Source: Marivita sp. | Lineage (GTDB): Bacteria; Pseudomonadota; Alphaproteobacteria; Rhodobacterales; Rhodobacteraceae | Assembly: GCF_020055675.1 (NCBI RefSeq) | Contig: NZ_JAIPUS010000001.1 | Span: forward strand, 186,001-250,000 | Reading direction: 5' to 3' | Length of the DNA: 64,000 nucleotides | Shown: in pieces, positions 1-64,000 of the stretch | Numbering within the stretch: position 1 is the first letter of the stretch | How the letters are laid out: every line of letters starts with the position of its first letter | The notes under the pieces: generated by a model | Told to the model about the DNA's origin: nothing | What the model saw: the letters and a program-made list of their open reading frames with translations, nothing else | Databases searched by the model: none | Made by a program: the position numbers and the translations under genes

Positions 1-832
1 GCAGCAGGTCCCGCTGCACGCCTTCGCGGCTCACATCACCGCCCCGCGTTTCCTGCCGCGCGGTGACCTTGTCGATCTCGTCCAGAAAGACGATGCCGTT
101 TTGCTCGACCGCCTCAAGCGCGAGCTCCTTGACCTGCTCATCGTCCAGCAGCTTGTCCGCCTCCTCGGCGATCAGAATGTCATAACTTTCCGCCACGGTC
201 ATCCGCTTGCGCACGGTCCGACCCGAGAACGCCTTGCCGAACAGGTCACCGAGATTCATCATCCCGGCCCCGCCGCCGCCCATGCCGGGCTGGCCGGGGA
301 TATCCATCGTCGGGAACGGGCTGGAGGTGTCCTGGAGGTCAAGCTCGATCATCGTGTCGTCCAGAAGCCCATCCTTGAGCTTCTTGCGGAACATGTCCCG
401 CGTGCCGTCACGGGCACCCTCTCCGGCGATTGCCTCGATCACCCGTTCCTCGGCCGCTTCATGCGCGCGGGATCTCACGTCTTCGCGCATCTGATCGCGG
501 GTCATCGCAATGGCGGCGTCCACGAGATCACGGACAATCTGTTCGACATCGCGGCCGACATAACCCACCTCGGTGAATTTCGTCGCTTCCACCTTGATGA
601 AGGGAGCCCGTGCCAGCTTGGCCAGACGGCGGCTGATCTCGGTTTTCCCGACGCCTGTGGGGCCGATCATCAGGATGTTCTTGGGGTAAACTTCCTCGCG
701 CAGATCATCGCTCAACTGCTTGCGCCGCCAGCGGTTGCGCAGCGCGACGGCCACGGCACGTTTGGCATCCTTCTGTCCAATGATGAAGCGGTCCAGCTCG
801 GACACGATTTCTCGGGGGGTCAGATCGGTCAT
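1..832 (-). CDS. hslU: ATP-dependent protease ATPase subunit HslU (partial, C-terminus beyond the window)
   Basis: AAA+ unfoldase that feeds substrates to the HslV peptidase in the cytoplasm. About 277 N-terminal residues are present and the gene runs off the left edge. It starts with ATG at 832 ([19 protein letters not shown]). Visible elements are the Walker [10 protein letters not shown] near residue 60, the I-domain with a Met/Gly-rich segment ([15 protein letters not shown]), and Walker [10 protein letters not shown] near the edge. The start lies 33 nt after the hslV stop, so the two form an hslVU operon. The identity is secure from the Walker motifs and the hslV neighbour. Confidence 0.96.
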
Positions 833-865
833 TGAGGTATCCTTTCCGGCAACAGGAGGCTGGCC

Positions 866-1423
866 TTAGGCCTGAATGGTCTCGACCGTCAGGTTGCCGT
901 TTGTGTAGACGCAAATGTCGGATGCAATGGCCATCGCCGCGCGTGCGATCTGTTCCGCGTCCTTGTCAGTGTCCATGAGGGCGCGGCCTGCGGCCAGTGC
1001 GTAATTCCCACCCGATCCGATGGCAGTCACGTCATGCTCGGGTTCAAGCACGTCGCCGGCGCCCGTGATGACATAGAGATCCTTACCGTCCGACACGATC
1101 AGCATCGCTTCGAGCTTTTGCAGGTACTTGTCGGTGCGCCAATCCTTGGCCAACTCCACGCTGGCGCGCTGCAACTGGCCCGGGGTGGCTTCGAGTTTCG
1201 TCTCTAGACGCTCCAGCAAGGTAAATGCATCCGCTGTGGACCCGGCGAACCCCGCGACGATATCATACCCACCGGGGGAAATGCGGCGTACCTTGCGCGC
1301 AGTACCCTTGATCACGGTCTGACCCAGGCTCACCTGGCCATCGCCGGCAATTACAACGGTTCCGCCCTTGCGCACACCAATGATGGTGGTGCCATGCCAG
1401 CCGGGAAAGTCGGTTTCAGCCAT
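866..1423 (-). CDS. hslV: ATP-dependent protease peptidase subunit HslV
   Basis: Threonine peptidase of the HslUV complex, 185 residues. The sequence carries a short alphaproteobacterial-type leader ending at WHG, so the catalytic N-terminal threonine after processing is expected at Thr12 ([11 protein letters not shown]). The proteasome-beta-like fold motifs AGDGQVSLG and [16 protein letters not shown] follow. The start is ATG at 1423, and the upstream region contains a candidate heat-shock promoter. It is the first gene of hslVU, directly upstream of hslU on the minus strand. Confidence 0.97.
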
Positions 1424-1449
1424 GTGTCGCCCCTTTCACGTTTGTGACG

Positions 1450-1478
1450 ATATGGGCCGAACGGCAGTGCCACACAAG
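1450..1478 (-). promoter_or_regulatory. Candidate RpoH (heat-shock) promoter of hslVU
   Basis: Reading the minus strand, CTTGTG (1478-1473) is followed after 15 nt by GCCCATAT (1457-1450). This resembles the RpoH pattern CTTGAA / CCCCATNT and sits about 27 nt before the hslV start. HslVU is classically heat-shock induced, so the placement makes sense. It is a by-eye match with mismatches in both elements. Confidence 0.4.
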
Positions 1479-1491
1479 CCCTACAACGCAC

Positions 1492-1517
1492 AACGCCCGG
1501 CGCTCTGGCCGGGCGTT
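1492..1517 (-). terminator. Hairpin terminator after trxA
   Basis: Perfect 10-bp inverted repeat (AACGCCCGGC / GCCGGGCGTT) with a 6-nt loop, 20 nt past the trxA stop. The following minus-strand bases are only moderately T-rich, so termination strength is uncertain. It would separate the addAB-trxA operon from hslVU. Confidence 0.6.
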
Positions 1518-1537
1518 TGTCTGAATTTCAATTGAAA

Positions 1538-1858
1538 TCAGATGCTCTCGTCGATCCAGCCCTTGAGCGCTGCCTTGGGTGCGGCGCCGGTTTTGTTCGA
1601 CACCACCTGTCCATCCTTGAAGATGAAGAGCGACGGAATGCCCCGTACACCCATGGACGCTGCAGTGTTGGGATTGCTGTCGACATCGACTTTGGCAACC
1701 TTGATCGCGTCGCCGTATTCGGCAGCAAGCTCTTCCAAAGCGGGGCCAATCTGCTTGCAGGGGCCGCACCATTCGGCCCAGAAATCGACAACAACGGGAA
1801 CACTGGAATTCTTCACTTCGGCATCGAAGGTATCATCGGTAACGGCAACTGTGGACAT
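1538..1858 (-). CDS. trxA: Thioredoxin
   Basis: Small cytoplasmic disulfide reductase, 106 residues, the normal length of thioredoxin 1. The redox-active WCGPC motif lies in the segment [14 protein letters not shown] near residues 30-34, and the cis-proline loop [11 protein letters not shown] is intact. The start is ATG at 1858. It lies 48 nt after the addA stop on the same strand and is probably the last gene of the addBA operon, with a hairpin just downstream. Confidence 0.97.
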
Positions 1859-1906
1859 GTGAGCTCTCCTTGCGGTTCGGACGCGTGTTTCGGTCAGACC
1901 ACGAAG

Positions 1907-4900
1907 CTATGGAGCCTCGGTCGGGGCGTCAAGGTGCGCCGACCTCACGAGAGCTTGTGACACGATGGTTTCCGGCAGAGGCATATAGGTCGCGTTTCGG
2001 GTCCAGAGTAGGCCTGTTTCTATCTCGCGATCCGGGTAGATCGTCTGCAACATCGCCCGGTATGCCCCCATCTGGCGCAACAGGCCTTCCGGCGTCTGTT
2101 TGGGGCTGTCCGGCACTGTGCGGTTGGTCTTGTAATCAACGGCCGTTACGCGTTTGTCCGTCACGATCAGGCGGTCGATTACGCCATGCATCGGCGTTTC
2201 GGGAAACGCCTCCAGTGAGGCGGTGACCGCCACCTCGGACAGCGCAGTATCATCGAAGAACCGGACAAGGTCTGGCGTCCCGAGAACTCCGAGCGCTTCG
2301 GCAATCATTTCCTCGGCGAGCGGATGATCCGCCACGAGCATACGCGCGGCTGTATCGCGATCTTGGTGCGCAAGGCCGGCAAGTGTTTCCAGCAAAAGGT
2401 GAATGTGCGTGCCGCGATCCTTGGCAACCTCGCTCAGGTCTCCATCCGCCCCCGGCAGCGCCTTGGCCCCGCCAAGATCCGATGGGCTGAGCGTTTCTGC
2501 CTGCAGGGCCGGGGCGGGTGCGGAGGTTTCGAACAAGGCGGGCAGGTCAACCTTCGGCGCGGCCTCTGGCGGATCATCGGACGGGATCGGATCGGGCCAT
2601 GCCATATGCGCCAGTCTTTGTCCCTGTCGCGGGCCGTCATCGGCAAAGTCAAAACCGAACGGCACAGCGCCAACAGTGTCCAACGCGGCTGAAACGCGGT
2701 CATGCCAGCATTCGCCCGCCTTGTCCGCAGCGCCGGCTCCCGCGACGACGAGCCAATGTTCCGCCCGTGTCAGAGCGACGTAGAGAAGTCGGTCGTTTTC
2801 CTCGTCCTCGGCCTGTCGAGCCTGATCCACAGCCGCGCGCTGAAACCCGGCGCGCGTCGTGTCAGACCCACGCCAATGCACCGCTCCGCCGGTGGTAACA
2901 AAACTTTCCTTGCCCGATTGGGACGGCTTCTTGTGGGTGTCCGGCAGGATCACGATAGGTGCCTCCAGCCCCTTGGCCCCGTGGATTGTCATCACGCGAA
3001 TGCGCGACCCGGCACTGTCCACGCTGCGCTTGATCTCGATATCGTCGGTTTCCATCCAATGCAGGAACCCTGTCAGGCTCGGAATATCGGTTTGCTCATA
3101 GACCAGCGCCTGGTTGAGAAGCGCATCGATACCGTCTTCGGCTTCCTCGCCCAGTCGTCCGATCAGTTTTTGACGTCCCCGGTGCCGGATCAGAATACGC
3201 TCCAGCATGTCGTAAGGGCGCAGGAAGTCGACCTGCCCGCGCAAATCGTCGAGAAGGCCCATGACCGATGGAAATTCGTCTCTCCGCTGGCGCAACGCCT
3301 CCCAAAGGTGGGGCGAATTCCGGCGGTGAGAAAGGTCGAACACCGCCTGTTCATCGAGCCCGAAAAGCGGGGAGCGGAGCGCACTGGCCAGAGACAGGCT
3401 GTCCTCCGGCGTCGCAAGGAAAGCCAAAAGCGCGCGCAGGTCCTTGACCGCAAGCTCGTCCATGACCTTGAGCTTGTCCGCCCCTGCAATCGGCAGGCCT
3501 TGCGCCTTGCAGGCGCGCAGGATCTCGTGGAACAGCGGGCCGCGACTGCGGACGAGAATAAGGAAATCCCCGGCATGAATGTGCCGGGGTTTGACAGCGC
3601 CATCCGGCCCGGTTTCGGTGATCGCGGTGTGGTCGCGCAGTGTCTGGTCGATGAACCGCGCGATGCGCTGGGCGAGGGTGACATTGTGATGCGTCGGGCT
3701 GACCCGGTCCACCGGCGTGTCCCATGGCAATTCGCTGTCTTCCTCAGCAGCCGGTTCGATCAATGGCCATAAATCGACCCGGCCGGGCAGCTGGTCATGG
3801 AACGATATGTGGGTCTGATTCGGCAGAAACCCGGCCTTGTCGCGGCCTTTGAACACTTCGTCCACCAGCCGCAGGATCGGGACGGAGGAACGGAAGGAAT
3901 AGCTCAGTTGTCCATCCCGAAGCGGGGCATCCGTCTGGCGCATTTGCTCGCCGAAGGCGGCGCGCATCGTGTCGAATTCGCGCGGATCGGCCCCCTGAAA
4001 GGAATAGATTGACTGTTTCTTGTCTCCCACGACAAAGATCGACCGTTGCACGTCGGACCGCGCTCCGGCGCCGGAGGTGAATTCCTGTGCAAGCTTGTTG
4101 ATGACATCCCATTGCGCCGGGCTGGTGTCCTGTGCCTCGTCCACGAGGATATGATCGATCCCGCCATCCAGCCGGTAAAGGACCCAGTCCGCCTGTTGCC
4201 GGTCTGTCAGCAAGGCGCGGGTAAAAGCGATCAGGTCATCGAAATCGAGCCAACCGCGCACCTGTTTCGTCGCCTCGTAGCGCTTCAGGAACGCAGCCGC
4301 AAAGCGGTGAAGCACCTCGTCCCGTGCCACCGCATCGAGTGCAAGGCGTGTCTCGCGCGCGGCCTCGACCCGTTGGTATAGGTCTTCGAGCCGATTGACA
4401 CTGGCCGCCAGCGCCCCTTTGCGCAGTTTGGCAGACGGCGGGCGTTGCTTGCGTGGTTCGCCCTTCTGGGTGAAGACCACGTCTTCCAGCGCCAGAAGCG
4501 CGTTCATCCCGCCAGTCTGGGCAACACCGATGGCATCGACAAAAGCATTGTCGATCCCGACACCGGTTCGCAAATCAGGCACTATTCCGGTCAAAAACGC
4601 GGTTTCATCGCCGGGAAGGACTTTCGCCAGCATCATGTCCGGGGTCTCGTCGGGCGCAAGCCCGTACCGCTGAACCAGCGCGGCGCGCGCCAGCGGCGGG
4701 TCGAACCCGTCGCGATGGCCGACGATCCGATCCGTCAATTCCCGGAGCGGGTTGTTCGATGCCACGCGCGAAATGTCGGCGATGAGGTCGGCGTCCTGTC
4801 CGCTGGCCATGTCGTCAAGGATCTGGTCCCGCAACAACTGCGCGGCGCGGTCGTCGATTTCCTGAAACTGCGGGCTGACCCCGGCCTCCAAGGGAAAACG

Positions 4901-5299
4901 GCGCAAGATCGATGCGCAGAAGGCGTGGATCGTCTGGATCCGCAGTCCGCCGGGTGTTTCGATCGCGCGGGCAAACAAGGTCCGTGCGCGGGCAAGAAAG
5001 TCATCCGTGAGGCGATCTGTGTGCTCTCCAAGCTCGGTCAACTGCGCCCGCAGCGGCGCGTCATCCAGCATGGCCCACTCGCCAAGCCGCTTGAACAGAC
5101 GGTTCTGCATCTCGCTCGCAGCAGCATTGGTAAAGGTAAGACAAAGGATATGCTCGGGCCGCGCCTCGCCCAGCAACAACCGCGCCACCCGGTCTGTCAG
5201 AACGCGGGTCTTGCCGGACCCGGCATTGGCCCCCAGCCATGTCGAGGCATCGGGATCGGCGGCGCGTACCTGCGCTTCGCTGGCTTCGTCGCGACTCAT
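1907..5299 (-). CDS. addA: Double-strand break repair helicase-nuclease AddA
   Basis: UvrD-type helicase with a C-terminal RecB-family nuclease, 1130 residues. It partners with AddB in end resection for recombinational repair, the alphaproteobacterial equivalent of RecBCD. Helicase motif I is ANAGSGKT (residues 24-31), motif II is LVDEAQDTSPAQ, and late helicase motifs include VMTIHGAKGLEAP and LLYVALTRAEH. The nuclease motif AVDYKTNR lies near the C-terminus. The ATG at 5299 overlaps the addB stop in an ATGA, which indicates translational coupling. The length is typical for alphaproteobacterial AddA. Confidence 0.97.
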   Translation of the reverse strand: MSRDEASEAQVRAADPDASTWLGANAGSGKTRVLTDRVARLLLGEARPEHILCLTFTNAAASEMQNRLFKRLGEWAMLDDAPLRAQLTELGEHTDRLTDDFLARARTLFARAIETPGGLRIQTIHAFCASILRRFPLEAGVSPQFQEIDDRAAQLLRDQILDDMASGQDADLIADISRVASNNPLRELTDRIVGHRDGFDPPLARAALVQRYGLAPDETPDMMLAKVLPGDETAFLTGIVPDLRTGVGIDNAFVDAIGVAQTGGMNALLALEDVVFTQKGEPRKQRPPSAKLRKGALAASVNRLEDLYQRVEAARETRLALDAVARDEVLHRFAAAFLKRYEATKQVRGWLDFDDLIAFTRALLTDRQQADWVLYRLDGGIDHILVDEAQDTSPAQWDVINKLAQEFTSGAGARSDVQRSIFVVGDKKQSIYSFQGADPREFDTMRAAFGEQMRQTDAPLRDGQLSYSFRSSVPILRLVDEVFKGRDKAGFLPNQTHISFHDQLPGRVDLWPLIEPAAEEDSELPWDTPVDRVSPTHHNVTLAQRIARFIDQTLRDHTAITETGPDGAVKPRHIHAGDFLILVRSRGPLFHEILRACKAQGLPIAGADKLKVMDELAVKDLRALLAFLATPEDSLSLASALRSPLFGLDEQAVFDLSHRRNSPHLWEALRQRRDEFPSVMGLLDDLRGQVDFLRPYDMLERILIRHRGRQKLIGRLGEEAEDGIDALLNQALVYEQTDIPSLTGFLHWMETDDIEIKRSVDSAGSRIRVMTIHGAKGLEAPIVILPDTHKKPSQSGKESFVTTGGAVHWRGSDTTRAGFQRAAVDQARQAEDEENDRLLYVALTRAEHWLVVAGAGAADKAGECWHDRVSAALDTVGAVPFGFDFADDGPRQGQRLAHMAWPDPIPSDDPPEAAPKVDLPALFETSAPAPALQAETLSPSDLGGAKALPGADGDLSEVAKDRGTHIHLLLETLAGLAHQDRDTAARMLVADHPLAEEMIAEALGVLGTPDLVRFFDDTALSEVAVTASLEAFPETPMHGVIDRLIVTDKRVTAVDYKTNRTVPDSPKQTPEGLLRQMGAYRAMLQTIYPDREIETGLLWTRNATYMPLPETIVSQALVRSAHLDAPTEAP

Positions 5300-8241
5300 G
5301 TCAGGAACACCTTGGTCGGTGCATCAGAGGCATCCCATTCGCCGTAGCGGGACAGCTGATCGTAATCAGACCCGAACACATCCTTGTGCATCTTGTTGCG
5401 CGCAGTGTAGCCCATATCAGGCTCTGAATAGGCGCAAAGCAGCGTTTTCAGCATCTCCCAAACCCGCTCGGGCGGAACGTCGTCCAGCGGTGCAGGTTCT
5501 TCCTTCGGGTTGGGTCCCAGTGCGATATACCGCGCCCCGGCCACGCCGCGTGGCGCGATATCGGCAAAGCCACCCTCGCAGATGATGGCCGCAGTGACCA
5601 AAAGCTGTATATCGAAATGAAGCTGCCGGGCCCGGCTTGGGGCCGTGCCGGTCTTGTAGTCATAGACCAACGCACGCCCGAATTCGTCCATGTCGATCCG
5701 GTCAGCCTTGGCGGTCACACGGAAGGGCGGGTCGGTCATGTCGACGCGGCCCGTGCGTTCCAACAGAACGGGACGCGCGCCGCGCCGCCGGCCGCGCTCG
5801 GCCTCGACGAACCACTGCGCCACCTTTTCGATCCGTATGCGCCACTGGATGCGGTCGGCGGGCCAGGGGACATGCGCCTCGAGCACGTTCCGCGCCGTTT
5901 CCATCAAACCTGACACTTGAACAGCCTCCACGTCCCGCGCCGTGTCGCGCACGAATGTCTCGAACACTTTATGGATCATCGTGCCACGGTGCAGCGCATC
6001 GGGCGCGTGCTGGATCGGGTTCAGGGGCCGCAGGCGCAGGATCCTGGACGCGTAGATGGCATAAGGATCGCGGATCAGTTTTTCGATATTTGTCACCGAC
6101 AGAGTATCGGGCCGCGCGATCACCGGTGGCACCGGCGACGGTCGTGCGGCGCGCGGCGCGGGCAAAGGCGTTTCCAACGCACGTCCAAGCGCGAGCCAGT
6201 CCCGCCCCCGCTGTCGCATTGCCGCAAGGACCTCCGGCCCGTTGGTCTGCTCAAGCCCGCGCAGCAGGTTGGTCAACCGGTTGAGCCACCGCGAGGGGAC
6301 GGTTTCGGCGTCCTCTGAGCGTTCGGCCCGGGTGAGCCAGACCTCCTGTGCCCCAATCGCCTGTTGAAAATCATGCGCCGAAAGCCCGATCCGCCGCTCT
6401 GGCAGCAACAGTCCGACCTGTTGCCGCATTCGCCGGTTCAGCCAGGGATCGGCAGGCGGTGCATCGGGCCATAAGTGTTCGTTCAATCCGCCGAGGATGA
6501 CGAGGTCCGCCCCCATTACGCGCGCCTCGATGGTGCCCCAGATCAGGATGTCGGGGTGCGGCGCATCGCGGTCACGCACCTCTTCGGAGCGGAGAAGGCC
6601 ATCGACCAGATCTGCATAATCGCGTGGTGTCATGGACCCGGCAAAGCCTGCATTCTCTGTCAAATCGTTGAATACCTTGCGGCAGGTTTCTCCTGCTTTC
6701 TTGGCCCAAAGCTCTGCTGCGTCGTCGCTTGCCGATCCGGCGCAGACCGCATCGGCTTGCGCCAAATGTCCCTCCACATGGGTGCCCAGCGGCCGTTGTC
6801 CCTGGATGGCTGGTTGCAGAAAACATCGGTCAATCCAGCCAAGCCAGTCCTTTGCGGCCTCCGCGTGTTTCCAGGCCGAGAGCTGCGCCAGATCTGGATA
6901 GGGCACACCTTTGTGCCGGATGAACAGCTCCAGTTCCGAGGTCCAAAGCCGATGCTGCCCCCGCTCTGCCCCGCTATGGCACAACGGATGCTTGAGGATT
7001 GTCAGAAGCGCTTCTGCTGTGGGGCCGTTGACGCGCAATTGCGCCATGTGCCGCAAGAGCCGCCCCGGGGCCGTCAGATGCGCAGGTGTGCCGGCGCTGT
7101 CATCCGGCAGGATGCCCCACCGGTCGAGCAGCGCCGTCACACGTCGCGTCAGCATCCGGTCCGGCGTGATCAAGGCAGAGGTCGTCCCGTCCTCTGCGGC
7201 TTGCCGCAATCGCAAGGCGATTGCGCGCGCCTCGTCACGTGGCGAGGCCGCTTCAACCAGTGTCAGAGACTGTGTTGCAGCCTCCAAAGCGGGCAGGCGA
7301 GGCCCATCGGACAGCCACTGATCCGTGACCGGAGCGGGGCGCAGCGCAAGAGAGACCAGCGCATTGCGCGCGGGGCTGGGCGGCGGTGTGCCTGTCCATC
7401 GCGCCACGGAACTGCGGCCCGTTTGCAGATGGTCCAGCAATCGGGCAAATCGGAATTGCGGGTGATCTTCCCCCTGCATCGCCTCGGTATTGCGCACATC
7501 GTCGCGCAGGACATCCCAGACGGTCTCCGGCAAATCCATGTCGACCCCGGGCAGGATCACCGCGCCTTGCGGAAGGCGCGCGGCGGCGGTCATCAATCGG
7601 AACGCCGACCCGCGCGATCCGGTCGAACCTGCGACGATCACGGGATGTTGTGGCGGCGTCTGCTGCCACCGGAACAATTTGTGGTCCAGCGCCATCCGGT
7701 TCACACCGGCGGCATCGGGCGTATTGGTCGCCGGGTCGAAATACTGCGTGACGATGTGCAAGAATCGCTGTGCTCGGTCCCAATGCCCCGACTGGTCGGA
7801 CACGTCGAGCGCAGAGATATCAGCGGGGGTCACACCCTCAGCCTGCATTTCATCGAGCAGCGCAGTCAGGCTTTGGGCAAGATCATAGATCGCCGACCGG
7901 GGCGCGATGCCCGGATCCGCATCGATCAAACGGCCCACAAGTTCTGACAATTCCAGCTGGCGCCGCAAAGCAGGCACCGGGCGGGGTAGATGCGCGCTGT
8001 CCACCGGATCGGCCAGATCGGTGATAAGCCTTATCCGCGGAAGAAACCCGGCTTCGGCCTGCGTGAATACCGCCTCGACCCGTCTCTGCATCCGCCGCGT
8101 GTTCAGAAAAAGCTCCACCCGCGCCATCGCCTCGGGTGGTTGCCCTGCCATGCGTGTTCTCAGGCCATGCACCAATTCCTGCGCGAAATCCGCGCCGGGT
8201 GGGAGGCCAAAAAGGCGCGGTTTGTCGGTAGGCTCAAACAT
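5296..8241 (-). CDS. addB: Double-strand break repair protein AddB
   Basis: Second subunit of the AddAB nuclease, 981 residues. It has the alphaproteobacterial type of degenerate N-terminal helicase half (VIVAGSTGSRGSAF, where a P-loop would be expected) and a C-terminal RecB-like nuclease with VYDYKTG preceded by KADRIDMDEFG. The ATG at 8241 overlaps the 3' end of murU by 8 nt, and the stop overlaps the addA start by 4 nt. This chain of overlaps places DNA repair inside a cell-wall recycling operon. Confidence 0.95.
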   Translation of the reverse strand: MFEPTDKPRLFGLPPGADFAQELVHGLRTRMAGQPPEAMARVELFLNTRRMQRRVEAVFTQAEAGFLPRIRLITDLADPVDSAHLPRPVPALRRQLELSELVGRLIDADPGIAPRSAIYDLAQSLTALLDEMQAEGVTPADISALDVSDQSGHWDRAQRFLHIVTQYFDPATNTPDAAGVNRMALDHKLFRWQQTPPQHPVIVAGSTGSRGSAFRLMTAAARLPQGAVILPGVDMDLPETVWDVLRDDVRNTEAMQGEDHPQFRFARLLDHLQTGRSSVARWTGTPPPSPARNALVSLALRPAPVTDQWLSDGPRLPALEAATQSLTLVEAASPRDEARAIALRLRQAAEDGTTSALITPDRMLTRRVTALLDRWGILPDDSAGTPAHLTAPGRLLRHMAQLRVNGPTAEALLTILKHPLCHSGAERGQHRLWTSELELFIRHKGVPYPDLAQLSAWKHAEAAKDWLGWIDRCFLQPAIQGQRPLGTHVEGHLAQADAVCAGSASDDAAELWAKKAGETCRKVFNDLTENAGFAGSMTPRDYADLVDGLLRSEEVRDRDAPHPDILIWGTIEARVMGADLVILGGLNEHLWPDAPPADPWLNRRMRQQVGLLLPERRIGLSAHDFQQAIGAQEVWLTRAERSEDAETVPSRWLNRLTNLLRGLEQTNGPEVLAAMRQRGRDWLALGRALETPLPAPRAARPSPVPPVIARPDTLSVTNIEKLIRDPYAIYASRILRLRPLNPIQHAPDALHRGTMIHKVFETFVRDTARDVEAVQVSGLMETARNVLEAHVPWPADRIQWRIRIEKVAQWFVEAERGRRRGARPVLLERTGRVDMTDPPFRVTAKADRIDMDEFGRALVYDYKTGTAPSRARQLHFDIQLLVTAAIICEGGFADIAPRGVAGARYIALGPNPKEEPAPLDDVPPERVWEMLKTLLCAYSEPDMGYTARNKMHKDVFGSDYDQLSRYGEWDASDAPTKVFLT

Positions 8242-8911
8242 CGGTGTGGCTCAGCATCTGCTCGGCCAGAAAAATTCCGTCAGCGTGGCCCACGTCGCAC
8301 CATTTGCCTGGATAGGTGATGGCGTTCAACCGGTCCCCGGCCACCAAGCTTTCCCAGATCATGCGTAAGGAAAATACATCCTCCGCCGTGTCTGAGACAA
8401 GATCGGTCCGGATCATCTGCACCCCGGTATATACCGCGTCGCTTCCCCAGCGGGCCCGTCCATCGCCGAGGTCGAAATCCCCCTCCCCGATACGGCCGAT
8501 GGCGCGGGGCAGGGGCACACACAAAAGCAGCGCCTGCATATCCGCGCGCCATGCGTCGTGCAGAACCGCCAGCGGGTTCGGCCCGTCCCAGACCGCGTCG
8601 GTGTTCATTGTGAAGACAACGTCGGCCTTCAGCAGGGGTAGCGCAGCCTTCAATCCGCCGCCTGTGTCGAGGATCGTCGGATTTTCTACAATGACCTGAA
8701 CATCGGAGCCTGCGAAGTGGTCCACGACCTGCTCCGCCTTGTAGTGCGCGTTTACCACGATGTGGTGCATCCCGGCATCCCGGACCATCATCATCGCGTG
8801 GTCGATCAGCGGCTTGCCGGCCACAGGAACCAACGGTTTCGGCATGTCCTGGGTCAGTCGGCCCATGCGCGTGCCGAACCCGGCAGCGAACAGCATCACT
8901 GCGTCCGTCAT
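8234..8911 (-). CDS. murU: N-acetylmuramate alpha-1-phosphate uridylyltransferase (MurU-type nucleotidyltransferase)
   Basis: Sugar-1-phosphate nucleotidyltransferase of 225 residues. It bears the GFGTRMGRLT...MPKPLVPVAGKPL signature and the TMNTDAVW metal/nucleotide-site segment. In the MurU pathway it turns MurNAc-1-phosphate into UDP-MurNAc, recycling peptidoglycan sugar around the fosfomycin-sensitive MurA step. The ATG at 8911 overlaps the stop of the preceding kinase gene by 4 nt. Pairing with an AmgK-type kinase is the main reason to prefer MurU over a generic mannose-1-phosphate transferase. Confidence 0.85.
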   Translation of the reverse strand: MTDAVMLFAAGFGTRMGRLTQDMPKPLVPVAGKPLIDHAMMMVRDAGMHHIVVNAHYKAEQVVDHFAGSDVQVIVENPTILDTGGGLKAALPLLKADVVFTMNTDAVWDGPNPLAVLHDAWRADMQALLLCVPLPRAIGRIGEGDFDLGDGRARWGSDAVYTGVQMIRTDLVSDTAEDVFSLRMIWESLVAGDRLNAITYPGKWCDVGHADGIFLAEQMLSHTDV

Positions 8912-9882
8912 GGAACCCCCGCTGCTGTCAAACGCAAACGATCCGGTGTCGGGTCGGGAAACACCGCCGTCACCAAGGGCCCGAGATCGCGCGCAACAGG
9001 GTGGGCCAGGCTGGCACGAATATGCCCCCAGACGCGGGGGATCAAAGAAAGATACCCCGGTTTGCGCCGGTCTTTTGCCAGGCGCGCAAAAACACCGAGG
9101 ATGCGCAGGTTTCTCTGAAGTCCCAGAAGATGGAACAGCGGCATTACTTCGGCGTGGGTCCGGCCGCTCGCGGTCAGGTAATGGTGGAGTGTGGCCTTTT
9201 GGCAGGCGTCCGTCACATCCCGGCGCGCGTCCTGAAGCAGCGACACCAGATCGTAGACTGGCGGGCCGGCCAATGCGTCCTGAAAATCCAGCAAACCGAC
9301 CCGTTTTATGCCCTGCCTGTTTGGCAGCCAGATCAGGTTTTCGGCGTGATAGTCCCGAAGCACAAGCACGGTCTCCTTCGGCAAATGCCGTTGCAACAAT
9401 TCGGTCAGGCGCAAGGTGATCTGCTCGGTCTCGGGGTGCGCTGCGGCGCCGATCAAGGGCAGGTAGTGGGTGAAGGCCGGTTCGATCATCTGGCCCAATA
9501 CGTCAGGACTTGCACTGCTCAGGCCGGTCGGGACCGGTTGGCGTTCAAGCGCGCAGAGGACATCTGTTGCTGTTTGGTAGAGCGGCGTCTCCATCTCGGC
9601 CGTTTCCGAGACAACTCTGGCGAATTGCGCCTCGCCGAAATCTTCCAACAGCATCAGGCCTGGCTCTCGACCGTGGATGTCGGGTGCCGAAAGACCGACC
9701 TTGCCAAGATGTGTCGCCAGATCGGCAAAACGGGCGGTGTCGTCCTGGGGGTCGATCATGAGGATCGCGCGGTCTGCGCCGGAACAGAGCCGCATGTACC
9801 GCCGCGACGACGCGTCCCCGGCCAATGGGACGCGCGTTGCATCGCCCCACCCGTGAGAGCACAGGAATCCGTCCAAATCCAT
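8908..9882 (-). CDS. amgK: N-acetylmuramate/N-acetylglucosamine kinase (AmgK-type aminoglycoside phosphotransferase fold)
   Basis: Phosphotransferase of 324 residues that in this family phosphorylates the anomeric position of MurNAc/GlcNAc for MurU. The fold markers are the N-terminal nucleotide loop (PLAGDASSRRYMRL), the catalytic loop LRDYHAENLIWL and the metal motif GLLDFQDA. The chosen start is ATG at 9882 (MDLDGFLCSHGW), because it overlaps the tsaE stop as TGATG. An upstream in-frame start would add 47 basic residues with no family support. It sits in the order tsaE-amgK-murU. Confidence 0.87.
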   Translation of the reverse strand: MDLDGFLCSHGWGDATRVPLAGDASSRRYMRLCSGADRAILMIDPQDDTARFADLATHLGKVGLSAPDIHGREPGLMLLEDFGEAQFARVVSETAEMETPLYQTATDVLCALERQPVPTGLSSASPDVLGQMIEPAFTHYLPLIGAAAHPETEQITLRLTELLQRHLPKETVLVLRDYHAENLIWLPNRQGIKRVGLLDFQDALAGPPVYDLVSLLQDARRDVTDACQKATLHHYLTASGRTHAEVMPLFHLLGLQRNLRILGVFARLAKDRRKPGYLSLIPRVWGHIRASLAHPVARDLGPLVTAVFPDPTPDRLRLTAAGVP

Positions 9883-10352
9883 CACAGCGCTCCTTGCACG
9901 ATGGCCGCCCATCTCGGGGCTTGCCATGTCAGAGTGATTTCGCGCGTGTCGGTTTTTTCCGGGTCGGCCAGATGCAGTCTCAGGGCATCCTTTGGCGCGA
10001 GATCTTCCAACCGATCCGGCCATTCGACGAGGCAGATGGCGCTTTCGAAAGCGTCGAGAAGACCCAGCTCGACGACCTGATCCGGGTCAGAAAGACGGTA
10101 AAGATCCGCATGCCAAAGCTCGCACTCCGCAAGATCATAGGTCTGGACCAACGTAAAAGTGGGCGACGGAACATCCTCTGGCACGCTCAATCGCGACAGG
10201 ATCAGCGCGCGGGCGAAGTGGCTCTTCCCGGCGCCAATTCCGCCTTCCAGCAACAGGCAATCGCCGGGCTGCAAATCGGCCCCCAGACGCGCCGCAAATT
10301 GCGTGGTCTCTTGCGGAGAGGTGGATGTGAAGGCCGCGCTGGTCTGGGACAT
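9882..10352 (-). CDS. tsaE: tRNA threonylcarbamoyladenosine biosynthesis ATPase TsaE
   Basis: P-loop ATPase that works with TsaB, TsaD and TsaC to make t6A37 in ANN-decoding tRNAs. It has 156 residues from ATG 10352 (MSQTSAAFTSTSPQET). The Walker A is EGGIGAGKSHFAR, followed by the family segments SPTFTLVQTY and HADLYRL. A longer reading frame begins at 10445, but the added 31 residues do not fit the family. Its stop shares one base with the amgK start. Confidence 0.93.
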   Translation of the reverse strand: MSQTSAAFTSTSPQETTQFAARLGADLQPGDCLLLEGGIGAGKSHFARALILSRLSVPEDVPSPTFTLVQTYDLAECELWHADLYRLSDPDQVVELGLLDAFESAICLVEWPDRLEDLAPKDALRLHLADPEKTDTREITLTWQAPRWAAIVQGAL

Positions 10353-10401
10353 GCGGGCATGTTTACCTGCCATGATTGCCACTGCAAGATTGGAATACCT
10401 T

Positions 10402-11910
10402 TCAGGCAGAGACGATCTGAAGCCCGTCGTCACCGGTGGAGGCATCGGGCGGACGTGCCCGCTGGCAAAAACGGATCAGCGTCGACCCATAACAGATCGG
10501 GTCGATACGGCAGATCACTTCGCGCCCGTCCCTGGAGCGCAATTCGGTGTCCCAGCTTGCGCGTTCGGTGTCACTCGTCACGAAGTCCCGAAGTTCAGGC
10601 CAGACCGGGGAGGGGTGAAAGGCAGATTTCCAGTCCTGTGTTGCCTCAAGGATCGTTGCGTCGGTGATGCTGGTATCGGGATCGACCTGCCACATCCGCG
10701 TGTATGCATCGTTGCACAGGGTCAGGATGCCGCGCTGATTGAACACGGCGACCGCGTCCTCCATCACATCGAGAGCGGATTGCATTGTTTCCAACTCGGT
10801 CCGGAACCCACGGGTCAGCGACACTTCGGCGGTGATGTCGTTGAACAGGAACGCGATCGCGCCGTCCGGGTATGGGCGACCCGTGACGTCAAGGGTTTGG
10901 CCACCGGCAAGGTTCCACGTCTCGCGAAAGCGGTCGTCGCTGGCCGCTGCCACCAGCTTGGCCATCCGTTCTCTCCAATCGTCGTAATTCTTGGGCTCCG
11001 GCATGATCTGCTTTTCGCGCAGCTTGTCGAAGAAATCGAAAAGCGTGGGACGGCTGCTCAGGAAATCGACGGAAACATCGCCCAGGTCGAGCAAGGCCGG
11101 GTTGAACAATGCAAGCCGCCGGTCACGATCGAATATCGCCAGGCCCGTTGTCAGGTTGGCAAAAGTTTTGGACAGGGTCTGTACGAAATTGCGTTGCGCC
11201 TCTTCGGCACGCACAACCGCGTCGACGCTGGTGGCAAAGAACAGAGTGCCGGTATCTATTTCCCGCGTGATGACCTCGAGCCAGCGGTTTTGCGATTGTC
11301 CATCAACCTCAAGCTCGACCCGCTTGGACCGCAGGTGATCCGGCTGCGACAGCAGCCCCGTGATATGTGTGGCAAAGGCGGCTGGACCGCCATGCGCCGT
11401 TGCGTAAGCTGCGAAGGCATCATTGCCCCACGCAAACTGCCCGTCGGCAGCAAGGGACCATATCGGGTTGGGAGCATGCATCAGCGCGGGCTGCGTCCGC
11501 GCGAGTGCCACGCTTTGTGTTTTTGCCTCGAACCAATCGATTCGTGCATCATCAGACGAGCTGAAGCCAATCCTGTGGCCCGCAGGGGTGGGCTGGATCG
11601 AAAAGGTCACGCCGTTGTCGGTCCCGTTGGATGGCACTCCCGGCAACGCCTCTGGCAAAGCGGCGAAATAGGGGCGCAGCGCGGTGCGCACTTCTTTCCA
11701 AGACGGGGATGGGGCGGCGTCGGGCAAAAGCGCCCAGACCGCATCGTCTGCATCGACCAGCCTGTCATCGTCGAATACCAGCGACACCCCGTCCTGTTTT
11801 GGTTCATGGATGTCAGGGCCTGACCGCCGCGCGACATACCATAGGGCGACCGCCACGGTGACCGCAGATGCAAACCCGATCAGGACCGACAGCGAGGGAC
11901 TCGATTCCAT
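10402..11910 (-). CDS. Membrane-anchored multi-PAS domain protein lacking a kinase domain
   Basis: About 502 residues, with one N-terminal membrane segment (residues ~7-25, VLIGFASAVTVAVALWYVA). At least three PAS-like modules follow, around MHAPNPIWSLAADGQFAWGN, LTTGLAIFDRDRRLALFNPA and VMEDAVAVFNQRGILTLCND. No histidine-kinase, GGDEF, EAL or HTH domain follows, so the output is unknown. It lies between regB and tsaE on the same strand, and such PAS proteins sit beside regB in other Rhodobacteraceae. ATG 11910 is preferred because the membrane segment then begins at once. ATG 11940 is also in frame. Confidence 0.8.
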   Translation of the reverse strand: MESSPSLSVLIGFASAVTVAVALWYVARRSGPDIHEPKQDGVSLVFDDDRLVDADDAVWALLPDAAPSPSWKEVRTALRPYFAALPEALPGVPSNGTDNGVTFSIQPTPAGHRIGFSSSDDARIDWFEAKTQSVALARTQPALMHAPNPIWSLAADGQFAWGNDAFAAYATAHGGPAAFATHITGLLSQPDHLRSKRVELEVDGQSQNRWLEVITREIDTGTLFFATSVDAVVRAEEAQRNFVQTLSKTFANLTTGLAIFDRDRRLALFNPALLDLGDVSVDFLSSRPTLFDFFDKLREKQIMPEPKNYDDWRERMAKLVAAASDDRFRETWNLAGGQTLDVTGRPYPDGAIAFLFNDITAEVSLTRGFRTELETMQSALDVMEDAVAVFNQRGILTLCNDAYTRMWQVDPDTSITDATILEATQDWKSAFHPSPVWPELRDFVTSDTERASWDTELRSRDGREVICRIDPICYGSTLIRFCQRARPPDASTGDDGLQIVSA

Positions 11911-11984
11911 TTGGACACCTGTCATCAACACACGTGGCATTGAAGGCCGAGAACCTTAATGGACTGTTAAGCAAAGACCGGGAT

Positions 11985-13373
11985 CTACACCTGAAAGGAC
12001 GGGTTTTCTCCGATCCCTTGGCCTTTGGCGCGTTCGGGCGGCACGATTGCGGGGCGGGGCCACACCACTTCGACGACCGCGCCGCGCCTCTTGGATGAAC
12101 CGCGCAAGGGTTTCGTTCCGTTGGCAAAGCTCAACTCGGCCCCGGCCCGTTCCAGCAGGGTTTTCGCGATGAACAGGCCAAGTCCCATGCCCTCGTATTC
12201 GGGCCGCGCCTTGCGATCCCGCTCCAATCGGCGGTTGCGCACGAAAGGGTCCCCGATTCGACCGAGCATGTTGGTCGGGTAGCCCGGACCGTCGTCCATG
12301 ATCCGAACCGAGATCGACCGCTCGGTCCAACGCGCCTCGATCCAGACCGTTGAGCGGGCAAAATCCACCGCGTTCTGAATCAGGTTGCGCAACCCGTGAA
12401 TCACCTCGGGCCGGCGCATCGCCAAAGGTGGATCTAACCCTTCGTCATCCTCGGCGATACCATCGATCAGCACATCCTTGCCACGGTTCAGATGCGGTTC
12501 TGCTGCCTCCCGGATGACCTCGATCAAGGGGGCTGAACGAATGTGCAGGTCCTCTTTGCCGGCTCTGCCCATGGAGTGCAGGATGTCCCGGCAGCGATCG
12601 GCCTGTTGCCGTATCAGCTGCGCATCTTCCTGCAAATCCGGGCGGTCGTCCAAATCCTCGATCAGCTCTGCGCTGGTCAGCTTTATCGTGGCCAGCGGCG
12701 TACCCAGTTCATGCGCCGCCGCCGCGACGACACCGCCAAGGTTATTGAGCATCTGCGTCCGGCTCAGCGCCATCTGGGTTGCCACGACAGCATCGCTCAT
12801 CGAGTTCATCTCGTCGGTGATTTGCCGCGCGTAAAGCGACAGAAAGATCACTGCGATCGTGATGGCGACCCATTGTCCGAAGACGAAAACATCCGCGATG
12901 CGCAGGATGAAGCCTTCTTCGGTGCGGAGCGGCAAATGAAAGAACACCATCAGCGTGACAAGGGCCAGTGCGGTCGCGCCGATGATGATGGTCGACCGCA
13001 AAGTCATGATCGTGGCCGACACGATAACCGGTCCGAGAATCAAAATGGTAAACGGATTGTGCAAACCGCCGGTCAGGTAGATCAGGAAACAGAGCTGCAA
13101 GAGGTCGAACAGAACCATCAGGAAGTTTTCGGCCTCGTTCAGGCGCTTGTTTTCCGGAAAGACAAAAATGGCGATCAGATTGCCGACGATGGACACGCCG
13201 ATGGCCAGGTAACAAAGACCAAGCTCAAGCTGGAGGTTGTAGAGGTACTGTGCCAGCATGATGGCCGTTATTTGTCCCACGATGGCGCACCAGCGCAGCC
13301 AGATCATTGTGCGCAGCCTGATAAAGCTGCCCCGGTGCCGTTCGTTGAGAAGTCCGAAATCGGATTGCGTCAT
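11985..13373 (-). CDS. regB: Global redox sensor histidine kinase RegB (PrrB/ActS family)
   Basis: Membrane kinase of the RegBA two-component system, which controls photosynthesis, respiration and other redox genes. It has 462 residues with about six N-terminal membrane segments. The quinone-binding heptad GGLHNPF is present, the H-box is HELGTPLATIKL with phospho-acceptor His221, and the redox-active cysteine of QADRCRDIL is Cys261. These lie exactly 40 residues apart, as in R. capsulatus RegB (His225/Cys265). The N and G boxes (LRNLIQNAVDFA, GMGLGLFIAKTLLERAG) are intact. The ATG at 13373 is chosen because the 52-residue upstream extension is not membrane-like. It is divergent from senC. 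Confidence 0.96.
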   Translation of the reverse strand: MTQSDFGLLNERHRGSFIRLRTMIWLRWCAIVGQITAIMLAQYLYNLQLELGLCYLAIGVSIVGNLIAIFVFPENKRLNEAENFLMVLFDLLQLCFLIYLTGGLHNPFTILILGPVIVSATIMTLRSTIIIGATALALVTLMVFFHLPLRTEEGFILRIADVFVFGQWVAITIAVIFLSLYARQITDEMNSMSDAVVATQMALSRTQMLNNLGGVVAAAAHELGTPLATIKLTSAELIEDLDDRPDLQEDAQLIRQQADRCRDILHSMGRAGKEDLHIRSAPLIEVIREAAEPHLNRGKDVLIDGIAEDDEGLDPPLAMRRPEVIHGLRNLIQNAVDFARSTVWIEARWTERSISVRIMDDGPGYPTNMLGRIGDPFVRNRRLERDRKARPEYEGMGLGLFIAKTLLERAGAELSFANGTKPLRGSSKRRGAVVEVVWPRPAIVPPERAKGQGIGENPSFQV

Positions 13374-13492
13374 CTGCGCCCTTTCGCCACTTGTGCCTGT
13401 GGGTAAAATCCTTAACTCCAGTGCTATAGAGCATAGGCAAGGCTGTTCCGATGAGAAGGGACTTCTTTCCAGGCAGGAGGCACGAGAGCAAG

Positions 13493-14122
13493 ATGGAAAA
13501 ACGTGCGGCGATTGCAGCGGGTGTGGCACTTGTGTGCCTGGTAGGCGGGACCGGGTGGTACGCCTATGCCAAGATCGGCCCGGGCGGCGACCCTTACGCA
13601 GAGTGTCGCAACACCAAGGTGGCGGGTGGCTCCGACACCATAGGCGGTCCGTTCACGCTGGTGAATGCAGAGGGTGAAACGGTCACCGACACAGATGTGA
13701 TCACGCAACCGTCACTGCTGTATTTCGGATACACTTTCTGCCCTGATGTCTGTCCGCTCGACACGGTCCGCAATGCAGAAGCGGTCGATATCCTGACCGG
13801 TCAGGGCCATGATGTGACGCCGGTCTTCATCTCGGTCGATCCGGAACGCGACACGCCCGAGGTGGTTGGCGCATTTGCCGAGAATCTTCACGAGGACATG
13901 ATCGGTCTCACCGGCAGCGAAGAACAGGTCAAGGCCGCGAGCCAGGCCTACCGCACCTATTACCGGCAGCAGGATGCGGAGGACGACTATTACCTCGTTG
14001 ATCACTCGACATTCACGTATCTCGTCATGCCCGAAGATGGATTTGTCGAATTCTTCCGGCGGGATTTGTCCCCTGAAGAGGTCGCCGACCGAACTGCCTG
14101 CTTTCTTGACGCCGCAAGTTAA
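13493..14122 (+). CDS. senC: SCO1/SenC/PrrC family copper chaperone
   Basis: Membrane-anchored periplasmic thioredoxin-fold protein that delivers copper to the CuA/CuB site of cytochrome oxidase and in Rhodobacterales is linked to RegBA signalling. It has 209 residues from ATG 13493 (MEKRAAIAAGVALV), with one N-terminal membrane segment. The copper ligands are visible: FCPDVCPLDT (CxxxC) and the later histidine in VDHSTFTYLV. The SD-like AGGAGG at 13475-13480 lies 12 nt upstream. It is divergent from regB and upstream of regA, the classical order. Confidence 0.95.
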   Translation: MEKRAAIAAGVALVCLVGGTGWYAYAKIGPGGDPYAECRNTKVAGGSDTIGGPFTLVNAEGETVTDTDVITQPSLLYFGYTFCPDVCPLDTVRNAEAVDILTGQGHDVTPVFISVDPERDTPEVVGAFAENLHEDMIGLTGSEEQVKAASQAYRTYYRQQDAEDDYYLVDHSTFTYLVMPEDGFVEFFRRDLSPEEVADRTACFLDAAS

Positions 14123-14154
14123 TGCGCCATTTGACCGTTGATGTCGGAAAATTC

Positions 14155-14169
14155 ACCAGTAATACTGGT
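14155..14169. promoter_or_regulatory. Palindrome upstream of regA
   Basis: Perfect inverted repeat ACCAGT-AAT-ACTGGT, 33 nt before the preferred regA start. It is too short and T-poor to be a terminator, so an operator or transcript-end structure is possible. No known regulator is assigned. Confidence 0.4.
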
Positions 14170-14201
14170 AGATGGACAAAACCCCACGGGAGGCACCCTC
14201 A

Positions 14202-14756
14202 GTGAGCGACCGGACATCGGACGATCTTGGCGAAGACAAGAGCCTCCTCCTTCTGGATGATGACGAACCCTTCCTGCGTCGATTGGCCAAGGCCATGGAG
14301 AAGCGCGGCTTCGAAGTGGAAACAGCCGGATCGGTCACAGCGGGGTCTACCATCGCCACGGCGCGTCCGCCGGCCTATGCTGTCGTGGACCTTCGGCTGG
14401 AAGACGGCAATGGCCTCGATGTTGTCGAGATAATCCGGGAAAAGCGTCCGGATAGCAGGGTGGTCGTTCTAACAGGCTACGGCGCAATTGCCACTGCGGT
14501 GGCGGCGGTCAAGATCGGGGCAAACGATTACCTGTCCAAACCGGCCGACGCGACGGATATCACCAACGCCTTGCTCGCGAAGGGCGAGGACCTGCCTCCG
14601 CCACCGGAAAACCCGATGAGCGCGGATCGCGTGCGGTGGGAGCATATCCAGCGCGTTTACGAACTTTGCGATCGCAACGTGTCCGAAACCGCGCGCCGCC
14701 TGAACATGCACCGCCGAACATTGCAGCGGATATTGGCAAAGCGGTCGCCGCGGTAA
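14202..14756 (+). CDS. regA: Global redox response regulator RegA (PrrA/ActR family)
   Basis: Response regulator partner of RegB, with an N-terminal receiver domain, a proline linker (LPPPPENP) and a Fis-like C-terminal DNA-binding helix-turn-helix (NVSETARRLNMHRRTLQRILAKRS). The GTG start at 14202 is chosen over ATG 14172. It has GGGAGG eight nt upstream, gives 184 residues and puts the phosphorylated aspartate of VVDLRLEDG at position 63, the numbering known for RegA. The acidic pocket LLDDDEP and the receiver lysine SKPAD are present. The 3' end lies opposite an extended GNAT reading frame. Confidence 0.96.
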   Translation: MSDRTSDDLGEDKSLLLLDDDEPFLRRLAKAMEKRGFEVETAGSVTAGSTIATARPPAYAVVDLRLEDGNGLDVVEIIREKRPDSRVVVLTGYGAIATAVAAVKIGANDYLSKPADATDITNALLAKGEDLPPPPENPMSADRVRWEHIQRVYELCDRNVSETARRLNMHRRTLQRILAKRSPR

Positions 14757-15263
14757 GCCAGGATCGGGTCCGGCCTGCGTCGGATCATACCGCTTGCTGA
14801 TCTTGTGGCCGCGGTGCCCAGCACCCGGTTCCCGGTCAGGGTGGGTCGCATGGTCTTCAAAGCCGCGGCTTTGGTAATAGGCCAATCCGTCCTCGTTATC
14901 CGCATGGATCGTGCCGTTGATCCAGCGATAGCCCAGCTCCTTGGCGGCCTGACGTGACGCCTCGAACAGCTTCGACCCGGTGCCAAGACCCGTTTGCCCC
15001 AGGCGGACGAAGCTGGCGATATCGCAGGCTTCGGGCGGCAGATCGCGATGGGGTTCGACAAACTGAAAACCCAGAATCTGGCCGCTGTCTTCTTCGGCGA
15101 CGTGCCATGCAGACCGGTCAGGATCGCGCTGCATCCATTGCAGAATGGTGTCGCGGGGCATGAGGCGCTGATACGCGGTCGTTCCGCCCTTCCGGACGAT
15201 CGCAGCCAGAAGTTCCGCCATGTCTCTGGCATCCAGACTGCCTGCGCGCCGAACCGTGATCAC
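14469..15263 (-). CDS. GNAT N-acetyltransferase with abnormal 3' extension antisense to regA
   Basis: The first ~160 residues form a GNAT acetyltransferase: PPEACDIASFV, the acetyl-CoA loop RLGQTGLGTGSKLFEAS, INGTIHADNEDGLAYYQSRGF and a family-like ending KISKRYD at about 14784. Related proteins end there, but this frame continues 104 more residues into sequence complementary to the last 288 nt of regA. That tail is Arg-rich and shadow-like. A TGA lies one base out of frame at the KRYD codons, so a one-base change would restore the usual end. The GTG start at 15263 overlaps the HD-hydrolase stop (GTGA). The substrate is unknown. Confidence 0.75.
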   Translation of the reverse strand: MITVRRAGSLDARDMAELLAAIVRKGGTTAYQRLMPRDTILQWMQRDPDRSAWHVAEEDSGQILGFQFVEPHRDLPPEACDIASFVRLGQTGLGTGSKLFEASRQAAKELGYRWINGTIHADNEDGLAYYQSRGFEDHATHPDREPGAGHRGHKISKRYDPTQAGPDPGLPRRPLCQYPLQCSAVHVQAARGFGHVAIAKFVNALDMLPPHAIRAHRVFRWRRQVLALREQGVGDIRRVGRFGQVIVCPDLDRRHRSGNCAVAC

Positions 15264-15856
15264 ACCATGGCGTCCAGCAGCACCGCATGGCGCGATGTGA
15301 ATTCGTTGCGCACCTCGACCGGCGGGCGCAGCACGATGGGCAAGTCCGAGATCACATCCAGATCGGGGGCGCCAAAAATCCTGTCTGCTTCGGGTCGCGT
15401 GAACCCGGCGATCTGGGTTGCTTCCATCCACGCGCTGATGCGGTCCGCCTTCTTGATCTGTTTCTTCAGTTTGGCGGGCGGGATTGCGGGCAACCCGAAC
15501 CGGATATGAACCGCCGCCGCGAGCCTGTCGTCCAAGGCCTCGTAGCCGGGACCTACCGCCGCTTTCACCGGTGAGATCATGTCGCCGATCACGTATTCCG
15601 GGGCGTCATGCAGAAGTGCGGTCAATCGCTCTGCTGGCGACGCTCCGGGAGACAGGCGCGAAAACAGAGTTTCCACCAACAGCGAATGCTCGGCCACGGA
15701 ATAGGGATAATCCCCGAAGGTCTGGCCGTTCCAACGCGCGACAAAGGCCAGCCCATGGACGATATCCTCGATCTCGATATCGACCGGGGTCGGATCCAGC
15801 AGATCGAGCCTGCGTCCCGACAGCATCCGCTGCCACGCGCGTGGGGATTTCGCCAT
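15260..15856 (-). CDS. HD-domain phosphohydrolase (YfbR-like)
   Basis: Metal-dependent phosphohydrolase of 198 residues. The HD motifs are [10 protein letters not shown] and [14 protein letters not shown], and a later [12 protein letters not shown] supplies the last Asp region. The 5'-deoxynucleotidase YfbR is the nearest described type, though the exact nucleotide substrate cannot be read from the sequence. ATG 15856 ([12 protein letters not shown]) has an AGAGG upstream and is preferred over an in-frame start 20 codons earlier. It overlaps the downstream GNAT start by 4 nt and is divergent from ahcY. Confidence 0.88.
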
Positions 15857-15980
15857 GTCTTGCCTCTTTTCCGGTCTGGGTAGTCGCCTGATTGACGCTT
15901 GTAAATACGGCCGCATTGCCGTGACACAAGGCGCATGCTACCTCGCCGATCAAATCCGCCTGACAATTGGAGCGCCGCAC

Positions 15981-17369
15981 ATGGCCCAGGACTATATCGT
16001 CAAAGACATCGCGCTGGCCGAGTTTGGCCGCAAGGAGCTGGATATTGCCGAGACCGAGATGCCGGGGCTGATGGCGCTGCGCGAGGAATTCGGTGAGAGC
16101 AAGCCCTTGAAGGGGGCGCGGATCGTTGGCTCGTTGCACATGACGATCCAGACGGCCTGCCTGATCGAGACACTGACCGCGCTTGGGGCGGATGTGCGCT
16201 GGGCCTCCTGCAACATCTTTTCCACGCAGGATCACGCGGCGGCGGTGATCGCGGCGGGCGGCACGCCGGTCTTTGCGGTCAAGGGCCAGACGCTGGAAGA
16301 GCATTGGGATTACCTCGACAAATCCTTCATGTTCCCCGAAGGCGCGAACATGATCCTCGACGATGGCGGCGATGCGACGCTGTATGTCCTGCTGGGCGCG
16401 CGGGCCGAGGCGGGCGAAGAGATCATCCCGGTGCCGCAATCCGAAGAGGAAGAGGCGATCAAGAAACAGATCGCCAAGCGGATGGCGGAGACGCCCGGCT
16501 GGTTCACCAGGACGCGCGATGCGATCAAGGGTGTGTCGGAGGAAACCACCACCGGGGTGCACCGCCTGTATGACCTGCACAAGCAGGGCCAGCTGCCGTT
16601 CCCGGCGATCAACGTGAACGATTCTGTCACCAAGTCGAAATTCGACAACAAGTACGGCTGCAAGGAATCGCTGGTCGACGGCATCCGCCGCGCCACCGAC
16701 ACGATGATGGCGGGCAAGGTGGCCGTTGTCTGCGGCTATGGCGATGTGGGCAAGGGCTCTGCCGCCTCTCTGGCGGGCGCGGGGGCGCGCGTGAAAGTGA
16801 CCGAGGCCGACCCGATCTGTGCGCTGCAAGCGGCGATGGACGGGTTCGAGGTGGTGCTTCTGGAAGATGAGCTGGACAGCGCGGATATCTTCATCACCAC
16901 GACCGGCAACAAGGACGTGATCCGGATCGAGCACATGCGCGAGATGAAGGACATGGCGATTGTCGGCAATATCGGCCATTTCGACAACGAGATCCAGGTG
17001 GCTTCGCTCAAGAACCACAAGTGGACCAGCATCAAGGAACAGGTGGACATGATCGAGATGCCCTCCGGCAATCGTCTGATCCTGCTGTCCGAAGGCCGCC
17101 TGCTGAACCTTGGCAATGCCACCGGCCACCCGTCCTTCGTGATGTCCGCGTCCTTCACCAACCAGGTGCTGGCGCAGATCGAGCTGTGGAAGAACGGCGA
17201 GAATTACGACAACCAGGTCTACATCCTGCCCAAGCACCTGGACGAAAAGGTCGCCCGCCTGCATCTGGGCCGGATCGGCGTGAAGCTGACCCAGCTCTCG
17301 CCGGATCAGGCGTCCTACATCGGCGTCACCCCGGAAGGCCCCTTCAAACCAGAACACTACCGGTATTGA
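15981..17369 (+). CDS. ahcY: Adenosylhomocysteinase (S-adenosylhomocysteine hydrolase)
   Basis: NAD-dependent enzyme that reversibly splits S-adenosylhomocysteine into adenosine and homocysteine, relieving inhibition of methyltransferases. It has 462 residues, the usual bacterial length. Motifs are [29 protein letters not shown], the NAD site [13 protein letters not shown] and the conserved C-terminal [12 protein letters not shown]. The ATG at 15981 has GGAG eight nt upstream. Adenosine kinase begins 11 nt after the stop, so the products of the first enzyme feed directly into the second. Confidence 0.98.
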
Positions 17370-17380
17370 GGGAGGTCGAG

Positions 17381-18373
17381 ATGAGTGAACAGACACCCCA
17401 TGTCGTTGGCCTGGGCAATGCCCTGGTCGATGTCGTTGTCGCCGTGCAGCCCGAGGTGGTCACCCGCCACGGGCTGACGCCGGGCGGCATGCACCTGGTC
17501 GAGGCCGAGGCCGCCCATGCCCTGTTCCAGGAGGTCGGGCCGGGCATGCGCCAGTCCGGCGGCTCGGTTGCCAACACGATTGCGCATATGGCCGAAACGC
17601 CTGTGCGGGGCACCTATATCGGCAAGGTTGCCGATGATGACCTGGGCGACACCTTTCGCGGGGAAATGACGGGGCTTGACCTGGCCGCGCCCGTTGCGAT
17701 TGCCCAGAATGGCGACCACGGGACCGGGCGCTGCGTGGTTCTTGTCACGCCGGACGGCGAACGGACGATGAGCACCTACCTGGGTGCGGCGACCACGCTG
17801 ATGCCCTTCGAGGCGCGCGCGGCCCTGCCGGAGAATTTCGACATTCTCTTCATCGAGGGGTACCTCTGGGATGCGCCGCATGGCGCAGAGGTGATCGAAA
17901 CGCTGGCCCAGGCCGCCAAGGCGGCCGGCGCCAAGGTGGCATTGACGCCGTCCGATGCGGGCTGCGTTGAGCGCAACCTTGCGGCCATGCGCGATGCGGT
18001 GGAGCGCTACGTCGACGTCCTGATCGGCAACCATGTCGAGATTGGCGCGCTGGCCGGCTGCGACGACGCCGAGGCGGCGCTGGACTGGGCCATGTCCCAA
18101 GTGGCGGTTGCCGCTGTCACCGAGCATGAGAAGGGGTCTTGGGTGGCCGACGCCAACAGTCGGCACCACGTGCCCGCAGCACCGGTCGCGCAGGTGGTCG
18201 ACAGCACCGGCGCGGGCGATGCCTATGCCAGCGGGTTCCTTGCCGGGCTTGCCCAGGGGCAGCCTGTTGACCGTGCCGGGGCGACCGGGGCGCGTCTTGC
18301 GGCCAGCGTGCTGGGGCATTACGGCGCGCGCGACGGCGCTGCTGCACGCGCCTTTGCCCTTCCGGCCGCCTGA
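17381..18373 (+). CDS. Adenosine kinase (PfkB family)
   Basis: Sugar/nucleoside kinase of 330 residues. The PfkB signatures are the N-terminal GLGNALVDVVV and GGSVANTIAHMAE, and the C-terminal active-site VVDSTGAGDAYASGF with its catalytic Asp. The assignment as adenosine kinase follows from its place directly after ahcY, where it removes adenosine as AMP. Other PfkB substrates are possible in principle. The ATG at 17381 is preceded by a strong GGGAGG. A strong hairpin begins 15 nt after the stop. Confidence 0.9.
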   Translation: MSEQTPHVVGLGNALVDVVVAVQPEVVTRHGLTPGGMHLVEAEAAHALFQEVGPGMRQSGGSVANTIAHMAETPVRGTYIGKVADDDLGDTFRGEMTGLDLAAPVAIAQNGDHGTGRCVVLVTPDGERTMSTYLGAATTLMPFEARAALPENFDILFIEGYLWDAPHGAEVIETLAQAAKAAGAKVALTPSDAGCVERNLAAMRDAVERYVDVLIGNHVEIGALAGCDDAEAALDWAMSQVAVAAVTEHEKGSWVADANSRHHVPAAPVAQVVDSTGAGDAYASGFLAGLAQGQPVDRAGATGARLAASVLGHYGARDGAAARAFALPAA

Positions 18374-18387
18374 GCCGATGCAAAAGC

Positions 18388-18416
18388 GGGCCGGACCGGT
18401 GCAACCGGTCCGGCCC
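18388..18416 (+). terminator. Strong hairpin after adenosine kinase
   Basis: Perfect 13-bp GC-rich inverted repeat (GGGCCGGACCGGT / ACCGGTCCGGCCC) with a 3-nt loop. No T-tract follows on the plus strand, and an AAAA run precedes it, so it would fit a minus-strand intrinsic terminator as well. It marks the boundary between the ahcY operon and the accessory pocket. Confidence 0.65.
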
Positions 18417-18518
18417 TCGCCGTCTTCCCCACAAGCCCGCCATCTGATCGCCGCAGAAACCAGCTTGTCTGCCGAAGCGCTTGACGCGCGCGGGATGTGT
18501 CCGGAACTGCCAGAGGCC

Positions 18519-18694
18519 ATGGCGGACGGGTCGTTCGCCAGCCTAGAACTGAAGCTGATCGAGATCGGGGTCCGAATCATCCGCCACGCCCGCGTCATCA
18601 TTTTTCAACTTGGCGAGGTGGTGGTCACCGGCCCGATGGTGGGGCCATCCTCCCCGCGATCCGCCGATTGCGAGCGCAACCCTCATGCGCGTGA
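18519..18694 (+). pseudogene. Frameshifted C-terminal remnant of an IS1380-like transposase
   Basis: One frame reads FASLELKLIEIGVRIIRHAR and VIIFQLGEVVVTGPMV. The neighbouring frame then continues AILPAIRRLRAQPSCA and stops at 18694. Joined by a one-base frameshift, this resembles the C-terminus of transposases I recall as IS1380-type in Rhodobacteraceae (pattern KLIKIGARVVRHAR...RAILAAIRRLRAP). The rest of the element, including the DDE catalytic part, is absent between the hairpin and this point. The family assignment is from memory. Confidence 0.6.
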
Positions 18695-18990
18695 CCACGA
18701 TCCACCCCAGACCGAACGAAAGTGGCTGGCCAGGTTTGTCCTTTGCATTGAAAAACCCGATGTTACCGCAGGATGACGCGGGTACACGGCCTGATCCGCC
18801 CAAATCGGCGTCCTCGCGCGGCAATCCCGGCCATCACGGGCACAATACGCTTGACCCACTGGCCCTGTCAGTCGATTTAGAGGTCTTGCGGCTGGTCACT
18901 TGGGAAATGTCGGTTAGACTGGCTGGAGGTTATTCATGCTTGGGCAAGTTTTGAATTAGGCCATCTTCATGATCAAAAAGGGAGTTTACC

Positions 18991-19656
18991 ATGAGTGACA
19001 GTTTTCAGTATTACCGCGAGGAATTCTATAATGATTACCAGAGCGCTCTTTCTCACTATTCAGGTGGGCCAGGTTTGACGCCATCCAAAGAAGAAGCGTT
19101 CAGGTACTATGAGCATTTTGCAACCCATGGTGAAAACAAGCAATATTTTGGGCGGGTGGTAAAGTCTCAACATGGAGTAGGTGGCTTCACTCACCAAAAA
19201 TACAAAGAGTTTGAACCAAAAGGGCAGGCTTTCAACCCGGGATCCAGTGCGGATTCGCAAGGTAAAGAGCACAATGGAATGATGTTTCACGATGATCAGT
19301 TCAAATATGCTTGGCTGAAAAAGCATGGTTGGACGGCCCTGCTTAATGATGTTTGGTTGATCGCGAACGCTCATAGGAAAAAGCTGTTTGAACCCGTTTC
19401 GGCGATAAACGACCTGAAAATTTATACAGGAGATGAGTTTATAGTCAGTGTTTTTGGCCGCGAATTGTGTGGCTTGCTTATGTCAGGATATATCCGACCA
19501 AATAAGGGAGCTTTTACTGCAACCCATGGTGAAGGCGACCACTCCGCAAGGCGCCTCTCATTGACTCACTACGCAAAAACAATGAACGCCATGCAGAAAG
19601 CTGGACAGTCAGAGTTCCAAAAATTCTTTGGAAAATACAATGTTTTTGATAAGTGA
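18991..19656 (+). CDS. AT-rich orphan protein of unknown function
   Basis: 221 residues from ATG 18991, with GGGAG seven nt upstream. I do not recognise the family. The base composition is far more AT-rich than the flanking genes (codons such as AAA, TTT and TAT are common), which suggests recent transfer. The protein is soluble-looking, rich in Tyr, Phe, His and Lys, and has no signal peptide or membrane segment. Local features are SKEEAFRYYEHF, EHNGMMFHDDQFKYAWLKKH and a C-terminal THGEGDHSARRLSLTHYAKTM. It sits between an IS remnant and the 3' side of tRNA-Arg, a typical place for cargo genes. Confidence 0.75.
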   Translation: MSDSFQYYREEFYNDYQSALSHYSGGPGLTPSKEEAFRYYEHFATHGENKQYFGRVVKSQHGVGGFTHQKYKEFEPKGQAFNPGSSADSQGKEHNGMMFHDDQFKYAWLKKHGWTALLNDVWLIANAHRKKLFEPVSAINDLKIYTGDEFIVSVFGRELCGLLMSGYIRPNKGAFTATHGEGDHSARRLSLTHYAKTMNAMQKAGQSEFQKFFGKYNVFDK

Positions 19657-20252
19657 AGTATTTTAATTTTTGTCCTGACAAGATGTTCATCGCTTGAGCT
19701 ATGCAGGCACGATGTTGTTGCCCTGCCAACAGAACGGGTGGCGTGACATGCCACCGTAGTCAAATGGTGGATTAAAATTCAAAGTCATGTGCTTTTCCGG
19801 TTACCCAGCCATCATTTGGCGGTCGAACAAAGACACGGACGATAGCGCCCCAACGTTTCAAACGGCACATCATATGAACATCACGACGGAGCGAGCGGCC
19901 CGGCAACCAGCACAGCCTCCGTCGGGGCGCCCGTGGGCGATCCACCATTCATACGGTTCCGCCCTTGGCCAGTTTGGCCATATCTGTCTTGTTTTTAGAT
20001 CTTCATCCAAAAATTGAACGCGTTCAATCTGTGTAACCAAAGGGAAAATCGCAGAGCACGCCATGTGCTGCGCGCAAAATCGCAATGACGCAGCCCCATC
20101 CCTACTTGCGGCTGACCGATGCGATCCGATCGGCTTTGACGTCCCAAAGCTGACTTCCGCAGTTGGTTGCCATGCCACAACGCAGCTTCGCCAGACCGGC
20201 CAGTAGTGCATCTCGCACCTATTTCAGGTGGCATGTTCTACATTGATATTAT
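19657..20252. other. Gene-free stretch between orphan gene and tRNA-Arg
   Basis: About 600 nt of mixed composition. Short open frames on both strands have no ribosome-binding site, codon bias or recognisable motif. I searched by eye for a copy of the tRNA 3' end that would mark an attachment site and found none. No complete insertion sequence is visible. Confidence 0.5.
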
Positions 20253-20329
20253 TGGCGATCCCTGGAGGACTCGAACCCCCAACCTGCTGATTAGAAGTCA
20301 GCTGCTCTATCCAGTTGAGCTAAGGGACC
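20253..20329 (-). tRNA. tRNA-Arg (anticodon TCT)
   Basis: 77-nt cloverleaf read on the minus strand. The acceptor arms are GGTCCCT / AGGGATC with one G-T pair, followed by discriminator G and an encoded CCA. The D-stem is GCTC / GAGC. The anticodon stem GCTGA / TCAGC encloses the loop CTTCTAA, giving anticodon TCT at plus-strand positions 20293-20295. The T-arm loop GTTCGAGTCC is typical. It decodes AGA, a rare arginine codon in this GC-rich genome. Confidence 0.97.
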
Positions 20330-20436
20330 GCTGGCGTGGCAATACGACAGGCGGAACGGGGCGTCAAAGGGTGATTGGAACGGGGGTCGGGATGGCTGCG
20401 TTGGGGTGACAGTCAATCGCAAGAAAGGACAGGCTC

Positions 20437-20955
20437 ATGCGACTTACCCTGTTTGCTGCCGCCGCTACCGCCCTGTTGCCTGCGCTGCCGCTTGCGGCGC
20501 AGGACACGGCGCGTGCCATGGCGGCGGCCGATGTCATCAACCGAGACGGCGTGTCCATCGGCACGGTGACACTGACGCTGGAGCCGTCGGGCACCACGCT
20601 GGTCGAGCTTGAGCTGGACCCTGTCCCGCCAGGCACTCATGCGGTGCATCTGCACGAGACCGGGGATTGTTCGGCAGATGATTTCAGCTCGGCCGGCGGA
20701 CATATCGCGGGTGACATGCAGCACGGCATCCGCGTCAATGATGGCCCGCATCCCGGCGATCTTCCGAACGTCACCGTCGGCGACACCGGCACCTTGATGG
20801 CCGACTTCTTCAACCCGCATCTGTGGATCGAGGAGATGATCCTGGACGAGGATGGTGCGGCTTTCATCATGCATGCCGGGGCTGACGATTATATCAGCCA
20901 ACCCGCCGGAGACGCCGGTGAGCGGATCGCCTGCGGTGTCTTTACGAGCCTTTGA
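20437..20955 (+). CDS. sodC: Superoxide dismutase [Cu-Zn], periplasmic
   Basis: Secreted Cu,Zn superoxide dismutase of 172 residues. It begins with a signal peptide (MRLTLFAAAATALLPALPLAAQ). The metal-site regions are AVHLHETGDC (copper His pair), SAGGHIAGDMQHG (bridging/zinc His), GPHPGDLPN and FIMHAGADDY. The C-terminal ERIACGVF closes the conserved disulfide with the Cys of TGDC. It protects the envelope against external superoxide. It is a single gene with its own start at ATG 20437 and runs convergent to a GNAT gene. Confidence 0.96.
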   Translation: MRLTLFAAAATALLPALPLAAQDTARAMAAADVINRDGVSIGTVTLTLEPSGTTLVELELDPVPPGTHAVHLHETGDCSADDFSSAGGHIAGDMQHGIRVNDGPHPGDLPNVTVGDTGTLMADFFNPHLWIEEMILDEDGAAFIMHAGADDYISQPAGDAGERIACGVFTSL

Positions 20956-20982
20956 CCGGTGGCTTCCGGTCCCGCGCCCGCG

Positions 20983-21450
20983 TCACAGCCTTCGTGTCAT
21001 GAACACGCTGAGCGGGTCGTGGGTGTAATCCGCGAACGGGCCGCAACAGGAAAATCCGTGGCGTTCGTACAAGCGGCGCGCGGGGCCGAACATGTCACTT
21101 GATCCGGTTTCGAGGCTCAGTCGTTGCAGTCCGAGCGCCCGTGCTTCGGTCACCACGCGCTGAAGCAGGGCGGCACCCACGCCGAGGCCGCGTGCGTCGG
21201 ACCGGGTGTGCATCGACTTGATTTCTCCATGCGCGGCGTCGAGCCGTTTCACCGCGGCGATGCCCAGAATCGTGGTGTCCATCCGCGCCGCGAATATGGA
21301 TGCGCCGGAGGCGAAAAGCGCCTCCGCGTCCATCGCGTGGCAACTTTCGGCCGGGGTTTCGGCGCGCATCAGGTCGGCATGCCGGGACAGGAGGTCGGCG
21401 ACGTCCCGGGTGGGTGCGACAACCGGAACGATGCGGAAGGCCCGCGTCAA
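20983..21450 (-). CDS. GNAT family N-acetyltransferase
   Basis: About 155 residues with a clear GNAT core: [20 protein letters not shown], the acetyl-CoA loop [14 protein letters not shown] and [19 protein letters not shown]. Similar proteins acetylate small amines or amino acids, but the substrate here is not known. No ATG fits the fold. The TTG at 21450 overlaps the stop of the preceding Complex I subunit gene (TTGA), so coupled translation is likely. A downstream ATG (MRAETPAES) would cut into the domain. Confidence 0.85.
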
Positions 21451-21758
21451 TGCGTCCAGGCACCTTTGCGATCGACCGCGAAATTTTCCGCGTAGCCGCG
21501 CGCCCGGATGTTGGGCTTGCGCTTGTTCGGGGTGAATTGGATCACCTCGATCCCATGCTCCTTGGCATAGGCCTTGGCTGCTTCCAGCGTTTCGAACTTG
21601 AGCTGTACCTGGCTCTGCGTGTCCGAGGACGAGGTCCACCCCATGAGCGGATCGATTTCCCGCGGGCTGTCCGGAGCAAACTCCAGAACCCAGTGCCGCG
21701 TCTTGGCGGATCCTGATGACATTGCGGTTCGGGACGGCTGATAGATACGGGCGCGCAT
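21447..21758 (-). CDS. ETC Complex I accessory subunit, NDUFS4-like
   Basis: Small protein of 103 residues matching the alphaproteobacterial homologue of the mitochondrial NDUFS4 (18 kDa) subunit of NADH:ubiquinone oxidoreductase. It reads [46 protein letters not shown], then [10 protein letters not shown] and [16 protein letters not shown]. The ATG at 21758 is preceded by GAGGGG. As in other alphaproteobacteria, it lies outside the nuo operon. The GNAT gene follows with an overlap. Confidence 0.93.
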
Positions 21759-22171
21759 GATTTCCCCTCTTCGATCTTTTCCCAGATATGGTCAAAAACC
21801 ACCCCGCACGCAAGCCATCGCAGGACAAAACGATGTGCCGAGCCGGAAGGCGAGGGCGCAAGCAGTTTGGTCTTCACCAAAGAGCCGCGGGGAGCGAGGG
21901 AGGGTGTGTGCGACCCGGAAATGAATGTCCTCAACTGCTTGCTAACCATAGGTAGAGAGTGCCTATAGCTGTTAAAGAAAATTCGGGTCTTTCAGACTGT
22001 CGCACCCGGGCGATGGGAAACTGGCAAAAAGCCAATCACATCGGGCTTTGAACTGTCCTGGCACGCCCTGTGCGACTCAGGTTGCAATTCCCGGTGGCGC
22101 CCCCCATTTTTGACTTTCATCCAGAGCATCGCAGTTTCTCGATCAACCCCGTTGGATCCATCCGGTGAGCC
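21759..22171. other. Divergent intergenic region before uvrB
   Basis: 413 nt between the divergent NDUFS4-like gene and uvrB. It must hold both promoters. I looked for the alphaproteobacterial LexA box (GTTC-N7-GTTC or its complement) and found none. No gene or stable RNA is evident. Confidence 0.5.
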
Positions 22172-24355
22172 ATGTCAGATAGTCAGACCCTTCACGCCCC
22201 CGCCCCCGATGTCCGCGCCCGCGAGAAGCTGGAGGGGGGAATCCGGTTCCGGATGAACACCGAGTTCGAGCCGGCCGGCGACCAGCCGACCGCGATCACC
22301 GAGCTGTCTGCGGGCGTGGTCGATGGCGAGCGCGATCAGGTCCTGCTGGGGGCCACCGGCACCGGCAAGACGTTTACCATGGGCAAGGTGATCGAGGAAA
22401 CGCAGCGCCCGGCGATTATCCTGGCGCCGAACAAGACGCTCGCGGCGCAGCTTTATGGCGAATTCAAGGGGTTCTTCCCTGACAACGCGGTCGAATATTT
22501 CGTCAGCTATTACGATTATTACCAGCCGGAAGCATACGTCCCGCGCAGCGACACCTATATCGAGAAGGAAAGCCAGATCAACGAACAGATCGACCGGATG
22601 CGCCACTCGGCGACACGGGCGCTTCTGGAACGCGATGACGTGATCATTGTTGCGTCGGTGTCGTGCATCTATGGCATCGGGTCGGTGGAAACCTATGGCG
22701 CGATGACCCAGGATCTGCATGTCGGCAACAGCTATGACCAGCGCAAGGTCATGGCCGATCTCGTGGCGCAGCAATACCGCCGCAACGATCAGGCGTTCCA
22801 GCGCGGATCGTTCCGCGTGCGCGGCGACAGCCTCGAGATTTTCCCCGCCCACCTGGAAGACCGGGCCTGGAAACTGTCGTTCTTCGGCGACGAGCTTGAG
22901 GCGATCACCGAATTCGATCCGCTGACCGGTCAAAAGACCGGCAATTTCGAGCGTATTCGCATCTATGCCAACAGCCACTATGTGACCCCGAAACCGACGA
23001 TGCAGCAGGCTGTGATCGGTATCAAGAAAGAGCTGCGCACGCGGCTTGACCAGTTGGTGGCAGACGGCAAGCTGCTCGAGGCGCAGCGGCTTGAACAACG
23101 GACGAATTTCGACCTCGAAATGCTCGAGGCCACGGGCGTCTGCAACGGGATCGAGAATTATTCGCGTTACCTCACGGGGCGCGCGCCGGGCGAGCCGCCC
23201 CCCACGCTGTTCGAATTCATCCCCGATACCGCGATCGTCTTTGCCGACGAGAGCCACGTCAGCGTTCCGCAGATCGGTGGCATGTACAAGGGTGACTTCC
23301 GGCGCAAGATGACGCTGGCCGAACACGGGTTCCGCCTGCCGTCCTGCATGGACAACCGCCCCCTCAAGTTCGAGGAATGGGACGCGATGCGCCCGCAATC
23401 GGTGTTCGTGTCGGCGACGCCCGCCAAGTGGGAGATCGAACAGACCGGCGGTGTGTTCACCGAACAGGTTATCCGCCCCACCGGCCTTCTGGACCCGATT
23501 GTCGAGATCCGGCCGGTCGAGACGCAGGTCGATGATTTGCTGGACGAGGTGCGCAAGGTGGCCGCCGACGGCTATCGCACCCTGTGCACGACGCTGACCA
23601 AGCGGATGGCCGAGGACCTGACCGAATACATGCACGAACAGGGCATCCGCGTGCGCTACATGCACAGCGACATCGACACGATCGAACGGATCGAGATCCT
23701 GCGCGACCTGCGGCTGGGTGCCTTTGACGTGCTGATCGGCATCAACCTTCTGCGCGAGGGGCTGGACATCCCGGAATGCGGGCTTGTGGCCATTCTCGAT
23801 GCCGACAAGGAAGGGTTCCTGAGGTCCGAAACCTCGCTCATCCAGACCATTGGCCGTGCTGCGCGCAACTCAGAGGGCCGCGTCATCATGTATGCGGACC
23901 GGATCACCGGCAGCATGGAACGTGCCCTGTCCGAAACCGACCGGCGCCGGGCCAAGCAGATTGCCTATAACGAGGAGCACGGCATCACGCCGGAGACGAT
24001 CAAGAAGAATGTCGATGACATTCTGCAAGGGCTCTACAAGGGTGATGTCGATATGAACCGTGTGACGGCCAAGGTGGACAAACCGCTGGCCGGGGCCAAT
24101 CTGCAAGCGGTTCTTGACGGCTTGCGCACGGATATGCGCAAGGCGGCGGAAAACCTTGAATTCGAGGAGGCCGCCCGCCTTCGGGACGAGGTCAAACGGC
24201 TCGAAGCGGTTGATCTGGCGGTTGCAGACGATCCCTTGGCGCGGCAGTCGGCGGTCGAGGCGGCAGCGGATGCAGCCACCAAATCGTCTGGCCGATCAAC
24301 CGCCGGCCGCCCGGGCCAGCGCGGTGGCAACGTTCAGCGGCGCAAGAAACAGTAA
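22172..24355 (+). CDS. uvrB: Excinuclease ABC subunit UvrB
   Basis: Damage-verifying helicase of nucleotide excision repair, 727 residues. The Walker A is GATGTGKT (60-67). The beta-hairpin that probes DNA is in [20 protein letters not shown]. Helicase motifs [15 protein letters not shown] and [15 protein letters not shown] follow, and a C-terminal UVR motif ([17 protein letters not shown]) binds UvrC. The tail beyond is Gly/Arg/Lys-rich. ATG 22172 has GGTGAG just upstream. It is a monocistronic gene, and no SOS box was found. Confidence 0.98.
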
Positions 24356-24530
24356 CGCCGTATCATCCCGCCCGCGGGGACCTGCGCGGGTGGTTCGCCT
24401 GCCATGGCGTTCCAGCGTGGTGACACATGGTTGTTGCGCGGACCTGCCGCTTGCGTCGTTCAAGCCCGGTGCCGAGGCCATCGCGGAATGTCCGGTTGAA
24501 CAGCGTGGACCCGCACAGGGCAGGGGCCGC

Positions 24531-24561
24531 AAAAAGCCCCCGCGCAACCCGCACGGGGGCT
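24531..24561 (-). terminator. Rho-independent terminator of the catabolic operon
   Basis: On the minus strand, the 11-bp arms at 24561-24551 and 24545-24535 (AGCCCCCGTGC / GCGCGGGGGCT) enclose a 5-nt loop. They are followed by TTTTT (24535-24531), 23 nt after the dctP-like stop. This is a textbook intrinsic terminator. Confidence 0.9.
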
Positions 24562-24583
24562 GTCCAGTTCAGGTCAGAGACGT

Positions 24584-25642
24584 TTACTGGAGATCAGCCG
24601 CATAGGCGTCTGACAGCTCTGCCTCGGCCTCTTCGACCGCCGTTGTCAGAGCGTCGTAGATTTCCGGACCGCCTTCGACGTTTTCCTGGAACCATTCGAA
24701 GACCGGCTGTGCCGCCTCGCGGAAGGCTTCTTTTTCGTCAGGGCTTGGGACATAGAGATCACCGCCGCCTTCGACGAATTCCTGGTACGCCTGGATCGAC
24801 TTGCGCTTGGGCGAGGCGAAGGTCGCTTGCTGAAGCGCGGCAAAGCCGTCCACCACGACGCGGCGGAGGTCCTCGGGCATCTCCATGAACTTCTGGTTGT
24901 TCATCACCCAGATGGCGCCCATGTACGCGTGACCGTCGAGCGTGACATATTCCAGGCCGGCATCCGGGAACTTCATGCCCATGATATCGGTGATGCCGTT
25001 CTTGGACCCGTCAACGACGCCGGTCTGGAACGAGGTAAACAGCTCGGGCCAGCTGATCGGTGTCGGGGATGCGCCCATCGCCTTGACGACTTCCTGCGGC
25101 AGGTCGGCGACCACTGTGCGGATCTTGAGGCCTTCGAGATCGTCGGGGCTGGTCACGCGGCGCTGCGTGTTCGCGAAGTTGCGCCAGCCGCCGGTGTTAC
25201 CGATGGTCATGATGCGGATCGTGTCGCCCGAATCCTCAAGCGCCATGTCCCGCATGGTGCGGGTGAAATCGCCCGACAGAACGTGTTCGGCGACGCGATC
25301 GTTCGACATCAGGTAGGGCAGGTCGAGCACCTGGACGTAAGGAAAGATGCCCGCGGCCCCGCCCGAGGTTGTCACGAACACATCGATGGACCCGTCCGAG
25401 ACGCCCTGGAGGCATTCCGCGCCGCCCGAGCAAAGCTGCGTGCCGATGAACAGCTCGACCTCGATGCGCCCGTTGGAGGCGTTTTCCACGTGGTTCTTGA
25501 AAACCACGAGGCCGTCATAGTCTTCGTCGTTCTCGTTGGAATTCGCGGTGGCGCGGATCGTGAAATCCTGTGCCGCCGCCGTTATCGCGCTTCCGGCGAG
25601 CAGTGCGGCTGTCAGCGCCGCCGTGGTGAGACCTTTGAGCAT
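24584..25642 (-). CDS. TRAP transporter substrate-binding protein (DctP family)
   Basis: Periplasmic receptor of a tripartite ATP-independent transporter, 352 residues. It has a clean signal peptide (MLKGLTTAALTAALLAGSAI, cleavage near AAAQ). DctP-fold landmarks are GGAAGIFPYVQVLDLPYLM, RRVTSPDDLEGLKIR (with the Arg that usually binds the ligand carboxylate or sulfonate) and FTSFQTGVVDGSKN. Strong SD AGGGAGG lies upstream of ATG 25642. It is the last gene of the operon, just before the terminator. The operon context suggests a sulfonated sugar as ligand, but the sequence alone does not prove it. Confidence 0.95.
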   Translation of the reverse strand: MLKGLTTAALTAALLAGSAITAAAQDFTIRATANSNENDEDYDGLVVFKNHVENASNGRIEVELFIGTQLCSGGAECLQGVSDGSIDVFVTTSGGAAGIFPYVQVLDLPYLMSNDRVAEHVLSGDFTRTMRDMALEDSGDTIRIMTIGNTGGWRNFANTQRRVTSPDDLEGLKIRTVVADLPQEVVKAMGASPTPISWPELFTSFQTGVVDGSKNGITDIMGMKFPDAGLEYVTLDGHAYMGAIWVMNNQKFMEMPEDLRRVVVDGFAALQQATFASPKRKSIQAYQEFVEGGGDLYVPSPDEKEAFREAAQPVFEWFQENVEGGPEIYDALTTAVEEAEAELSDAYAADLQ

Positions 25643-25700
25643 GAGTTTCCTCCCTGTTGCTTTCTGTGGTCGGTTACACGGGCCATGTGACCCGAAGATG

Positions 25701-26990
25701 TCAGTCCGCGAAACCTGTCAGGCGCGGAACGGTCATGGATATCTCGGGGACAAATGTGATCAGGAAAATGACGAAGATTTCAACGGCCAGGAACGGCAAA
25801 ATCGCCTTCGAGATCGTTTCAACCCGTTCTCCGGACACCGATGAGGCGACGAAAAGTACCAGACCCATGGGCGGTGTCGCCAGCCCCACGGTCAGGTTCA
25901 CGGACATGATGATCGCGAAATGGATCGGGTCGACGCCAAGATCGACAAAGATGGGTCCGAGGATCGGACCGAGGATGATGATCGCTGGCCCGGCATCGAG
26001 GAACATCCCGACGACGAACAGAAGAAGATTGATCAGGAAAAGCAGGATCAACGGATTCTCGCTCAGTCCGAGGATGAACTCGGCGAGGATCTCGGGGGTA
26101 TGCGACAGCGAGACCACGGTCTTGAACGCCATCGCAGCGCCCACCAGCAGCAGCACCGTGGCCGATGTCATGGCCGCCCGCATGAAGACATCCGGCAGGT
26201 CGGAGAGCTTCAGCGTGTTCAGGATGAACATGCCGACGATTATGGCATATCCCACCGCGACCGCTGCCGCTTCGGTGGGTGTGAAAACACCGGCCAGGAT
26301 ACCGCCAAGGATGATCACCGGTGTCATCAACGGGAAGAACGCCTTGAGCGAAGCCTGCCCGCGTTCGCCCCAGCTGGCCTTGCCGCGTGAGGCGGGGAAA
26401 TCGTGCTTGTCGGCTTGCAGCTTGACCATGACCATCAGGCCGGCACCGACAAGAATACCCGGCACGATACCGGCCAGGAAAAGGGCCGCGACCGATTCGC
26501 CCATGACATAGGCATAGATGATCATGATCCCGGAGGGCGGAATAACCGGACCGATGACCGAAGACGCGGCGGTGATCGCGGCAGCGAACTTGCGGGTATA
26601 TCCTTCTTTCTCCATCGCGGGGATGAGCATGGACCCGAGCGCCGATGTGTCGGCGACAGCAGAGCCCGACAGGCCTGCGAACAGCATCGAGGACAGCACG
26701 TTCACATGCGCCAGACCGCCGCGGAAATGGCCCATCATCGCCTGGCTGAACTCCACCAGCCGCATCGTGATGCCGCCGCGGTTCATCAACTCGCCCGCCA
26801 GCATGAAGAACGGGATCGCCATCAGCGGAAAGCTTGCCATGCCGTTATAGACATTGCGGTAGAGCAGGATCAGGTCGCGTTCCTGCCCGTTTAGCCACAG
26901 AAGAAGTCCCGGTGCCGCGAGCATGCCGAAAAAGACTGGCAGGCCGATCATCAGGAACACGAGGAAGAGGGGCAGGAACCAGACCAGCAT
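25701..26990 (-). CDS. TRAP transporter large permease (DctM family)
   Basis: Ion-coupled membrane subunit of 429 residues with a dozen or so hydrophobic segments. Family motifs are IPFFMLAGELMNRGGITMRLVE, GLSGSAVADTSALGSMLIPAM and VIGPVIPPSGIMIIYA. It imports the solute delivered by the periplasmic receptor using a sodium or proton gradient. Its start lies 4 nt after the small-permease stop, and the receptor gene begins 58 nt downstream of its stop, giving the order Q-M-P. Confidence 0.96.
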   Translation of the reverse strand: MLVWFLPLFLVFLMIGLPVFFGMLAAPGLLLWLNGQERDLILLYRNVYNGMASFPLMAIPFFMLAGELMNRGGITMRLVEFSQAMMGHFRGGLAHVNVLSSMLFAGLSGSAVADTSALGSMLIPAMEKEGYTRKFAAAITAASSVIGPVIPPSGIMIIYAYVMGESVAALFLAGIVPGILVGAGLMVMVKLQADKHDFPASRGKASWGERGQASLKAFFPLMTPVIILGGILAGVFTPTEAAAVAVGYAIIVGMFILNTLKLSDLPDVFMRAAMTSATVLLLVGAAMAFKTVVSLSHTPEILAEFILGLSENPLILLFLINLLLFVVGMFLDAGPAIIILGPILGPIFVDLGVDPIHFAIIMSVNLTVGLATPPMGLVLFVASSVSGERVETISKAILPFLAVEIFVIFLITFVPEISMTVPRLTGFAD

Positions 26991-26994
26991 GCGC

Positions 26995-27573
26995 TTATTC
27001 CACCGTCAATTCGGCATCGAGATTGGAGCGCAGGCGGTCTCCTCCTCCGGCCAGGGTTATGATGTTTCGCAAGACCAGCTCGATATTGACGATGAAGAGC
27101 AGCCACAGCCCCGTCACGAGAGACGCGATCTGCCAGCTGTTGGGCATCTTTTCCCAGCCGTCGAGGGTCGGATACTTGAGCGAGGCGCTTTTGAACTTGC
27201 CGGCAAGGCTGTTCATCTCACCAAGCCCCATCTGCGCCCCGATGACCAGCACCGCGCCAGAGATCAGCAGCAGCACCAGCGCCAGAACAGCGGCCGCGCG
27301 GGTCGGGATCGCGGCCGTGAGGATTTCAAGCGCCACGAAGCCGCCGCGCCGATAGGCCGACGGCGCGATGGCGGCGGTCATCCACAACATCAGGAAGATT
27401 GCCAGCTCTTCGGGCCACGGCAGTGCATTGCCCAGCACGTAGCGGAAGAACACCTGCAACAGGATGGCACAGACCATCAGGCCAATACAGAAAATGGCAA
27501 GCGTGCGTCCGATGCGAAGCACGATGTCATTGAATATCTGCAACGGGGCAAGCAGCCCCAACAAAATGGCCAT
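26995..27573 (-). CDS. TRAP transporter small permease (DctQ family)
   Basis: Four-helix membrane subunit of the TRAP transporter, 192 residues. The DctQ pattern is visible: VFFRYVLGNALPWPEELAIF (the conserved R-Y-x-W/P-EE region), LMLWMTAAIAPSAYRRGGF and two C-terminal helices. A strong SD (GGAGGAGG) lies before ATG 27573. It follows the flavin reductase gene by 71 nt on the same strand, so the transporter and the degradative enzymes appear to be one transcription unit. Confidence 0.94.
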   Translation of the reverse strand: MAILLGLLAPLQIFNDIVLRIGRTLAIFCIGLMVCAILLQVFFRYVLGNALPWPEELAIFLMLWMTAAIAPSAYRRGGFVALEILTAAIPTRAAAVLALVLLLISGAVLVIGAQMGLGEMNSLAGKFKSASLKYPTLDGWEKMPNSWQIASLVTGLWLLFIVNIELVLRNIITLAGGGDRLRSNLDAELTVE

Positions 27574-27644
27574 CCCTGACCTCCTCCCTGTTCCACACCG
27601 GCCTCCTCCGCCGGCGGCCCCGTTTCTTGCCTTGTCGGGGCGAG

Positions 27645-28151
27645 CTATGTCGCTTCAGTAAAGCCTCCGTATTGACCGCTGTAAAACAAAAGCGGCGCGC
27701 CCTCCCGCGACGTGACCCGCGTGACGCGGGCGACAACGATGGTGTGGTCGCCGCCGTCGTGTTCGGCGGTCTTGGTACATTCAAACCGGCTCAGGCAATT
27801 GTTCAAAAGCGGCACATCATGCGCGCCATTCTCCCATTCGAATTGGTCGAAGGGGTTGCCATTGCGGGCAAACGCCGTGCACAGCGCGGTCTGTTCGGCG
27901 CCAACGACGTGGATCGCAAAGTGATCGGCCGCCATGAAGAACGGATAGCGACTGGACGATTTGGCCGGGGACCACAGCACCAGCGGCGGGTCCAGCGACA
28001 GGCTGGCAAAGCTGTTGGCGGTGATGCCCAGCGGCCCGTCCCCCGTGTTGCAGGTGATGACCGTCACACCTGTGCCGAACCGGCCAAGCGCATTTCTGTA
28101 ATCGCGAGCGGTCTCGTGCGAGGGTTCAAAACTGTGCGTCAAGGCGTTCAT
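27645..28151 (-). CDS. Flavin reductase (FMN reductase partner of two-component monooxygenase; SmoA-like)
   Basis: Flavin-reductase-domain protein of 168 residues that supplies reduced FMN to a flavin-dependent monooxygenase. The motifs are ALGRFGTGVTVITC, GPLGITANSFASLSLDPPLVLW and FAIHVVGAEQ, with the ending GQYGGF. It stands two genes downstream of a luciferase-like monooxygenase, its natural partner, and 8 nt after the aldo-keto reductase stop. Together with those genes it corresponds to SmoA of the oxidative sulfoquinovose pathway by position and type. Confidence 0.92.
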   Translation of the reverse strand: MNALTHSFEPSHETARDYRNALGRFGTGVTVITCNTGDGPLGITANSFASLSLDPPLVLWSPAKSSSRYPFFMAADHFAIHVVGAEQTALCTAFARNGNPFDQFEWENGAHDVPLLNNCLSRFECTKTAEHDGGDHTIVVARVTRVTSREGAPLLFYSGQYGGFTEAT

Positions 28152-28159
28152 CGCTGGTA

Positions 28160-29047
28160 TCAGGCCACTTCATGTCCAAGGGCGTGCGTGTAAAGGTCAA
28201 ACCATGTCTCCCGATTGATCTGGATTTTGGCAGCATCGCCGATGCGGGCGATACGGTCCAGATTGTTGGTCCCGAGAACAGGTAGAATGCGCGCGGGATG
28301 CGCCAAGAGCCACGCGACCGCGACAGCGGCCTCGTCAACGCCGTGATCGGCCCCAACCGTCTTGAGCGCGGTGCGCAGTGCGGCATTCCTGGCCTCGAAA
28401 AGCGCTCCACCACCCAGGGGCGACCATGCCATTGGAGGCTGGCCGTTCATCTGGTGGAAGGCGATATCGCCGTTCGTGAACGGCGCATGGTGCAGCAGGC
28501 TGATCTCGATCTGGTTGGTGACAAGTGGCTGCTGCATCGCGGATTGAAGCAGGTCCCAATCCCACGGGCGGAAATTCGATACCCCGATGGCGCCGACTTT
28601 GCCGCTTTTGACGATGTCGTCCAGCGCGGCTCCTGTTTCGTGGTGGTCCATCAGCGGATCGGGGCGGTGGATCAACAGCAAGTCGATATGGTCGATCTTC
28701 ATCAGCCGCAGCGAATGGTCGACCGAGGACAGGATATGTTCGCGGGACGTGTCGTAGTGTTTCACCTTCGCGTCGGCGTAGCGCCCGGCGGGGGCGACGA
28801 TATCGCACTTCGTGACGATCTCGATCTGGTTGCGCAGCTCCGGCGTGAGGGCGGTGCCCAGGATCTCTTCGGCTTCGTAGCCGCCATATATGTCGGCCTG
28901 ATCCATCGTGGTGATGCCCTGATCGAGGCAGGCGCTGATCTTGTTGCGGATGTGGCCCGTGCTGGTGTCGGCATCGTCGCCTAGCCGCCACATGCCATAG
29001 ACAAGGCGGCTCAGGTCAAGGGCGTCGTTGAATTTTACGCGGTCCAT
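28160..29047 (-). CDS. Aldo/keto reductase (SmoB-like)
   Basis: NAD(P)H-dependent aldehyde reductase with a TIM-barrel fold, 295 residues from ATG 29047 (MDRVKFNDAL). The catalytic tetrad is visible: Asp and Tyr in TTMDQADIYGGY, Lys in IVTKCDIV and His in LLLIHRPDPL. The cofactor-site signature GVSNFRPWDWDLLQ and the C-terminal ILPVLGTNNLDRI are present. The start shares one base with the monooxygenase stop. If the operon is for sulfoquinovose, it would reduce 6-oxo-glucose to glucose, as SmoB does. This last step is inference. Confidence 0.92.
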   Translation of the reverse strand: MDRVKFNDALDLSRLVYGMWRLGDDADTSTGHIRNKISACLDQGITTMDQADIYGGYEAEEILGTALTPELRNQIEIVTKCDIVAPAGRYADAKVKHYDTSREHILSSVDHSLRLMKIDHIDLLLIHRPDPLMDHHETGAALDDIVKSGKVGAIGVSNFRPWDWDLLQSAMQQPLVTNQIEISLLHHAPFTNGDIAFHQMNGQPPMAWSPLGGGALFEARNAALRTALKTVGADHGVDEAAVAVAWLLAHPARILPVLGTNNLDRIARIGDAAKIQINRETWFDLYTHALGHEVA

Positions 29048-30201
29048 CAGCGGCGGACTCCATTTCCAAGGGGGGTTGCAGGGGTGCCGTCCGGCACGCG
29101 CCCGTATTCTTCCGGCAGCGAACAGGTCTTCATCTGGGGCAGCACCCGAGACCCGAAATGCCTGCATTCCTGGGTATGCGGATATCCCGACAGGATAAAG
29201 GCGCGGATACCCATTTTCTGATACTCTTCGAGTTCGGACAGGACCTGATCGGTGGACCCGACAAGCGCCGCCCCGCAGCCCGACCGTGCCCGGCCGATGC
29301 CGGTCCAGAGATGCGGTTCGACAAAACCTTCCATATCCGCCAGGTCGCGGTTTCTGGCCTGATGCGACACGCCCAGCGATGTCGAATCAAGGGCGCGGTC
29401 ACGAATTGTCTTGCCCTGCGCGTCGTCCAGCCTTGACACGATATGCGCCGCGTATTCGCGCGCCTCGGCTTCGGTGTCGCGGGCGATGACATGCACGCGC
29501 AGGCCATAATCGAGAGTGCGGCCATATCGGTCGGCCACGGCATGCACGTCCTTCATGCGCTGGGCCAGCGCCTCTTTCGGTTCGGGCCACATCAGGTAGA
29601 CGTCGCAATGTTGCCCGCAAAGTTCCAGCGCCGAGGGGGAGTAGCCGCCGAAATAAAGCAGCGGACCGCCGGTCTGATACGGTTTGGCGGGATCCGTGGT
29701 GAGGCCTTTGAAATTATAGATCTCACCCTCGTAGTTGATTTCATCCCGGGTCCAGGCTTGTTTCAGAATCTCGACCACTTCGCGCGACCGCTGGTAGCGG
29801 AAGGCCGAGTCCTCTTTTTCGCCGGGAAAGTCGCTGCTGATGATATTCACCGTCAGCCGCCCTTCCAGCATGTGATCCAGGGTCGCGATCGTTCGGGCCA
29901 GCATGATCGGTTGCATCTCGCCGCAGCGCACGGCGGCCAGCATGTTGATCTTGTCCGTGATCGGTGCGCAGCCCGCGACGAAAGACAGCGTGTCCTGGCC
30001 CACCTGGTAGGACGAGGGGCACAGAATGTTGCGGAATCCCTGGCGCTCGGCTTCTTTCACGATGCCGGAGCAATGCGCAAAGCTGGACCGTAGATCGCCG
30101 TCAGGCACGCCGAGAAATTCGTAGTCATCCGAGCACAGCGCCGAGAACCAAGATACCTCTGCCGCGTCCAGGTCGGGAGAGGTGATTGGCACGATGGTCA
30201 T
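29047..30201 (-). CDS. LLM-class flavin-dependent monooxygenase (alkanesulfonate / sulfoquinovose monooxygenase-like)
   Basis: Bacterial luciferase-like TIM-barrel oxygenase of 384 residues. It has the SsuD-type core (NMLAAVRCGEMQPIMLARTIATLDHMLEGRL in two parts, NIISSDFPGEKED and LYFGGYSPSALELCGQHCDVYLMWPEP). Such enzymes use FMNH2 and oxygen to remove sulfite from a C-sulfonate. It leads an operon with an aldo-keto reductase, a flavin reductase and a TRAP importer, the enzyme set of the oxidative sulfoquinovose route. ATG 30201 (MTIVPITSPDL) is chosen, because an in-frame start at 30261 adds 20 unrelated residues over the regulatory region. Confidence 0.92.
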   Translation of the reverse strand: MTIVPITSPDLDAAEVSWFSALCSDDYEFLGVPDGDLRSSFAHCSGIVKEAERQGFRNILCPSSYQVGQDTLSFVAGCAPITDKINMLAAVRCGEMQPIMLARTIATLDHMLEGRLTVNIISSDFPGEKEDSAFRYQRSREVVEILKQAWTRDEINYEGEIYNFKGLTTDPAKPYQTGGPLLYFGGYSPSALELCGQHCDVYLMWPEPKEALAQRMKDVHAVADRYGRTLDYGLRVHVIARDTEAEAREYAAHIVSRLDDAQGKTIRDRALDSTSLGVSHQARNRDLADMEGFVEPHLWTGIGRARSGCGAALVGSTDQVLSELEEYQKMGIRAFILSGYPHTQECRHFGSRVLPQMKTCSLPEEYGRVPDGTPATPLGNGVRR

Positions 30202-30220
30202 AAGGTGTCTCCGAAAAGCA

Positions 30221-30278
30221 TGAATTACCTCTTGCGTAGCACCGTCAAAAATGTAGATCAATAGTGTATCAATTACCC
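30221..30278. promoter_or_regulatory. Divergent promoter/operator region between monooxygenase and GntR genes
   Basis: 87-nt AT-rich gap between divergent starts (30202-30288). It holds two direct repeats: AATTACC at 30223-30229 and 30271-30277, and ATCAAT at 30257-30262 and 30268-30273 (11 bp apart, about one helical turn). These are candidate binding sites for the adjacent GntR protein. No clear palindrome of the usual GntR form is present. Confidence 0.45.
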
Positions 30279-30288
30279 GGGCGACGAA

Positions 30289-30990
30289 ATGACCGACACC
30301 TATGCCCTGCCGAAATATGTCCAGATCAGCGAATTGCTGATCCGGGACATTCAGGCCGGGCGATTGGTCGATGGAGAACGGCTGCCGCCCGAACGCGACA
30401 TGGCTGCCGGGCTTGGTATCTCGGTCGGGACGTTACGCAAATCGCTGGAAGAGTTGACCGCCCAGGGCCTGCTGGAGCGGGTGCAGGGGTCGGGCAACTA
30501 TGTGCGTGCCCGCCCGGATGCGCAATCTGTCTATGCTTTCTTCCGCGTCGAACTGCGCGAAGGCGGCGGGCTGCCAACGGCGGAGGTGCTGTCGGTGGAC
30601 ACGCTTGTCAAACCTGACGGCTTGCCGCGCTTCGGTCAAAGTGACCGGGGCCACCGCATTCGTCGTTTGCGGCGCCTGAACGGGACACCGGCGGTGCTCG
30701 AGGAGATCTGGCTGGATGGCAGCCATGCCGACAGCATTGACGCGGTGGCGCTGCGGGAGTCGCTTTACCTCTATTATCGCGAGGCCCTCGGTCTCTGGAT
30801 CACCAGGGTGGAAGACCGGCTGGATCTTTCCCCGGTTCCGGACTGGGTGCCGGATGCCTTCGGCCTGCGCGCGGGGCAGGATTGCATGCGCGCCTCGCGG
30901 ATCAGCTATGGCCCGGACGGAATGTCCGCCGAAGCCTCCTGGAACTGGATCGACACAACTGTCGCAACCTATGTTGCGCGGATTACCTGA
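30289..30990 (+). CDS. GntR family transcriptional regulator (HutC/UTRA type)
   Basis: Regulator of 233 residues. The N-terminal winged helix (residues ~5-75) reads ISELLIRDIQAGRLVDGERL, PPERDMAAGLGISVGTLRKS and LLERVQGSGNYV. The rest is a UTRA ligand-binding domain (RRLRRLNGTPAVLEEIWLDG, SLYLYYREALGLWITRVEDR). HutC-type members are usually repressors released by a pathway sugar or intermediate. It is divergent from the monooxygenase-TRAP operon and cotranscribed with the Gfo/Idh gene 9 nt downstream, so it most likely controls both. Confidence 0.93.
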   Translation: MTDTYALPKYVQISELLIRDIQAGRLVDGERLPPERDMAAGLGISVGTLRKSLEELTAQGLLERVQGSGNYVRARPDAQSVYAFFRVELREGGGLPTAEVLSVDTLVKPDGLPRFGQSDRGHRIRRLRRLNGTPAVLEEIWLDGSHADSIDAVALRESLYLYYREALGLWITRVEDRLDLSPVPDWVPDAFGLRAGQDCMRASRISYGPDGMSAEASWNWIDTTVATYVARIT

Positions 30991-30999
30991 AGGACGAGC

Positions 31000-32091
31000 A
31001 TGACGATCATCAACTACGGCATTATCGGATGCGGCATGATGGGGCAGGAGCATCTGCGCAACATCGCGCTTCTGGACGGCGCGCGGGTGGCCGCGATTTT
31101 CGAGCCTGACGCGATCATGGCGGCCGCTGCCAAGTCGATCGCGCCGGATGCCGTGCTCTGCGAGACGCTGGATGCGCTGCTGGATCGGACCGATCTGCAT
31201 TGCCTTCTGGTGGCCAGCCCGAACCATTGCCATGTCGCTGCGCTGGAGCAGATCGCAAAATGCAATCCGCTGCCGCTGCTCATGGAGAAGCCGCTGTATA
31301 CGGACCCTGCCGATCTGGCGCGGATCGACGCGATTGCCGCGCACTATCCGGCGCCGATCTGGGTGGCGATGGAGTATCGCTACATGCCGCCGATCAAGGT
31401 CCTGGCCGAAGAGGTGCAGCGCGCCACCGGCGGGGTGAAGATGCTCACGATCCGCGAACACCGCTTTCCGTTTCTGCACAAGGTGAATGACTGGAACCGG
31501 TTCAATCGCAACACCGGCGGCACGCTTGTCGAGAAATGCTGCCACTTCTTCGACCTGATGCGTCTGATCACAGGATCGGACCCGGTCCGCGTCACGGCAA
31601 GCGGGGGACAGGAGGTGAACCACCTGGAAGAGCGATACGAAGAGCAGATCCCGGACGTCTGGGACAGCGCCTATGTCATCATGGACTTTGCCAATGGCAC
31701 GCGCGCGATGCTCGAACTGTGCATGTATGCCGAAGGCTCGCGCTTTCAGGAAGAGATCAGCGCGGTTGGTCCCGACGGCAAGATCGAAGCGCTGGTGCCG
31801 GGGCCGGGCCGGTTCTGGCCCGCCCATCTTGGGGCGCCGCCGGTGCCGCAAGTGATCATCAGCCCGCGTCATCCCAAGGGGCCGCAGACTGTCGAGATCG
31901 CCGTTGACCCCACGATCCTTGAAGCGGGCGACCACAATGGGTCCACCTTTTATCAGCATGTGCGGTTCCTTGATCTGGTGCGCAATGGCGGCGATCCCGA
32001 AGTGTCGCTTCAGGATGGCGCATGGGCCGTGCGCATGGGGCTCGCGGCGCAGAAATCAGCCAGAAACAAGGCAGTTGTCGACAAAATCTGA
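31000..32091 (+). CDS. Gfo/Idh/MocA family oxidoreductase, possibly an NAD-dependent sulfoquinovosidase
   Basis: NAD(P)-binding protein of 363 residues. It has the Rossmann N-terminus IINYGIIGCGMMGQEHLRN, the active-site segment MEKPLYTDPADL (EKP motif), WVAMEYRYMPPIKVL and GGTLVEKCCHFFDLMRLITG. Relatives include sugar dehydrogenases and the GH188 NAD-dependent sulfoquinovosidases. The neighbouring oxidative desulfurization genes make the latter attractive, because a sulfoquinovosidase is the one activity otherwise missing. The substrate assignment is inference. ATG 31000 has GGACGAG upstream, and the gene forms a pair with the GntR gene. Confidence 0.88.
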   Translation: MTIINYGIIGCGMMGQEHLRNIALLDGARVAAIFEPDAIMAAAAKSIAPDAVLCETLDALLDRTDLHCLLVASPNHCHVAALEQIAKCNPLPLLMEKPLYTDPADLARIDAIAAHYPAPIWVAMEYRYMPPIKVLAEEVQRATGGVKMLTIREHRFPFLHKVNDWNRFNRNTGGTLVEKCCHFFDLMRLITGSDPVRVTASGGQEVNHLEERYEEQIPDVWDSAYVIMDFANGTRAMLELCMYAEGSRFQEEISAVGPDGKIEALVPGPGRFWPAHLGAPPVPQVIISPRHPKGPQTVEIAVDPTILEAGDHNGSTFYQHVRFLDLVRNGGDPEVSLQDGAWAVRMGLAAQKSARNKAVVDKI

Positions 32092-32257
32092 CAATTGTTT
32101 GACCGGGCTTTTCGCGCAACACTTTGCAATAAAGCCATAAAAACGGGAAACTGCCTTATTCTCTGCTTTTATCGAAAGATATTTTCCTGTATCCGAAAGT
32201 AGAGCAAAAAAATGCCGAACCCGAAAACGGGCGGCCTTGAGGTAGAGCGGTGTAGTT

Positions 32258-35200
32258 ATGAATGCGATTAATTTCGTTGTCCGTACAGGTGCGGGCGCAG
32301 TCGAGCGTGGCGTTGTTGGAGCAGACGATCAGGGCTATTTGATCGAAGCCGGTGGCGGACGCGACGTTTCCCTGAACATCCACAGATCGGATCTCCGCAG
32401 CTATGATCGCGCGGGCAATGACCTGCAGATCACGCTTGCAGATGGCCGGGTCATCATTCTTGAAAATTATTTTGACGGCGCCGACAGTCGGTTGTTCCTG
32501 AGCACCGATGGTGTGCTGAGCGAGGTTGCCTTCGCCCAGGGTGACGGTAGTGCGCTGTTTGCGGAATACGGCGATGTTGCGGCCTGGGGCAAGTGGAGCC
32601 CGGATGACGCGCTCATCTTCCATGATCGTGCAGATATCGCGGCGGCGGACATGGTCGCGGCGGAGCCTGAAGGCGGCGGCGTTTCCATGCTCGGCGCTGG
32701 GCTTCTGGCTGGCAGCGGCATTCTGCCATGGCTGGGCGCCGGTGCGGCGGCGGCAACAGGCGCGGCGATCCTCGGCGGCGGTGGCAGCGGTGGTGACAAC
32801 GGCGGCAATGATGGCAACGGCCTTGTCGGCTCGGGTGGCGAAAGCGGTGATCCGGATGCGCCCACGGTTGACGATGGCGACTACCGGATCGGCGGCGACG
32901 ATCTGACCGACGAGGACCGGAATGTTCTTGTGAGCGGCACCGCGAACGAGGGTGACACGGTTGTTGTTGTCATCGGAGACAAGACGCAGACCACCACAAC
33001 AGGTTCAAGCGGCACATGGGACGTGAGCTTCAACGGTCCGGATTTCCCCTCCGATGGTGACTACACCACGCAAGTGACCGTGACAGGCGAAGACGGCGAC
33101 ACCGAGCTGGCGGGTCCGGAGGTCGCGATCGACACAACTCCGCCCGCGGTGGAGATCACCGGAGGGACGACATCCACCGGCGATCTGATCACCGATGGCA
33201 TGTTCGAAGCCGGCGCAACCGTGACAGGGACAACCGAGATCGGTGCATCCGTTGTCGTCATCGCGGGCGGTGTGAGCCATGTCGCCGAGGTGGACGGGCA
33301 GGGCAACTGGACCGTGACACTTGAAAGCAGCGCTTTCGAGCGCGGCGAATATATCGAGGATATCCAGGTTGTTGCGACCGACGACTTCAATAACTCGACC
33401 GCGATTTCTGACGGTATCCAGATCGACACCGAAGCGGCTGTGACGGTCAACACCGCGAGCATCGAAACGGATGGCATCATCAATGATGTCGAACGGAGCG
33501 ACGGTGTCGAAGTCACCGGAACAACCGATCCGGGATCGACCGTGGTCGTCGAGATGAACGGCTACACCCGGAATGCCACTGTCGATGATCTGGGCAACTG
33601 GACCGTGACCTTTGCCGCAGCGGAAATACCGTTGGGTGAGCAGGACCTTGCGATCAACGCCTCCGCGACCGACGAAGTTGGCAACGTCAGTACGGCCTCC
33701 GGAGAGGTGCGTCTCGACACATTCGTGCGGAACTTTGACATCACCAGCGAGGCGGGTGGTGCAGACGGCGTCGTGAACGCGCAAGAGGCCGAGCAAGGCA
33801 TGACGGTCACCGGCACGACGGAGCCCGGAGGCAGCGTGACCGTCGGTATCGGTGGTGCATCGCACGAAGCCAGTGTCGATGCGAATGGCAACTGGACGGT
33901 GACGTTTTCGCCGAGCGAGCTTCCCTCGGGCGAGCAAACGGCAACCCTGACGGCAAGCTCGACCGATCCGGCGGGGAATACGGCGGTGGAGACCCGCGAT
34001 GTGGTCTTCGACACCGATGCCGGCATCCTGACGATCAGCCCCGAGCCGGTCGAAACAGACGATGTGATCAACCACGAAGAGGCCTCTGATGGCGTGATGA
34101 TCACCGGTACGTCGACCCCGAACCAGATGGTGGATGTATCGCTTGGTGGTGTGACCAAGACTGTCCAGACAGACACGTTTGGCGTCTGGCGTGCGAATTA
34201 CAACGCCGGCGAGGTGCAGCCCGGCGAATACGAGGCGCAGATCACCGCCTATACCGTGGATGCAGCCGGCAACGAGCTGACGCGCACCGACAGCGTTATG
34301 GTCGACACCTTCGTGCGCAATTTCGAGGTCAGTGCGACCCCGGTCACCGATGACAATGTGGTCAACGCGTCCGAGCACGGCCGAGGCGTGACGCTGAGCG
34401 GGACGACAGAACCGGGCGCCACGGTTTCGGTGATGATCGAAGGCGTTGCACGCGTCGCGAATGTTGACGCTGCGGGAAACTGGACGGCGACATTCTCGGC
34501 CAGCGATTTGCCGGAAGGCACATATGCGACCACGGCGCAGATCAGCACCGAGGACGCGGCAGGCAACACGGCAACGACGTCCAAGACATTCAACGTGGAC
34601 ACCGAAGTTGTGCCCTTGACCTCGACCAGCCAGCCGGGCGGTGCTGATGGCGTGGTGGGTGAAGCCGAAAGCAATGATGGCTTTACCCTGACCGGTCAGG
34701 TCGAACAGGGATCTGGCGTTGTTGTCACCATCGGCACTCAGCAGATGACCGCACAGGTCAGCGCCGGCGGCGCATGGTCGGTGGCGGTGCCCTCCAGTGC
34801 GATCCCGATGGTCGACGGCGAAAACGTGTCGATCCAGATCGACGCAACCGACAGTGCGGGCAACACCAAGTCCATCACGGAAACCATGGTGGTGGACAAC
34901 GTGGCACCGGACGCGCCTGACATGACCGCGATCACACGCGGCGAAGGCCAGGACGTTCAGTCGATCCATTTGGTCGCGTCCGACGACGACATTGCCATCG
35001 AACGCGTTGGCAACTCGACGCCGCAGGATGTTGGTTTCAACGAGCAGACATTTGCCGGGGAAACCACCTATAACTTCCCAAATACGGTTCCCGATGGGTC
35101 GCATCTGGTTGTCACGGCGACGGACAGCGCGGGCAACAGCTCGGGCACCTATGTTGTGATCAACGACTCGGAATCCCAACAGGATGTCAGCCTGGCCGGG

Positions 35201-35461
35201 AACGTCGGTGGCCGCGAGATCGATACGATCGATCTCGAATTCACGGATATGGCCGACCTGGTGATCACCGAGGAGCAAATCGTCGCTCTGACGGGTGAAG
35301 AGAACACGATCAAGGTGTTGGGCAACCATGACGAAGCGGTTCGGATCGACGGGGCGACGCGGAGCGGAACCCATTCCGAGGATGGCCAAAACTACAATGT
35401 CTACGATCTGGGGGACGCGACCGTCCTGATCGATGACGACATCGACAACGTGACAATCTAG
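32258..35461 (+). CDS. BapA-like surface adhesin with about eight bacterial Ig-like repeats
   Basis: 1067 residues, acidic and Thr/Gly/Val-rich, with no Sec signal. Residues 1-125 resemble the BapA-prefix domain (VSLNIHRSDLRSYDRAGNDL, RVIILENYF). A hydrophobic segment (~142-173) and a Gly/Asn linker follow. About eight Ig-like units of ~97 residues then repeat the pattern VTGTTEPG...GNWTVTF...ATDxAGN..., residues ~200-970. The last ~90 residues are a non-repetitive type I secretion-like tail. No RTX calcium nonapeptides are present. ATG 32258 follows GAGGT. The three secretion genes lie directly downstream, so it is very probably their substrate and acts in attachment or biofilm formation. 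Confidence 0.9.
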   Translation: MNAINFVVRTGAGAVERGVVGADDQGYLIEAGGGRDVSLNIHRSDLRSYDRAGNDLQITLADGRVIILENYFDGADSRLFLSTDGVLSEVAFAQGDGSALFAEYGDVAAWGKWSPDDALIFHDRADIAAADMVAAEPEGGGVSMLGAGLLAGSGILPWLGAGAAAATGAAILGGGGSGGDNGGNDGNGLVGSGGESGDPDAPTVDDGDYRIGGDDLTDEDRNVLVSGTANEGDTVVVVIGDKTQTTTTGSSGTWDVSFNGPDFPSDGDYTTQVTVTGEDGDTELAGPEVAIDTTPPAVEITGGTTSTGDLITDGMFEAGATVTGTTEIGASVVVIAGGVSHVAEVDGQGNWTVTLESSAFERGEYIEDIQVVATDDFNNSTAISDGIQIDTEAAVTVNTASIETDGIINDVERSDGVEVTGTTDPGSTVVVEMNGYTRNATVDDLGNWTVTFAAAEIPLGEQDLAINASATDEVGNVSTASGEVRLDTFVRNFDITSEAGGADGVVNAQEAEQGMTVTGTTEPGGSVTVGIGGASHEASVDANGNWTVTFSPSELPSGEQTATLTASSTDPAGNTAVETRDVVFDTDAGILTISPEPVETDDVINHEEASDGVMITGTSTPNQMVDVSLGGVTKTVQTDTFGVWRANYNAGEVQPGEYEAQITAYTVDAAGNELTRTDSVMVDTFVRNFEVSATPVTDDNVVNASEHGRGVTLSGTTEPGATVSVMIEGVARVANVDAAGNWTATFSASDLPEGTYATTAQISTEDAAGNTATTSKTFNVDTEVVPLTSTSQPGGADGVVGEAESNDGFTLTGQVEQGSGVVVTIGTQQMTAQVSAGGAWSVAVPSSAIPMVDGENVSIQIDATDSAGNTKSITETMVVDNVAPDAPDMTAITRGEGQDVQSIHLVASDDDIAIERVGNSTPQDVGFNEQTFAGETTYNFPNTVPDGSHLVVTATDSAGNSSGTYVVINDSESQQDVSLAGNVGGREIDTIDLEFTDMADLVITEEQIVALTGEENTIKVLGNHDEAVRIDGATRSGTHSEDGQNYNVYDLGDATVLIDDDIDNVTI

Positions 35462-35545
35462 GGAAGGCGATCGTTTTGTTCGGGCCGTTGCGTGACGGCC
35501 CGAGCCCCAAGACACAAGAATGCCAAAGGCAGGGGCTCATTCGGT

Positions 35546-36877
35546 ATGAGGTACAATAGAGGAGCCATCGCTGGAGCGGTTCTTGCGAGTTTGGCTCTTT
35601 CGGGGTGTATGCAGGACTTGGGCAGGGAGACCGTTTCTAGGGTCTTTCAAGCCCAGCCGGCGTCAGATGCAGACGACATCGGCGAAACCAAGACATCCAA
35701 AGCCACTCCCAGATCGACCGAGGACATCTCCCCGATCATCGCAGAGCTTTCCGCGCGCAAAACTGTGCTGATCGATGGATCGCCCTATTCCAGGGTCGCC
35801 GAAGGTGTCCTGGCCGCCGATGCGCGCGTGGCAGAGGCGGAATTGCAGGTCGCCCGCTTGCGTGCCGAGGCTGCGTCGAAGAACTGGTGGCCGACCATTT
35901 CGCCGCGCGTGTCCCTGACATCGCTTGGCGATATCGTGGCGGATATTGTGATCAACCAGGTGCTGTTCGACAACGGTCGCAAGAAAGCGGAGCGCGATTT
36001 GGCCAAGGCCGATGTCGAACTGGCCGCGGTTGCCCTGTCCGAGAGCAGCAATGACCGCGTCCACGAGGGGTTGACGCTGTACCTGACGGCCGAAGAAGGC
36101 CGCGCGGCAGCAGACCTTTATGGACAGGCGCTAGAGGATATGACCCGTTTCGAGTGGGTCATGAAACAGCGCGTGGCCGGCGGGATATCGGAACATTCCG
36201 ACCTGAATGTCCTGAAACAGAAGCTGGCGGATCTCCGGGCGCGCGACACCGCAGCCCGAGAGAAGATCAGCCGGGCGACGGCCGAACTTGACGCGATGTC
36301 TGACGTCACGCTTGACGGTCAGCGGGGGCTGCACGGGATGGGAACGGCAGGCTCTGAAACCGCGCTCGATGTGCTGCGCGCGAAAGCCGAACGCGACCGT
36401 CAGATCGCCGAGGCCAGGATCGCGCGTGCCGGGCACCTGCCGGGCCTGTCAGCCGGCGGAGGCCTGCGCAACGGCGGTGAAAACATCTCGCTCGACGTGA
36501 GCACCGAGCAGATGCTTGGCATTGGCACGGGAGCCTCGCTTCGGGCGATCGAGGCAACGAAGACGACAGCGGACCGCAAGGTGACAGAGGCGCGCGATAT
36601 CGCACGCCGGGCCATCGAGGCGGACCGCCGGGACCTTGCCGCACTTCGGCGACAGGCTGCCGAGGCCGCAGATCTGACAGCTCAGGCCAAGACCAATCTG
36701 GACCTGTTTCAGCGCCAATACGATGCAGGCACGCGTCAGGTGATGGACGTGGTCGGCGTATATGAAACATTCCTGCGGGCCCTCGAAAAAGAACTCAGCC
36801 TGAAGTTCGAGGCCGCCCGCGCCGAGCTGGACGCCGCCAAGCGTCTTGGCCTTCTTGCGGATGGAGCACGGATTTGA
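35546..36877 (+). CDS. TolC-family outer membrane lipoprotein of type I secretion system
   Basis: Outer-membrane efflux protein of 443 residues. It begins with a lipoprotein signal whose lipobox is LALSGC (MRYNRGAIAGAVLASLALSG, then Cys). The rest is mostly long helices typical of TolC (VLAADARVAEAELQVARLRAE, FQRQYDAGTRQVMDVVGVYE). The beta strands include SPRVSLTSLGDIVADIVINQ and LPGLSAGGGL. ATG 35546 is chosen so the lipobox is intact, and the longer upstream frame would bury it. It lies between the adhesin and the ABC transporter, and its stop overlaps the next start. Confidence 0.9.
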   Translation: MRYNRGAIAGAVLASLALSGCMQDLGRETVSRVFQAQPASDADDIGETKTSKATPRSTEDISPIIAELSARKTVLIDGSPYSRVAEGVLAADARVAEAELQVARLRAEAASKNWWPTISPRVSLTSLGDIVADIVINQVLFDNGRKKAERDLAKADVELAAVALSESSNDRVHEGLTLYLTAEEGRAAADLYGQALEDMTRFEWVMKQRVAGGISEHSDLNVLKQKLADLRARDTAAREKISRATAELDAMSDVTLDGQRGLHGMGTAGSETALDVLRAKAERDRQIAEARIARAGHLPGLSAGGGLRNGGENISLDVSTEQMLGIGTGASLRAIEATKTTADRKVTEARDIARRAIEADRRDLAALRRQAAEAADLTAQAKTNLDLFQRQYDAGTRQVMDVVGVYETFLRALEKELSLKFEAARAELDAAKRLGLLADGARI

Positions 36878-39096
36878 GCAGCGTCAATGACATCACCCTT
36901 TTGACCGGGCGGGCCAAGAACGCGGTCCTGCGCATGGTGCCACAGGGCACGGAACCCGCGAACCAGCCGAAGCGTCCGCTGCGACAGTCCGAGCGCGTTC
37001 AGGCGCGATGCGATCTGATCCGCACCTATGCGGGTCGGTTGGGGCTGACGACCGTGGCCGCCGATATCAAGGAAGCGATCGGTCTGCACCAGGACGAGGA
37101 CGGGCGGGTGGGCGAAGACGCCCTTGTTGCCGGCGCAAAGGCTGCCGGGCTTCTGGCGAAGGGTCTGCATGTGCCGCGCCCGACGCCCGACCACTGGCCA
37201 GCCATCGCGCTGATGTCCAACGGACAGGCGGTTCTGGTCCTGTCGCAGGACAAGATGACCCTGTCGATCTGGGACAATACCGCCAAGGACAAGACCGAGC
37301 GCGTCGATATCGCGGAATTCGCGCCATTCTTCAGCGGCGTTCTGATCCGGGGCGAGGCGCCGGTTCAGGCACTGGTCGACAGCCACGCCACTGCCGAGGA
37401 CGGGTCGCATTGGTTCTGGGGCAGTTTTGCCAACTACAAGCGTCAGTTCGGCGAGGTGGCGGTCGGGTCTTTCGTGGCCAATCTATTGGCCGTTTCGGTC
37501 GCGCTGTTTTCCCTGCAAGTCTATGATCGGGTGATTCCGCATCAATCCTCGGCCACGCTCTGGGTGCTGGCAATCGGCGCGGCCATGGCGCTGATGCTCG
37601 AAGCGTTTCTCAAGGTGGCGCGCTCCACGCTTTTGGACGGGGCCGGGCGGCAGATCGAAACTGGGGTGCAGCAGACGTTGCTGAACCGGCTCTTGGGAAT
37701 GCGATCCGACATGGCGGGCCGGTCGTCGTCGCAACTTTTTGCCTCGATGCGCGAATTCAGCTCGGTGCGGGAATTCTTCACGGCCGGAACGGTGGGCGCG
37801 CTCGCGGATATCCCATTCATCCTGCTGTTTCTTCTGCTTGTCTGGTCCATCGCGGGCAGCGTGGTCTGGGTGCTTGTGGCAGGGGCCATCCTGATGGTGG
37901 TGCCGGGTTTCTTCCTGCAAAAGAAGATGATCCGCATCACCCGCGAAATGCAGGGCGCATCGACCAAACAATCGCGGCTTTTGAATGAAACGGTGACCGA
38001 ACTCGACACGATCAAGACCCAGCGGGCTGAGGATCGGTTTGCCCGCCAATGGGAAGAGCTTACCGCGGTGCAGGCGTTGAAATCGTCTGAACAACGCCGC
38101 CTGGCCGCCGCGCTGACCTTCTGGAGCCAGGGCGTCCAGCAGGCCACCTATGTCGCCGCGGTGATCGCGGGCACCTATCTTGTCTTCGCGGGCGAGTTCT
38201 CCGTCGGCTCGATCATTGCGGTCGGTATCCTGACCTCGCGGACCCTGTCACCGCTGACACAGCTGTCGGGCATCATGGCGCGCTGGGGCAACGTCAAGGC
38301 CGCGCTTGACGCGCTGGACGGAATTGCCGAATTGCCGCAGGATCGCGGCACCGAGCGCAGCTATCTGCGGCGTGAAAACCTCAGTGGCAAGTTCGAGCTG
38401 CGCGAGGTGACCTTTCGCTATGACGACGAAAGTCCGGCCGTTCTCGATATTCCGAACCTCCTGATCCAACCCGGCCAGACCCTGGCCGTGCTGGGCACCA
38501 ACGGGTCCGGCAAATCAACCCTGCTCAAGATGCTGTCCGGACTTTACGCGCCCAGCTCCGGGTCCATCCTGGTTGACGGGACCGACATGAACCAGATCGA
38601 CATGCGCGATCTGCGCCGGTCCCTGGGATACCTGGGCCAGGACGTTCGGCTGTTCCACGGCACGCTGCGCGACAACCTGAACCTCAACATGATGGAGCGG
38701 GACGACGACCGCCTGTTCGAGGCACTGGATTTCGCCGGGCTGGGGCCGTTCATCAAGGGCCATCCACAGGGGCTCGACCTTCAGATCCGCGATTCCGGCG
38801 AAGGTTTGTCTGTTGGGCAGCGCCAGTCGATCGGCTGGGCGCGGCTGTGGCTCCAGGACCCCGATGTGTGCCTTCTGGACGAGCCGACCGCCGCGCTGGA
38901 CCAGACCCTCGAAAAGACGCTGATCTCGCGGCTTGAAACCTGGCTGGCTGACCGCACCGCGATTGTCGCAACCCACCGCGTTCCGATCCTGGCGCTGGCG
39001 GACAGGACCAGTGTTCTGGCCTCCGGTCGGCTTGTCGTGGACGGTCCGCGTGACCAGGTGCTGGATCACCTGCGCGCCGGCGGGCAGGGAGCATAA
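36874..39096 (+). CDS. Type I secretion ABC transporter (LapB-like, peptidase-like N-domain)
   Basis: Inner-membrane exporter of 740 residues. Residues ~30-160 are a C39-peptidase-like domain without the catalytic Cys in its usual context, as in HlyB/LapB exporters. A six-helix membrane domain follows from ~190 (FVANLLAVSVALFSLQVYDRV). The ATPase domain has Walker A GTNGSGKST (~540), signature LSVGQRQ (~645) and Walker B VCLLDEPTAALD. The only start in frame near the TolC stop is TTG 36874, which overlaps it as TTGA. It exports the neighbouring adhesin by inference. Confidence 0.93.
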   Translation: MSSVNDITLLTGRAKNAVLRMVPQGTEPANQPKRPLRQSERVQARCDLIRTYAGRLGLTTVAADIKEAIGLHQDEDGRVGEDALVAGAKAAGLLAKGLHVPRPTPDHWPAIALMSNGQAVLVLSQDKMTLSIWDNTAKDKTERVDIAEFAPFFSGVLIRGEAPVQALVDSHATAEDGSHWFWGSFANYKRQFGEVAVGSFVANLLAVSVALFSLQVYDRVIPHQSSATLWVLAIGAAMALMLEAFLKVARSTLLDGAGRQIETGVQQTLLNRLLGMRSDMAGRSSSQLFASMREFSSVREFFTAGTVGALADIPFILLFLLLVWSIAGSVVWVLVAGAILMVVPGFFLQKKMIRITREMQGASTKQSRLLNETVTELDTIKTQRAEDRFARQWEELTAVQALKSSEQRRLAAALTFWSQGVQQATYVAAVIAGTYLVFAGEFSVGSIIAVGILTSRTLSPLTQLSGIMARWGNVKAALDALDGIAELPQDRGTERSYLRRENLSGKFELREVTFRYDDESPAVLDIPNLLIQPGQTLAVLGTNGSGKSTLLKMLSGLYAPSSGSILVDGTDMNQIDMRDLRRSLGYLGQDVRLFHGTLRDNLNLNMMERDDDRLFEALDFAGLGPFIKGHPQGLDLQIRDSGEGLSVGQRQSIGWARLWLQDPDVCLLDEPTAALDQTLEKTLISRLETWLADRTAIVATHRVPILALADRTSVLASGRLVVDGPRDQVLDHLRAGGQGA

Positions 39097-39099
39097 GTC

Positions 39100-40281
39100 A
39101 TGGCTGTCAGCACCACTGACCTGTCATCGCAGTTGGGCCGCCGGCTGCGCGGCCCGTCGATGGTCATCTGGCTGTCGGGGGCTGCGGTCTGGGTGTTCCT
39201 GATCTGGGCCGCCTATGCGTGGATCGACGAGATCGTGCGCGCGGAGGGTGAGTTCATTTCCAATTCGCGTCCGCAGATCATCCAGAACCTCGAAGGCGGC
39301 ATTCTGTCCGAGCTTTTGGTCAAGGAGGGCGATGAGGTGATGCGCGGCGATGTGCTCGCGCGGCTGTATGGAACGCAGTTCCGGTCCTCGGTCGATGACC
39401 TTGAAGATCAAATTATCGGCCTGGAAATCCGGAGACGTCGAATCGAGGCGGAAATGGAAGGGCGGGTGCAGTTCGATGTGTCCGAAGAATTGCGCAATCG
39501 CAGCCCGGAAATGGTCGCCTCGGAGCAGGCATTGCTGGCCGCGCGGCAACTGGATTACGAGTCCCGCCGGGACGGCGCGCGCAGGGTTCTGGACCAGGCA
39601 AGGCAGGAAAAAGAGCTTATGGAAAACCTTCTGGACAAGAAGGTTGTCGCTCTGATCGAGGTGACACGCGCCCGCAAGGCCCATGCGGATGCGCAAATCA
39701 AACTGGACGAGATCATCACCCGGACCGAACTCGAGCGCGCCAAGGAGTATTCCGAAACCCTCAAGGAACTGGCGACCCTGCGCACGAACCTGCGCGCCTC
39801 GCAGGACCAACTGGACCGCACGGTCCTGACGAGCCCGATGCACGGCGTGGTGAACCAGCTGAACGTGACCACCATTGGCGGTGTTGTCCGCCCGGGAGAG
39901 GAGATTCTCCAGATCATCCCGCTGGGTGAGGAGATGTACGTCGAGGCCAAGGTCGCGCCGGAGAACATCGCGAATATCCGCCCCGGACAGGAGGCCACGA
40001 TCAAGCTTTCGGCCTATGATTTCACGATCTATGGGGCGCTCAAGGGCCGGGTCGATGTCATTTCCGCGGATACGTTCAAGGATGAACGCCGCCCCGACGC
40101 GCCGGCGCATTACAAGGTGACAGTGCGCGTCGACAAGACCTCTCTCACGGACCGGCAGCGCGATATCGAAATCCGGCCTGGCATGCAGGCGACGGTGGAA
40201 TTGCACACCGGAGAAAAGACCGTGCTGCAATACCTGCTCAAACCCCTCTACAAATCCCGCGAGGCCATGCGAGAGCCGTAG
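39100..40281 (+). CDS. Type I secretion membrane fusion protein (HlyD/LapC family)
   Basis: Periplasmic adaptor of 393 residues with one membrane anchor (~residues 20-42, VIWLSGAAVWVFLIWAAYAW). The biotinyl-lipoyl halves lie at IIQNLEGGILSELLVKEGDEV and LTSPMHGVVNQLNV, and a long coiled coil lies between them. It ends with a beta-barrel (RPGQEATIKLSAYDFTIYG). It links the ABC transporter to the TolC-like lipoprotein. It starts 4 nt after the transporter stop (ATG 39100). The order adhesin-TolC-ABC-MFP makes a self-contained export operon. Confidence 0.94.
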   Translation: MAVSTTDLSSQLGRRLRGPSMVIWLSGAAVWVFLIWAAYAWIDEIVRAEGEFISNSRPQIIQNLEGGILSELLVKEGDEVMRGDVLARLYGTQFRSSVDDLEDQIIGLEIRRRRIEAEMEGRVQFDVSEELRNRSPEMVASEQALLAARQLDYESRRDGARRVLDQARQEKELMENLLDKKVVALIEVTRARKAHADAQIKLDEIITRTELERAKEYSETLKELATLRTNLRASQDQLDRTVLTSPMHGVVNQLNVTTIGGVVRPGEEILQIIPLGEEMYVEAKVAPENIANIRPGQEATIKLSAYDFTIYGALKGRVDVISADTFKDERRPDAPAHYKVTVRVDKTSLTDRQRDIEIRPGMQATVELHTGEKTVLQYLLKPLYKSREAMREP

Positions 40282-40673
40282 CGTCCGGTTCCCGATGCCA
40301 TGCCGGGCGGGGGACCGCCCGCCATGACAGGTCTTGCGCCGCAGCCCTGGCGGGCTTTGGGCGCAGCGCCCATGCGCCGGTGACGCCCTGTCCAGGCGTT
40401 GCGCAAACGGCCATCGATGCCTTGGCATATTTTGAAAGAGAAGAAGCAGGGGCCGGGTCCACCCCGGCCTGCGCCACCCTGGCGCGCGCCGCTCTTGGTC
40501 AGACGCAGGCGGGGCTTCTCCTCTTGCGGTCATCGGCATGCCTGCCTGTACCGCCGGACCCGTATGGACCGTTAAGGTTAATCGCCCGTTAAGGCAGAAG
40601 TACACCGGTCCCGCGTCGTCTTGTTCCGGATATGCAAAAGCATCCGAAGGGATGCCTGCCGCGGCGGTCCCGA
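40282..40673. other. Convergent intergenic region with hairpins and a repeat-like motif
   Basis: 392 nt between the secretion operon and dtd, with no gene. It has a GC hairpin at 40304-40321 (CGGGCGG / CCGCCCG), which may end the secretion operon, although no T-tract follows. It also has the sequence GCATATTTTGAA at 40425-40436 followed by AGAGAAGAAG, which resembles a class of short intergenic repeats common in Rhodobacteraceae. The same 12-mer occurs again at 45912-45923. Confidence 0.45.
40636..40655 (-). terminator. Rho-independent terminator after dtd
   Basis: On the minus strand, GCATCC-CTTC-GGATGC is followed by TTTTGC, 18 nt after the dtd stop. It would end the accA-dtd transcript. 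Confidence 0.75.
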
Positions 40674-41117
40674 TCAGGTGTCGGTGTCCATCCAGATGGT
40701 CACGGGCCCGTCATTTACCAGCCCGACCTGCATGTCTGCCCCGAACTGACCGCGTTCCACTGACAGGCCCAAGGCGGCCAGCCTGTCGGCGAAATACGTG
40801 TAAAGCCGGTTCCCCTCGGCCGGTGCCGCCGCGGCAGAGAAGCCGGGTCGGTTACCGCGCGAAGTATCGGCGGCGAGGGTGAATTGGCTGACGACAAGGG
40901 CTGCGCCGCCGACATCCGCGACCGAGCGGTTCATCCGGCCCTCGCCGTCCTTGAAAATGCGCAGCTTGGCGATCTTCGCGCTGAGCGTGTCGGCCTCGGC
41001 TTCGGTGTCGTCTTGCATGGCGCAAACCAGCACCAGCAGCCCGTGGTCGATATGGCCCAGCACAGACCCATCCACGGTGACGGAAGCCTCGGAGACGCGT
41101 TGGATCAGGGCGCGCAT
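40674..41117 (-). CDS. dtd: D-aminoacyl-tRNA deacylase
   Basis: Proofreading enzyme that removes D-amino acids from mischarged tRNA, 147 residues. The start [17 protein letters not shown] is characteristic. The [18 protein letters not shown] motif supplies the active-site Thr region, and the cross-subunit motif is GPVTIWMDT (Gly-cisPro). ATG 41117 lies one base past the accA stop, so the two genes are translationally close. An upstream in-frame start would add 11 residues over accA. Confidence 0.96.
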
Positions 41118-41118
41118 G

Positions 41119-42081
41119 TCAGGCTGCGAGGCCCTTGCTGCCGATATCAAGGAATTTGCGCCGGCGCTCCGAGATCAGCTTTTTCGGTTTCATGCCCGAC
41201 ATCTCTTTGAGCATCGCGCGCAGCGCCTTGCCGACGGAGTTGATCGTCTCTTCACGTCCGCGATGCGCGCCGCCCAGGGGTTCCGCAATGACCTTGTCGG
41301 CCACACCGAGTTTCAGCAAGTCCTGCGCGGTGAGGCGCAAGGCCTCGGCCGCCTCGCGCATTTTCTCGGCGTCTTTCCAGAGGATCGATGCGCAGCCTTC
41401 GGGCGAGATGACCGAGTAGACCGAGTGTTCCAGGATCGCGACCCGGTTCGCGGTGGCAAAAGCCACGGCGCCGCCTGATCCGCCTTCGCCGATCACGATG
41501 GACACCACTGGCACCCCGATCCGCAGGCATTTCTCGGTCGAGCGGGCGATCGCCTCGGATTGTCCGCGTTCCTCGGCGCCTTTGCCGGGATACGCGCCGG
41601 GTGTGTCGATCAGCGTGATCACGGGCAGCCGAAAGCGTTCCGCGAGATCCATCAGGCGCACGGCCTTGCGGTACCCCTCGGGACGGGCCATGCCGAAATT
41701 GTGTTTCAGGCGGCTTTCGGTATCGTGCCCCTTTTCGTGACCGATCACCATGACGGGACGGTCGTCAAACCTGGCAAGACCGCCCATTACCGCGTCGTCA
41801 TCGGCAAAGTTCCGATCTCCGGCGAGCGGCATGTACCCGGTGAAGAGCGCGTCGATGTAGTCCTTGCAATGCGGCCGCTCGGGGTGGCGGGCGATCTGGC
41901 ATTTGCGCCAGGGCGTGAGCTTTTTGTAGAGGTCCTTGAGAAGGGCATCGGCCTTGGCATCGAGCGCGCGGGCCTCGTCCTCGATATCCATTTCGGCATT
42001 CTTGCGGGCCATCGCGCGCAATTCCTCGGCCTTGCCTTCAATCTCGGCCAGCGGTTTTTCGAAGTCGAAATAATTGGTCAT
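41119..42081 (-). CDS. accA: Acetyl-CoA carboxylase carboxyltransferase subunit alpha
   Basis: Alpha subunit of the carboxyltransferase that makes malonyl-CoA for fatty acid synthesis, 320 residues. The start [20 protein letters not shown] is typical. Crotonase-fold landmarks are [57 protein letters not shown] and [18 protein letters not shown]. It is a lone accA, as is common in alphaproteobacteria, where accD is elsewhere. dtd follows by one base. Confidence 0.97.
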
Positions 42082-42156
42082 TGTCAGTATGTCCCTGATG
42101 CCCGCGAGTGGGGGCGTATATGGCGGTGCGGAACGCGATTTGCAATCCGGTCCCGG

Positions 42157-42753
42157 TCATGTCCAAAGCACGGGAAACAGGCTGGCCACCAGAAGCCCGG
42201 CCATCGTCCAGTTGAAAACACGCAGTCGCTTGGGGCGGTCTAGGAGGCGGCGCAGCTGTTGGCCCAGGATGGTCCAGCTGGTGGTCGAGATGCAGCCCAT
42301 GGCAACATAGGTCCCCGAGACCCAGAGGATCGCCGCCAGATCGCGCCCGGCCGCGTAAAGCGTGATCGCGCCGAGCGCCATCGACCAGGCCTTGGGGTTG
42401 ACCCATTGAAACGCGGCCGCCTGAAGAAAGGATAGCGGTTTGCGCCCAGCCTGAGGCGCGCCATCAGGCGGGGCGGCGTGTGCGATGTGCCACGCAAGGT
42501 AAAGCAGGTAGGCGACCGACAGGATCTTGAGGACCGTGTAGGACAGCGGCCAAAAGTCGAAGACCTGCATGATCCCGAGCCCCACGGGTACGATCATCAT
42601 CGGAAAGCCCAGCCCGACCCCCAGCATGTGGGGAATCGTGCGGCGGAAGCCGAAATTGGCGCCTGAGGTCATCAACATCAGGTTATTGGGCCCCGGCGTG
42701 ATCACGGTGACGAGCGCGAAGCCGGCAAGGGCGAAGAAAAGATCGAGTGTCAT
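42157..42753 (-). CDS. LysE/RhtB family amino-acid exporter
   Basis: Inner-membrane protein of 198 residues with six hydrophobic segments. The family signature VITPGPNNLMLMTSGANFGF (GPN motif) is near the N-terminus, and FQWVNPKAWSMALGAI (the NPK motif) is central. Such proteins export amino acids or derivatives such as homoserine, threonine or cysteine, but the substrate is not readable. ATG 42753 (MTLDLFFALAGFAL) is chosen, because the frame open upstream gives a non-membrane extension. The accA gene lies 75 nt downstream on the same strand. Confidence 0.92.
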   Translation of the reverse strand: MTLDLFFALAGFALVTVITPGPNNLMLMTSGANFGFRRTIPHMLGVGLGFPMMIVPVGLGIMQVFDFWPLSYTVLKILSVAYLLYLAWHIAHAAPPDGAPQAGRKPLSFLQAAAFQWVNPKAWSMALGAITLYAAGRDLAAILWVSGTYVAMGCISTTSWTILGQQLRRLLDRPKRLRVFNWTMAGLLVASLFPVLWT

Positions 42754-42900
42754 GCTGTGCAATATGTGTCGGGCCGACGGTTTTCGGGTCGTTATGATCG
42801 TGATGGCCGCGGGATTTCGGACGGGGGCCGGGCTGTCGCGACTGGCGATGGCCACGGTGCGCGGACCGTAAACGCTATTCTGCCAAGTTCAAGGCCAAGG

Positions 42901-43143
42901 TTACACTTGACCCACCTTGTGAAACGCGGGCTGTGAAACGCGGGTGGCGGCCGAGCCGGCCACGACATGGGCCGGCCATCCGACGCAGATCGGCACTTGC
43001 CAGTAAACGCCGATCAGGAATGTGGCGCGGGCGTCGGGCGTAAAGGTCGGGGAGGCGACGCCGAACCCGACGGGTCCCGAGACATGCGCGCTTGGGACGC
43101 GAGGGCGCCGGGATGTGTCCACGTGGTTCTCTACGAAATTCAC
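42901..43143 (-). CDS. Small hypothetical protein, divergent from nrdJ
   Basis: 80 codons from ATG 43143. I do not recognise it. In its favour, about 80 percent of third codon positions are G or C, like the real genes here, while the other frames give Arg-rich shadow sequence. The translation is plausible (GPVGFGVASPTFTPDARATF, IGVYWQVPICVGWPAHVV). No obvious ribosome-binding site is seen. A 14-bp tandem duplication lies inside it. It may be a real short gene or a remnant. Confidence 0.4.
   Translation of the reverse strand: MNFVENHVDTSRRPRVPSAHVSGPVGFGVASPTFTPDARATFLIGVYWQVPICVGWPAHVVAGSAATRVSQPAFHKVGQV
42919..42944. repeat. Tandem duplication of GTGAAACGCGGG
   Basis: GTGAAACGCGGG occurs at 42919-42930 and again at 42933-42944, a 14-bp period with a CT spacer. 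It lies near the 3' end of the small minus-strand open frame upstream of nrdJ. Confidence 0.7.
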
Positions 43144-43242
43144 TCAATGTAGGAGCGTCGCCCTGTTTTGCATCAACAGATTGTGGACTGTCACGGTTTC
43201 AAGCTATGTTAATGTTCTGCCGTCAAAAAGGGAATCGTTGTC

Positions 43243-45783
43243 ATGTCTCGTTTTACCGCTCCGATTGCTGAACAGATCTGGGATATGAAATACCGGCTGA
43301 AAGAGGCGGACGGAACGCCTCGGGATGCGACGGTTCAGGATACCTGGCGGCGGATCGCGCGCAGCCTGGCAGAGGTCGAGGCCCAACCGCAGGTCTGGGA
43401 AGAGAAGTTCTACACGGCGCTGGAGGATTTCAGATACCTGCCGGCGGGGCGGATCACGGCCGGCGCGGGCACGGCGCGGTCGGTGACGTTGTTCAACTGC
43501 TTCGTCATGGGCACGATCCCCGACAGCATGGGCGGCATCTTCGAGATGCTGAAAGAGGCTGCGCTGACGATGCAGCAGGGCGGCGGCATCGGCTATGATT
43601 TCAGCACGATCCGGCCCAAGGGTGCGGATGTGAAAGGCGTGGCGGCAGACGCCTCTGGCCCGCTGTCCTTCATGGATGTGTGGGACGCGATGTGCCGGAC
43701 GATCATGTCGGCAGGATCACGCCGGGGGGCGATGATGGCGACGATGCGTTGCGACCACCCGGATATCGAGGATTTCATCGGCGCCAAATCCGATGCCGCG
43801 CGGCTGCGCATGTTCAACCTGTCGGTTCTGGTGACGGATGATTTCATGGAGGCGGTCAAGGCGGACGGTGATTGGGACCTCGTCTTCGAGGACAAGGTCT
43901 ATCGCACCGTGCAGGCGCGCGACCTGTGGAACCGGATCATGCGCGCCACCTATGATTATGCCGAACCCGGTGTGATTTTCATTGACCGGATCAACCAGGC
44001 GAACAACCTGAACTATTGCGAGACCATCGCGGCGACGAACCCTTGCGGCGAACAGCCCTTGCCGCCCTATGGTGCGTGCCTTCTGGGCTCGATCAACATG
44101 GCGCGGCTGGTGACCGATCCGTTCGAGGAGGCGGCGGCGCTGGATGTTACGGCGCTGAACGATCTGGTCGCGACGGCGGTGCGGATGATGGACAACGTGG
44201 TCGACGCCTCGCGCTTTCCGCTCGAGGCGCAGCGCGCGGAAGCACAGGCGAAACGCCGGATCGGTCTGGGCGTCACGGGGCTGGCCGATGCGCTCTTGAT
44301 GCTGGGCCTGCGCTATGGCTCCGACGCGGCGGCGGCACAGACCGAGGCGTGGCTACACGCGATTGCGCGTGCGGCGTATCTCGCATCGGTGGAACTGGCC
44401 AAGGAAAAAGGCGCGTTTCCGCTCTTTGATGCCGACAAGTACCTGGCCTCCGGCACCATGCAGATGATGGATGATGACGTGCGCGACGCGATCCGCGAAC
44501 ATGGCATCCGCAACGCGTTGCTCACGTCGATAGCACCCACGGGAACGATCTCGCTCTACGCCGGCAACGTGTCCTCGGGGATCGAGCCTGTTTTCGCCTA
44601 TGCCTACACCCGCAAGGTCCTGCAGAAGGATGGCAGCCGGACCGAGGAAGAGGTGGTCGATTACGTGGTCCAGATGTGGCGCGAGAAATTCGGCGACCGT
44701 GACTTGCCCGAGTATTTCGTGAACGCCCAGACGCTCGCCCCGCTGGAGCACGTCAAGATGCAGTCAGCGGCGCAGAAATGGGTGGACAGTTCGATCTCCA
44801 AGACGATCAACTGCCCCGAGGACATCTCGTTCGAGGCCTTCAAGGACGTCTACATGCAGGCCTACGAGACCGGCTGCAAAGGCTGCACCACCTATCGCCC
44901 TAACGATGTGACGGGGTCGGTGCTGAGCGTGGCGGAGGAAACGCCCGACTCGTTCGGTGCGAGAGTGAAATCACGTCTCAAGGCGAAGGGGCTGACCCAA
45001 AAGGCATTTGCCGCCGCGATTGATGTTGCTGAACCGGTCGTCTCGAAGGTTGTGGAAGGCGATCAAAAATCACTTCCAAATATCGAGAAGGCAGCAGAAG
45101 TTCTTGGAGTTTCAACCGGTTATCTACAATTCGGCGAATCCCAATCGTCCGGCGAAGCCGGGCAGCCCCCGACCGCCCCCATGGGCGGGGGCTTCCCCCC
45201 CGCCCGCGGTCAGGGTCTGCCCGACGAGGAGGGCGGGACGCAATTCGCAGGCGAAGTTGTCTACATGTCCGAGCCGCTCGACCGGCCGCAGACGCTGGAA
45301 GGGGCGACCTACAAGCTCAAGTGGCCCGACAGCGAGCATGCCATATACCTGACGATCAACGACATCATCGTCGGCGGGCATCGCAGACCCTTCGAGGTGT
45401 TCATCAACTCCAAGAACATGGAGCATTTCGCCTGGACCGTGGCCCTGACGCGCATGATCTCTGCCGTGTTCCGGCGCGGCGGCGACGTGTCCTTCGTGGT
45501 CGAGGAACTCAAGGCGGTCTTCGATCCGCGTGGCGGCGCCTGGGTGCAGGGAAAGTACATCCCGTCGATCCTGGCTGCCATCGGTGGCGTGATCGAGAAA
45601 CATTTGATCGCGATCGGCTTTCTTGCCGGTGAGGGTCTGGGCCTGAAATCCGACCCGCAAGCCGAGGTCGTGAACCTGGATAGCCCGCGTGGCAAGGCCT
45701 GTTCCTCTTGCGGGCAATACGACATGCGCATGGTCGAAGGCTGCATGACCTGCGGATCTTGCGGCTACAGCAAATGCGGCTGA
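43243..45783 (+). CDS. nrdJ: Adenosylcobalamin-dependent (class II) ribonucleotide reductase with inserted XRE-type HTH domain
   Basis: Makes deoxyribonucleotides using B12, 846 residues. The class II core is clear: PAGRITAGAG, LFNCFVMG (redox Cys), NPCGEQPLPPYGACLLGSINM (catalytic Cys/Glu) and LTSIAPTGTISLYAGNVSSG. After the catalytic barrel, residues 571-631 are a helix-turn-helix domain (FGARVKSRLKAKGLTQKAFA, AAIDVAEPVVSKVVEG, EKAAEVLGVSTGYLQFG), then a Pro/Gly linker. The TSCPD domain follows (~667-795, YKLKWPDSEHAIYLTINDI). The tail ends CSSCGQYDMRMVEGCMTCGSCG, the redox or zinc cysteines. The HTH stretch is not expected in NrdJ. Start is ATG 43243, after AAAGGGA. Confidence 0.96.
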   Translation: MSRFTAPIAEQIWDMKYRLKEADGTPRDATVQDTWRRIARSLAEVEAQPQVWEEKFYTALEDFRYLPAGRITAGAGTARSVTLFNCFVMGTIPDSMGGIFEMLKEAALTMQQGGGIGYDFSTIRPKGADVKGVAADASGPLSFMDVWDAMCRTIMSAGSRRGAMMATMRCDHPDIEDFIGAKSDAARLRMFNLSVLVTDDFMEAVKADGDWDLVFEDKVYRTVQARDLWNRIMRATYDYAEPGVIFIDRINQANNLNYCETIAATNPCGEQPLPPYGACLLGSINMARLVTDPFEEAAALDVTALNDLVATAVRMMDNVVDASRFPLEAQRAEAQAKRRIGLGVTGLADALLMLGLRYGSDAAAAQTEAWLHAIARAAYLASVELAKEKGAFPLFDADKYLASGTMQMMDDDVRDAIREHGIRNALLTSIAPTGTISLYAGNVSSGIEPVFAYAYTRKVLQKDGSRTEEEVVDYVVQMWREKFGDRDLPEYFVNAQTLAPLEHVKMQSAAQKWVDSSISKTINCPEDISFEAFKDVYMQAYETGCKGCTTYRPNDVTGSVLSVAEETPDSFGARVKSRLKAKGLTQKAFAAAIDVAEPVVSKVVEGDQKSLPNIEKAAEVLGVSTGYLQFGESQSSGEAGQPPTAPMGGGFPPARGQGLPDEEGGTQFAGEVVYMSEPLDRPQTLEGATYKLKWPDSEHAIYLTINDIIVGGHRRPFEVFINSKNMEHFAWTVALTRMISAVFRRGGDVSFVVEELKAVFDPRGGAWVQGKYIPSILAAIGGVIEKHLIAIGFLAGEGLGLKSDPQAEVVNLDSPRGKACSSCGQYDMRMVEGCMTCGSCGYSKCG

Positions 45784-46008
45784 GACGTCTGCAGTGACAA
45801 GGGCCTAATGGGACCGCGTCATTGACATGCACCAGATGTATTCACGCTGGCCTGCCGGGTCGAAGCACCAAGCGTATTGATTGCCCCATGGGAGATGCGG
45901 CACACCGCCCAGCATATTTTGAACGGGTGTCAACCAATGTGCCCCCTTGGCATTGTCCGATGTCCCGCTTATACGCCCTGTTTGATCCCGAACATCCGGA
46001 GGCCCATG

Positions 46009-46800
46009 ATGCAGGGCAGTGCCAATCTCAACATCATGATCAAGGCCGCGCGCAAGGCCGGCCGGTCGCTCAACAAGGATTTCCGCGAGGTTGAAAATCT
46101 TCAGACCTCTGCCGCCAATGCGACAGAGTTCGCGAAGCGGGCGGAAAGCGGCGCGGCCAAGCTGCTGCATGACGATCTGGCAGGGGCGCGTGGCACCTAT
46201 GGCTATGTCGATGCGAACAGCGAGGCCGAGGGTGAAGACCCGACGCGCCGCTGGTTGGTCAACGCGCTGCAGGGGACCACGAATTTCCTGCATGGCCAGC
46301 CGCATTTCGCAGTGACCATCGCGCTTGAGCACAAGGGGCAAATCGCGTCTGCGGTCGTGTTTGATCCGGCTAAGGACGAGATGTTCTATGCCGAAAAGGG
46401 CTCGGGTGCCTGGCTCAATGACAACAAGCGCCTGCGCGCATCGAGCCGGACCAAGCTGGTCGAAGCCGTGCTTGGCCACGCCATGCCGTATGGTGTGAAG
46501 CGCACGTTGCCGGCGACGCTCAAGGAGCTTGCTCGGGTGATGCCCGAATGTTCTGGCCTGCGCAGTTCCGGCTCCACGGCTCTTGATCTGGCCTATGTCG
46601 CGGCGGGTCGAATCGACGGCCATTGGCAACGCGAGGCAAAGCTGGTCGATCTGGCTGCCGGACTGCTGATCGCGGCAGAGGCCGGCGCGCTTGTCGAAGG
46701 GGTGCGGGCCGGGCAGAAACCGCTGGAGGACCGGACTGTCCTGTGCGCCAACAACCAGATTTTCCCGGCCCTGGCCAAGGTTATCCGCAGCACGGGGTAA
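46009..46800 (+). CDS. Inositol monophosphatase-like protein, probably catalytically inactive
   Basis: 263 residues with the whole inositol-monophosphatase fold (MQGSANLNIMIKAARKAGRS, QGTTNFLHGQPHFAVTIALE, GSTALDLAYVAAGRIDG). The metal-binding residues are changed. The family motif WIVDPLDGT reads WLVNALQGT (Asn85, Gln88 instead of Asp), the preceding GEE region reads VDANSE, and the N-terminal AD motif reads AE. Only the C-terminal Asp214 remains (LVDLAAG). It may be a structural or regulatory paralogue of SuhB. ATG 46009 is 6 nt after GGAGG, and ATG 46006 is also possible. It stands alone after nrdJ. Confidence 0.88.
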   Translation: MQGSANLNIMIKAARKAGRSLNKDFREVENLQTSAANATEFAKRAESGAAKLLHDDLAGARGTYGYVDANSEAEGEDPTRRWLVNALQGTTNFLHGQPHFAVTIALEHKGQIASAVVFDPAKDEMFYAEKGSGAWLNDNKRLRASSRTKLVEAVLGHAMPYGVKRTLPATLKELARVMPECSGLRSSGSTALDLAYVAAGRIDGHWQREAKLVDLAAGLLIAAEAGALVEGVRAGQKPLEDRTVLCANNQIFPALAKVIRSTG

Positions 46801-46953
46801 CAGGTTTGCCCTCGCTGGCCCTGTATCGTGAACTTGCTACATGAAACCGGGATTCGCCTGAGACTTCGCCGCCTTTGCATGATGGGCCGTGATCGTGCTT
46901 GACACGTATGATATCTGCGGCTGCCATACCCATGCGGTCGCAGGGGCTTTGAT

Positions 46954-47463
46954 ATGCAAGTATTCGCGCTATCGGTCGGTCAAGGTATTCTTGCCATTTC
47001 CCCCATACCGGGGGCGGATGGCGACTATGCGGGTGATGTGCAACACCTGATCGAGTGGACGCCCGCGATCGTGGTCTCGTTGGTTAGCGAAGAAGAGCTT
47101 GCCGCTGCCGGGGCGACGGGGCTGTGGCGCGACCTCATGGGCGCCGGATCGCGGTGGGAGCATTTGCCGGTTCACGATTTCGGTGTGCCGGATGCGAGCT
47201 TTGACGCGGCTTGGCCGGATCTGTCCGCCGCCGCGCGGCGCGCGCTGATGGGGGGTGGGCGCATTCTTGTGCATTGCCGGGGCGGGTGCGGTCGATCCGG
47301 GATGATTGCGCTGCGCCTGATGATCGAAATCGGCGAGGCCGCGGATGACGCTCTGGCCCGGTTACGCGCCGTCAGGCCTTGCGCTGTCGAGACCCCGCAA
47401 CAGTTGCGCTGGGCGACCGCAGGCAGGCGCGATCCCGCCATTTTTGTCCGCCACAGTGGGTAA
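46954..47463 (+). CDS. Cysteine-based protein phosphatase (dual-specificity/tyrosine phosphatase fold)
   Basis: 169 residues with the phosphatase P-loop ILVHCRGGCGRSGMIALRL (HCxxGxxR-S/T), an upstream general-acid loop candidate HDFGVPDASF, and the C-terminal helix TPQQLRWA. Such small enzymes dephosphorylate tyrosine, Ser/Thr or small phosphorylated molecules, and the target here is unknown. The start is ATG 46954. No obvious partner gene is adjacent. It runs convergent to the SRP RNA gene. Confidence 0.88.
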   Translation: MQVFALSVGQGILAISPIPGADGDYAGDVQHLIEWTPAIVVSLVSEEELAAAGATGLWRDLMGAGSRWEHLPVHDFGVPDASFDAAWPDLSAAARRALMGGGRILVHCRGGCGRSGMIALRLMIEIGEAADDALARLRAVRPCAVETPQQLRWATAGRRDPAIFVRHSG

Positions 47464-47473
47464 GGGAATAAGT

Positions 47474-47567
47474 GAGAGGTTGGACAACGACCCAAGCGTG
47501 GCTCGTTACGGCTGCTTCCTTCCGGACCTGACCGGGTTGGCGAGGTGCTCGCCCGCGCCAACCTCTC
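47474..47567 (-). ncRNA. ffs: Signal recognition particle RNA (4.5S type)
   Basis: On the minus strand, GAGAGGTTGG at the 5' end pairs with CCAACCTCTC at the 3' end to close a long hairpin of about 94 nt. Its apical domain contains the Ffh-binding sequence GGTCAGGTCCGGAAGGAAGC, including the GGAA tetraloop. It binds Ffh to target membrane proteins. The exact ends are inferred from the terminal stem. Confidence 0.95.
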
Positions 47568-47687
47568 GATACCCGATCTAGGGAATCCCGGGCCGGATTG
47601 CAAGGCGGTCGATCATGGAATTCCCACGCGGCGCATTGTTCTTTCCTCCGCCGCATGGCATCGCGGCGCCCGACAGTGGAGGACAAG

Positions 47688-48656
47688 ATGCGCAACGCGG
47701 AATTCGTGACTTTTGGCGGCTCGGCGCTCGATCGGGCGGCGGAGATGCGCGGGGACATCCCCGCCATGGCCGCCGCGATACAGGATCCCGGCAGCCGGAC
47801 CGTCGTCTTGTGGCGCGGCAAGCCATTGCTGGCAGAGGATGCGGCGGGGCGGGGTGTGGCGCGTCTGCCGTTGACCCACCCGATCCTTCGCGACGCGGTG
47901 CATGAGCCGATTCTGTTGGGGCGCGAAGATGGGGCTGCGCGCTTTGCGCATGATATTTCCGGATGGGTTCCCGAGGATGACATCCGCGATGTCGGGGCGT
48001 TCATTGACACGAGCGAACAGCGCCATCCGGCCCTGCCACGCGATCATGGTTTTGCTGAGCTGCGAAGCGTGATGACGCTGCTGAACGCGCGCGATGCGGA
48101 ATTGGCAGCGACGGCCAAAGCGATTCTCGGCTGGCACGACACGCACGGGTTCTGTGCCCGCTGCGGCGCGCCAAGCGACATGACCCAATCCGGCTGGCAG
48201 CGGGTCTGCCGTGCCTGCGGCGGACGCCATTTCCCGCGCACCGACCCGGTTGTCATCATGTTGATCACCAAGGGAAACAAGGTGCTTCTGGGGCGGTCGC
48301 CGGGATGGCCGGAGGGCATGTATTCCTGCCTCGCCGGGTTTGTCGAGCCGGGAGAGACGATCGAAGCGGCGGTCCGGCGCGAAGTGTGGGAAGAGTCCGG
48401 CGTGCGTGTTGGCGACGTTCAGTATCTTTCCAGCCAACCCTGGCCGTTTCCCGCATCTCTGATGTTCGGCTGTCACGGAATCGCGCTGAGTGACGAGATC
48501 GAGATCGACCCGGTTGAAATCGAGGATGCTCTTTGGGTCAGTCGAGAGGACGTAATGGACTCGCTCGCTGGACGGCACGCCGGGCTGCTGCCTGCGAGAA
48601 AAGGCGCGATTGCGCATTTCTTGCTCCGCAACTGGCTTGCCGATACCCTGGACTGA
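47688..48656 (+). CDS. nudC: NADH pyrophosphatase / NAD-cap decapping hydrolase NudC
   Basis: Nudix hydrolase of 322 residues that cleaves NAD(H) to NMN(H) and AMP and removes NAD caps from RNA. The zinc ribbon CARCGAPS...CRACGGRHFPRTDP precedes the Nudix box GFVEPGETIEAAVRREVWEESG. The family-specific SQPWPFPASLM follows. ATG 47688 is preceded by GGAGG with 6-7 nt spacing. The longer upstream frame would run toward the SRP RNA and adds nothing conserved. An SRPBCC gene follows 40 nt downstream. Confidence 0.95.
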   Translation: MRNAEFVTFGGSALDRAAEMRGDIPAMAAAIQDPGSRTVVLWRGKPLLAEDAAGRGVARLPLTHPILRDAVHEPILLGREDGAARFAHDISGWVPEDDIRDVGAFIDTSEQRHPALPRDHGFAELRSVMTLLNARDAELAATAKAILGWHDTHGFCARCGAPSDMTQSGWQRVCRACGGRHFPRTDPVVIMLITKGNKVLLGRSPGWPEGMYSCLAGFVEPGETIEAAVRREVWEESGVRVGDVQYLSSQPWPFPASLMFGCHGIALSDEIEIDPVEIEDALWVSREDVMDSLAGRHAGLLPARKGAIAHFLLRNWLADTLD

Positions 48657-48696
48657 AGTAAGTGTCAGTAAAATCGGATCACAAAAGGACATCAGG

Positions 48697-49164
48697 ATGC
48701 AGGTTACAGCAACTGAAGATGTTGCAGCACCGATCGATCACGTGTTCTCGGAATTGACGGATTTTGAAACCTTCGAGCGGCGGGCGCTGCGTCGAGGTAT
48801 CGATGTGCGTCGGACTTTTCGGGCAGGCTTTCCGGAGATCGGCGATGGCTGGGAAGCAAAGTTCCGGTTTCGCGGCAAGGAACGCACGGCCAGGATCGCA
48901 CTAGAGCAACTGGACCCGCCACAGGCCATGCAGTTCAGCGGTGCATGCGGTGGGTTGGAGACGGTGACACAGATCGAACTGTTGCCGCTGTCCCTGAACC
49001 GGACACGCGTGACCCTGTTGTTCAAGATGCATCCCAACACCTTGTCGGCCCGGCTTCTGGTGCAGACGTTCAAGCTGGCCCGGTCGAATATCAACAAGAA
49101 ACTCAAGGCGCGCATGTCGGACTATGCGCGCGCCATCGAAAGCAAGGTCCCGAAATCCGCATGA
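48697..49164 (+). CDS. SRPBCC family protein
   Basis: START/polyketide-cyclase-like lipid- or ligand-binding fold, 155 residues. The pattern is MQVTATEDVAAPIDHVFSEL, DFETFERRALRRGIDVRRT, WEAKFRFRGKERTARIALEQ and a C-terminal helix (LARSNINKKLKARMSDYARA). Proteins of this shape in Rhodobacterales are annotated only as SRPBCC, and the ligand is unknown. The start ATG 48697 has AAAGGA upstream. Its stop overlaps the following DUF4198 gene start (ATGA). Confidence 0.85.
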   Translation: MQVTATEDVAAPIDHVFSELTDFETFERRALRRGIDVRRTFRAGFPEIGDGWEAKFRFRGKERTARIALEQLDPPQAMQFSGACGGLETVTQIELLPLSLNRTRVTLLFKMHPNTLSARLLVQTFKLARSNINKKLKARMSDYARAIESKVPKSA

Positions 49165-49967
49165 CATTTCTTAGCAGGTTCGCCGTCTTCGCCGTTGCCG
49201 CATTGCCGACAACCGCGACCGCCCATGAGTTCTGGATCGAGCCCGGAGCGTATCAGGTAGAGACGGGCGCGACGATGGTGGCGCATCTGCGGGTAGGCGA
49301 AAACTTCGGCGGTATAGAGCAATCTTATCTGCCACGCAATTTCGAACGGTTTGACCGGCGCTGCGGGGACATGCAGTCCGAGGTGCCCGGGCGCGCCGGG
49401 GATCGCCCTGCCATGTCGATGGAGGCGCCCGGGGATGGCTTGTGCGTGATCATTCACCAGACCCGTGACTATTCCCTGACGTACCGCGAGTGGCAGAAAT
49501 TCGTGAATTTCGTCGAGCACAAGGATTTCGAAGCTGTGCTGGACGAACATCTGTCCCGCGGCTTGCCAAGGGACGGATTCCGCGAGAGGTACAGCCGCTT
49601 TGCCAAGAGCCTGATCGCGGTTGGCGATGGGGCCGGTGCGGATATCGAAGCCGGGATGCGGACCGAGATCGTCGCCGAGGCCAACCCCTATACCGATCCG
49701 CTTGATGATGGCTTTCCTGTACGGGTGCTTTTCAACGGCGAGCCGCGCGCCGATGCGCAGGTCGAACTTTTTGCCAAGTCAGCGGACGGTGCGGTCGAGA
49801 TCACCTTGCATCGCACCGACATGGATGGACGGGTGAATTTGCCGGTGCGCCCCGGCATGTCTTATCTGGCGGATGCCGTGCTGCTGCTGCCCTTGTCGCC
49901 CCAGACCGACACGGCGCCGGTCTGGGAAAGTCTCTGGGCATCTCTTACCTTTGCGGTGCCAGAGTAA
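49161..49967 (+). CDS. DUF4198 family periplasmic protein
   Basis: 268 residues with a signal peptide ending ...TTATAHEF, so the mature protein would begin with the sequence HEFWIEPGAYQVETGA. A histidine at the mature N-terminus is seen in DUF4198 proteins linked to metal (nickel or cobalt) uptake, so metal binding is possible. A C-terminal Ig-like part (PVRVLFNGEPRADAQVELFA, TLHRTDMDGRVNLPV) is typical. No metal transporter lies next to it here. It is translationally coupled to the SRPBCC gene. Confidence 0.85.
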   Translation: MTFLSRFAVFAVAALPTTATAHEFWIEPGAYQVETGATMVAHLRVGENFGGIEQSYLPRNFERFDRRCGDMQSEVPGRAGDRPAMSMEAPGDGLCVIIHQTRDYSLTYREWQKFVNFVEHKDFEAVLDEHLSRGLPRDGFRERYSRFAKSLIAVGDGAGADIEAGMRTEIVAEANPYTDPLDDGFPVRVLFNGEPRADAQVELFAKSADGAVEITLHRTDMDGRVNLPVRPGMSYLADAVLLLPLSPQTDTAPVWESLWASLTFAVPE

Positions 49968-49978
49968 GGGTCCGAACC

Positions 49979-50929
49979 CTAGTTCGTGTGCCAGTCGAAA
50001 AAGCCCGGGCCGGCCCGTTCCAGCAGCGTGCGCGCCAGAGAGGTTCCCAGGGCAGCACCGTCGGCGATGGGACCGCTGATCTCATCGGCGTGGGCGATGG
50101 AGCCATCCGGGCGCAGGACTTCGCCACGCAGGTGGAGCGTATCGCCGTGGAGTTCCGCGAGGCCGGCAATCGGGGTCTCGCAAGAGCCATCGAGTTTTGC
50201 AAGGTAGGCGCGCTCGGCCGCCAGGCGCTGGCCGGTTACGGTGTCGTGGATCGCTGACAGCATCTCGGCTGTGCGGTCGTCGTTGATCCGCCGTTCGATT
50301 CCGATTGCCCCCTGGGCAACGGCGGGAAGCATATCATCCGGTGTGATCGCGGTTTTCGGCACGTCCTCCATGCCGAGGCGGTTCAGCCCGGCCATTGCGA
50401 GGAAAGTGCAGGACGCAACGCCGTCATCCAGCTTCTTGAGCCGCGTTTGCAGATTGCCGCGGAATTCGACCACGTTCAGGTCGGGCCGCCGGTTGAGCAA
50501 TTGCGCCCGGCGCCGCAGCGACGAGGTGCCGACAATCGCCGCTTCGGGCAGTTGGGCGATGCTGCCGTATTCGGGAGAGATGAATGCGTCCCGCACATCT
50601 TCGCGCGGCAGGTAAGTATCGAGAACCAGACCGTCGGGTTGCAGCACCGGCATGTCCTTCATCGAGTGCACGGCGATGTCGATTTCGCCCGATAGCATCG
50701 CGTCTTCGATCTCGCGCGTGAAGAGCCCTTTGCCACCGATCTCTTTCAACGGGCGATCGATGATCCGGTCGCCGGTTGTCTTGATCGCGACGACGGAAAA
50801 AGCCTCGAACGGCAGATCGAACGCCTTGGCCAGGCGGTCGCGGGTTTCGTTGGCCTGTGCCAGCGCCAGCGGGGAGCCGCGTGTGCCGATCTTCAGGGGC
50901 GTTTCGGGGGTGGGCAAATCAATCGTCAT
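49979..50929 (-). CDS. hemC: Hydroxymethylbilane synthase (porphobilinogen deaminase)
   Basis: Heme pathway enzyme that polymerises four porphobilinogens, 316 residues. The start region has LKIGTRGSPLALAQANETRD, followed by EIGGKGLFTREIEDAMLSG, IDIAVHSMKDMPV (catalytic Asp region) and VGTSSLRRRAQLL. The dipyrromethane cofactor Cys is in LDGSCETPIAGLA. ATG 50929 is chosen, and ATG 50947 is possible. It is divergent from hemE, so both porphyrin genes share one promoter region. Confidence 0.97.
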   Translation of the reverse strand: MTIDLPTPETPLKIGTRGSPLALAQANETRDRLAKAFDLPFEAFSVVAIKTTGDRIIDRPLKEIGGKGLFTREIEDAMLSGEIDIAVHSMKDMPVLQPDGLVLDTYLPREDVRDAFISPEYGSIAQLPEAAIVGTSSLRRRAQLLNRRPDLNVVEFRGNLQTRLKKLDDGVASCTFLAMAGLNRLGMEDVPKTAITPDDMLPAVAQGAIGIERRINDDRTAEMLSAIHDTVTGQRLAAERAYLAKLDGSCETPIAGLAELHGDTLHLRGEVLRPDGSIAHADEISGPIADGAALGTSLARTLLERAGPGFFDWHTN

Positions 50930-51030
50930 GCGTCTTTCTTTAGGCATGTAAACTTGTCCTGACAACCATGCGCGTCTTGACATATTGCCGCCAAGAGACG
51001 ATCCGAAGGCAAAAGACGAGGACAGACCCA

Positions 51031-52065
51031 ATGAGCCAGACCAAAACCATCCTGCGCGCGCTTGCGGGCGAAACCCTTCCCACCCCGCCGATCTGGATGA
51101 TGCGTCAAGCCGGGCGCTACCTGCCGGAATACAAGGCAACCCGTGCCCAGGCCGGGGATTTCCTGTCTTTGTGCTACACTCCGGACCTGGCGGCCGAGGT
51201 TACGTTGCAACCGATCCGTCGGTATGGATTCGACGGCGCGATCCTGTTTGCCGACATCCTGCTGCTGCCGCAGGCGCTGGGTGCGGACCTTTGGTTCGTG
51301 ACCGGCGAGGGTCCGCGCCTGTCCACGATCACCACGCAGGCCGAGTTCGACAAGCTGGGTCGCGGCGAGATGATCCATGACACGCTCAACCCGATCTACG
51401 AGACAATACGCATCCTGCGGCGCGAATTGCCCGAAGAAACGACGCTGATCGGGTTTGCCGGGGCGCCGTGGACCGTGGCCACCTACATGATCGCCGGACG
51501 CGGCACGCCGGATCAGGGTCCGGCCCATGCGTTGAAATATGAAAACCGTGCACTGTTCGAGGCCCTCATCGAACGTTTGACCGAAGGGACGATCGATTAC
51601 CTTTCGGCTCAGATTGATGCCGGCGCCGAAGTGGTCAAGATCTTCGACAGTTGGGCCGGATCGCTCCAGGGCGAGGATTTTCACCGCTATGCGCTCTATC
51701 CCGCCAAGGTCATCACCGAGGAATTGAAGCGCCGCCACCCGGGAATTCCGGTGATCGCGTTCCCGCGGCAGGCCGGCGACAATTATATCGGGTTCCACGC
51801 TTCGACAGGTGCCGATTGCGTTGCTGTGGATGACAGCGTTAGCCCGGAATGGGTGGGCGAGCACGTGCAGCCCAACGGTTGTGTGCAGGGCAACCTCAAA
51901 TCCTCACACATGGTGACAGGTGGGCAGGACTTGGTTGACGAGACGCGGCGGATTGTCGAGGCCCTCAAGAACGGGCCGCACATCTTCAACCTTGGCCACG
52001 GGATCACGCCGGATGCGGACCCCGAGAACGTGCAGTTGATGATCGACACGGTGCGCGGCCAGTAG
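51031..52065 (+). CDS. hemE: Uroporphyrinogen decarboxylase
   Basis: Converts uroporphyrinogen III to coproporphyrinogen III, 344 residues. The signatures [40 protein letters not shown] and [18 protein letters not shown] are intact, with the active-site Asp in the ILFADI segment. The C-terminal [16 protein letters not shown] is diagnostic. ATG 51031 is preceded by GAGGA. It is divergent from hemC with a 101-nt gap, and a hairpin follows the stop. Confidence 0.98.
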
Positions 52066-52098
52066 CCTCGCGGGGCCGGCGGGTTCGTCCTTGCAGAC

Positions 52099-52131
52099 AA
52101 AACATCCCCGGATGGCCTGTGATCCGGGGAT
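52099..52131 (-). terminator. Hairpin terminator between hemE and EamA gene
   Basis: Perfect 10-bp inverted repeat ATCCCCGGAT / ATCCGGGGAT with an 8-nt loop. On the minus strand it is followed by GTTTTG, suiting the EamA transcript. It may also stop hemE transcription. Confidence 0.7.
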
Positions 52132-52239
52132 TGCCCGACTTCACCCCCAGTTGTGCCGTCGGCAAATCCAATGTCCGGCGGCCTGCGCGCATCTTTGAAG
52201 ATACCCTGGGTCAGTGCTGTGGCTGTCGATTGCCAGTGC

Positions 52240-53220
52240 CTAGCGCTTGGTGGGCAAATGCCGTTTTCCGGGGGCCGATTTGTTTCTCTGACGTTCCCTG
52301 AGGAACACGAACAAGCCGGCTCCGAGGATCAACGCGCAGCCGGTCCAGGTCGCCGATGTTGGCCATTCCGCAAAGATCAGCCAGCCCCAGAAAATCGCCA
52401 GCGGCAGGCCGATGTATTCGAACGGCGCGATGCTGGCCGACGGCGCCATGCGGTAGGCGGCTGTGATGGAATAGGCGACGATCCCGTTGCAGATACCCGT
52501 CCCGATAAAGAGCGGCCAATCGGAGGTCGTGGGCCAAGCCCAGGCGCGCAGCAGGAAATGCAGGCTGGGCATGACCGGACCCGGATCGGCCTGACCGTTG
52601 CCCACGAACAGGTAGAACAGGCTGGCCACCAGCAGGAACATCAGCTGGTTGTAGATGGTGAGTGCCGCGGCCGAGCTTTTGACGCCAAGTGCGCGGGTCA
52701 TCACCACCATGGAGGCATAAAGTGCCGCCGCGACCACGGGCAGGGCAAATATCCAGGATGAACCGTAATCTGATCCCTCGGACCAGGGTTCCTGCATGAC
52801 GATCACGCCAATAAAGCCAACGATGATCGCGCCAAAGCGCAGCGGGCCGACCTTTTCGCCCAGAAAGGCAAATGAAAACAGCGTGATGAACAGCGGTCCG
52901 ACAAAAAAGAGTGCCGTTGTCAGGCCCAGCGGCAACACCGCAAGAGAGGCAAAGAAGGTCATGTTCGCGCCCACGAGCGTCAACCCGCGCAGCGCATGTA
53001 TGAATGGCCGGTCCGTACGCAACAGCGAAAAGCCGCCCTCGCGGTGCAGCATCACGAAAGACAAGGTGATCCCGATCACCGTGCGGGTGAACACGATCTG
53101 GTGCAGCGGATAGCCGCCAGATAACGTCTTGATCAGAAGGTCATTGATCGAGATCGCGAAAACGCCAAGGCAAACCAGCGCGATTCCGCGCGCTGTCTCT
53201 GTGTCATCACTGGACCCCAT
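52240..53220 (-). CDS. EamA/RhaT family DMT transporter
   Basis: Inner-membrane protein of 326 residues built from two EamA halves with about ten hydrophobic segments. Landmarks are IVFTRTVIGITLSFVML, GLTLVGANMTFFASLAVLPL, FVGPLFITLFSFAFLGEKVG and, in the second half, APFEYIGLPLAIFWGWLIFA. Such carriers move metabolites such as amino acids or nucleosides, and the substrate cannot be told. The last 20 residues are basic and cytoplasmic (RERQRNKSAPGKRHLPTKR). ATG 53220 is used. Confidence 0.92.
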   Translation of the reverse strand: MGSSDDTETARGIALVCLGVFAISINDLLIKTLSGGYPLHQIVFTRTVIGITLSFVMLHREGGFSLLRTDRPFIHALRGLTLVGANMTFFASLAVLPLGLTTALFFVGPLFITLFSFAFLGEKVGPLRFGAIIVGFIGVIVMQEPWSEGSDYGSSWIFALPVVAAALYASMVVMTRALGVKSSAAALTIYNQLMFLLVASLFYLFVGNGQADPGPVMPSLHFLLRAWAWPTTSDWPLFIGTGICNGIVAYSITAAYRMAPSASIAPFEYIGLPLAIFWGWLIFAEWPTSATWTGCALILGAGLFVFLRERQRNKSAPGKRHLPTKR

Positions 53221-53349
53221 GGGTCTGCTTTATACCTGCAGGCCCGGCGCGTCAGCTACAAAAGCGACATGCACAGCGCTTGCGGTCTGACGCGCTGCTT
53301 TCTTGATTGCGCCTGTGCGCGGCTGGGCTAGGTAGGAGACTGTTTGACA

Positions 53350-54300
53350 ATGAAGGAAATCACCATGCCACCGATGGTCGAGATCACGGATGTGCGCAAA
53401 TCTTACGGCGACGGGTTCGAGGCATTGAAAGGCGTCTCGCTCGACATTCTGGATGGCGAAATCCTTGCGCTGCTGGGGCCGAACGGGGCTGGCAAGACGA
53501 CACTGATCTCGGCGATCTGCGGGCTGACCCAACCGACCTCGGGAACCGTGTCCGTTGGTGGGCACGATGTTGTCACTGAATACCGCGGCGCGCGTGCGCT
53601 GGTCGGTTTGGTGCCGCAGGAGATCAACCTCGAGCCGTTCGAGCGCGTGATGAACACGGTGCGGTTTTCGCGTGGGCTGTTCGGCAAGCCCAGGAATGAC
53701 GCGATGTTGGAGAAGATCCTGCGTCAACTGTCGCTCTGGGACAAGCGGGACAGCCGGATCATGGAGCTATCGGGTGGAATGAAACGGCGCGTTCTCATTG
53801 CCAAGGCATTGGCTCACGAGCCGCAGGTCCTGTTTCTGGATGAGCCGACCGCCGGCGTCGATGTCGAGCTGCGCCGCGACATGTGGGAGATCGTGGCCCA
53901 GCTCCAGAATGACGGTGTGACGATCATCCTGACGACCCACTATATCGAAGAAGCCGAGGCGATTGCCGATCGCATCGCGGTGATCAACAAAGGCGACATC
54001 CTTTTGGTTGAAGAAAAATCGGCATTGATGACACGGCTTGGCCAGAAAGAACTCCGGATCGAGTTGCAGGAGCCGATCGACAGGGTGCCGGACATTTTGG
54101 CGGCATGGAACATGCGGCTGGAACAGGACGGTCTGGTGCTGGTCTACAGCTATGATACCACGCAGGACCGCACCGGGATCGCAACCCTGATCCGCGAGAT
54201 CAGCGATGCGGGGCTGATATTACGCGACTTGCAGACCCGGCAAAATTCGCTCGAGGACATTTTCGTCGGGCTGGTCGCCGAACAGGAGGACGCGGCATGA
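53350..54300 (+). CDS. ABC transporter ATP-binding protein (ABC-2 exporter)
   Basis: ATPase of about 316 residues. It has Walker [12 protein letters not shown]-loop [11 protein letters not shown], signature [15 protein letters not shown], Walker [13 protein letters not shown] and the H-loop [12 protein letters not shown]. The C-terminal ~90 residues are the extension found in YadG-type exporters. The permease overlaps its stop by 4 nt. The start is uncertain. ATG 53350, ATG 53365 (AGGA seven nt upstream) and TTG 53344 (AGGAG five nt upstream) are all in frame, and all precede the domain. Confidence 0.93.
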
Positions 54301-55058
54301 ACCTGCAGGCTGTGCGTGCGATCTACGTGTTCGAGATGTCGCGGTTTTTCCGCACCTTGCTGCAAAGCTTCGTGTCGCCGGTGATCTCGACCTCGCTCTA
54401 TTTCGTGGTGTTCGGCGCCGCCATCGGCAGCCGGATCGAACAGGTCGAAGGCGTGTCGTATGGCGCGTTCATCGTGCCGGGGCTGATCATGCTGTCGGTG
54501 ATGACGCAGGCGATTTCGAACGCCAGTTTCGGCATCTATTTCCCGAAATTCATCGGCACGATCTACGAGCTTTTGTCGGCCCCGATCAACTTTCTTGAAA
54601 TCGTGATGGGCTATGTCGGGGCCGCCGCGACGAAGGCGCTGTTCATCGGGGTGGTGATCCTGGGCACCTCGGCGATGTTCGTGGACCTGACGATCCAGCA
54701 TCCCTTTGCGATGCTGGCCTTCATGGTGCTGACCTGCCTGAGCTTTGCCCTCTTCGGGTTCATAATCGGCATCTGGGCGCAGAATTTCGAACAGCTTCAG
54801 TTGATTCCACTCCTGATCATCACGCCGCTCGTGTTTCTTGGCGGGTCCTTCTACTCGATCTCGATGCTGCCGCCTGTTTGGCAGACGATCTCGTTTTTCA
54901 ACCCGGTGGTTTACCTCGTTTCCGGGTTCCGGTGGTCGTTTTTCGGGCTTGCGGACGTGCCGATCGGGCTGTCTTTGCTGGCGATTGCGGGCTTCACGGC
55001 GATGTGCCTGGGGATCATCTGGTTGATCTTCAAAACCGGCTGGCGCATCCGACAGTAA
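54297..55058 (+). CDS. ABC-2 type permease
   Basis: Membrane subunit of 253 residues with six hydrophobic segments, YadH-like. Landmarks are [20 protein letters not shown] at the N-terminus, [20 protein letters not shown] and the ABC-2 signature [20 protein letters not shown] followed by [17 protein letters not shown]. With the preceding ATPase it forms a two-gene exporter. Relatives move lipids, polysaccharides or drugs, and nothing nearby identifies the cargo. ATG 54297 overlaps the ATPase stop (ATGA). Confidence 0.93.
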
Positions 55059-55153
55059 GGCGTCCCATGGCTGGGACGCTGTGCCGGACCAATGGAATCA
55101 ACGTGTTACAGAGGGGACTTCACCATCTGTTAACCTTGCTCGGCGGCGAAAAG

Positions 55154-56215
55154 CTAGACTGCGGCGGGCTGGCCACGTCCGCCCATCACCATGTCCATGC
55201 TCATCCCGCCGATCCACATGCAAAAGAGCGCAAGCCAGGCGGTGCCTGCAAAGATCGACCCCCCGGTGACGCCCGCGCCAATGGCGCAGCCGCCGGCGAG
55301 CATGCCGCCAAACCCCATGAGCGCCGCGCCGATCATGGCATTGCGCATCGGAGTGGAGCCCTCAAAGCCCTGGAACTTCAGCTCACCCGCAAAAAATGCC
55401 GCAAGAAATGAGCCGATCACGACGCCGGGGACCAACCCGATGTCGAACTCCAGGATCGCGGAACGGTCCAGAAAAAACATCAGCGTATTGGCCGACGGGC
55501 CTGTAAAGGTCGCGCTTTCGATCTGGACCGGGTCGAACGACACCCGGCTCAGCGCGTAGGTGAAGGCCCAGCCAAGGGCGACGGCGAATCCGACGCCAGA
55601 GGCAAAGACCAGCCGCTGCCAGCCGATCTGGTTTCGGCGGGACAGGTCGAGCGCCAACAGCGCGACAGCAAGACCGAAGACAAGGCCGGACCCGTCGGGC
55701 AGCGACAGCGTCGTGAGCAAATCCATGTTGCGCCCGCCCGAGGTGATCCAGAGCGCCGCCAATTGATCGCGCAGCGGGGCGAGCCAGCCTGTCAGGCTCA
55801 TCTGCGCCACGACTGCAAAGATCAGCCCCGAAACGACAGACCGCAGGTTGCCGGTGGCCGCCAGCACCAGCAGGCGCCCCGAACACCCGCGTGCCAGAAC
55901 CATGCCCGCACCGAACATCAACCCGCCCAAGATGGCGCCTGACCAGCTTCCGGGGACCGCCATCATGCGGGCATCGGAGGTATTGATCAGGCCAAAATGC
56001 TGTGCGGCCTGCACCCAGACCACGGCGGTTGAAAAGGTCAGAAGCCAGACAGCCACCTTGTCCTGCATCCTGCCGCGGGCGAATTCGACCGCCGCCGCGC
56101 GCAGGCAGAACCGCGACCGTTGCGCCGCGATGCCGAAGGTGATGCCGGTCAGAAGGCCGAAAAGCGCCGCGGTTGGCGTTTCGCCGATACGATCCACGAG
56201 GGTGACAAGGTCCAT
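55154..56215 (-). CDS. YeeE/YedE (TsuA-like) sulfur-compound transporter
   Basis: Membrane protein of 353 residues with about nine to ten hydrophobic segments in two similar halves. The conserved cysteines that pass thiosulfate along the pore in TsuA are visible in QRSRFCLRAAA, VLARGCSGRLL and LAGGCAIGAGVTGGS. The gene is thus likely a thiosulfate or related sulfur importer. No TusA-like partner gene is adjacent. It is divergent from the MFS gene, and an FNR-like half-palindrome lies in the shared upstream region. Confidence 0.9.
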   Translation of the reverse strand: MDLVTLVDRIGETPTAALFGLLTGITFGIAAQRSRFCLRAAAVEFARGRMQDKVAVWLLTFSTAVVWVQAAQHFGLINTSDARMMAVPGSWSGAILGGLMFGAGMVLARGCSGRLLVLAATGNLRSVVSGLIFAVVAQMSLTGWLAPLRDQLAALWITSGGRNMDLLTTLSLPDGSGLVFGLAVALLALDLSRRNQIGWQRLVFASGVGFAVALGWAFTYALSRVSFDPVQIESATFTGPSANTLMFFLDRSAILEFDIGLVPGVVIGSFLAAFFAGELKFQGFEGSTPMRNAMIGAALMGFGGMLAGGCAIGAGVTGGSIFAGTAWLALFCMWIGGMSMDMVMGGRGQPAAV

Positions 56216-56275
56216 TCCGATCTCCGCGCTGCGACAGGGTTTGGTGATCTATGCGCCTTTGTGAATGTGATGGCC

Positions 56276-56289
56276 TTGATTTGGATCAG
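56276..56289. promoter_or_regulatory. Near-consensus FNR/FnrL-type box
   Basis: TTGAT-TTGG-ATCAG matches the Rhodobacterales FnrL pattern TTGAY-N4-RTCAA except for the last base. It lies 61 nt upstream of the YeeE-type gene start and 113 nt upstream of the MFS gene start, between the two divergent genes. By-eye match only. Confidence 0.35.
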
Positions 56290-56401
56290 ATCGGGCTTTG
56301 TTAACGAAATCGCAGGGGTCTTGCGTCAATCATGACCTGGGCGCCGGTTTGGCCTGCCTTGCCTCTCGCCAAAGCGGGCCGGCCAGCGTAAAGACGAAAG
56401 G

Positions 56402-57637
56402 ATGAAGCAGATTGTCCCACTTGCAAAGGCCCGCGCGCTGCCTCTTCACAGGCAGCCTGTGACGCTCCTGTTCCTGATGGCGATTGCGATGCCATTGTCG
56501 TTTGCGACATGGTCGGCGCTGCTCAATAACTTCGTGATCGAGGTTGCGCAGTTCGACGGGTCGGATATCGGCTGGTTGCATACGGTGCGGGAAATTCCCG
56601 GTTTTCTGGCCGTAGGCGTGATTGCCGTGATCCTGTTCGTACGCGAACAGACGCTTGCGATGATCTCGCTGGGGATGCTGGGCGTGGCGACTGCGCTGAC
56701 GGCCTATTTCCCGTCCATGGGCGGCTTGCTGTTCATCACGCTGATCAGTTCGATCGGCTTTCACTATTACGAAACGGTAAACCAATCCCTGCAACTGCAA
56801 TGGTTGCCGAAGGACCGCGCGCCGCAGATGCTTGGGCTGCTGGTCTCTGCCGCCTCGGCGGCGACGCTGGTCGCCTATGGGGTGATCGTCGTCACATGGC
56901 GCGCCTATGACCTGAGTTACGCTTTCGTCTACATGGTCTCCGGGGCATTGACCTTGGGAATCGTTGCCTATTGCGTGGTGATGATGCCGCATTTCGAAGC
57001 GCCGAACCCGCAGGTCAAGAAATTCGTCCTGCGCAAACGGTACTGGCTCTACTACGCGCTGCAGTTCATGTCCGGCGCGCGGCGGCAGATCTTTGTGGTC
57101 TTCGCAGCCTTCATGATGGTTGAGCGTTTCAGCCTTGACGTGGACCAGATCACCAAGCTGATGCTGGTGACGCTGGTTGCCAACATGGTTCTTGCCCCGG
57201 TGCTGGGACAGCTCGTTCACCGGTTCGGCGAACGCAACGCGATGGTGTTCGAATATATCGGCCTCATCCTCGTTTTCGTGGCCTATGGCGGCATCTACTG
57301 GTTCGGCTGGGGCGTGATGCTCGCGACGGCTCTATACATCGCCAACAACATCTTCTTTGCCTTGGCGCTGGCCTTGAAGACCTATTTCCAGAAGATCGCC
57401 GATCCGGGGGATATCGCGCCCACCGCGGCGGTTGCATTTACCATCAACCACATCGCGGCCGTGTTCCTGCCTGCCTTGCTTGGATATCTGTGGCTGGTCG
57501 CACCGGGGACGGTGTTCGCGCTGGCGGCGGGCATGGCGCTTGTGTCGCTGCTGCTGGCGCTGATTATCCCGCGGCATCCCGAACCGGGACACGAGACGGT
57601 GTTTTCGGCCTTTGCCCCGGCCGCCCCGGCGGAGTGA
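56402..57637 (+). CDS. MFS transporter
   Basis: Major facilitator superfamily carrier of 411 residues with twelve hydrophobic segments. After a short basic N-terminus the first helix is PVTLLFLMAIAMPLSFATW. Central and later helices include GLLFITLISSIGFHYYETVN and FTINHIAAVFLPALLGYLWL. Loop motif A is weak, so the subfamily is not certain and no substrate is proposed. ATG 56402 follows GAAAGG. prmA lies 63 nt downstream. Confidence 0.9.
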   Translation: MKQIVPLAKARALPLHRQPVTLLFLMAIAMPLSFATWSALLNNFVIEVAQFDGSDIGWLHTVREIPGFLAVGVIAVILFVREQTLAMISLGMLGVATALTAYFPSMGGLLFITLISSIGFHYYETVNQSLQLQWLPKDRAPQMLGLLVSAASAATLVAYGVIVVTWRAYDLSYAFVYMVSGALTLGIVAYCVVMMPHFEAPNPQVKKFVLRKRYWLYYALQFMSGARRQIFVVFAAFMMVERFSLDVDQITKLMLVTLVANMVLAPVLGQLVHRFGERNAMVFEYIGLILVFVAYGGIYWFGWGVMLATALYIANNIFFALALALKTYFQKIADPGDIAPTAAVAFTINHIAAVFLPALLGYLWLVAPGTVFALAAGMALVSLLLALIIPRHPEPGHETVFSAFAPAAPAE

Positions 57638-57700
57638 GCTTGCGGGACAGGGGGCTTCGTGGCAATGGACGGTAGCGCCACCCATTCAGGACCCGTTTTC

Positions 57701-58576
57701 ATGACAACCTATACCGCCTTCACCACACTGTCGGACAGGTCGCGTGCCGAAGCCTTGGGAGAGGCTTTGGACGCGCTCGAACCCGCGCCTTACGGCGTTG
57801 GCGTGTTCGAGATGGAGGATGGCTCCGGCATTTGGGAAGTGGGCGCCTATTTCATGGATGCGCCGGACGACGTGGCGCTGGCGTTGCTGGCGGCGGCGCA
57901 TGCGGCCAAGCCCTTTGCCGTGTCCGAAGTGCCCGACATAGACTGGGTTGCCAAGGTCCGGCGAGAATTGGTTCCGGTGCATGCGGGACGGTTCTATGTT
58001 TATGGCAGCCATGATGCGGACGGCGTGCCCGAGGGGGTGGAACCGCTTCTGATCGAGGCGGCCATGGCCTTTGGCACCGGGCACCACGGCACGACGCAGG
58101 GATGTCTGCGCGCGCTGGACCGGCTGATCGACGGCGGCGTGACCTGCCACAACGTGGCAGATATCGGCTGTGGCACCGCTGTGCTGGCAATGGCCTCTGC
58201 GCGGACCTGGCCAGAAACGGTCTTGGCCAGCGACATGGACGAGGTCGCGGTGGACGTGGCGCGGGCGAATGTCGCGGCGAACGGGCTGGAGGGCCGGGTT
58301 ACCTGCCTTGAGGCGCCGGGTTTTGAGCATGACCGATTGCATGCGGCGGCGCCGTTTGACCTTGTCTTCGCGAATATCCTGAAACAGCCGCTTATCGATC
58401 TGGCGCCGGATATGGCGGCGCATCTGGCGGCGGGCGGGTTCGTGATCCTGTCGGGCATCCTGAACGAACAGGGCGACGAGGTGGCCGAGGTTTATGCACG
58501 CAATGGCATCACTCCATGGCACCGGGAGGAGATTGGTGAATGGACGACGCTAACGCTGCAAAAAGGCGGGTCTTAG
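57701..58576 (+). CDS. prmA: Ribosomal protein L11 methyltransferase
   Basis: SAM-dependent enzyme that trimethylates ribosomal protein L11, 291 residues. The N-terminal L11-binding part is followed by the methyltransferase domain: AMAFGTGHHGTTQGCLRAL, motif I NVADIGCGTAVLAMASA, ASDMDEVAVDVARANV and the NIL motif DLVFANILKQPLIDLAPD. ATG 57701 (MTTYTAFTTL) is chosen, because a frame open upstream adds 14 residues unlike the family. Confidence 0.95.
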   Translation: MTTYTAFTTLSDRSRAEALGEALDALEPAPYGVGVFEMEDGSGIWEVGAYFMDAPDDVALALLAAAHAAKPFAVSEVPDIDWVAKVRRELVPVHAGRFYVYGSHDADGVPEGVEPLLIEAAMAFGTGHHGTTQGCLRALDRLIDGGVTCHNVADIGCGTAVLAMASARTWPETVLASDMDEVAVDVARANVAANGLEGRVTCLEAPGFEHDRLHAAAPFDLVFANILKQPLIDLAPDMAAHLAAGGFVILSGILNEQGDEVAEVYARNGITPWHREEIGEWTTLTLQKGGS

Positions 58577-58709
58577 AGCCGCCACATTTCCCCGTTTTTC
58601 TCAATTTTCGCCGCATTTACTGAAAATTTGCCACGGTTGCCCAAATCTTGCCATATTCCGCCCCTATCCCGAACACATCCGGTGGGGGCCGGAACAAAGG
58701 CTGCTTCAC

Positions 58710-59057
58710 ATGACCAACCAACAGGACATGTTCGACGAACGGTACCGCAAGGTGCTGAAGCGCCACCGCCAATTGTCGCGTGGCTACGTCACAAAATTGC
58801 AAAAGAACGGTGTGATCTCGCACCACCCGATCGGCCAGGTCCGCGAGCGGATGTCGCTGTCCATGCTGCTGATCCCGCTGGCCGTGCTGTTTGTCCTCAA
58901 GGCATGCGTCGTCACGGTCATGGGCCCGTCGCCCTATGCGCAGCAGGTCGAGACGCTGCGCCAGGGCGGCTTTCTGGAACAGGTGGGCGCCGTGCTCATG
59001 CAGATGGACCCGATCACGCGGGGGCTGTCGACCATCATGGGATCGATCATCGGCTGA
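58710..59057 (+). CDS. Conserved hypothetical single-pass membrane protein
   Basis: 115 residues. A basic, soluble N-terminus (MFDERYRKVLKRHRQLSRGY, VTKLQKNGVISHHPIG) is followed by one hydrophobic segment (LSMLLIPLAVLFVLKACVV) and a short C-terminal helix (ETLRQGGFLEQVGAVLMQMD). Proteins of this shape recur as unnamed genes in Rhodobacterales, and no function is known to me. A strong bidirectional terminator lies 31 nt after the stop. Confidence 0.8.
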   Translation: MTNQQDMFDERYRKVLKRHRQLSRGYVTKLQKNGVISHHPIGQVRERMSLSMLLIPLAVLFVLKACVVTVMGPSPYAQQVETLRQGGFLEQVGAVLMQMDPITRGLSTIMGSIIG

Positions 59058-59088
59058 GCGCCGTTTGTCCTGATCTTGCTTGCACATG

Positions 59089-59123
59089 AAAAAGCCGTGT
59101 CAGCGGGGCTGGCACGGCTTTTT
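59089..59123. terminator. Bidirectional rho-independent terminator
   Basis: AAAAAGCCGTG at the left arm pairs with CACGGCTTTTT at the right arm, with further pairing toward a 5-nt loop (CGGGG). The flanking A and T runs make it work for both the small membrane-protein gene (plus) and the DUF1127 gene (minus). Confidence 0.9.
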
Positions 59124-59143
59124 CGCGTTCGGGGTGACCGGCC

Positions 59144-59335
59144 CTAGAGAGCGTCGACATCGCCGCGGGTCAGTCCGATATCGTCGAGTTCACGATCGGT
59201 CAGTTTGCTCAGCGTCTTGCGCGCCATGCGTGTGTCATTCCACGCTGAGACCGCCGCGATCAGCGTCGTTGCGAAAGCGCCGAAGCCTTTGTGGCCAGCA
59301 GCGTAGGTGGGGCGGGATGTGTCAAATGCGGCCAT
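59144..59335 (-). CDS. DUF1127 domain small protein
   Basis: 63 residues, ending in the DUF1127 helix pair ARKTLSKLTDRELDDIGLTR followed by GDVDAL. In alphaproteobacteria, small Arg-rich DUF1127 proteins bind RNA and influence small-RNA turnover and phosphate metabolism. This one has a longer hydrophobic middle (GAFATTLIAAVSAW). ATG 59335 is used. It is convergent with the small membrane-protein gene and divergent from ruvC. Confidence 0.9.
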   Translation of the reverse strand: MAAFDTSRPTYAAGHKGFGAFATTLIAAVSAWNDTRMARKTLSKLTDRELDDIGLTRGDVDAL

Positions 59336-59650
59336 TGCAGTGTTCCTTGAATCGGGGCGGCGTTTTGTCCTGTAAGGCGCAGGTAATCGCCGAATTTTGC
59401 GTTCACAATTGTCCTTTTTGCATGGAATTCATGCAGTTTGTGCATGGCTGCGATTTTGGGATAATCCCTTGGAAAAACTAGATAAAAAACGACATGTGCG
59501 CTGTCGTTTTTGCGACATCCTAACGCTTTTGCGACAGCCCGCGCGCCGTTTTCGACATTCGGTCAAATCCGGGTAACTTGTTTTGAATGCTTGGCGTTTG
59601 TTCGCCTTTCGTGCTAACCGTGATGCAAAAGCAACAAGGGCGCGAGCAGA
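59336..59650. other. AT-rich divergent region upstream of ruvC with CGACA motif array
   Basis: 315 nt without a gene. It contains a perfect 10-bp palindrome (AAAAACGACA / TGTCGTTTTT, 59485-59511) and further CGACA motifs at 59513-59517, 59532-59536 and 59553-59557, each after a T-run and about 20 bp apart. It may hold the ruvCAB promoter and operator, or the palindrome may act as a terminator. No LexA box was seen. Confidence 0.55.
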
Positions 59651-60139
59651 ATGCGAGTTTTGGGGATTGATCCGGGTTTGCGCTTTCTTGGCTGGGGCGT
59701 GATCGAGGCCGAGGGCAGCCGGCTGCGACATGTCGCGAACGGTGTCTGCCTGTCGGGAGACGGCGCGCTGGCGTCGCGTTTGCTGGTATTGCACAGCGCC
59801 CTGACCGAGGTTTTCGCGCGGTTCGCGCCCGACACGGTTGCGATTGAAAAGACCTTCGTGAACAAGGACGCGGTGGGTACGCTGAAGCTGGGCCAGGCGC
59901 GCGGGGTTGCATTGCTGGTGCCCGCGCAATTTGGACTGGACATCGGGGAATACGCGCCGAATTCGGTGAAAAAGACCGTGGTCGGTGTCGGGCACGCGGA
60001 CAAGGGCCAGGTTGAGCACATGGTGAAGATGCAGTTGCCGGGAGCACAGATCAACGGGTCGGATGCCGCCGACGCGCTGGCCATCGCGATCTGCCACGCG
60101 CATCACATGACCGGGCCGGGGATGAGGATGCGCGCATGA
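59651..60139 (+). CDS. ruvC: Holliday junction resolvase RuvC
   Basis: Endonuclease that resolves Holliday junctions, 162 residues. The acidic active site is readable: Asp7 in [15 protein letters not shown], Glu in [23 protein letters not shown] (read as two parts), and the two C-terminal Asp in [18 protein letters not shown]. It starts the ruvCAB operon at ATG 59651, and its stop overlaps the ruvA start by 4 nt (ATGA). Confidence 0.98.
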
Positions 60140-60807
60140 TCGGGCGGCTGGCCGGACGGATCGAATACAAGACCGAAGATCACCTTCTGATCGACGTGCG
60201 GGGCGTCGGCTATGTCGTCTATTGCTCGGACCGGGTGCTGTCGCAGATCGGCCGGCCGGGTGAGGCCGTGGCGCTTTATACCGATCTTCTTGTGCGCGAA
60301 GACCTGTTGCAATTGTTCGGCTTTCCGACATTGGTTGAAAAGGAATGGCACCGCTTGCTCATGTCCGTGCAAGGCGTTGGAGCGAAGGCATCGCTTGCCA
60401 TTCTGGGCGCGCTTGGCCCCGATGGCGTCAGCCGCGCGATCGCGCTGGGAGACTGGAATTCGGTCAAAGTGGCCAAGGGGATCGGCCCGAAGACCGCGCA
60501 GCGCGTGGTGAACGAGTTGAAGGACAAGGCGCCGAACGTGATGGCCATGGGCGGCGGGCCGCCCATTTCCGCGACACCTGTCGATGCGGATGCGGTGATC
60601 GAGCCGGTTGATGCCAGAGCCCCGGCGCAGCCGGCACCCGCGCCCTCTGCCTCGGCGCAGGCGGAGGCGTTGTCGGCGCTGGCCAACCTAGGCTATGCCC
60701 CGGGTGAGGCGGCAGGCGCGGTGGCGCGGGCGGCGGATGACACGCCAGAGGCGGCAACATCCGATCTGATCCGCGCGGCATTGAAACTCCTGGCACCGAA
60801 AGGGTAG
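60136..60807 (+). CDS. ruvA: Holliday junction DNA helicase subunit RuvA
   Basis: Junction-binding tetramer subunit, 223 residues. The OB-fold N-terminus is [20 protein letters not shown]. Tandem helix-hairpin-helix motifs include [20 protein letters not shown] and [18 protein letters not shown]. An Ala/Pro-rich linker ([20 protein letters not shown]) leads to the C-terminal RuvB-binding domain ([20 protein letters not shown]). It targets RuvB to junctions for branch migration. Confidence 0.97.
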
Positions 60808-60893
60808 CGCGATGAAGCTGCTCATTGGGCCTTGCGGGCCGCTTTGCAATCTGGTCCCAGCGACGAAAGCCCGGACGGGTATGGAGGCTGAAC

Positions 60894-61922
60894 ATGTCGT
60901 CTGATCCGATCGTGCGTGCCGATGAATTGCCCGAGGACCGGGACCGCGCGCTCAGGCCTCAGATGCTGGACGACTTTGTCGGTCAGGCCGAGGCGCGGGC
61001 AAACCTGCGGGTGTTCATCCAGTCGGCCCGCCAACGCGGTGAGGCGATGGATCACACGCTGTTTCATGGCCCGCCCGGACTGGGCAAGACGACGCTGGCG
61101 CAGATCATGGCCCGCGAACTGGGTGTCGGATTTCGCATGACCTCGGGGCCCGTGCTGGCCAAGGCGGGGGACCTGGCGGCGATCCTGACCAATCTCGAGG
61201 CGCGCGATGTGCTTTTCATTGACGAGATTCACCGGCTCAACCCGGCGGTGGAAGAGGTGCTTTACCCGGCGCTGGAAGATTACGAGCTTGACCTCGTGAT
61301 CGGAGAGGGGCCGGCGGCGCGGACCGTCCGCATCGAGTTGCAACCCTTTACGCTGATCGGGGCCACCACGCGGCTGGGTCTGTTGACCACGCCGCTGCGC
61401 GATCGCTTCGGCATTCCGACGCGGCTGAATTTCTATACCGAGGACGAGTTGCACATGATCGTCACGCGCAACGCGGCAAAGCTTGGTGTGCAATCGGCCC
61501 CCGAGGGCGCGCGCGAGATCGCGCGGCGGTCCCGCGGCACGCCGCGGATTGCCGGACGCCTGTTGCGGCGGGTTGTCGATTTTGCCGTTGTCGAGGGCGA
61601 TGGCATCGTCACCAAGGCGCTTGCCGACGGCGCGCTGACGCGGCTGGGTGTCGACGGTCTTGGCCTTGATGGTGCGGATCTGCGGTATCTGCGGCTGATC
61701 GCCGAGAATTACCAGGGCGGACCCGTGGGGATCGAGACCTTGTCGGCGGCGCTTTCGGAAAGTCGCGATGCGCTGGAAGAGGTGATCGAACCCTACCTGT
61801 TGCAGCAGGGTCTGATCCAGCGCACGCCGCGCGGGCGAATGCTGGCCCAGAAGGGCTGGAGCCAACTGGGGTTGCCGGCCCCGCGCATGCCGGGCCAGTC
61901 GGATTTATTCGGGTCTGACTGA
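60894..61922 (+). CDS. ruvB: Holliday junction branch migration ATPase RuvB
   Basis: AAA+ motor of 342 residues. It has Walker [18 protein letters not shown], Walker [21 protein letters not shown], sensor [19 protein letters not shown] and the C-terminal winged helix ([20 protein letters not shown]). ATG 60894 has GGAGG 7 nt upstream inside the sequence ATGGAGGCTGAACATG. The frame open from 60825 lacks family similarity. It is third in the ruvCAB operon. Confidence 0.97.
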
Positions 61923-62011
61923 GGTTTCGGCCTGACTTGCCCGCCGGTGCGGCCTGTGACAAGGATCGATTTGCATGTTTGGAAAGCGAAGACGCAAGGG
62001 GGCGGGGCCTG

Positions 62012-62647
62012 ATGATGGACGCGGCCGAGGTTGAGCGGTTTTTCACGCGATCTGACGGGACGTATCTTTTTGCCCGCTGGGGGCGACCGATCGCCCCCGT
62101 CGTGTTCGGCGTCGACACCGCGACGCTTGATATCGTGAAGGGCGCGTTCGAGGCAGTGTGCCAGATGGCCGGCCACCAGATGGCCGAGACTGATCCGGAG
62201 CTTGGCGCCAATGTGATGGTGTTTTTCATCCGCGCCTGGGACGAGCTTTTGGAGGTGCCGGACCTGGACCGGTTGATCGACGGGCTGGTGCCCCTTGTCG
62301 ACAGGCTGTGCGAGGCCGAAGCGAACCAGTACAGGGTGTTTCGCTTTGACGCCTCCGGGGCAATCAAGGCGTGTTTCGTGTTCCTGCGCATGGATGACGT
62401 GATGTCGGCCCAGCCCGCCGACGCCCTTGCGCTGGGCCAGGTGGTTCAGTCGATCGTGCTTTGGTCCGACCTGGCATTCACGGAGCGTGCGCCGCTGGGA
62501 GACCTTGGCGACGGGCGCATTGTGCTCAGGCCCGAGATCGGGGCGCTGGTGCGCGCGGGGTACGATCCGGTGATGCCGGCGGTGGCGCGCGACCCGGCGC
62601 ATGCGCTGCGTTTGGCGGCGCGGATGCAGATGGCGCAGGGGAATTAG
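62012..62647 (+). CDS. Conserved hypothetical protein, start region possibly frameshifted
   Basis: About 211 residues from ATG 62012 (MMDAAEVERFFTRSDGTYLF). The body is well formed (WGRPIAPVVFGVDTATLDIV, GANVMVFFIRAWDELLEVPD, ANQYRVFRFDASGAIKACFV) and resembles unnamed proteins found beside ruvB and ybgC in Rhodobacterales. I know of no function. Just upstream in another frame, ATG 61976 reads MFGKRRRKGAGPDD, which looks like the natural N-terminus. A one-base shift near 62010 would join them. So either the gene starts at 62012 or it has a frameshift there. Confidence 0.8.
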   Translation: MMDAAEVERFFTRSDGTYLFARWGRPIAPVVFGVDTATLDIVKGAFEAVCQMAGHQMAETDPELGANVMVFFIRAWDELLEVPDLDRLIDGLVPLVDRLCEAEANQYRVFRFDASGAIKACFVFLRMDDVMSAQPADALALGQVVQSIVLWSDLAFTERAPLGDLGDGRIVLRPEIGALVRAGYDPVMPAVARDPAHALRLAARMQMAQGN

Positions 62648-62650
62648 GGA

Positions 62651-63064
62651 ATGGTTCACAGGTTTCCGGTACGGGTCTACTACGAGGACACCGACATGGG
62701 AGGGATCGTTTATTACGCGAACTACCTGCGCTTCATCGAACGCGCGCGATCGGATTGGGTTCGGTCGCTGGGGATCGACCAAAACGCCATGCGGGACGAG
62801 GACGGGATCGTGTTCGCGGTTCGGCGTGTCGAGGCGGATTACCTGTTGCCGGCGAAATTCGACGACGACCTTTTGGTGCGCACCAGGCTGATCACCGTCA
62901 CGGGGGCGCGTCTGATCATGGCGCAAGAGGTTCTGCGCGACGATGCGCTGCTCTTTCAGGCCGAGGTGACGGTCGTATGTGTGGGCGAGGGCGGTGCGCC
63001 GGCACGGCTTCCGGCGAATATCCGCCGTCAGCTTCACGAACTTCGGGGAATTAGCGCGTTCTGA
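62651..63064 (+). CDS. ybgC: Tol-Pal system-associated acyl-CoA thioesterase
   Basis: Hotdog-fold thioesterase of 137 residues. The YbgC signature YYEDTDMGGIVYYANYLRFI includes the catalytic Asp, and the dimer motif ARSDWVRSLGID follows. It belongs to the tol-pal cluster and precedes tolQ by 93 nt. The start ATG 62651 is 3 nt after the upstream stop. It probably hydrolyses acyl-CoA or acyl carrier thioesters linked to envelope lipids. Confidence 0.95.
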   Translation: MVHRFPVRVYYEDTDMGGIVYYANYLRFIERARSDWVRSLGIDQNAMRDEDGIVFAVRRVEADYLLPAKFDDDLLVRTRLITVTGARLIMAQEVLRDDALLFQAEVTVVCVGEGGAPARLPANIRRQLHELRGISAF

Positions 63065-63157
63065 CGCCATTGTGTTGGCGTTTCCCCTGCAACTGCGGTA
63101 TTGATGCTGGTAATCAGAGCCCGGCAAATTGGGGCCAATCGGCTAAAGAGCAGGCAG

Positions 63158-63853
63158 ATGGAAGCAGAAACACTCGCGTTGGCGCAGGAGATTGATTTCT
63201 CCATGTGGGGGCTGTTCGCACGCGCGACGCTGACCGTGAAACTTGTCATGGTGTTGTTGATTGTCGCGTCCTTCTGGGCGTGGGCGATCATCTTTGAAAA
63301 GCTGATCGCGTATCGCAAGGCGCGCACCGAGGCGGCAGAGTTCGACCGGGCCTTCTGGTCGGGCGAGCCTCTGGACGAATTGTTCGACCAGATCGGACCG
63401 GACCCGGATGGGCGCGCCCAACGGGTGTTTGCCGCCGGCATGACCGAATGGCGCCGGTCGCATCGGAGCGATGGCGGGTTGATCGCCGGGGCACATGCCC
63501 GGATCGACCGGTCGATGGACGTGGCGATCCAGAAAGAGGCAGACGCGCTGCAACGCAACCTTGGGGTTTTGGCCACGGTGGGGTCGGTGGCGCCCTTCGT
63601 CGGGCTTTTCGGCACGGTGTGGGGGATCATGCACGCCTTTGTCGAGATCGCGCAGCAGCAGAACACGTCGCTTGTGGTCGTTGCGCCGGGCATTGCGGAG
63701 GCGCTTCTGGCGACGGGGCTTGGCCTGCTGGCTGCGATCCCGGCGGTGGTGTTCTACAACAAGCTCTCGGCAGACAGCGACCGGATCCTGGCGCGCTACG
63801 AATCCTTTGCCGACGAGTTCTCGACCATCCTCAGCCGCCAGTTGGACAGCTGA
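63158..63853 (+). CDS. tolQ: Tol-Pal system proton channel subunit TolQ
   Basis: Inner-membrane motor subunit of the Tol-Pal envelope constriction system, 231 residues. The first helix is LVMVLLIVASFWAWAIIFEK. The paired helices characteristic of MotA/TolQ/ExbB are LATVGSVAPFVGLFGTVWGI and GIAEALLATGLGLLAAIPAV. The start ATG 63158 (MEAETLALAQEIDFSMW) has AAAGAGCAGG upstream. tolR begins 4 nt after the stop. Confidence 0.97.
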   Translation: MEAETLALAQEIDFSMWGLFARATLTVKLVMVLLIVASFWAWAIIFEKLIAYRKARTEAAEFDRAFWSGEPLDELFDQIGPDPDGRAQRVFAAGMTEWRRSHRSDGGLIAGAHARIDRSMDVAIQKEADALQRNLGVLATVGSVAPFVGLFGTVWGIMHAFVEIAQQQNTSLVVVAPGIAEALLATGLGLLAAIPAVVFYNKLSADSDRILARYESFADEFSTILSRQLDS

Positions 63854-63856
63854 GAC

Positions 63857-64000
63857 ATGGCGGGTGGCGTTGTCAGAACCGGAGGCGGCGGCGGGCGCAG
63901 GCGCCGCAAGAGCCGCGCCATGCCGATGTCGGAAATCAACGTGACGCCGTTTGTCGACGTGATGATGGTGCTCTTGATCATTTTCATGGTGGCGGCGCCG
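63857..64000 (+). CDS. tolR: Tol-Pal system protein TolR (partial, runs off the window)
   Basis: First 48 residues only. A Gly/Arg-rich cytoplasmic start ([19 protein letters not shown]) is followed by [20 protein letters not shown], with the conserved channel Asp in the [13 protein letters not shown] membrane segment shared by TolR and ExbD. The position right after tolQ fixes the identity as TolR. Confidence 0.95.

Follow-up and report, generated by a model that had tools for sequence, protein, structure and literature searches.

Enzymes that unite catalysis and a helix-turn-helix (HTH) domain in one chain, such as PutA, BirA and NadR, are known as trigger enzymes, and throughout each of these families the HTH is stably retained. 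Exchange of recognition modules is familiar from type I restriction, in which the target-recognition domains of HsdS are exchanged. A repressor and a nucleotide enzyme also meet in staphylococcal islands, where, according to the excerpts consulted, the Stl repressor binds dUTPase and the enzyme relieves repression. As for class II ribonucleotide reductase, Pseudomonas has a split enzyme with the parts NrdJa and NrdJb. The redox cysteines come from NrdJb, which binds close to the end of NrdJa, and an (NrdJa-NrdJb)2 dimer was suggested as the active form (excerpts of PMC4520616).

The nrdJ gene described here lies in a 64,000-nucleotide stretch of DNA, which we call the window. Its product has the same barrel, TSCPD domain and cysteine tail as the NrdJ family (TIGR02504), the split NrdJa/NrdJb included, and carries an HTH where the split enzymes have their catalytic/redox border (excerpts of PMC4520616). 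It is one chain in one frame with an exchangeable HTH, whereas NrdJa/NrdJb are two chains for which the excerpts of PMC4520616 mention no DNA-binding domain. The Stl-dUTPase pair, as excerpted, likewise couples an HTH repressor to a nucleotide enzyme, but non-covalently, while in NrdJ the fusion is covalent. Like trigger enzymes, this NrdJ combines catalysis and an HTH in one chain; unlike theirs, its HTH gives way to unrelated ones from one sister species to the next. With HsdS it shares a conserved scaffold bearing a variable recognition module at a fixed place, although in NrdJ a metabolic enzyme provides the scaffold and a repressor-type HTH the module. Finally, the HTH has the predicted fold and the length found in phage CI/C2 repressors (434, P22, phi80; HTH plus S24), but NrdJ is devoid of S24, and its HTH lies inside an enzyme and not in a phage gene cluster.

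We know of no metabolic enzyme in which, from one sister species to another, an entire DNA-binding domain at a fixed position has been exchanged for unrelated ones. The excerpts retrieved from the open-licence PMC literature (preprints excluded) contained no such enzyme and nothing on a ribonucleotide reductase or NrdJ with an HTH, those on phage repressors fused to enzymes included. What we regard as a new kind of phenomenon is that, at a single site, a core enzyme has had its entire DNA-binding domain replaced repeatedly; the function that we offer for it below is a proposal.

The window encodes a class II NrdJ with an internal HTH domain

Positions 43243-45783 (+) form a single open frame of 846 codons in the ORF list, with the following features:

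43243..45783 (+), nrdJ, class II (B12-dependent) ribonucleotide reductase with an internal HTH, 846 aa (TIGR02504, 588.1 bits, cutoff 399.95)
43495..44895 (+), catalytic barrel, residues 85-551 (PF02867, E 9.6e-130)
44896..44952 (+), 5' linker RPNDVTGSVLSVAEETPDS, of low model confidence (residues 556-567, pLDDT < 50)
44953..45138 (+), inserted XRE/Cro-C1 HTH (Pfam match 44968-45126)
45149..45222 (+), G+C-rich stretch read through as part of the 3' linker, resembling an intergenic stretch elsewhere in its own genome
45310..45606 (+), TSCPD domain, residues 690-788 (PF12637, E 8.2e-11)
45697..45780 (+), C-terminal cysteine-rich tail seen in the alignment, presumed redox arm by analogy with NrdJb (excerpts of PMC4520616)

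The barrel, the TSCPD domain and the C-terminal cysteines are all present, and C820, C823, C834, C837, C840 and C845 are invariant in an alignment of 32 NrdJs. By profile, it is a genuine NrdJ of class II, and B12-dependent activity is predicted. The HTH segment corresponds to NrdJ residues 571-632, in frame, with the barrel upstream and TSCPD downstream; judged from relatives, the insertion point lies just after SV(A/S)EE, at about 44940.

A Pfam search of the whole protein placed HTH_3 (PF01381) at residues 576-628 with 35.3 bits (cutoff 23, E 1.2e-8), and the 72-residue HTH segment on its own matched HTH_3 at E 2.3e-10. In PHROGs, the segment best matches transcriptional repressors and regulators of phages. 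Pfam gave no S24 (LexA-like) match anywhere in the 846 aa, and what follows the HTH is TSCPD. By eye, no phage genes were seen among the ORFs of 41.5-48.5 kb around nrdJ. PADLOC returned no core-gene match, only three models that all hit the HTH alone (best PDC-M69A, E 3.7e-8), and Rfam returned a single sub-threshold chance match in 42.8-46.0 kb.

We modeled the protein with AlphaFold2 from the alignment of 32 NrdJs. The model, poor in places in the barrel (mean pLDDT 66.8), has five helices at residues 571-630 with a block pLDDT of 77-90, flanked by stretches (556-567 and 633-674) with pLDDT below 50. Folded alone, the HTH reached pLDDT 85; its best matches among solved structures were phage 434 Cro (TM 0.92, rmsd 0.9), P22 c2 repressor and 434 repressor. 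The domain is an XRE HTH by profile with a predicted five-helix fold of the 434 type, modeled as a folded bead between flexible, disordered linkers. The initial annotation had read a complete Cro/C1-type HTH from the letters of this gene, and both the domain search and the predicted 434/P22-like structure bear it out.

HTH inserts recur at one site of NrdJ within the family

The family to which the host belongs consists mostly of marine bacteria. We sampled one genome per genus of this family, using the barrel-TSCPD junction of an HTH-less NrdJ as the query, since a search of genome contigs lists HTH-carrying genes first and is not suited to prevalence. The junction was found in 115 of 129 genomes. 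An HTH-size interruption was present in at least 20 of the 115, and 95 had no insert, including G167, which matched on one side only. All 20 inserts (that of the window and those of 19 further genomes) can be read as HTHs of the Cro/C1 type, and one gene (L203, in G158) has two HTHs in tandem. As far as they were read, 19 of the 20 continue in frame into TSCPD; the frame of G025 is broken after the HTH, and the contig of G159 stops inside TSCPD.

Outside the family, a class-wide sample of 133 genomes contained 52 non-family genomes with a match, 48 of them on both sides (four one-sided matches were left out), and none of these 48 readable NrdJs has an HTH-size insert. Among viral NrdJs, the HTH profile had no match in 55 loci, 52 of which have frames that extend past the insertion point; other long linkers do occur in phage NrdJs. 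Near-complete Rhodobacteraceae matches on plasmids are HTH-less by length among the 20 listed of 89 records. Within these samples, the insert is confined to Rhodobacteraceae. The same segment in most class II reductases, which according to the initial annotation would remove the novelty, was thus not what we found.

Presence also varies within genera. The window's genus has three HTH-carrying NrdJs among 17 genomes, and the genus of G071 one in five. Altogether, 42 different NrdJ genes in our set carry an HTH at the same site, one of them (L012) with a frame break after the HTH. L294 (G259) is probably a further case by its frame length alone, and G224 has a 3' fragment of nrdJ with an HTH and no barrel upstream. 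That the insert is an artefact of annotation or of assembly, the latter a refutation which the initial annotation had kept in mind, is practically negligible given 42 different genes with an insert at one site. The statement that no NrdJ with an internal DNA-binding domain is known holds for the open-licence PMC literature retrieved, but the window's gene is not a one-off.

We then assessed the inserts as HTH domains. HTH_3 was matched at E <= 0.01 by 38 of 41 HTH cores (19/21 plus 19/20; Pfam) and missed by three, and the phage regulator family phrog_8 was matched by 20/21 cores. When ten weak-looking cores were retested, four reached a Pfam cutoff and six (L041, L051, L053, L193, L198, L203b) fell below every one; three of the six come from the 20 (G088, G138, G156) and one is the second of the tandem HTHs in G158. 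A profile derived from the 41 cores recovered 41/41 HTH-carrying NrdJ rows (39 by construction) and 0/77 HTH-less rows. The WLLFG-like border at which several of the HTHs stop resembles, by eye, the end of the N-terminal domain of the 434 repressor.

The HTH is exchanged independently of the enzyme

We compared barrels (the last 440 residues before the linker) with HTH cores by global alignment in 741 pairs from 39 genes, L012 being absent from this set. The median identity was 83% for barrels and 25% for HTHs, and the two were uncorrelated (Spearman rho 0.02, p 0.56). In the window's genus, HTHs only 24-29% identical sit in barrels that are 94-97% identical. The closest barrels (97%; L006 and L007, of the same genus) have HTHs 24% alike, and the closest HTHs (71%; L049 and L052) have barrels 79% alike.

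This comparison does not rest on a tree. For the NrdJ tree we used 119 rows, 77 of them HTH-less, with linker and HTH excluded, in a quick LG+G4 search; L012 entered by its barrel half only, and L223 and L224, left out of the 41-core comparisons, were included. The tree has five long end branches, so that single joins are unsure and the changes counted on it may be gains or losses alike. HTH presence requires at least 24 changes, 15 of them forced by starred branches, against a shuffled mean of 34.6 (0/500 as low), and is therefore clustered to some degree. All 14 states taken jointly require 38 changes (shuffled mean 41.3, 2/200 as low). The HTH classes, lettered A-M, are labels rather than named families; we formed them by eye on the basis of pairwise identity. 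Classes A, B and C have 8 rows and take 8 changes each, and 7, 6 and 7 of these changes, respectively, are forced by starred branches; class G takes 2 changes for 3 rows and is partly clustered. Not every gain is independent, as the clustering of presence and of class G indicates. Sister genes carry unrelated HTH classes or none, and starred sisters of differing class include L045 (B) with L191 (F), and L040 (C) with L047 (B).

The borders of exchange can be located by pairwise comparison. L190 and the HTH-less L092 are 94.5% and 93.8% identical on either side, with an alignment that breaks off at the linker and picks up again immediately, and L007 differs from L034 by a clean insertion at the junction. 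In 14 of 15 pairs the HTH shows a larger synonymous difference than the barrel, and many of the HTH differences are saturated, so that the domains were probably separate before entering these genes. In Rhodobacteraceae, the NrdJ linker is a fixed site that has acquired, dropped or exchanged HTHs of phage-repressor type (XRE, 434/P22-like) on many occasions; the HTH moves in one piece, and its changes do not track those of the other parts of the enzyme. In its behavior, the HTH is a cassette that can be exchanged, and what it resembles most is the DNA-binding half of a phage repressor. This diversity of inserts is the larger finding, and it is invisible from one sequence.

We wondered whether the linker simply tolerates anything, so that HTH pieces are captured and carried without use. 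The parting of split class II enzymes between catalytic and redox parts (excerpts of PMC4520616) would fit such a passenger, as would the 77 HTH-less rows of the tree and the other long linkers of phage NrdJs. Random capture, however, should bring other domains too, whereas all 20 family inserts can be read as one fold and 19 run in frame into TSCPD; moreover, repeated replacement requires a driver. HTH dN/dS was 0.11-0.25 in 6/16 pairs where computable, which also argues against disuse, though it may reflect life before capture. The tolerated passenger suggested by the initial annotation is thereby weakened, and we now judge it unlikely.

Relatives of the NrdJ HTHs

Free-standing relatives in the family include S24 (LexA-like) repressors, of which L184, L213 and L217 are Pfam-confirmed, and small XRE proteins. 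In phages, the relatives include phi80 cI, the RcapNL repressor and S24 repressors, all less than 60% identical, and one class B core had no phage match. Single-query searches of the family genomes found no free-standing copy at donor level (<= 48% identity); when all cores were compared with the fetched matches, the best free-standing identity was 52% (L241). Nothing close to the insert of L007, which its near sisters lack, turned up in 295 genera or in phages, viral contigs and plasmids.

For the three classes tested, the closest relatives were other NrdJ HTHs. Class B is 61% identical to other NrdJ HTHs versus 48% to free-standing ones, and class C 58% versus 45%; for class A, a search of 198 genera placed HTHs in frames of NrdJ size nearest (41-66%) and the others at 28-37%. 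Since these three classes are closer to other NrdJ HTHs than to any free-standing one found, the pool may be NrdJ's own and not that of phages. The donors lie outside our sampling, and a pool that passes from one nrdJ gene to another is no less possible than recurrent capture from phages.

The upstream regions of nrdJ

We aligned 16 upstream regions, 15 from the window's genus (L001, the window's gene, and L007 carrying an HTH) and that of L012 from another genus. By eye, and short of an operator search, no HTH-linked operator was seen in them. The region upstream of L007 is much like those of the HTH-less L011 and L013, and that of L001 is more diverged than those of its sisters.

These data bear on whether the HTH makes NrdJ a regulator, controlling its own promoter or other cellular genes as PutA, BirA and NadR regulate genes. 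The diverged region upstream of the window's gene would be in line with this. Against it stand the likeness of the L007 region to those of HTH-less sisters, the three HTHs of one genus that share so little identity, and the absence of the HTH from most sampled NrdJs; a regulatory role of either kind is distinctly unlikely. Autoregulation of nrdJ, which the initial annotation had suggested, finds no support in the L007 comparison (made by eye) or in the unrelated HTH classes within one genus, the diverged upstream region of the window's gene notwithstanding. Its other suggestion, localisation to replication sites, would predict conserved specificity and does not agree with HTHs sharing about 25% identity.

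A possible role against mobile elements

Only repressor-type HTHs are found at the site, and they are repeatedly replaced by unrelated ones, the pattern expected from changing targets. The operators of phages and satellites are the natural changing targets of such HTHs, which points to mobile elements. We tentatively put first the reading in which the NrdJ HTH is a module directed against mobile elements, whose DNA it would bind constitutively, without being inducible, and whose early promoters it would silence; we consider this quite possible, though short of probable. Weighing against it are the low identity of the free-standing and phage relatives found, the cores that fall short of Pfam cutoffs, the acidic charge of some HTHs, the 95 sampled genera showing no insert, the clustering of HTH presence and the PADLOC matches to HTH models alone. 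The targets would be operators of temperate phages and satellites, and HTH turnover would follow as these operators change. An NrdJ dimer would present two HTHs, like a repressor dimer; we infer this display from a studied relative whose active form is suggested to be a dimer, so the dimer is borrowed from another enzyme. Having no S24 domain, the HTH could not be switched off as in S24 repressors. In a variant, binding of DNA or a partner would also gate the neighbouring redox arm.

The wider form of this reading is somewhat more doubtful. There, the dNTP enzyme would be the scaffold of anti-mobile-element recognition, with interchangeable HTHs, sometimes in tandem, swapped in an arms race with temperate phages, and binding of DNA or a partner may in addition control the redox arm, linking the supply of dNTPs to infection.

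Alternatively, rather than acting through DNA, the HTH may bind proteins of mobile elements (anti-repressors, Cro-like partners or repressors), either titrating them as a decoy or coupling dNTP synthesis to them by docking. The Stl-dUTPase pair, as far as excerpted, indicates that HTH repressors and nucleotide enzymes can meet, and NrdJ would be its mirror image. Some NrdJ HTHs are also acidic, with net charge down to -5. However, no partner is known, and net charge did not differ between the 41 NrdJ cores and 20 hand-picked free-standing cores (p 0.80); the same comparison led us to reject charge as a sign of lost DNA binding. We give a decoy or docking role the same low likelihood as an unused passenger.

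Should the HTHs bind phage operators, as in the DNA-binding reading, a core enzyme would carry a novel form of immunity, and past infections could be read from the collection of HTHs. Should they not bind DNA, a different force must be favouring HTHs of the repressor type at this site. Either way, they provide a natural series of in-frame domain swaps beside the redox arm of a ribonucleotide reductase, in culturable marine bacteria.

Base composition and the 3' linker

The HTH core of the window has a G+C content of 51.5%, compared with 62.6% in the barrel, and lies below every barrel window of the same size (minimum 56.6%). In 37 of 40 genes, the HTH DNA is lower in G+C than the barrel. The AT-richer, acquired insertion described in the initial annotation is upheld by these values.

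A PHG-type 3' flank, identified by pattern match, accompanies 33 of 41 HTH-carrying genes versus 28 of 77 HTH-less ones. We suggest that this shared flank fits transfer of HTH and flank together by homologous recombination, with deletion scars. Such a unit might move through nrdJ alleles for its own sake or by chance. The flank would be consistent with this, and so would the G224 fragment, which lacks the barrel upstream, and the G+C-rich stretch, found again in four linkers. Yet we noticed no nuclease, no recombinase and no shared target sequence, and the synonymous difference of the HTHs exceeds what a recent spread among the sampled genes would allow; we see only a slight chance that self-spreading explains the inserts.

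In the window's gene, the G+C-rich stretch (45149..45222), part of the Pro/Gly-rich linker that follows the HTH, is 85-91% identical, in two pieces, to an intergenic stretch on contig C14 of its own genome, and the DNA fold of 45130-45250 has a z of -2.93.

NrdJ-like and HTH_3 matches in the same genome

We searched the genome that contains the window (GCF_020055675.1) for HTH_3 (PF01381), the Pfam family matched by the domain inserted in NrdJ, and obtained 13 matches, with only the one in nrdJ lying in a reading frame of more than 500 aa. A second NrdJ-like match was found at C14:85176-87578, on contig C14 of this genome, with 30-44% identity in pieces and within a longer frame (1254 aa). On the basis of this sequence match, the genome may hold two NrdJ-type enzymes.

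Contents of the linker and upstream region

The G+C-rich stretch encoding part of the NrdJ linker (window 45149-45222) is similar to an intergenic segment of the same genome, C14:2888-2990. Akin linkers were also observed at three other loci, L036, L012/L188 and L244. Other relatives carry different linker contents: a tandem pair of HTHs that differ from each other in L203 (genome G158), and a Gly-Glu repeat run 3' of the HTH in L051/L202. In the NrdJ of L155, from a viral contig, the same linker holds a long insert, which gave no match to the HTH profile built from 41 NrdJ HTH cores. Upstream of nrdJ, TTATCCACA, which we take to be DnaA-box-like, is present in many rows of the window's genus and is degenerate in the window.

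Possibly broken or partial nrdJ genes

The nrdJ of genome G025 (L012/L188) has an HTH of the window's class, as grouped by eye from pairwise identities, and a frame shift within the linker that places the TSCPD domain in a different frame. The enzyme may be made as two chains, the gene may be broken, or the shift may stem from an error in sequencing. L244 (genome G224) is an apparent 3' fragment of nrdJ, consisting of HTH, linker and out-of-frame TSCPD, with the barrel absent upstream within the stretch read.
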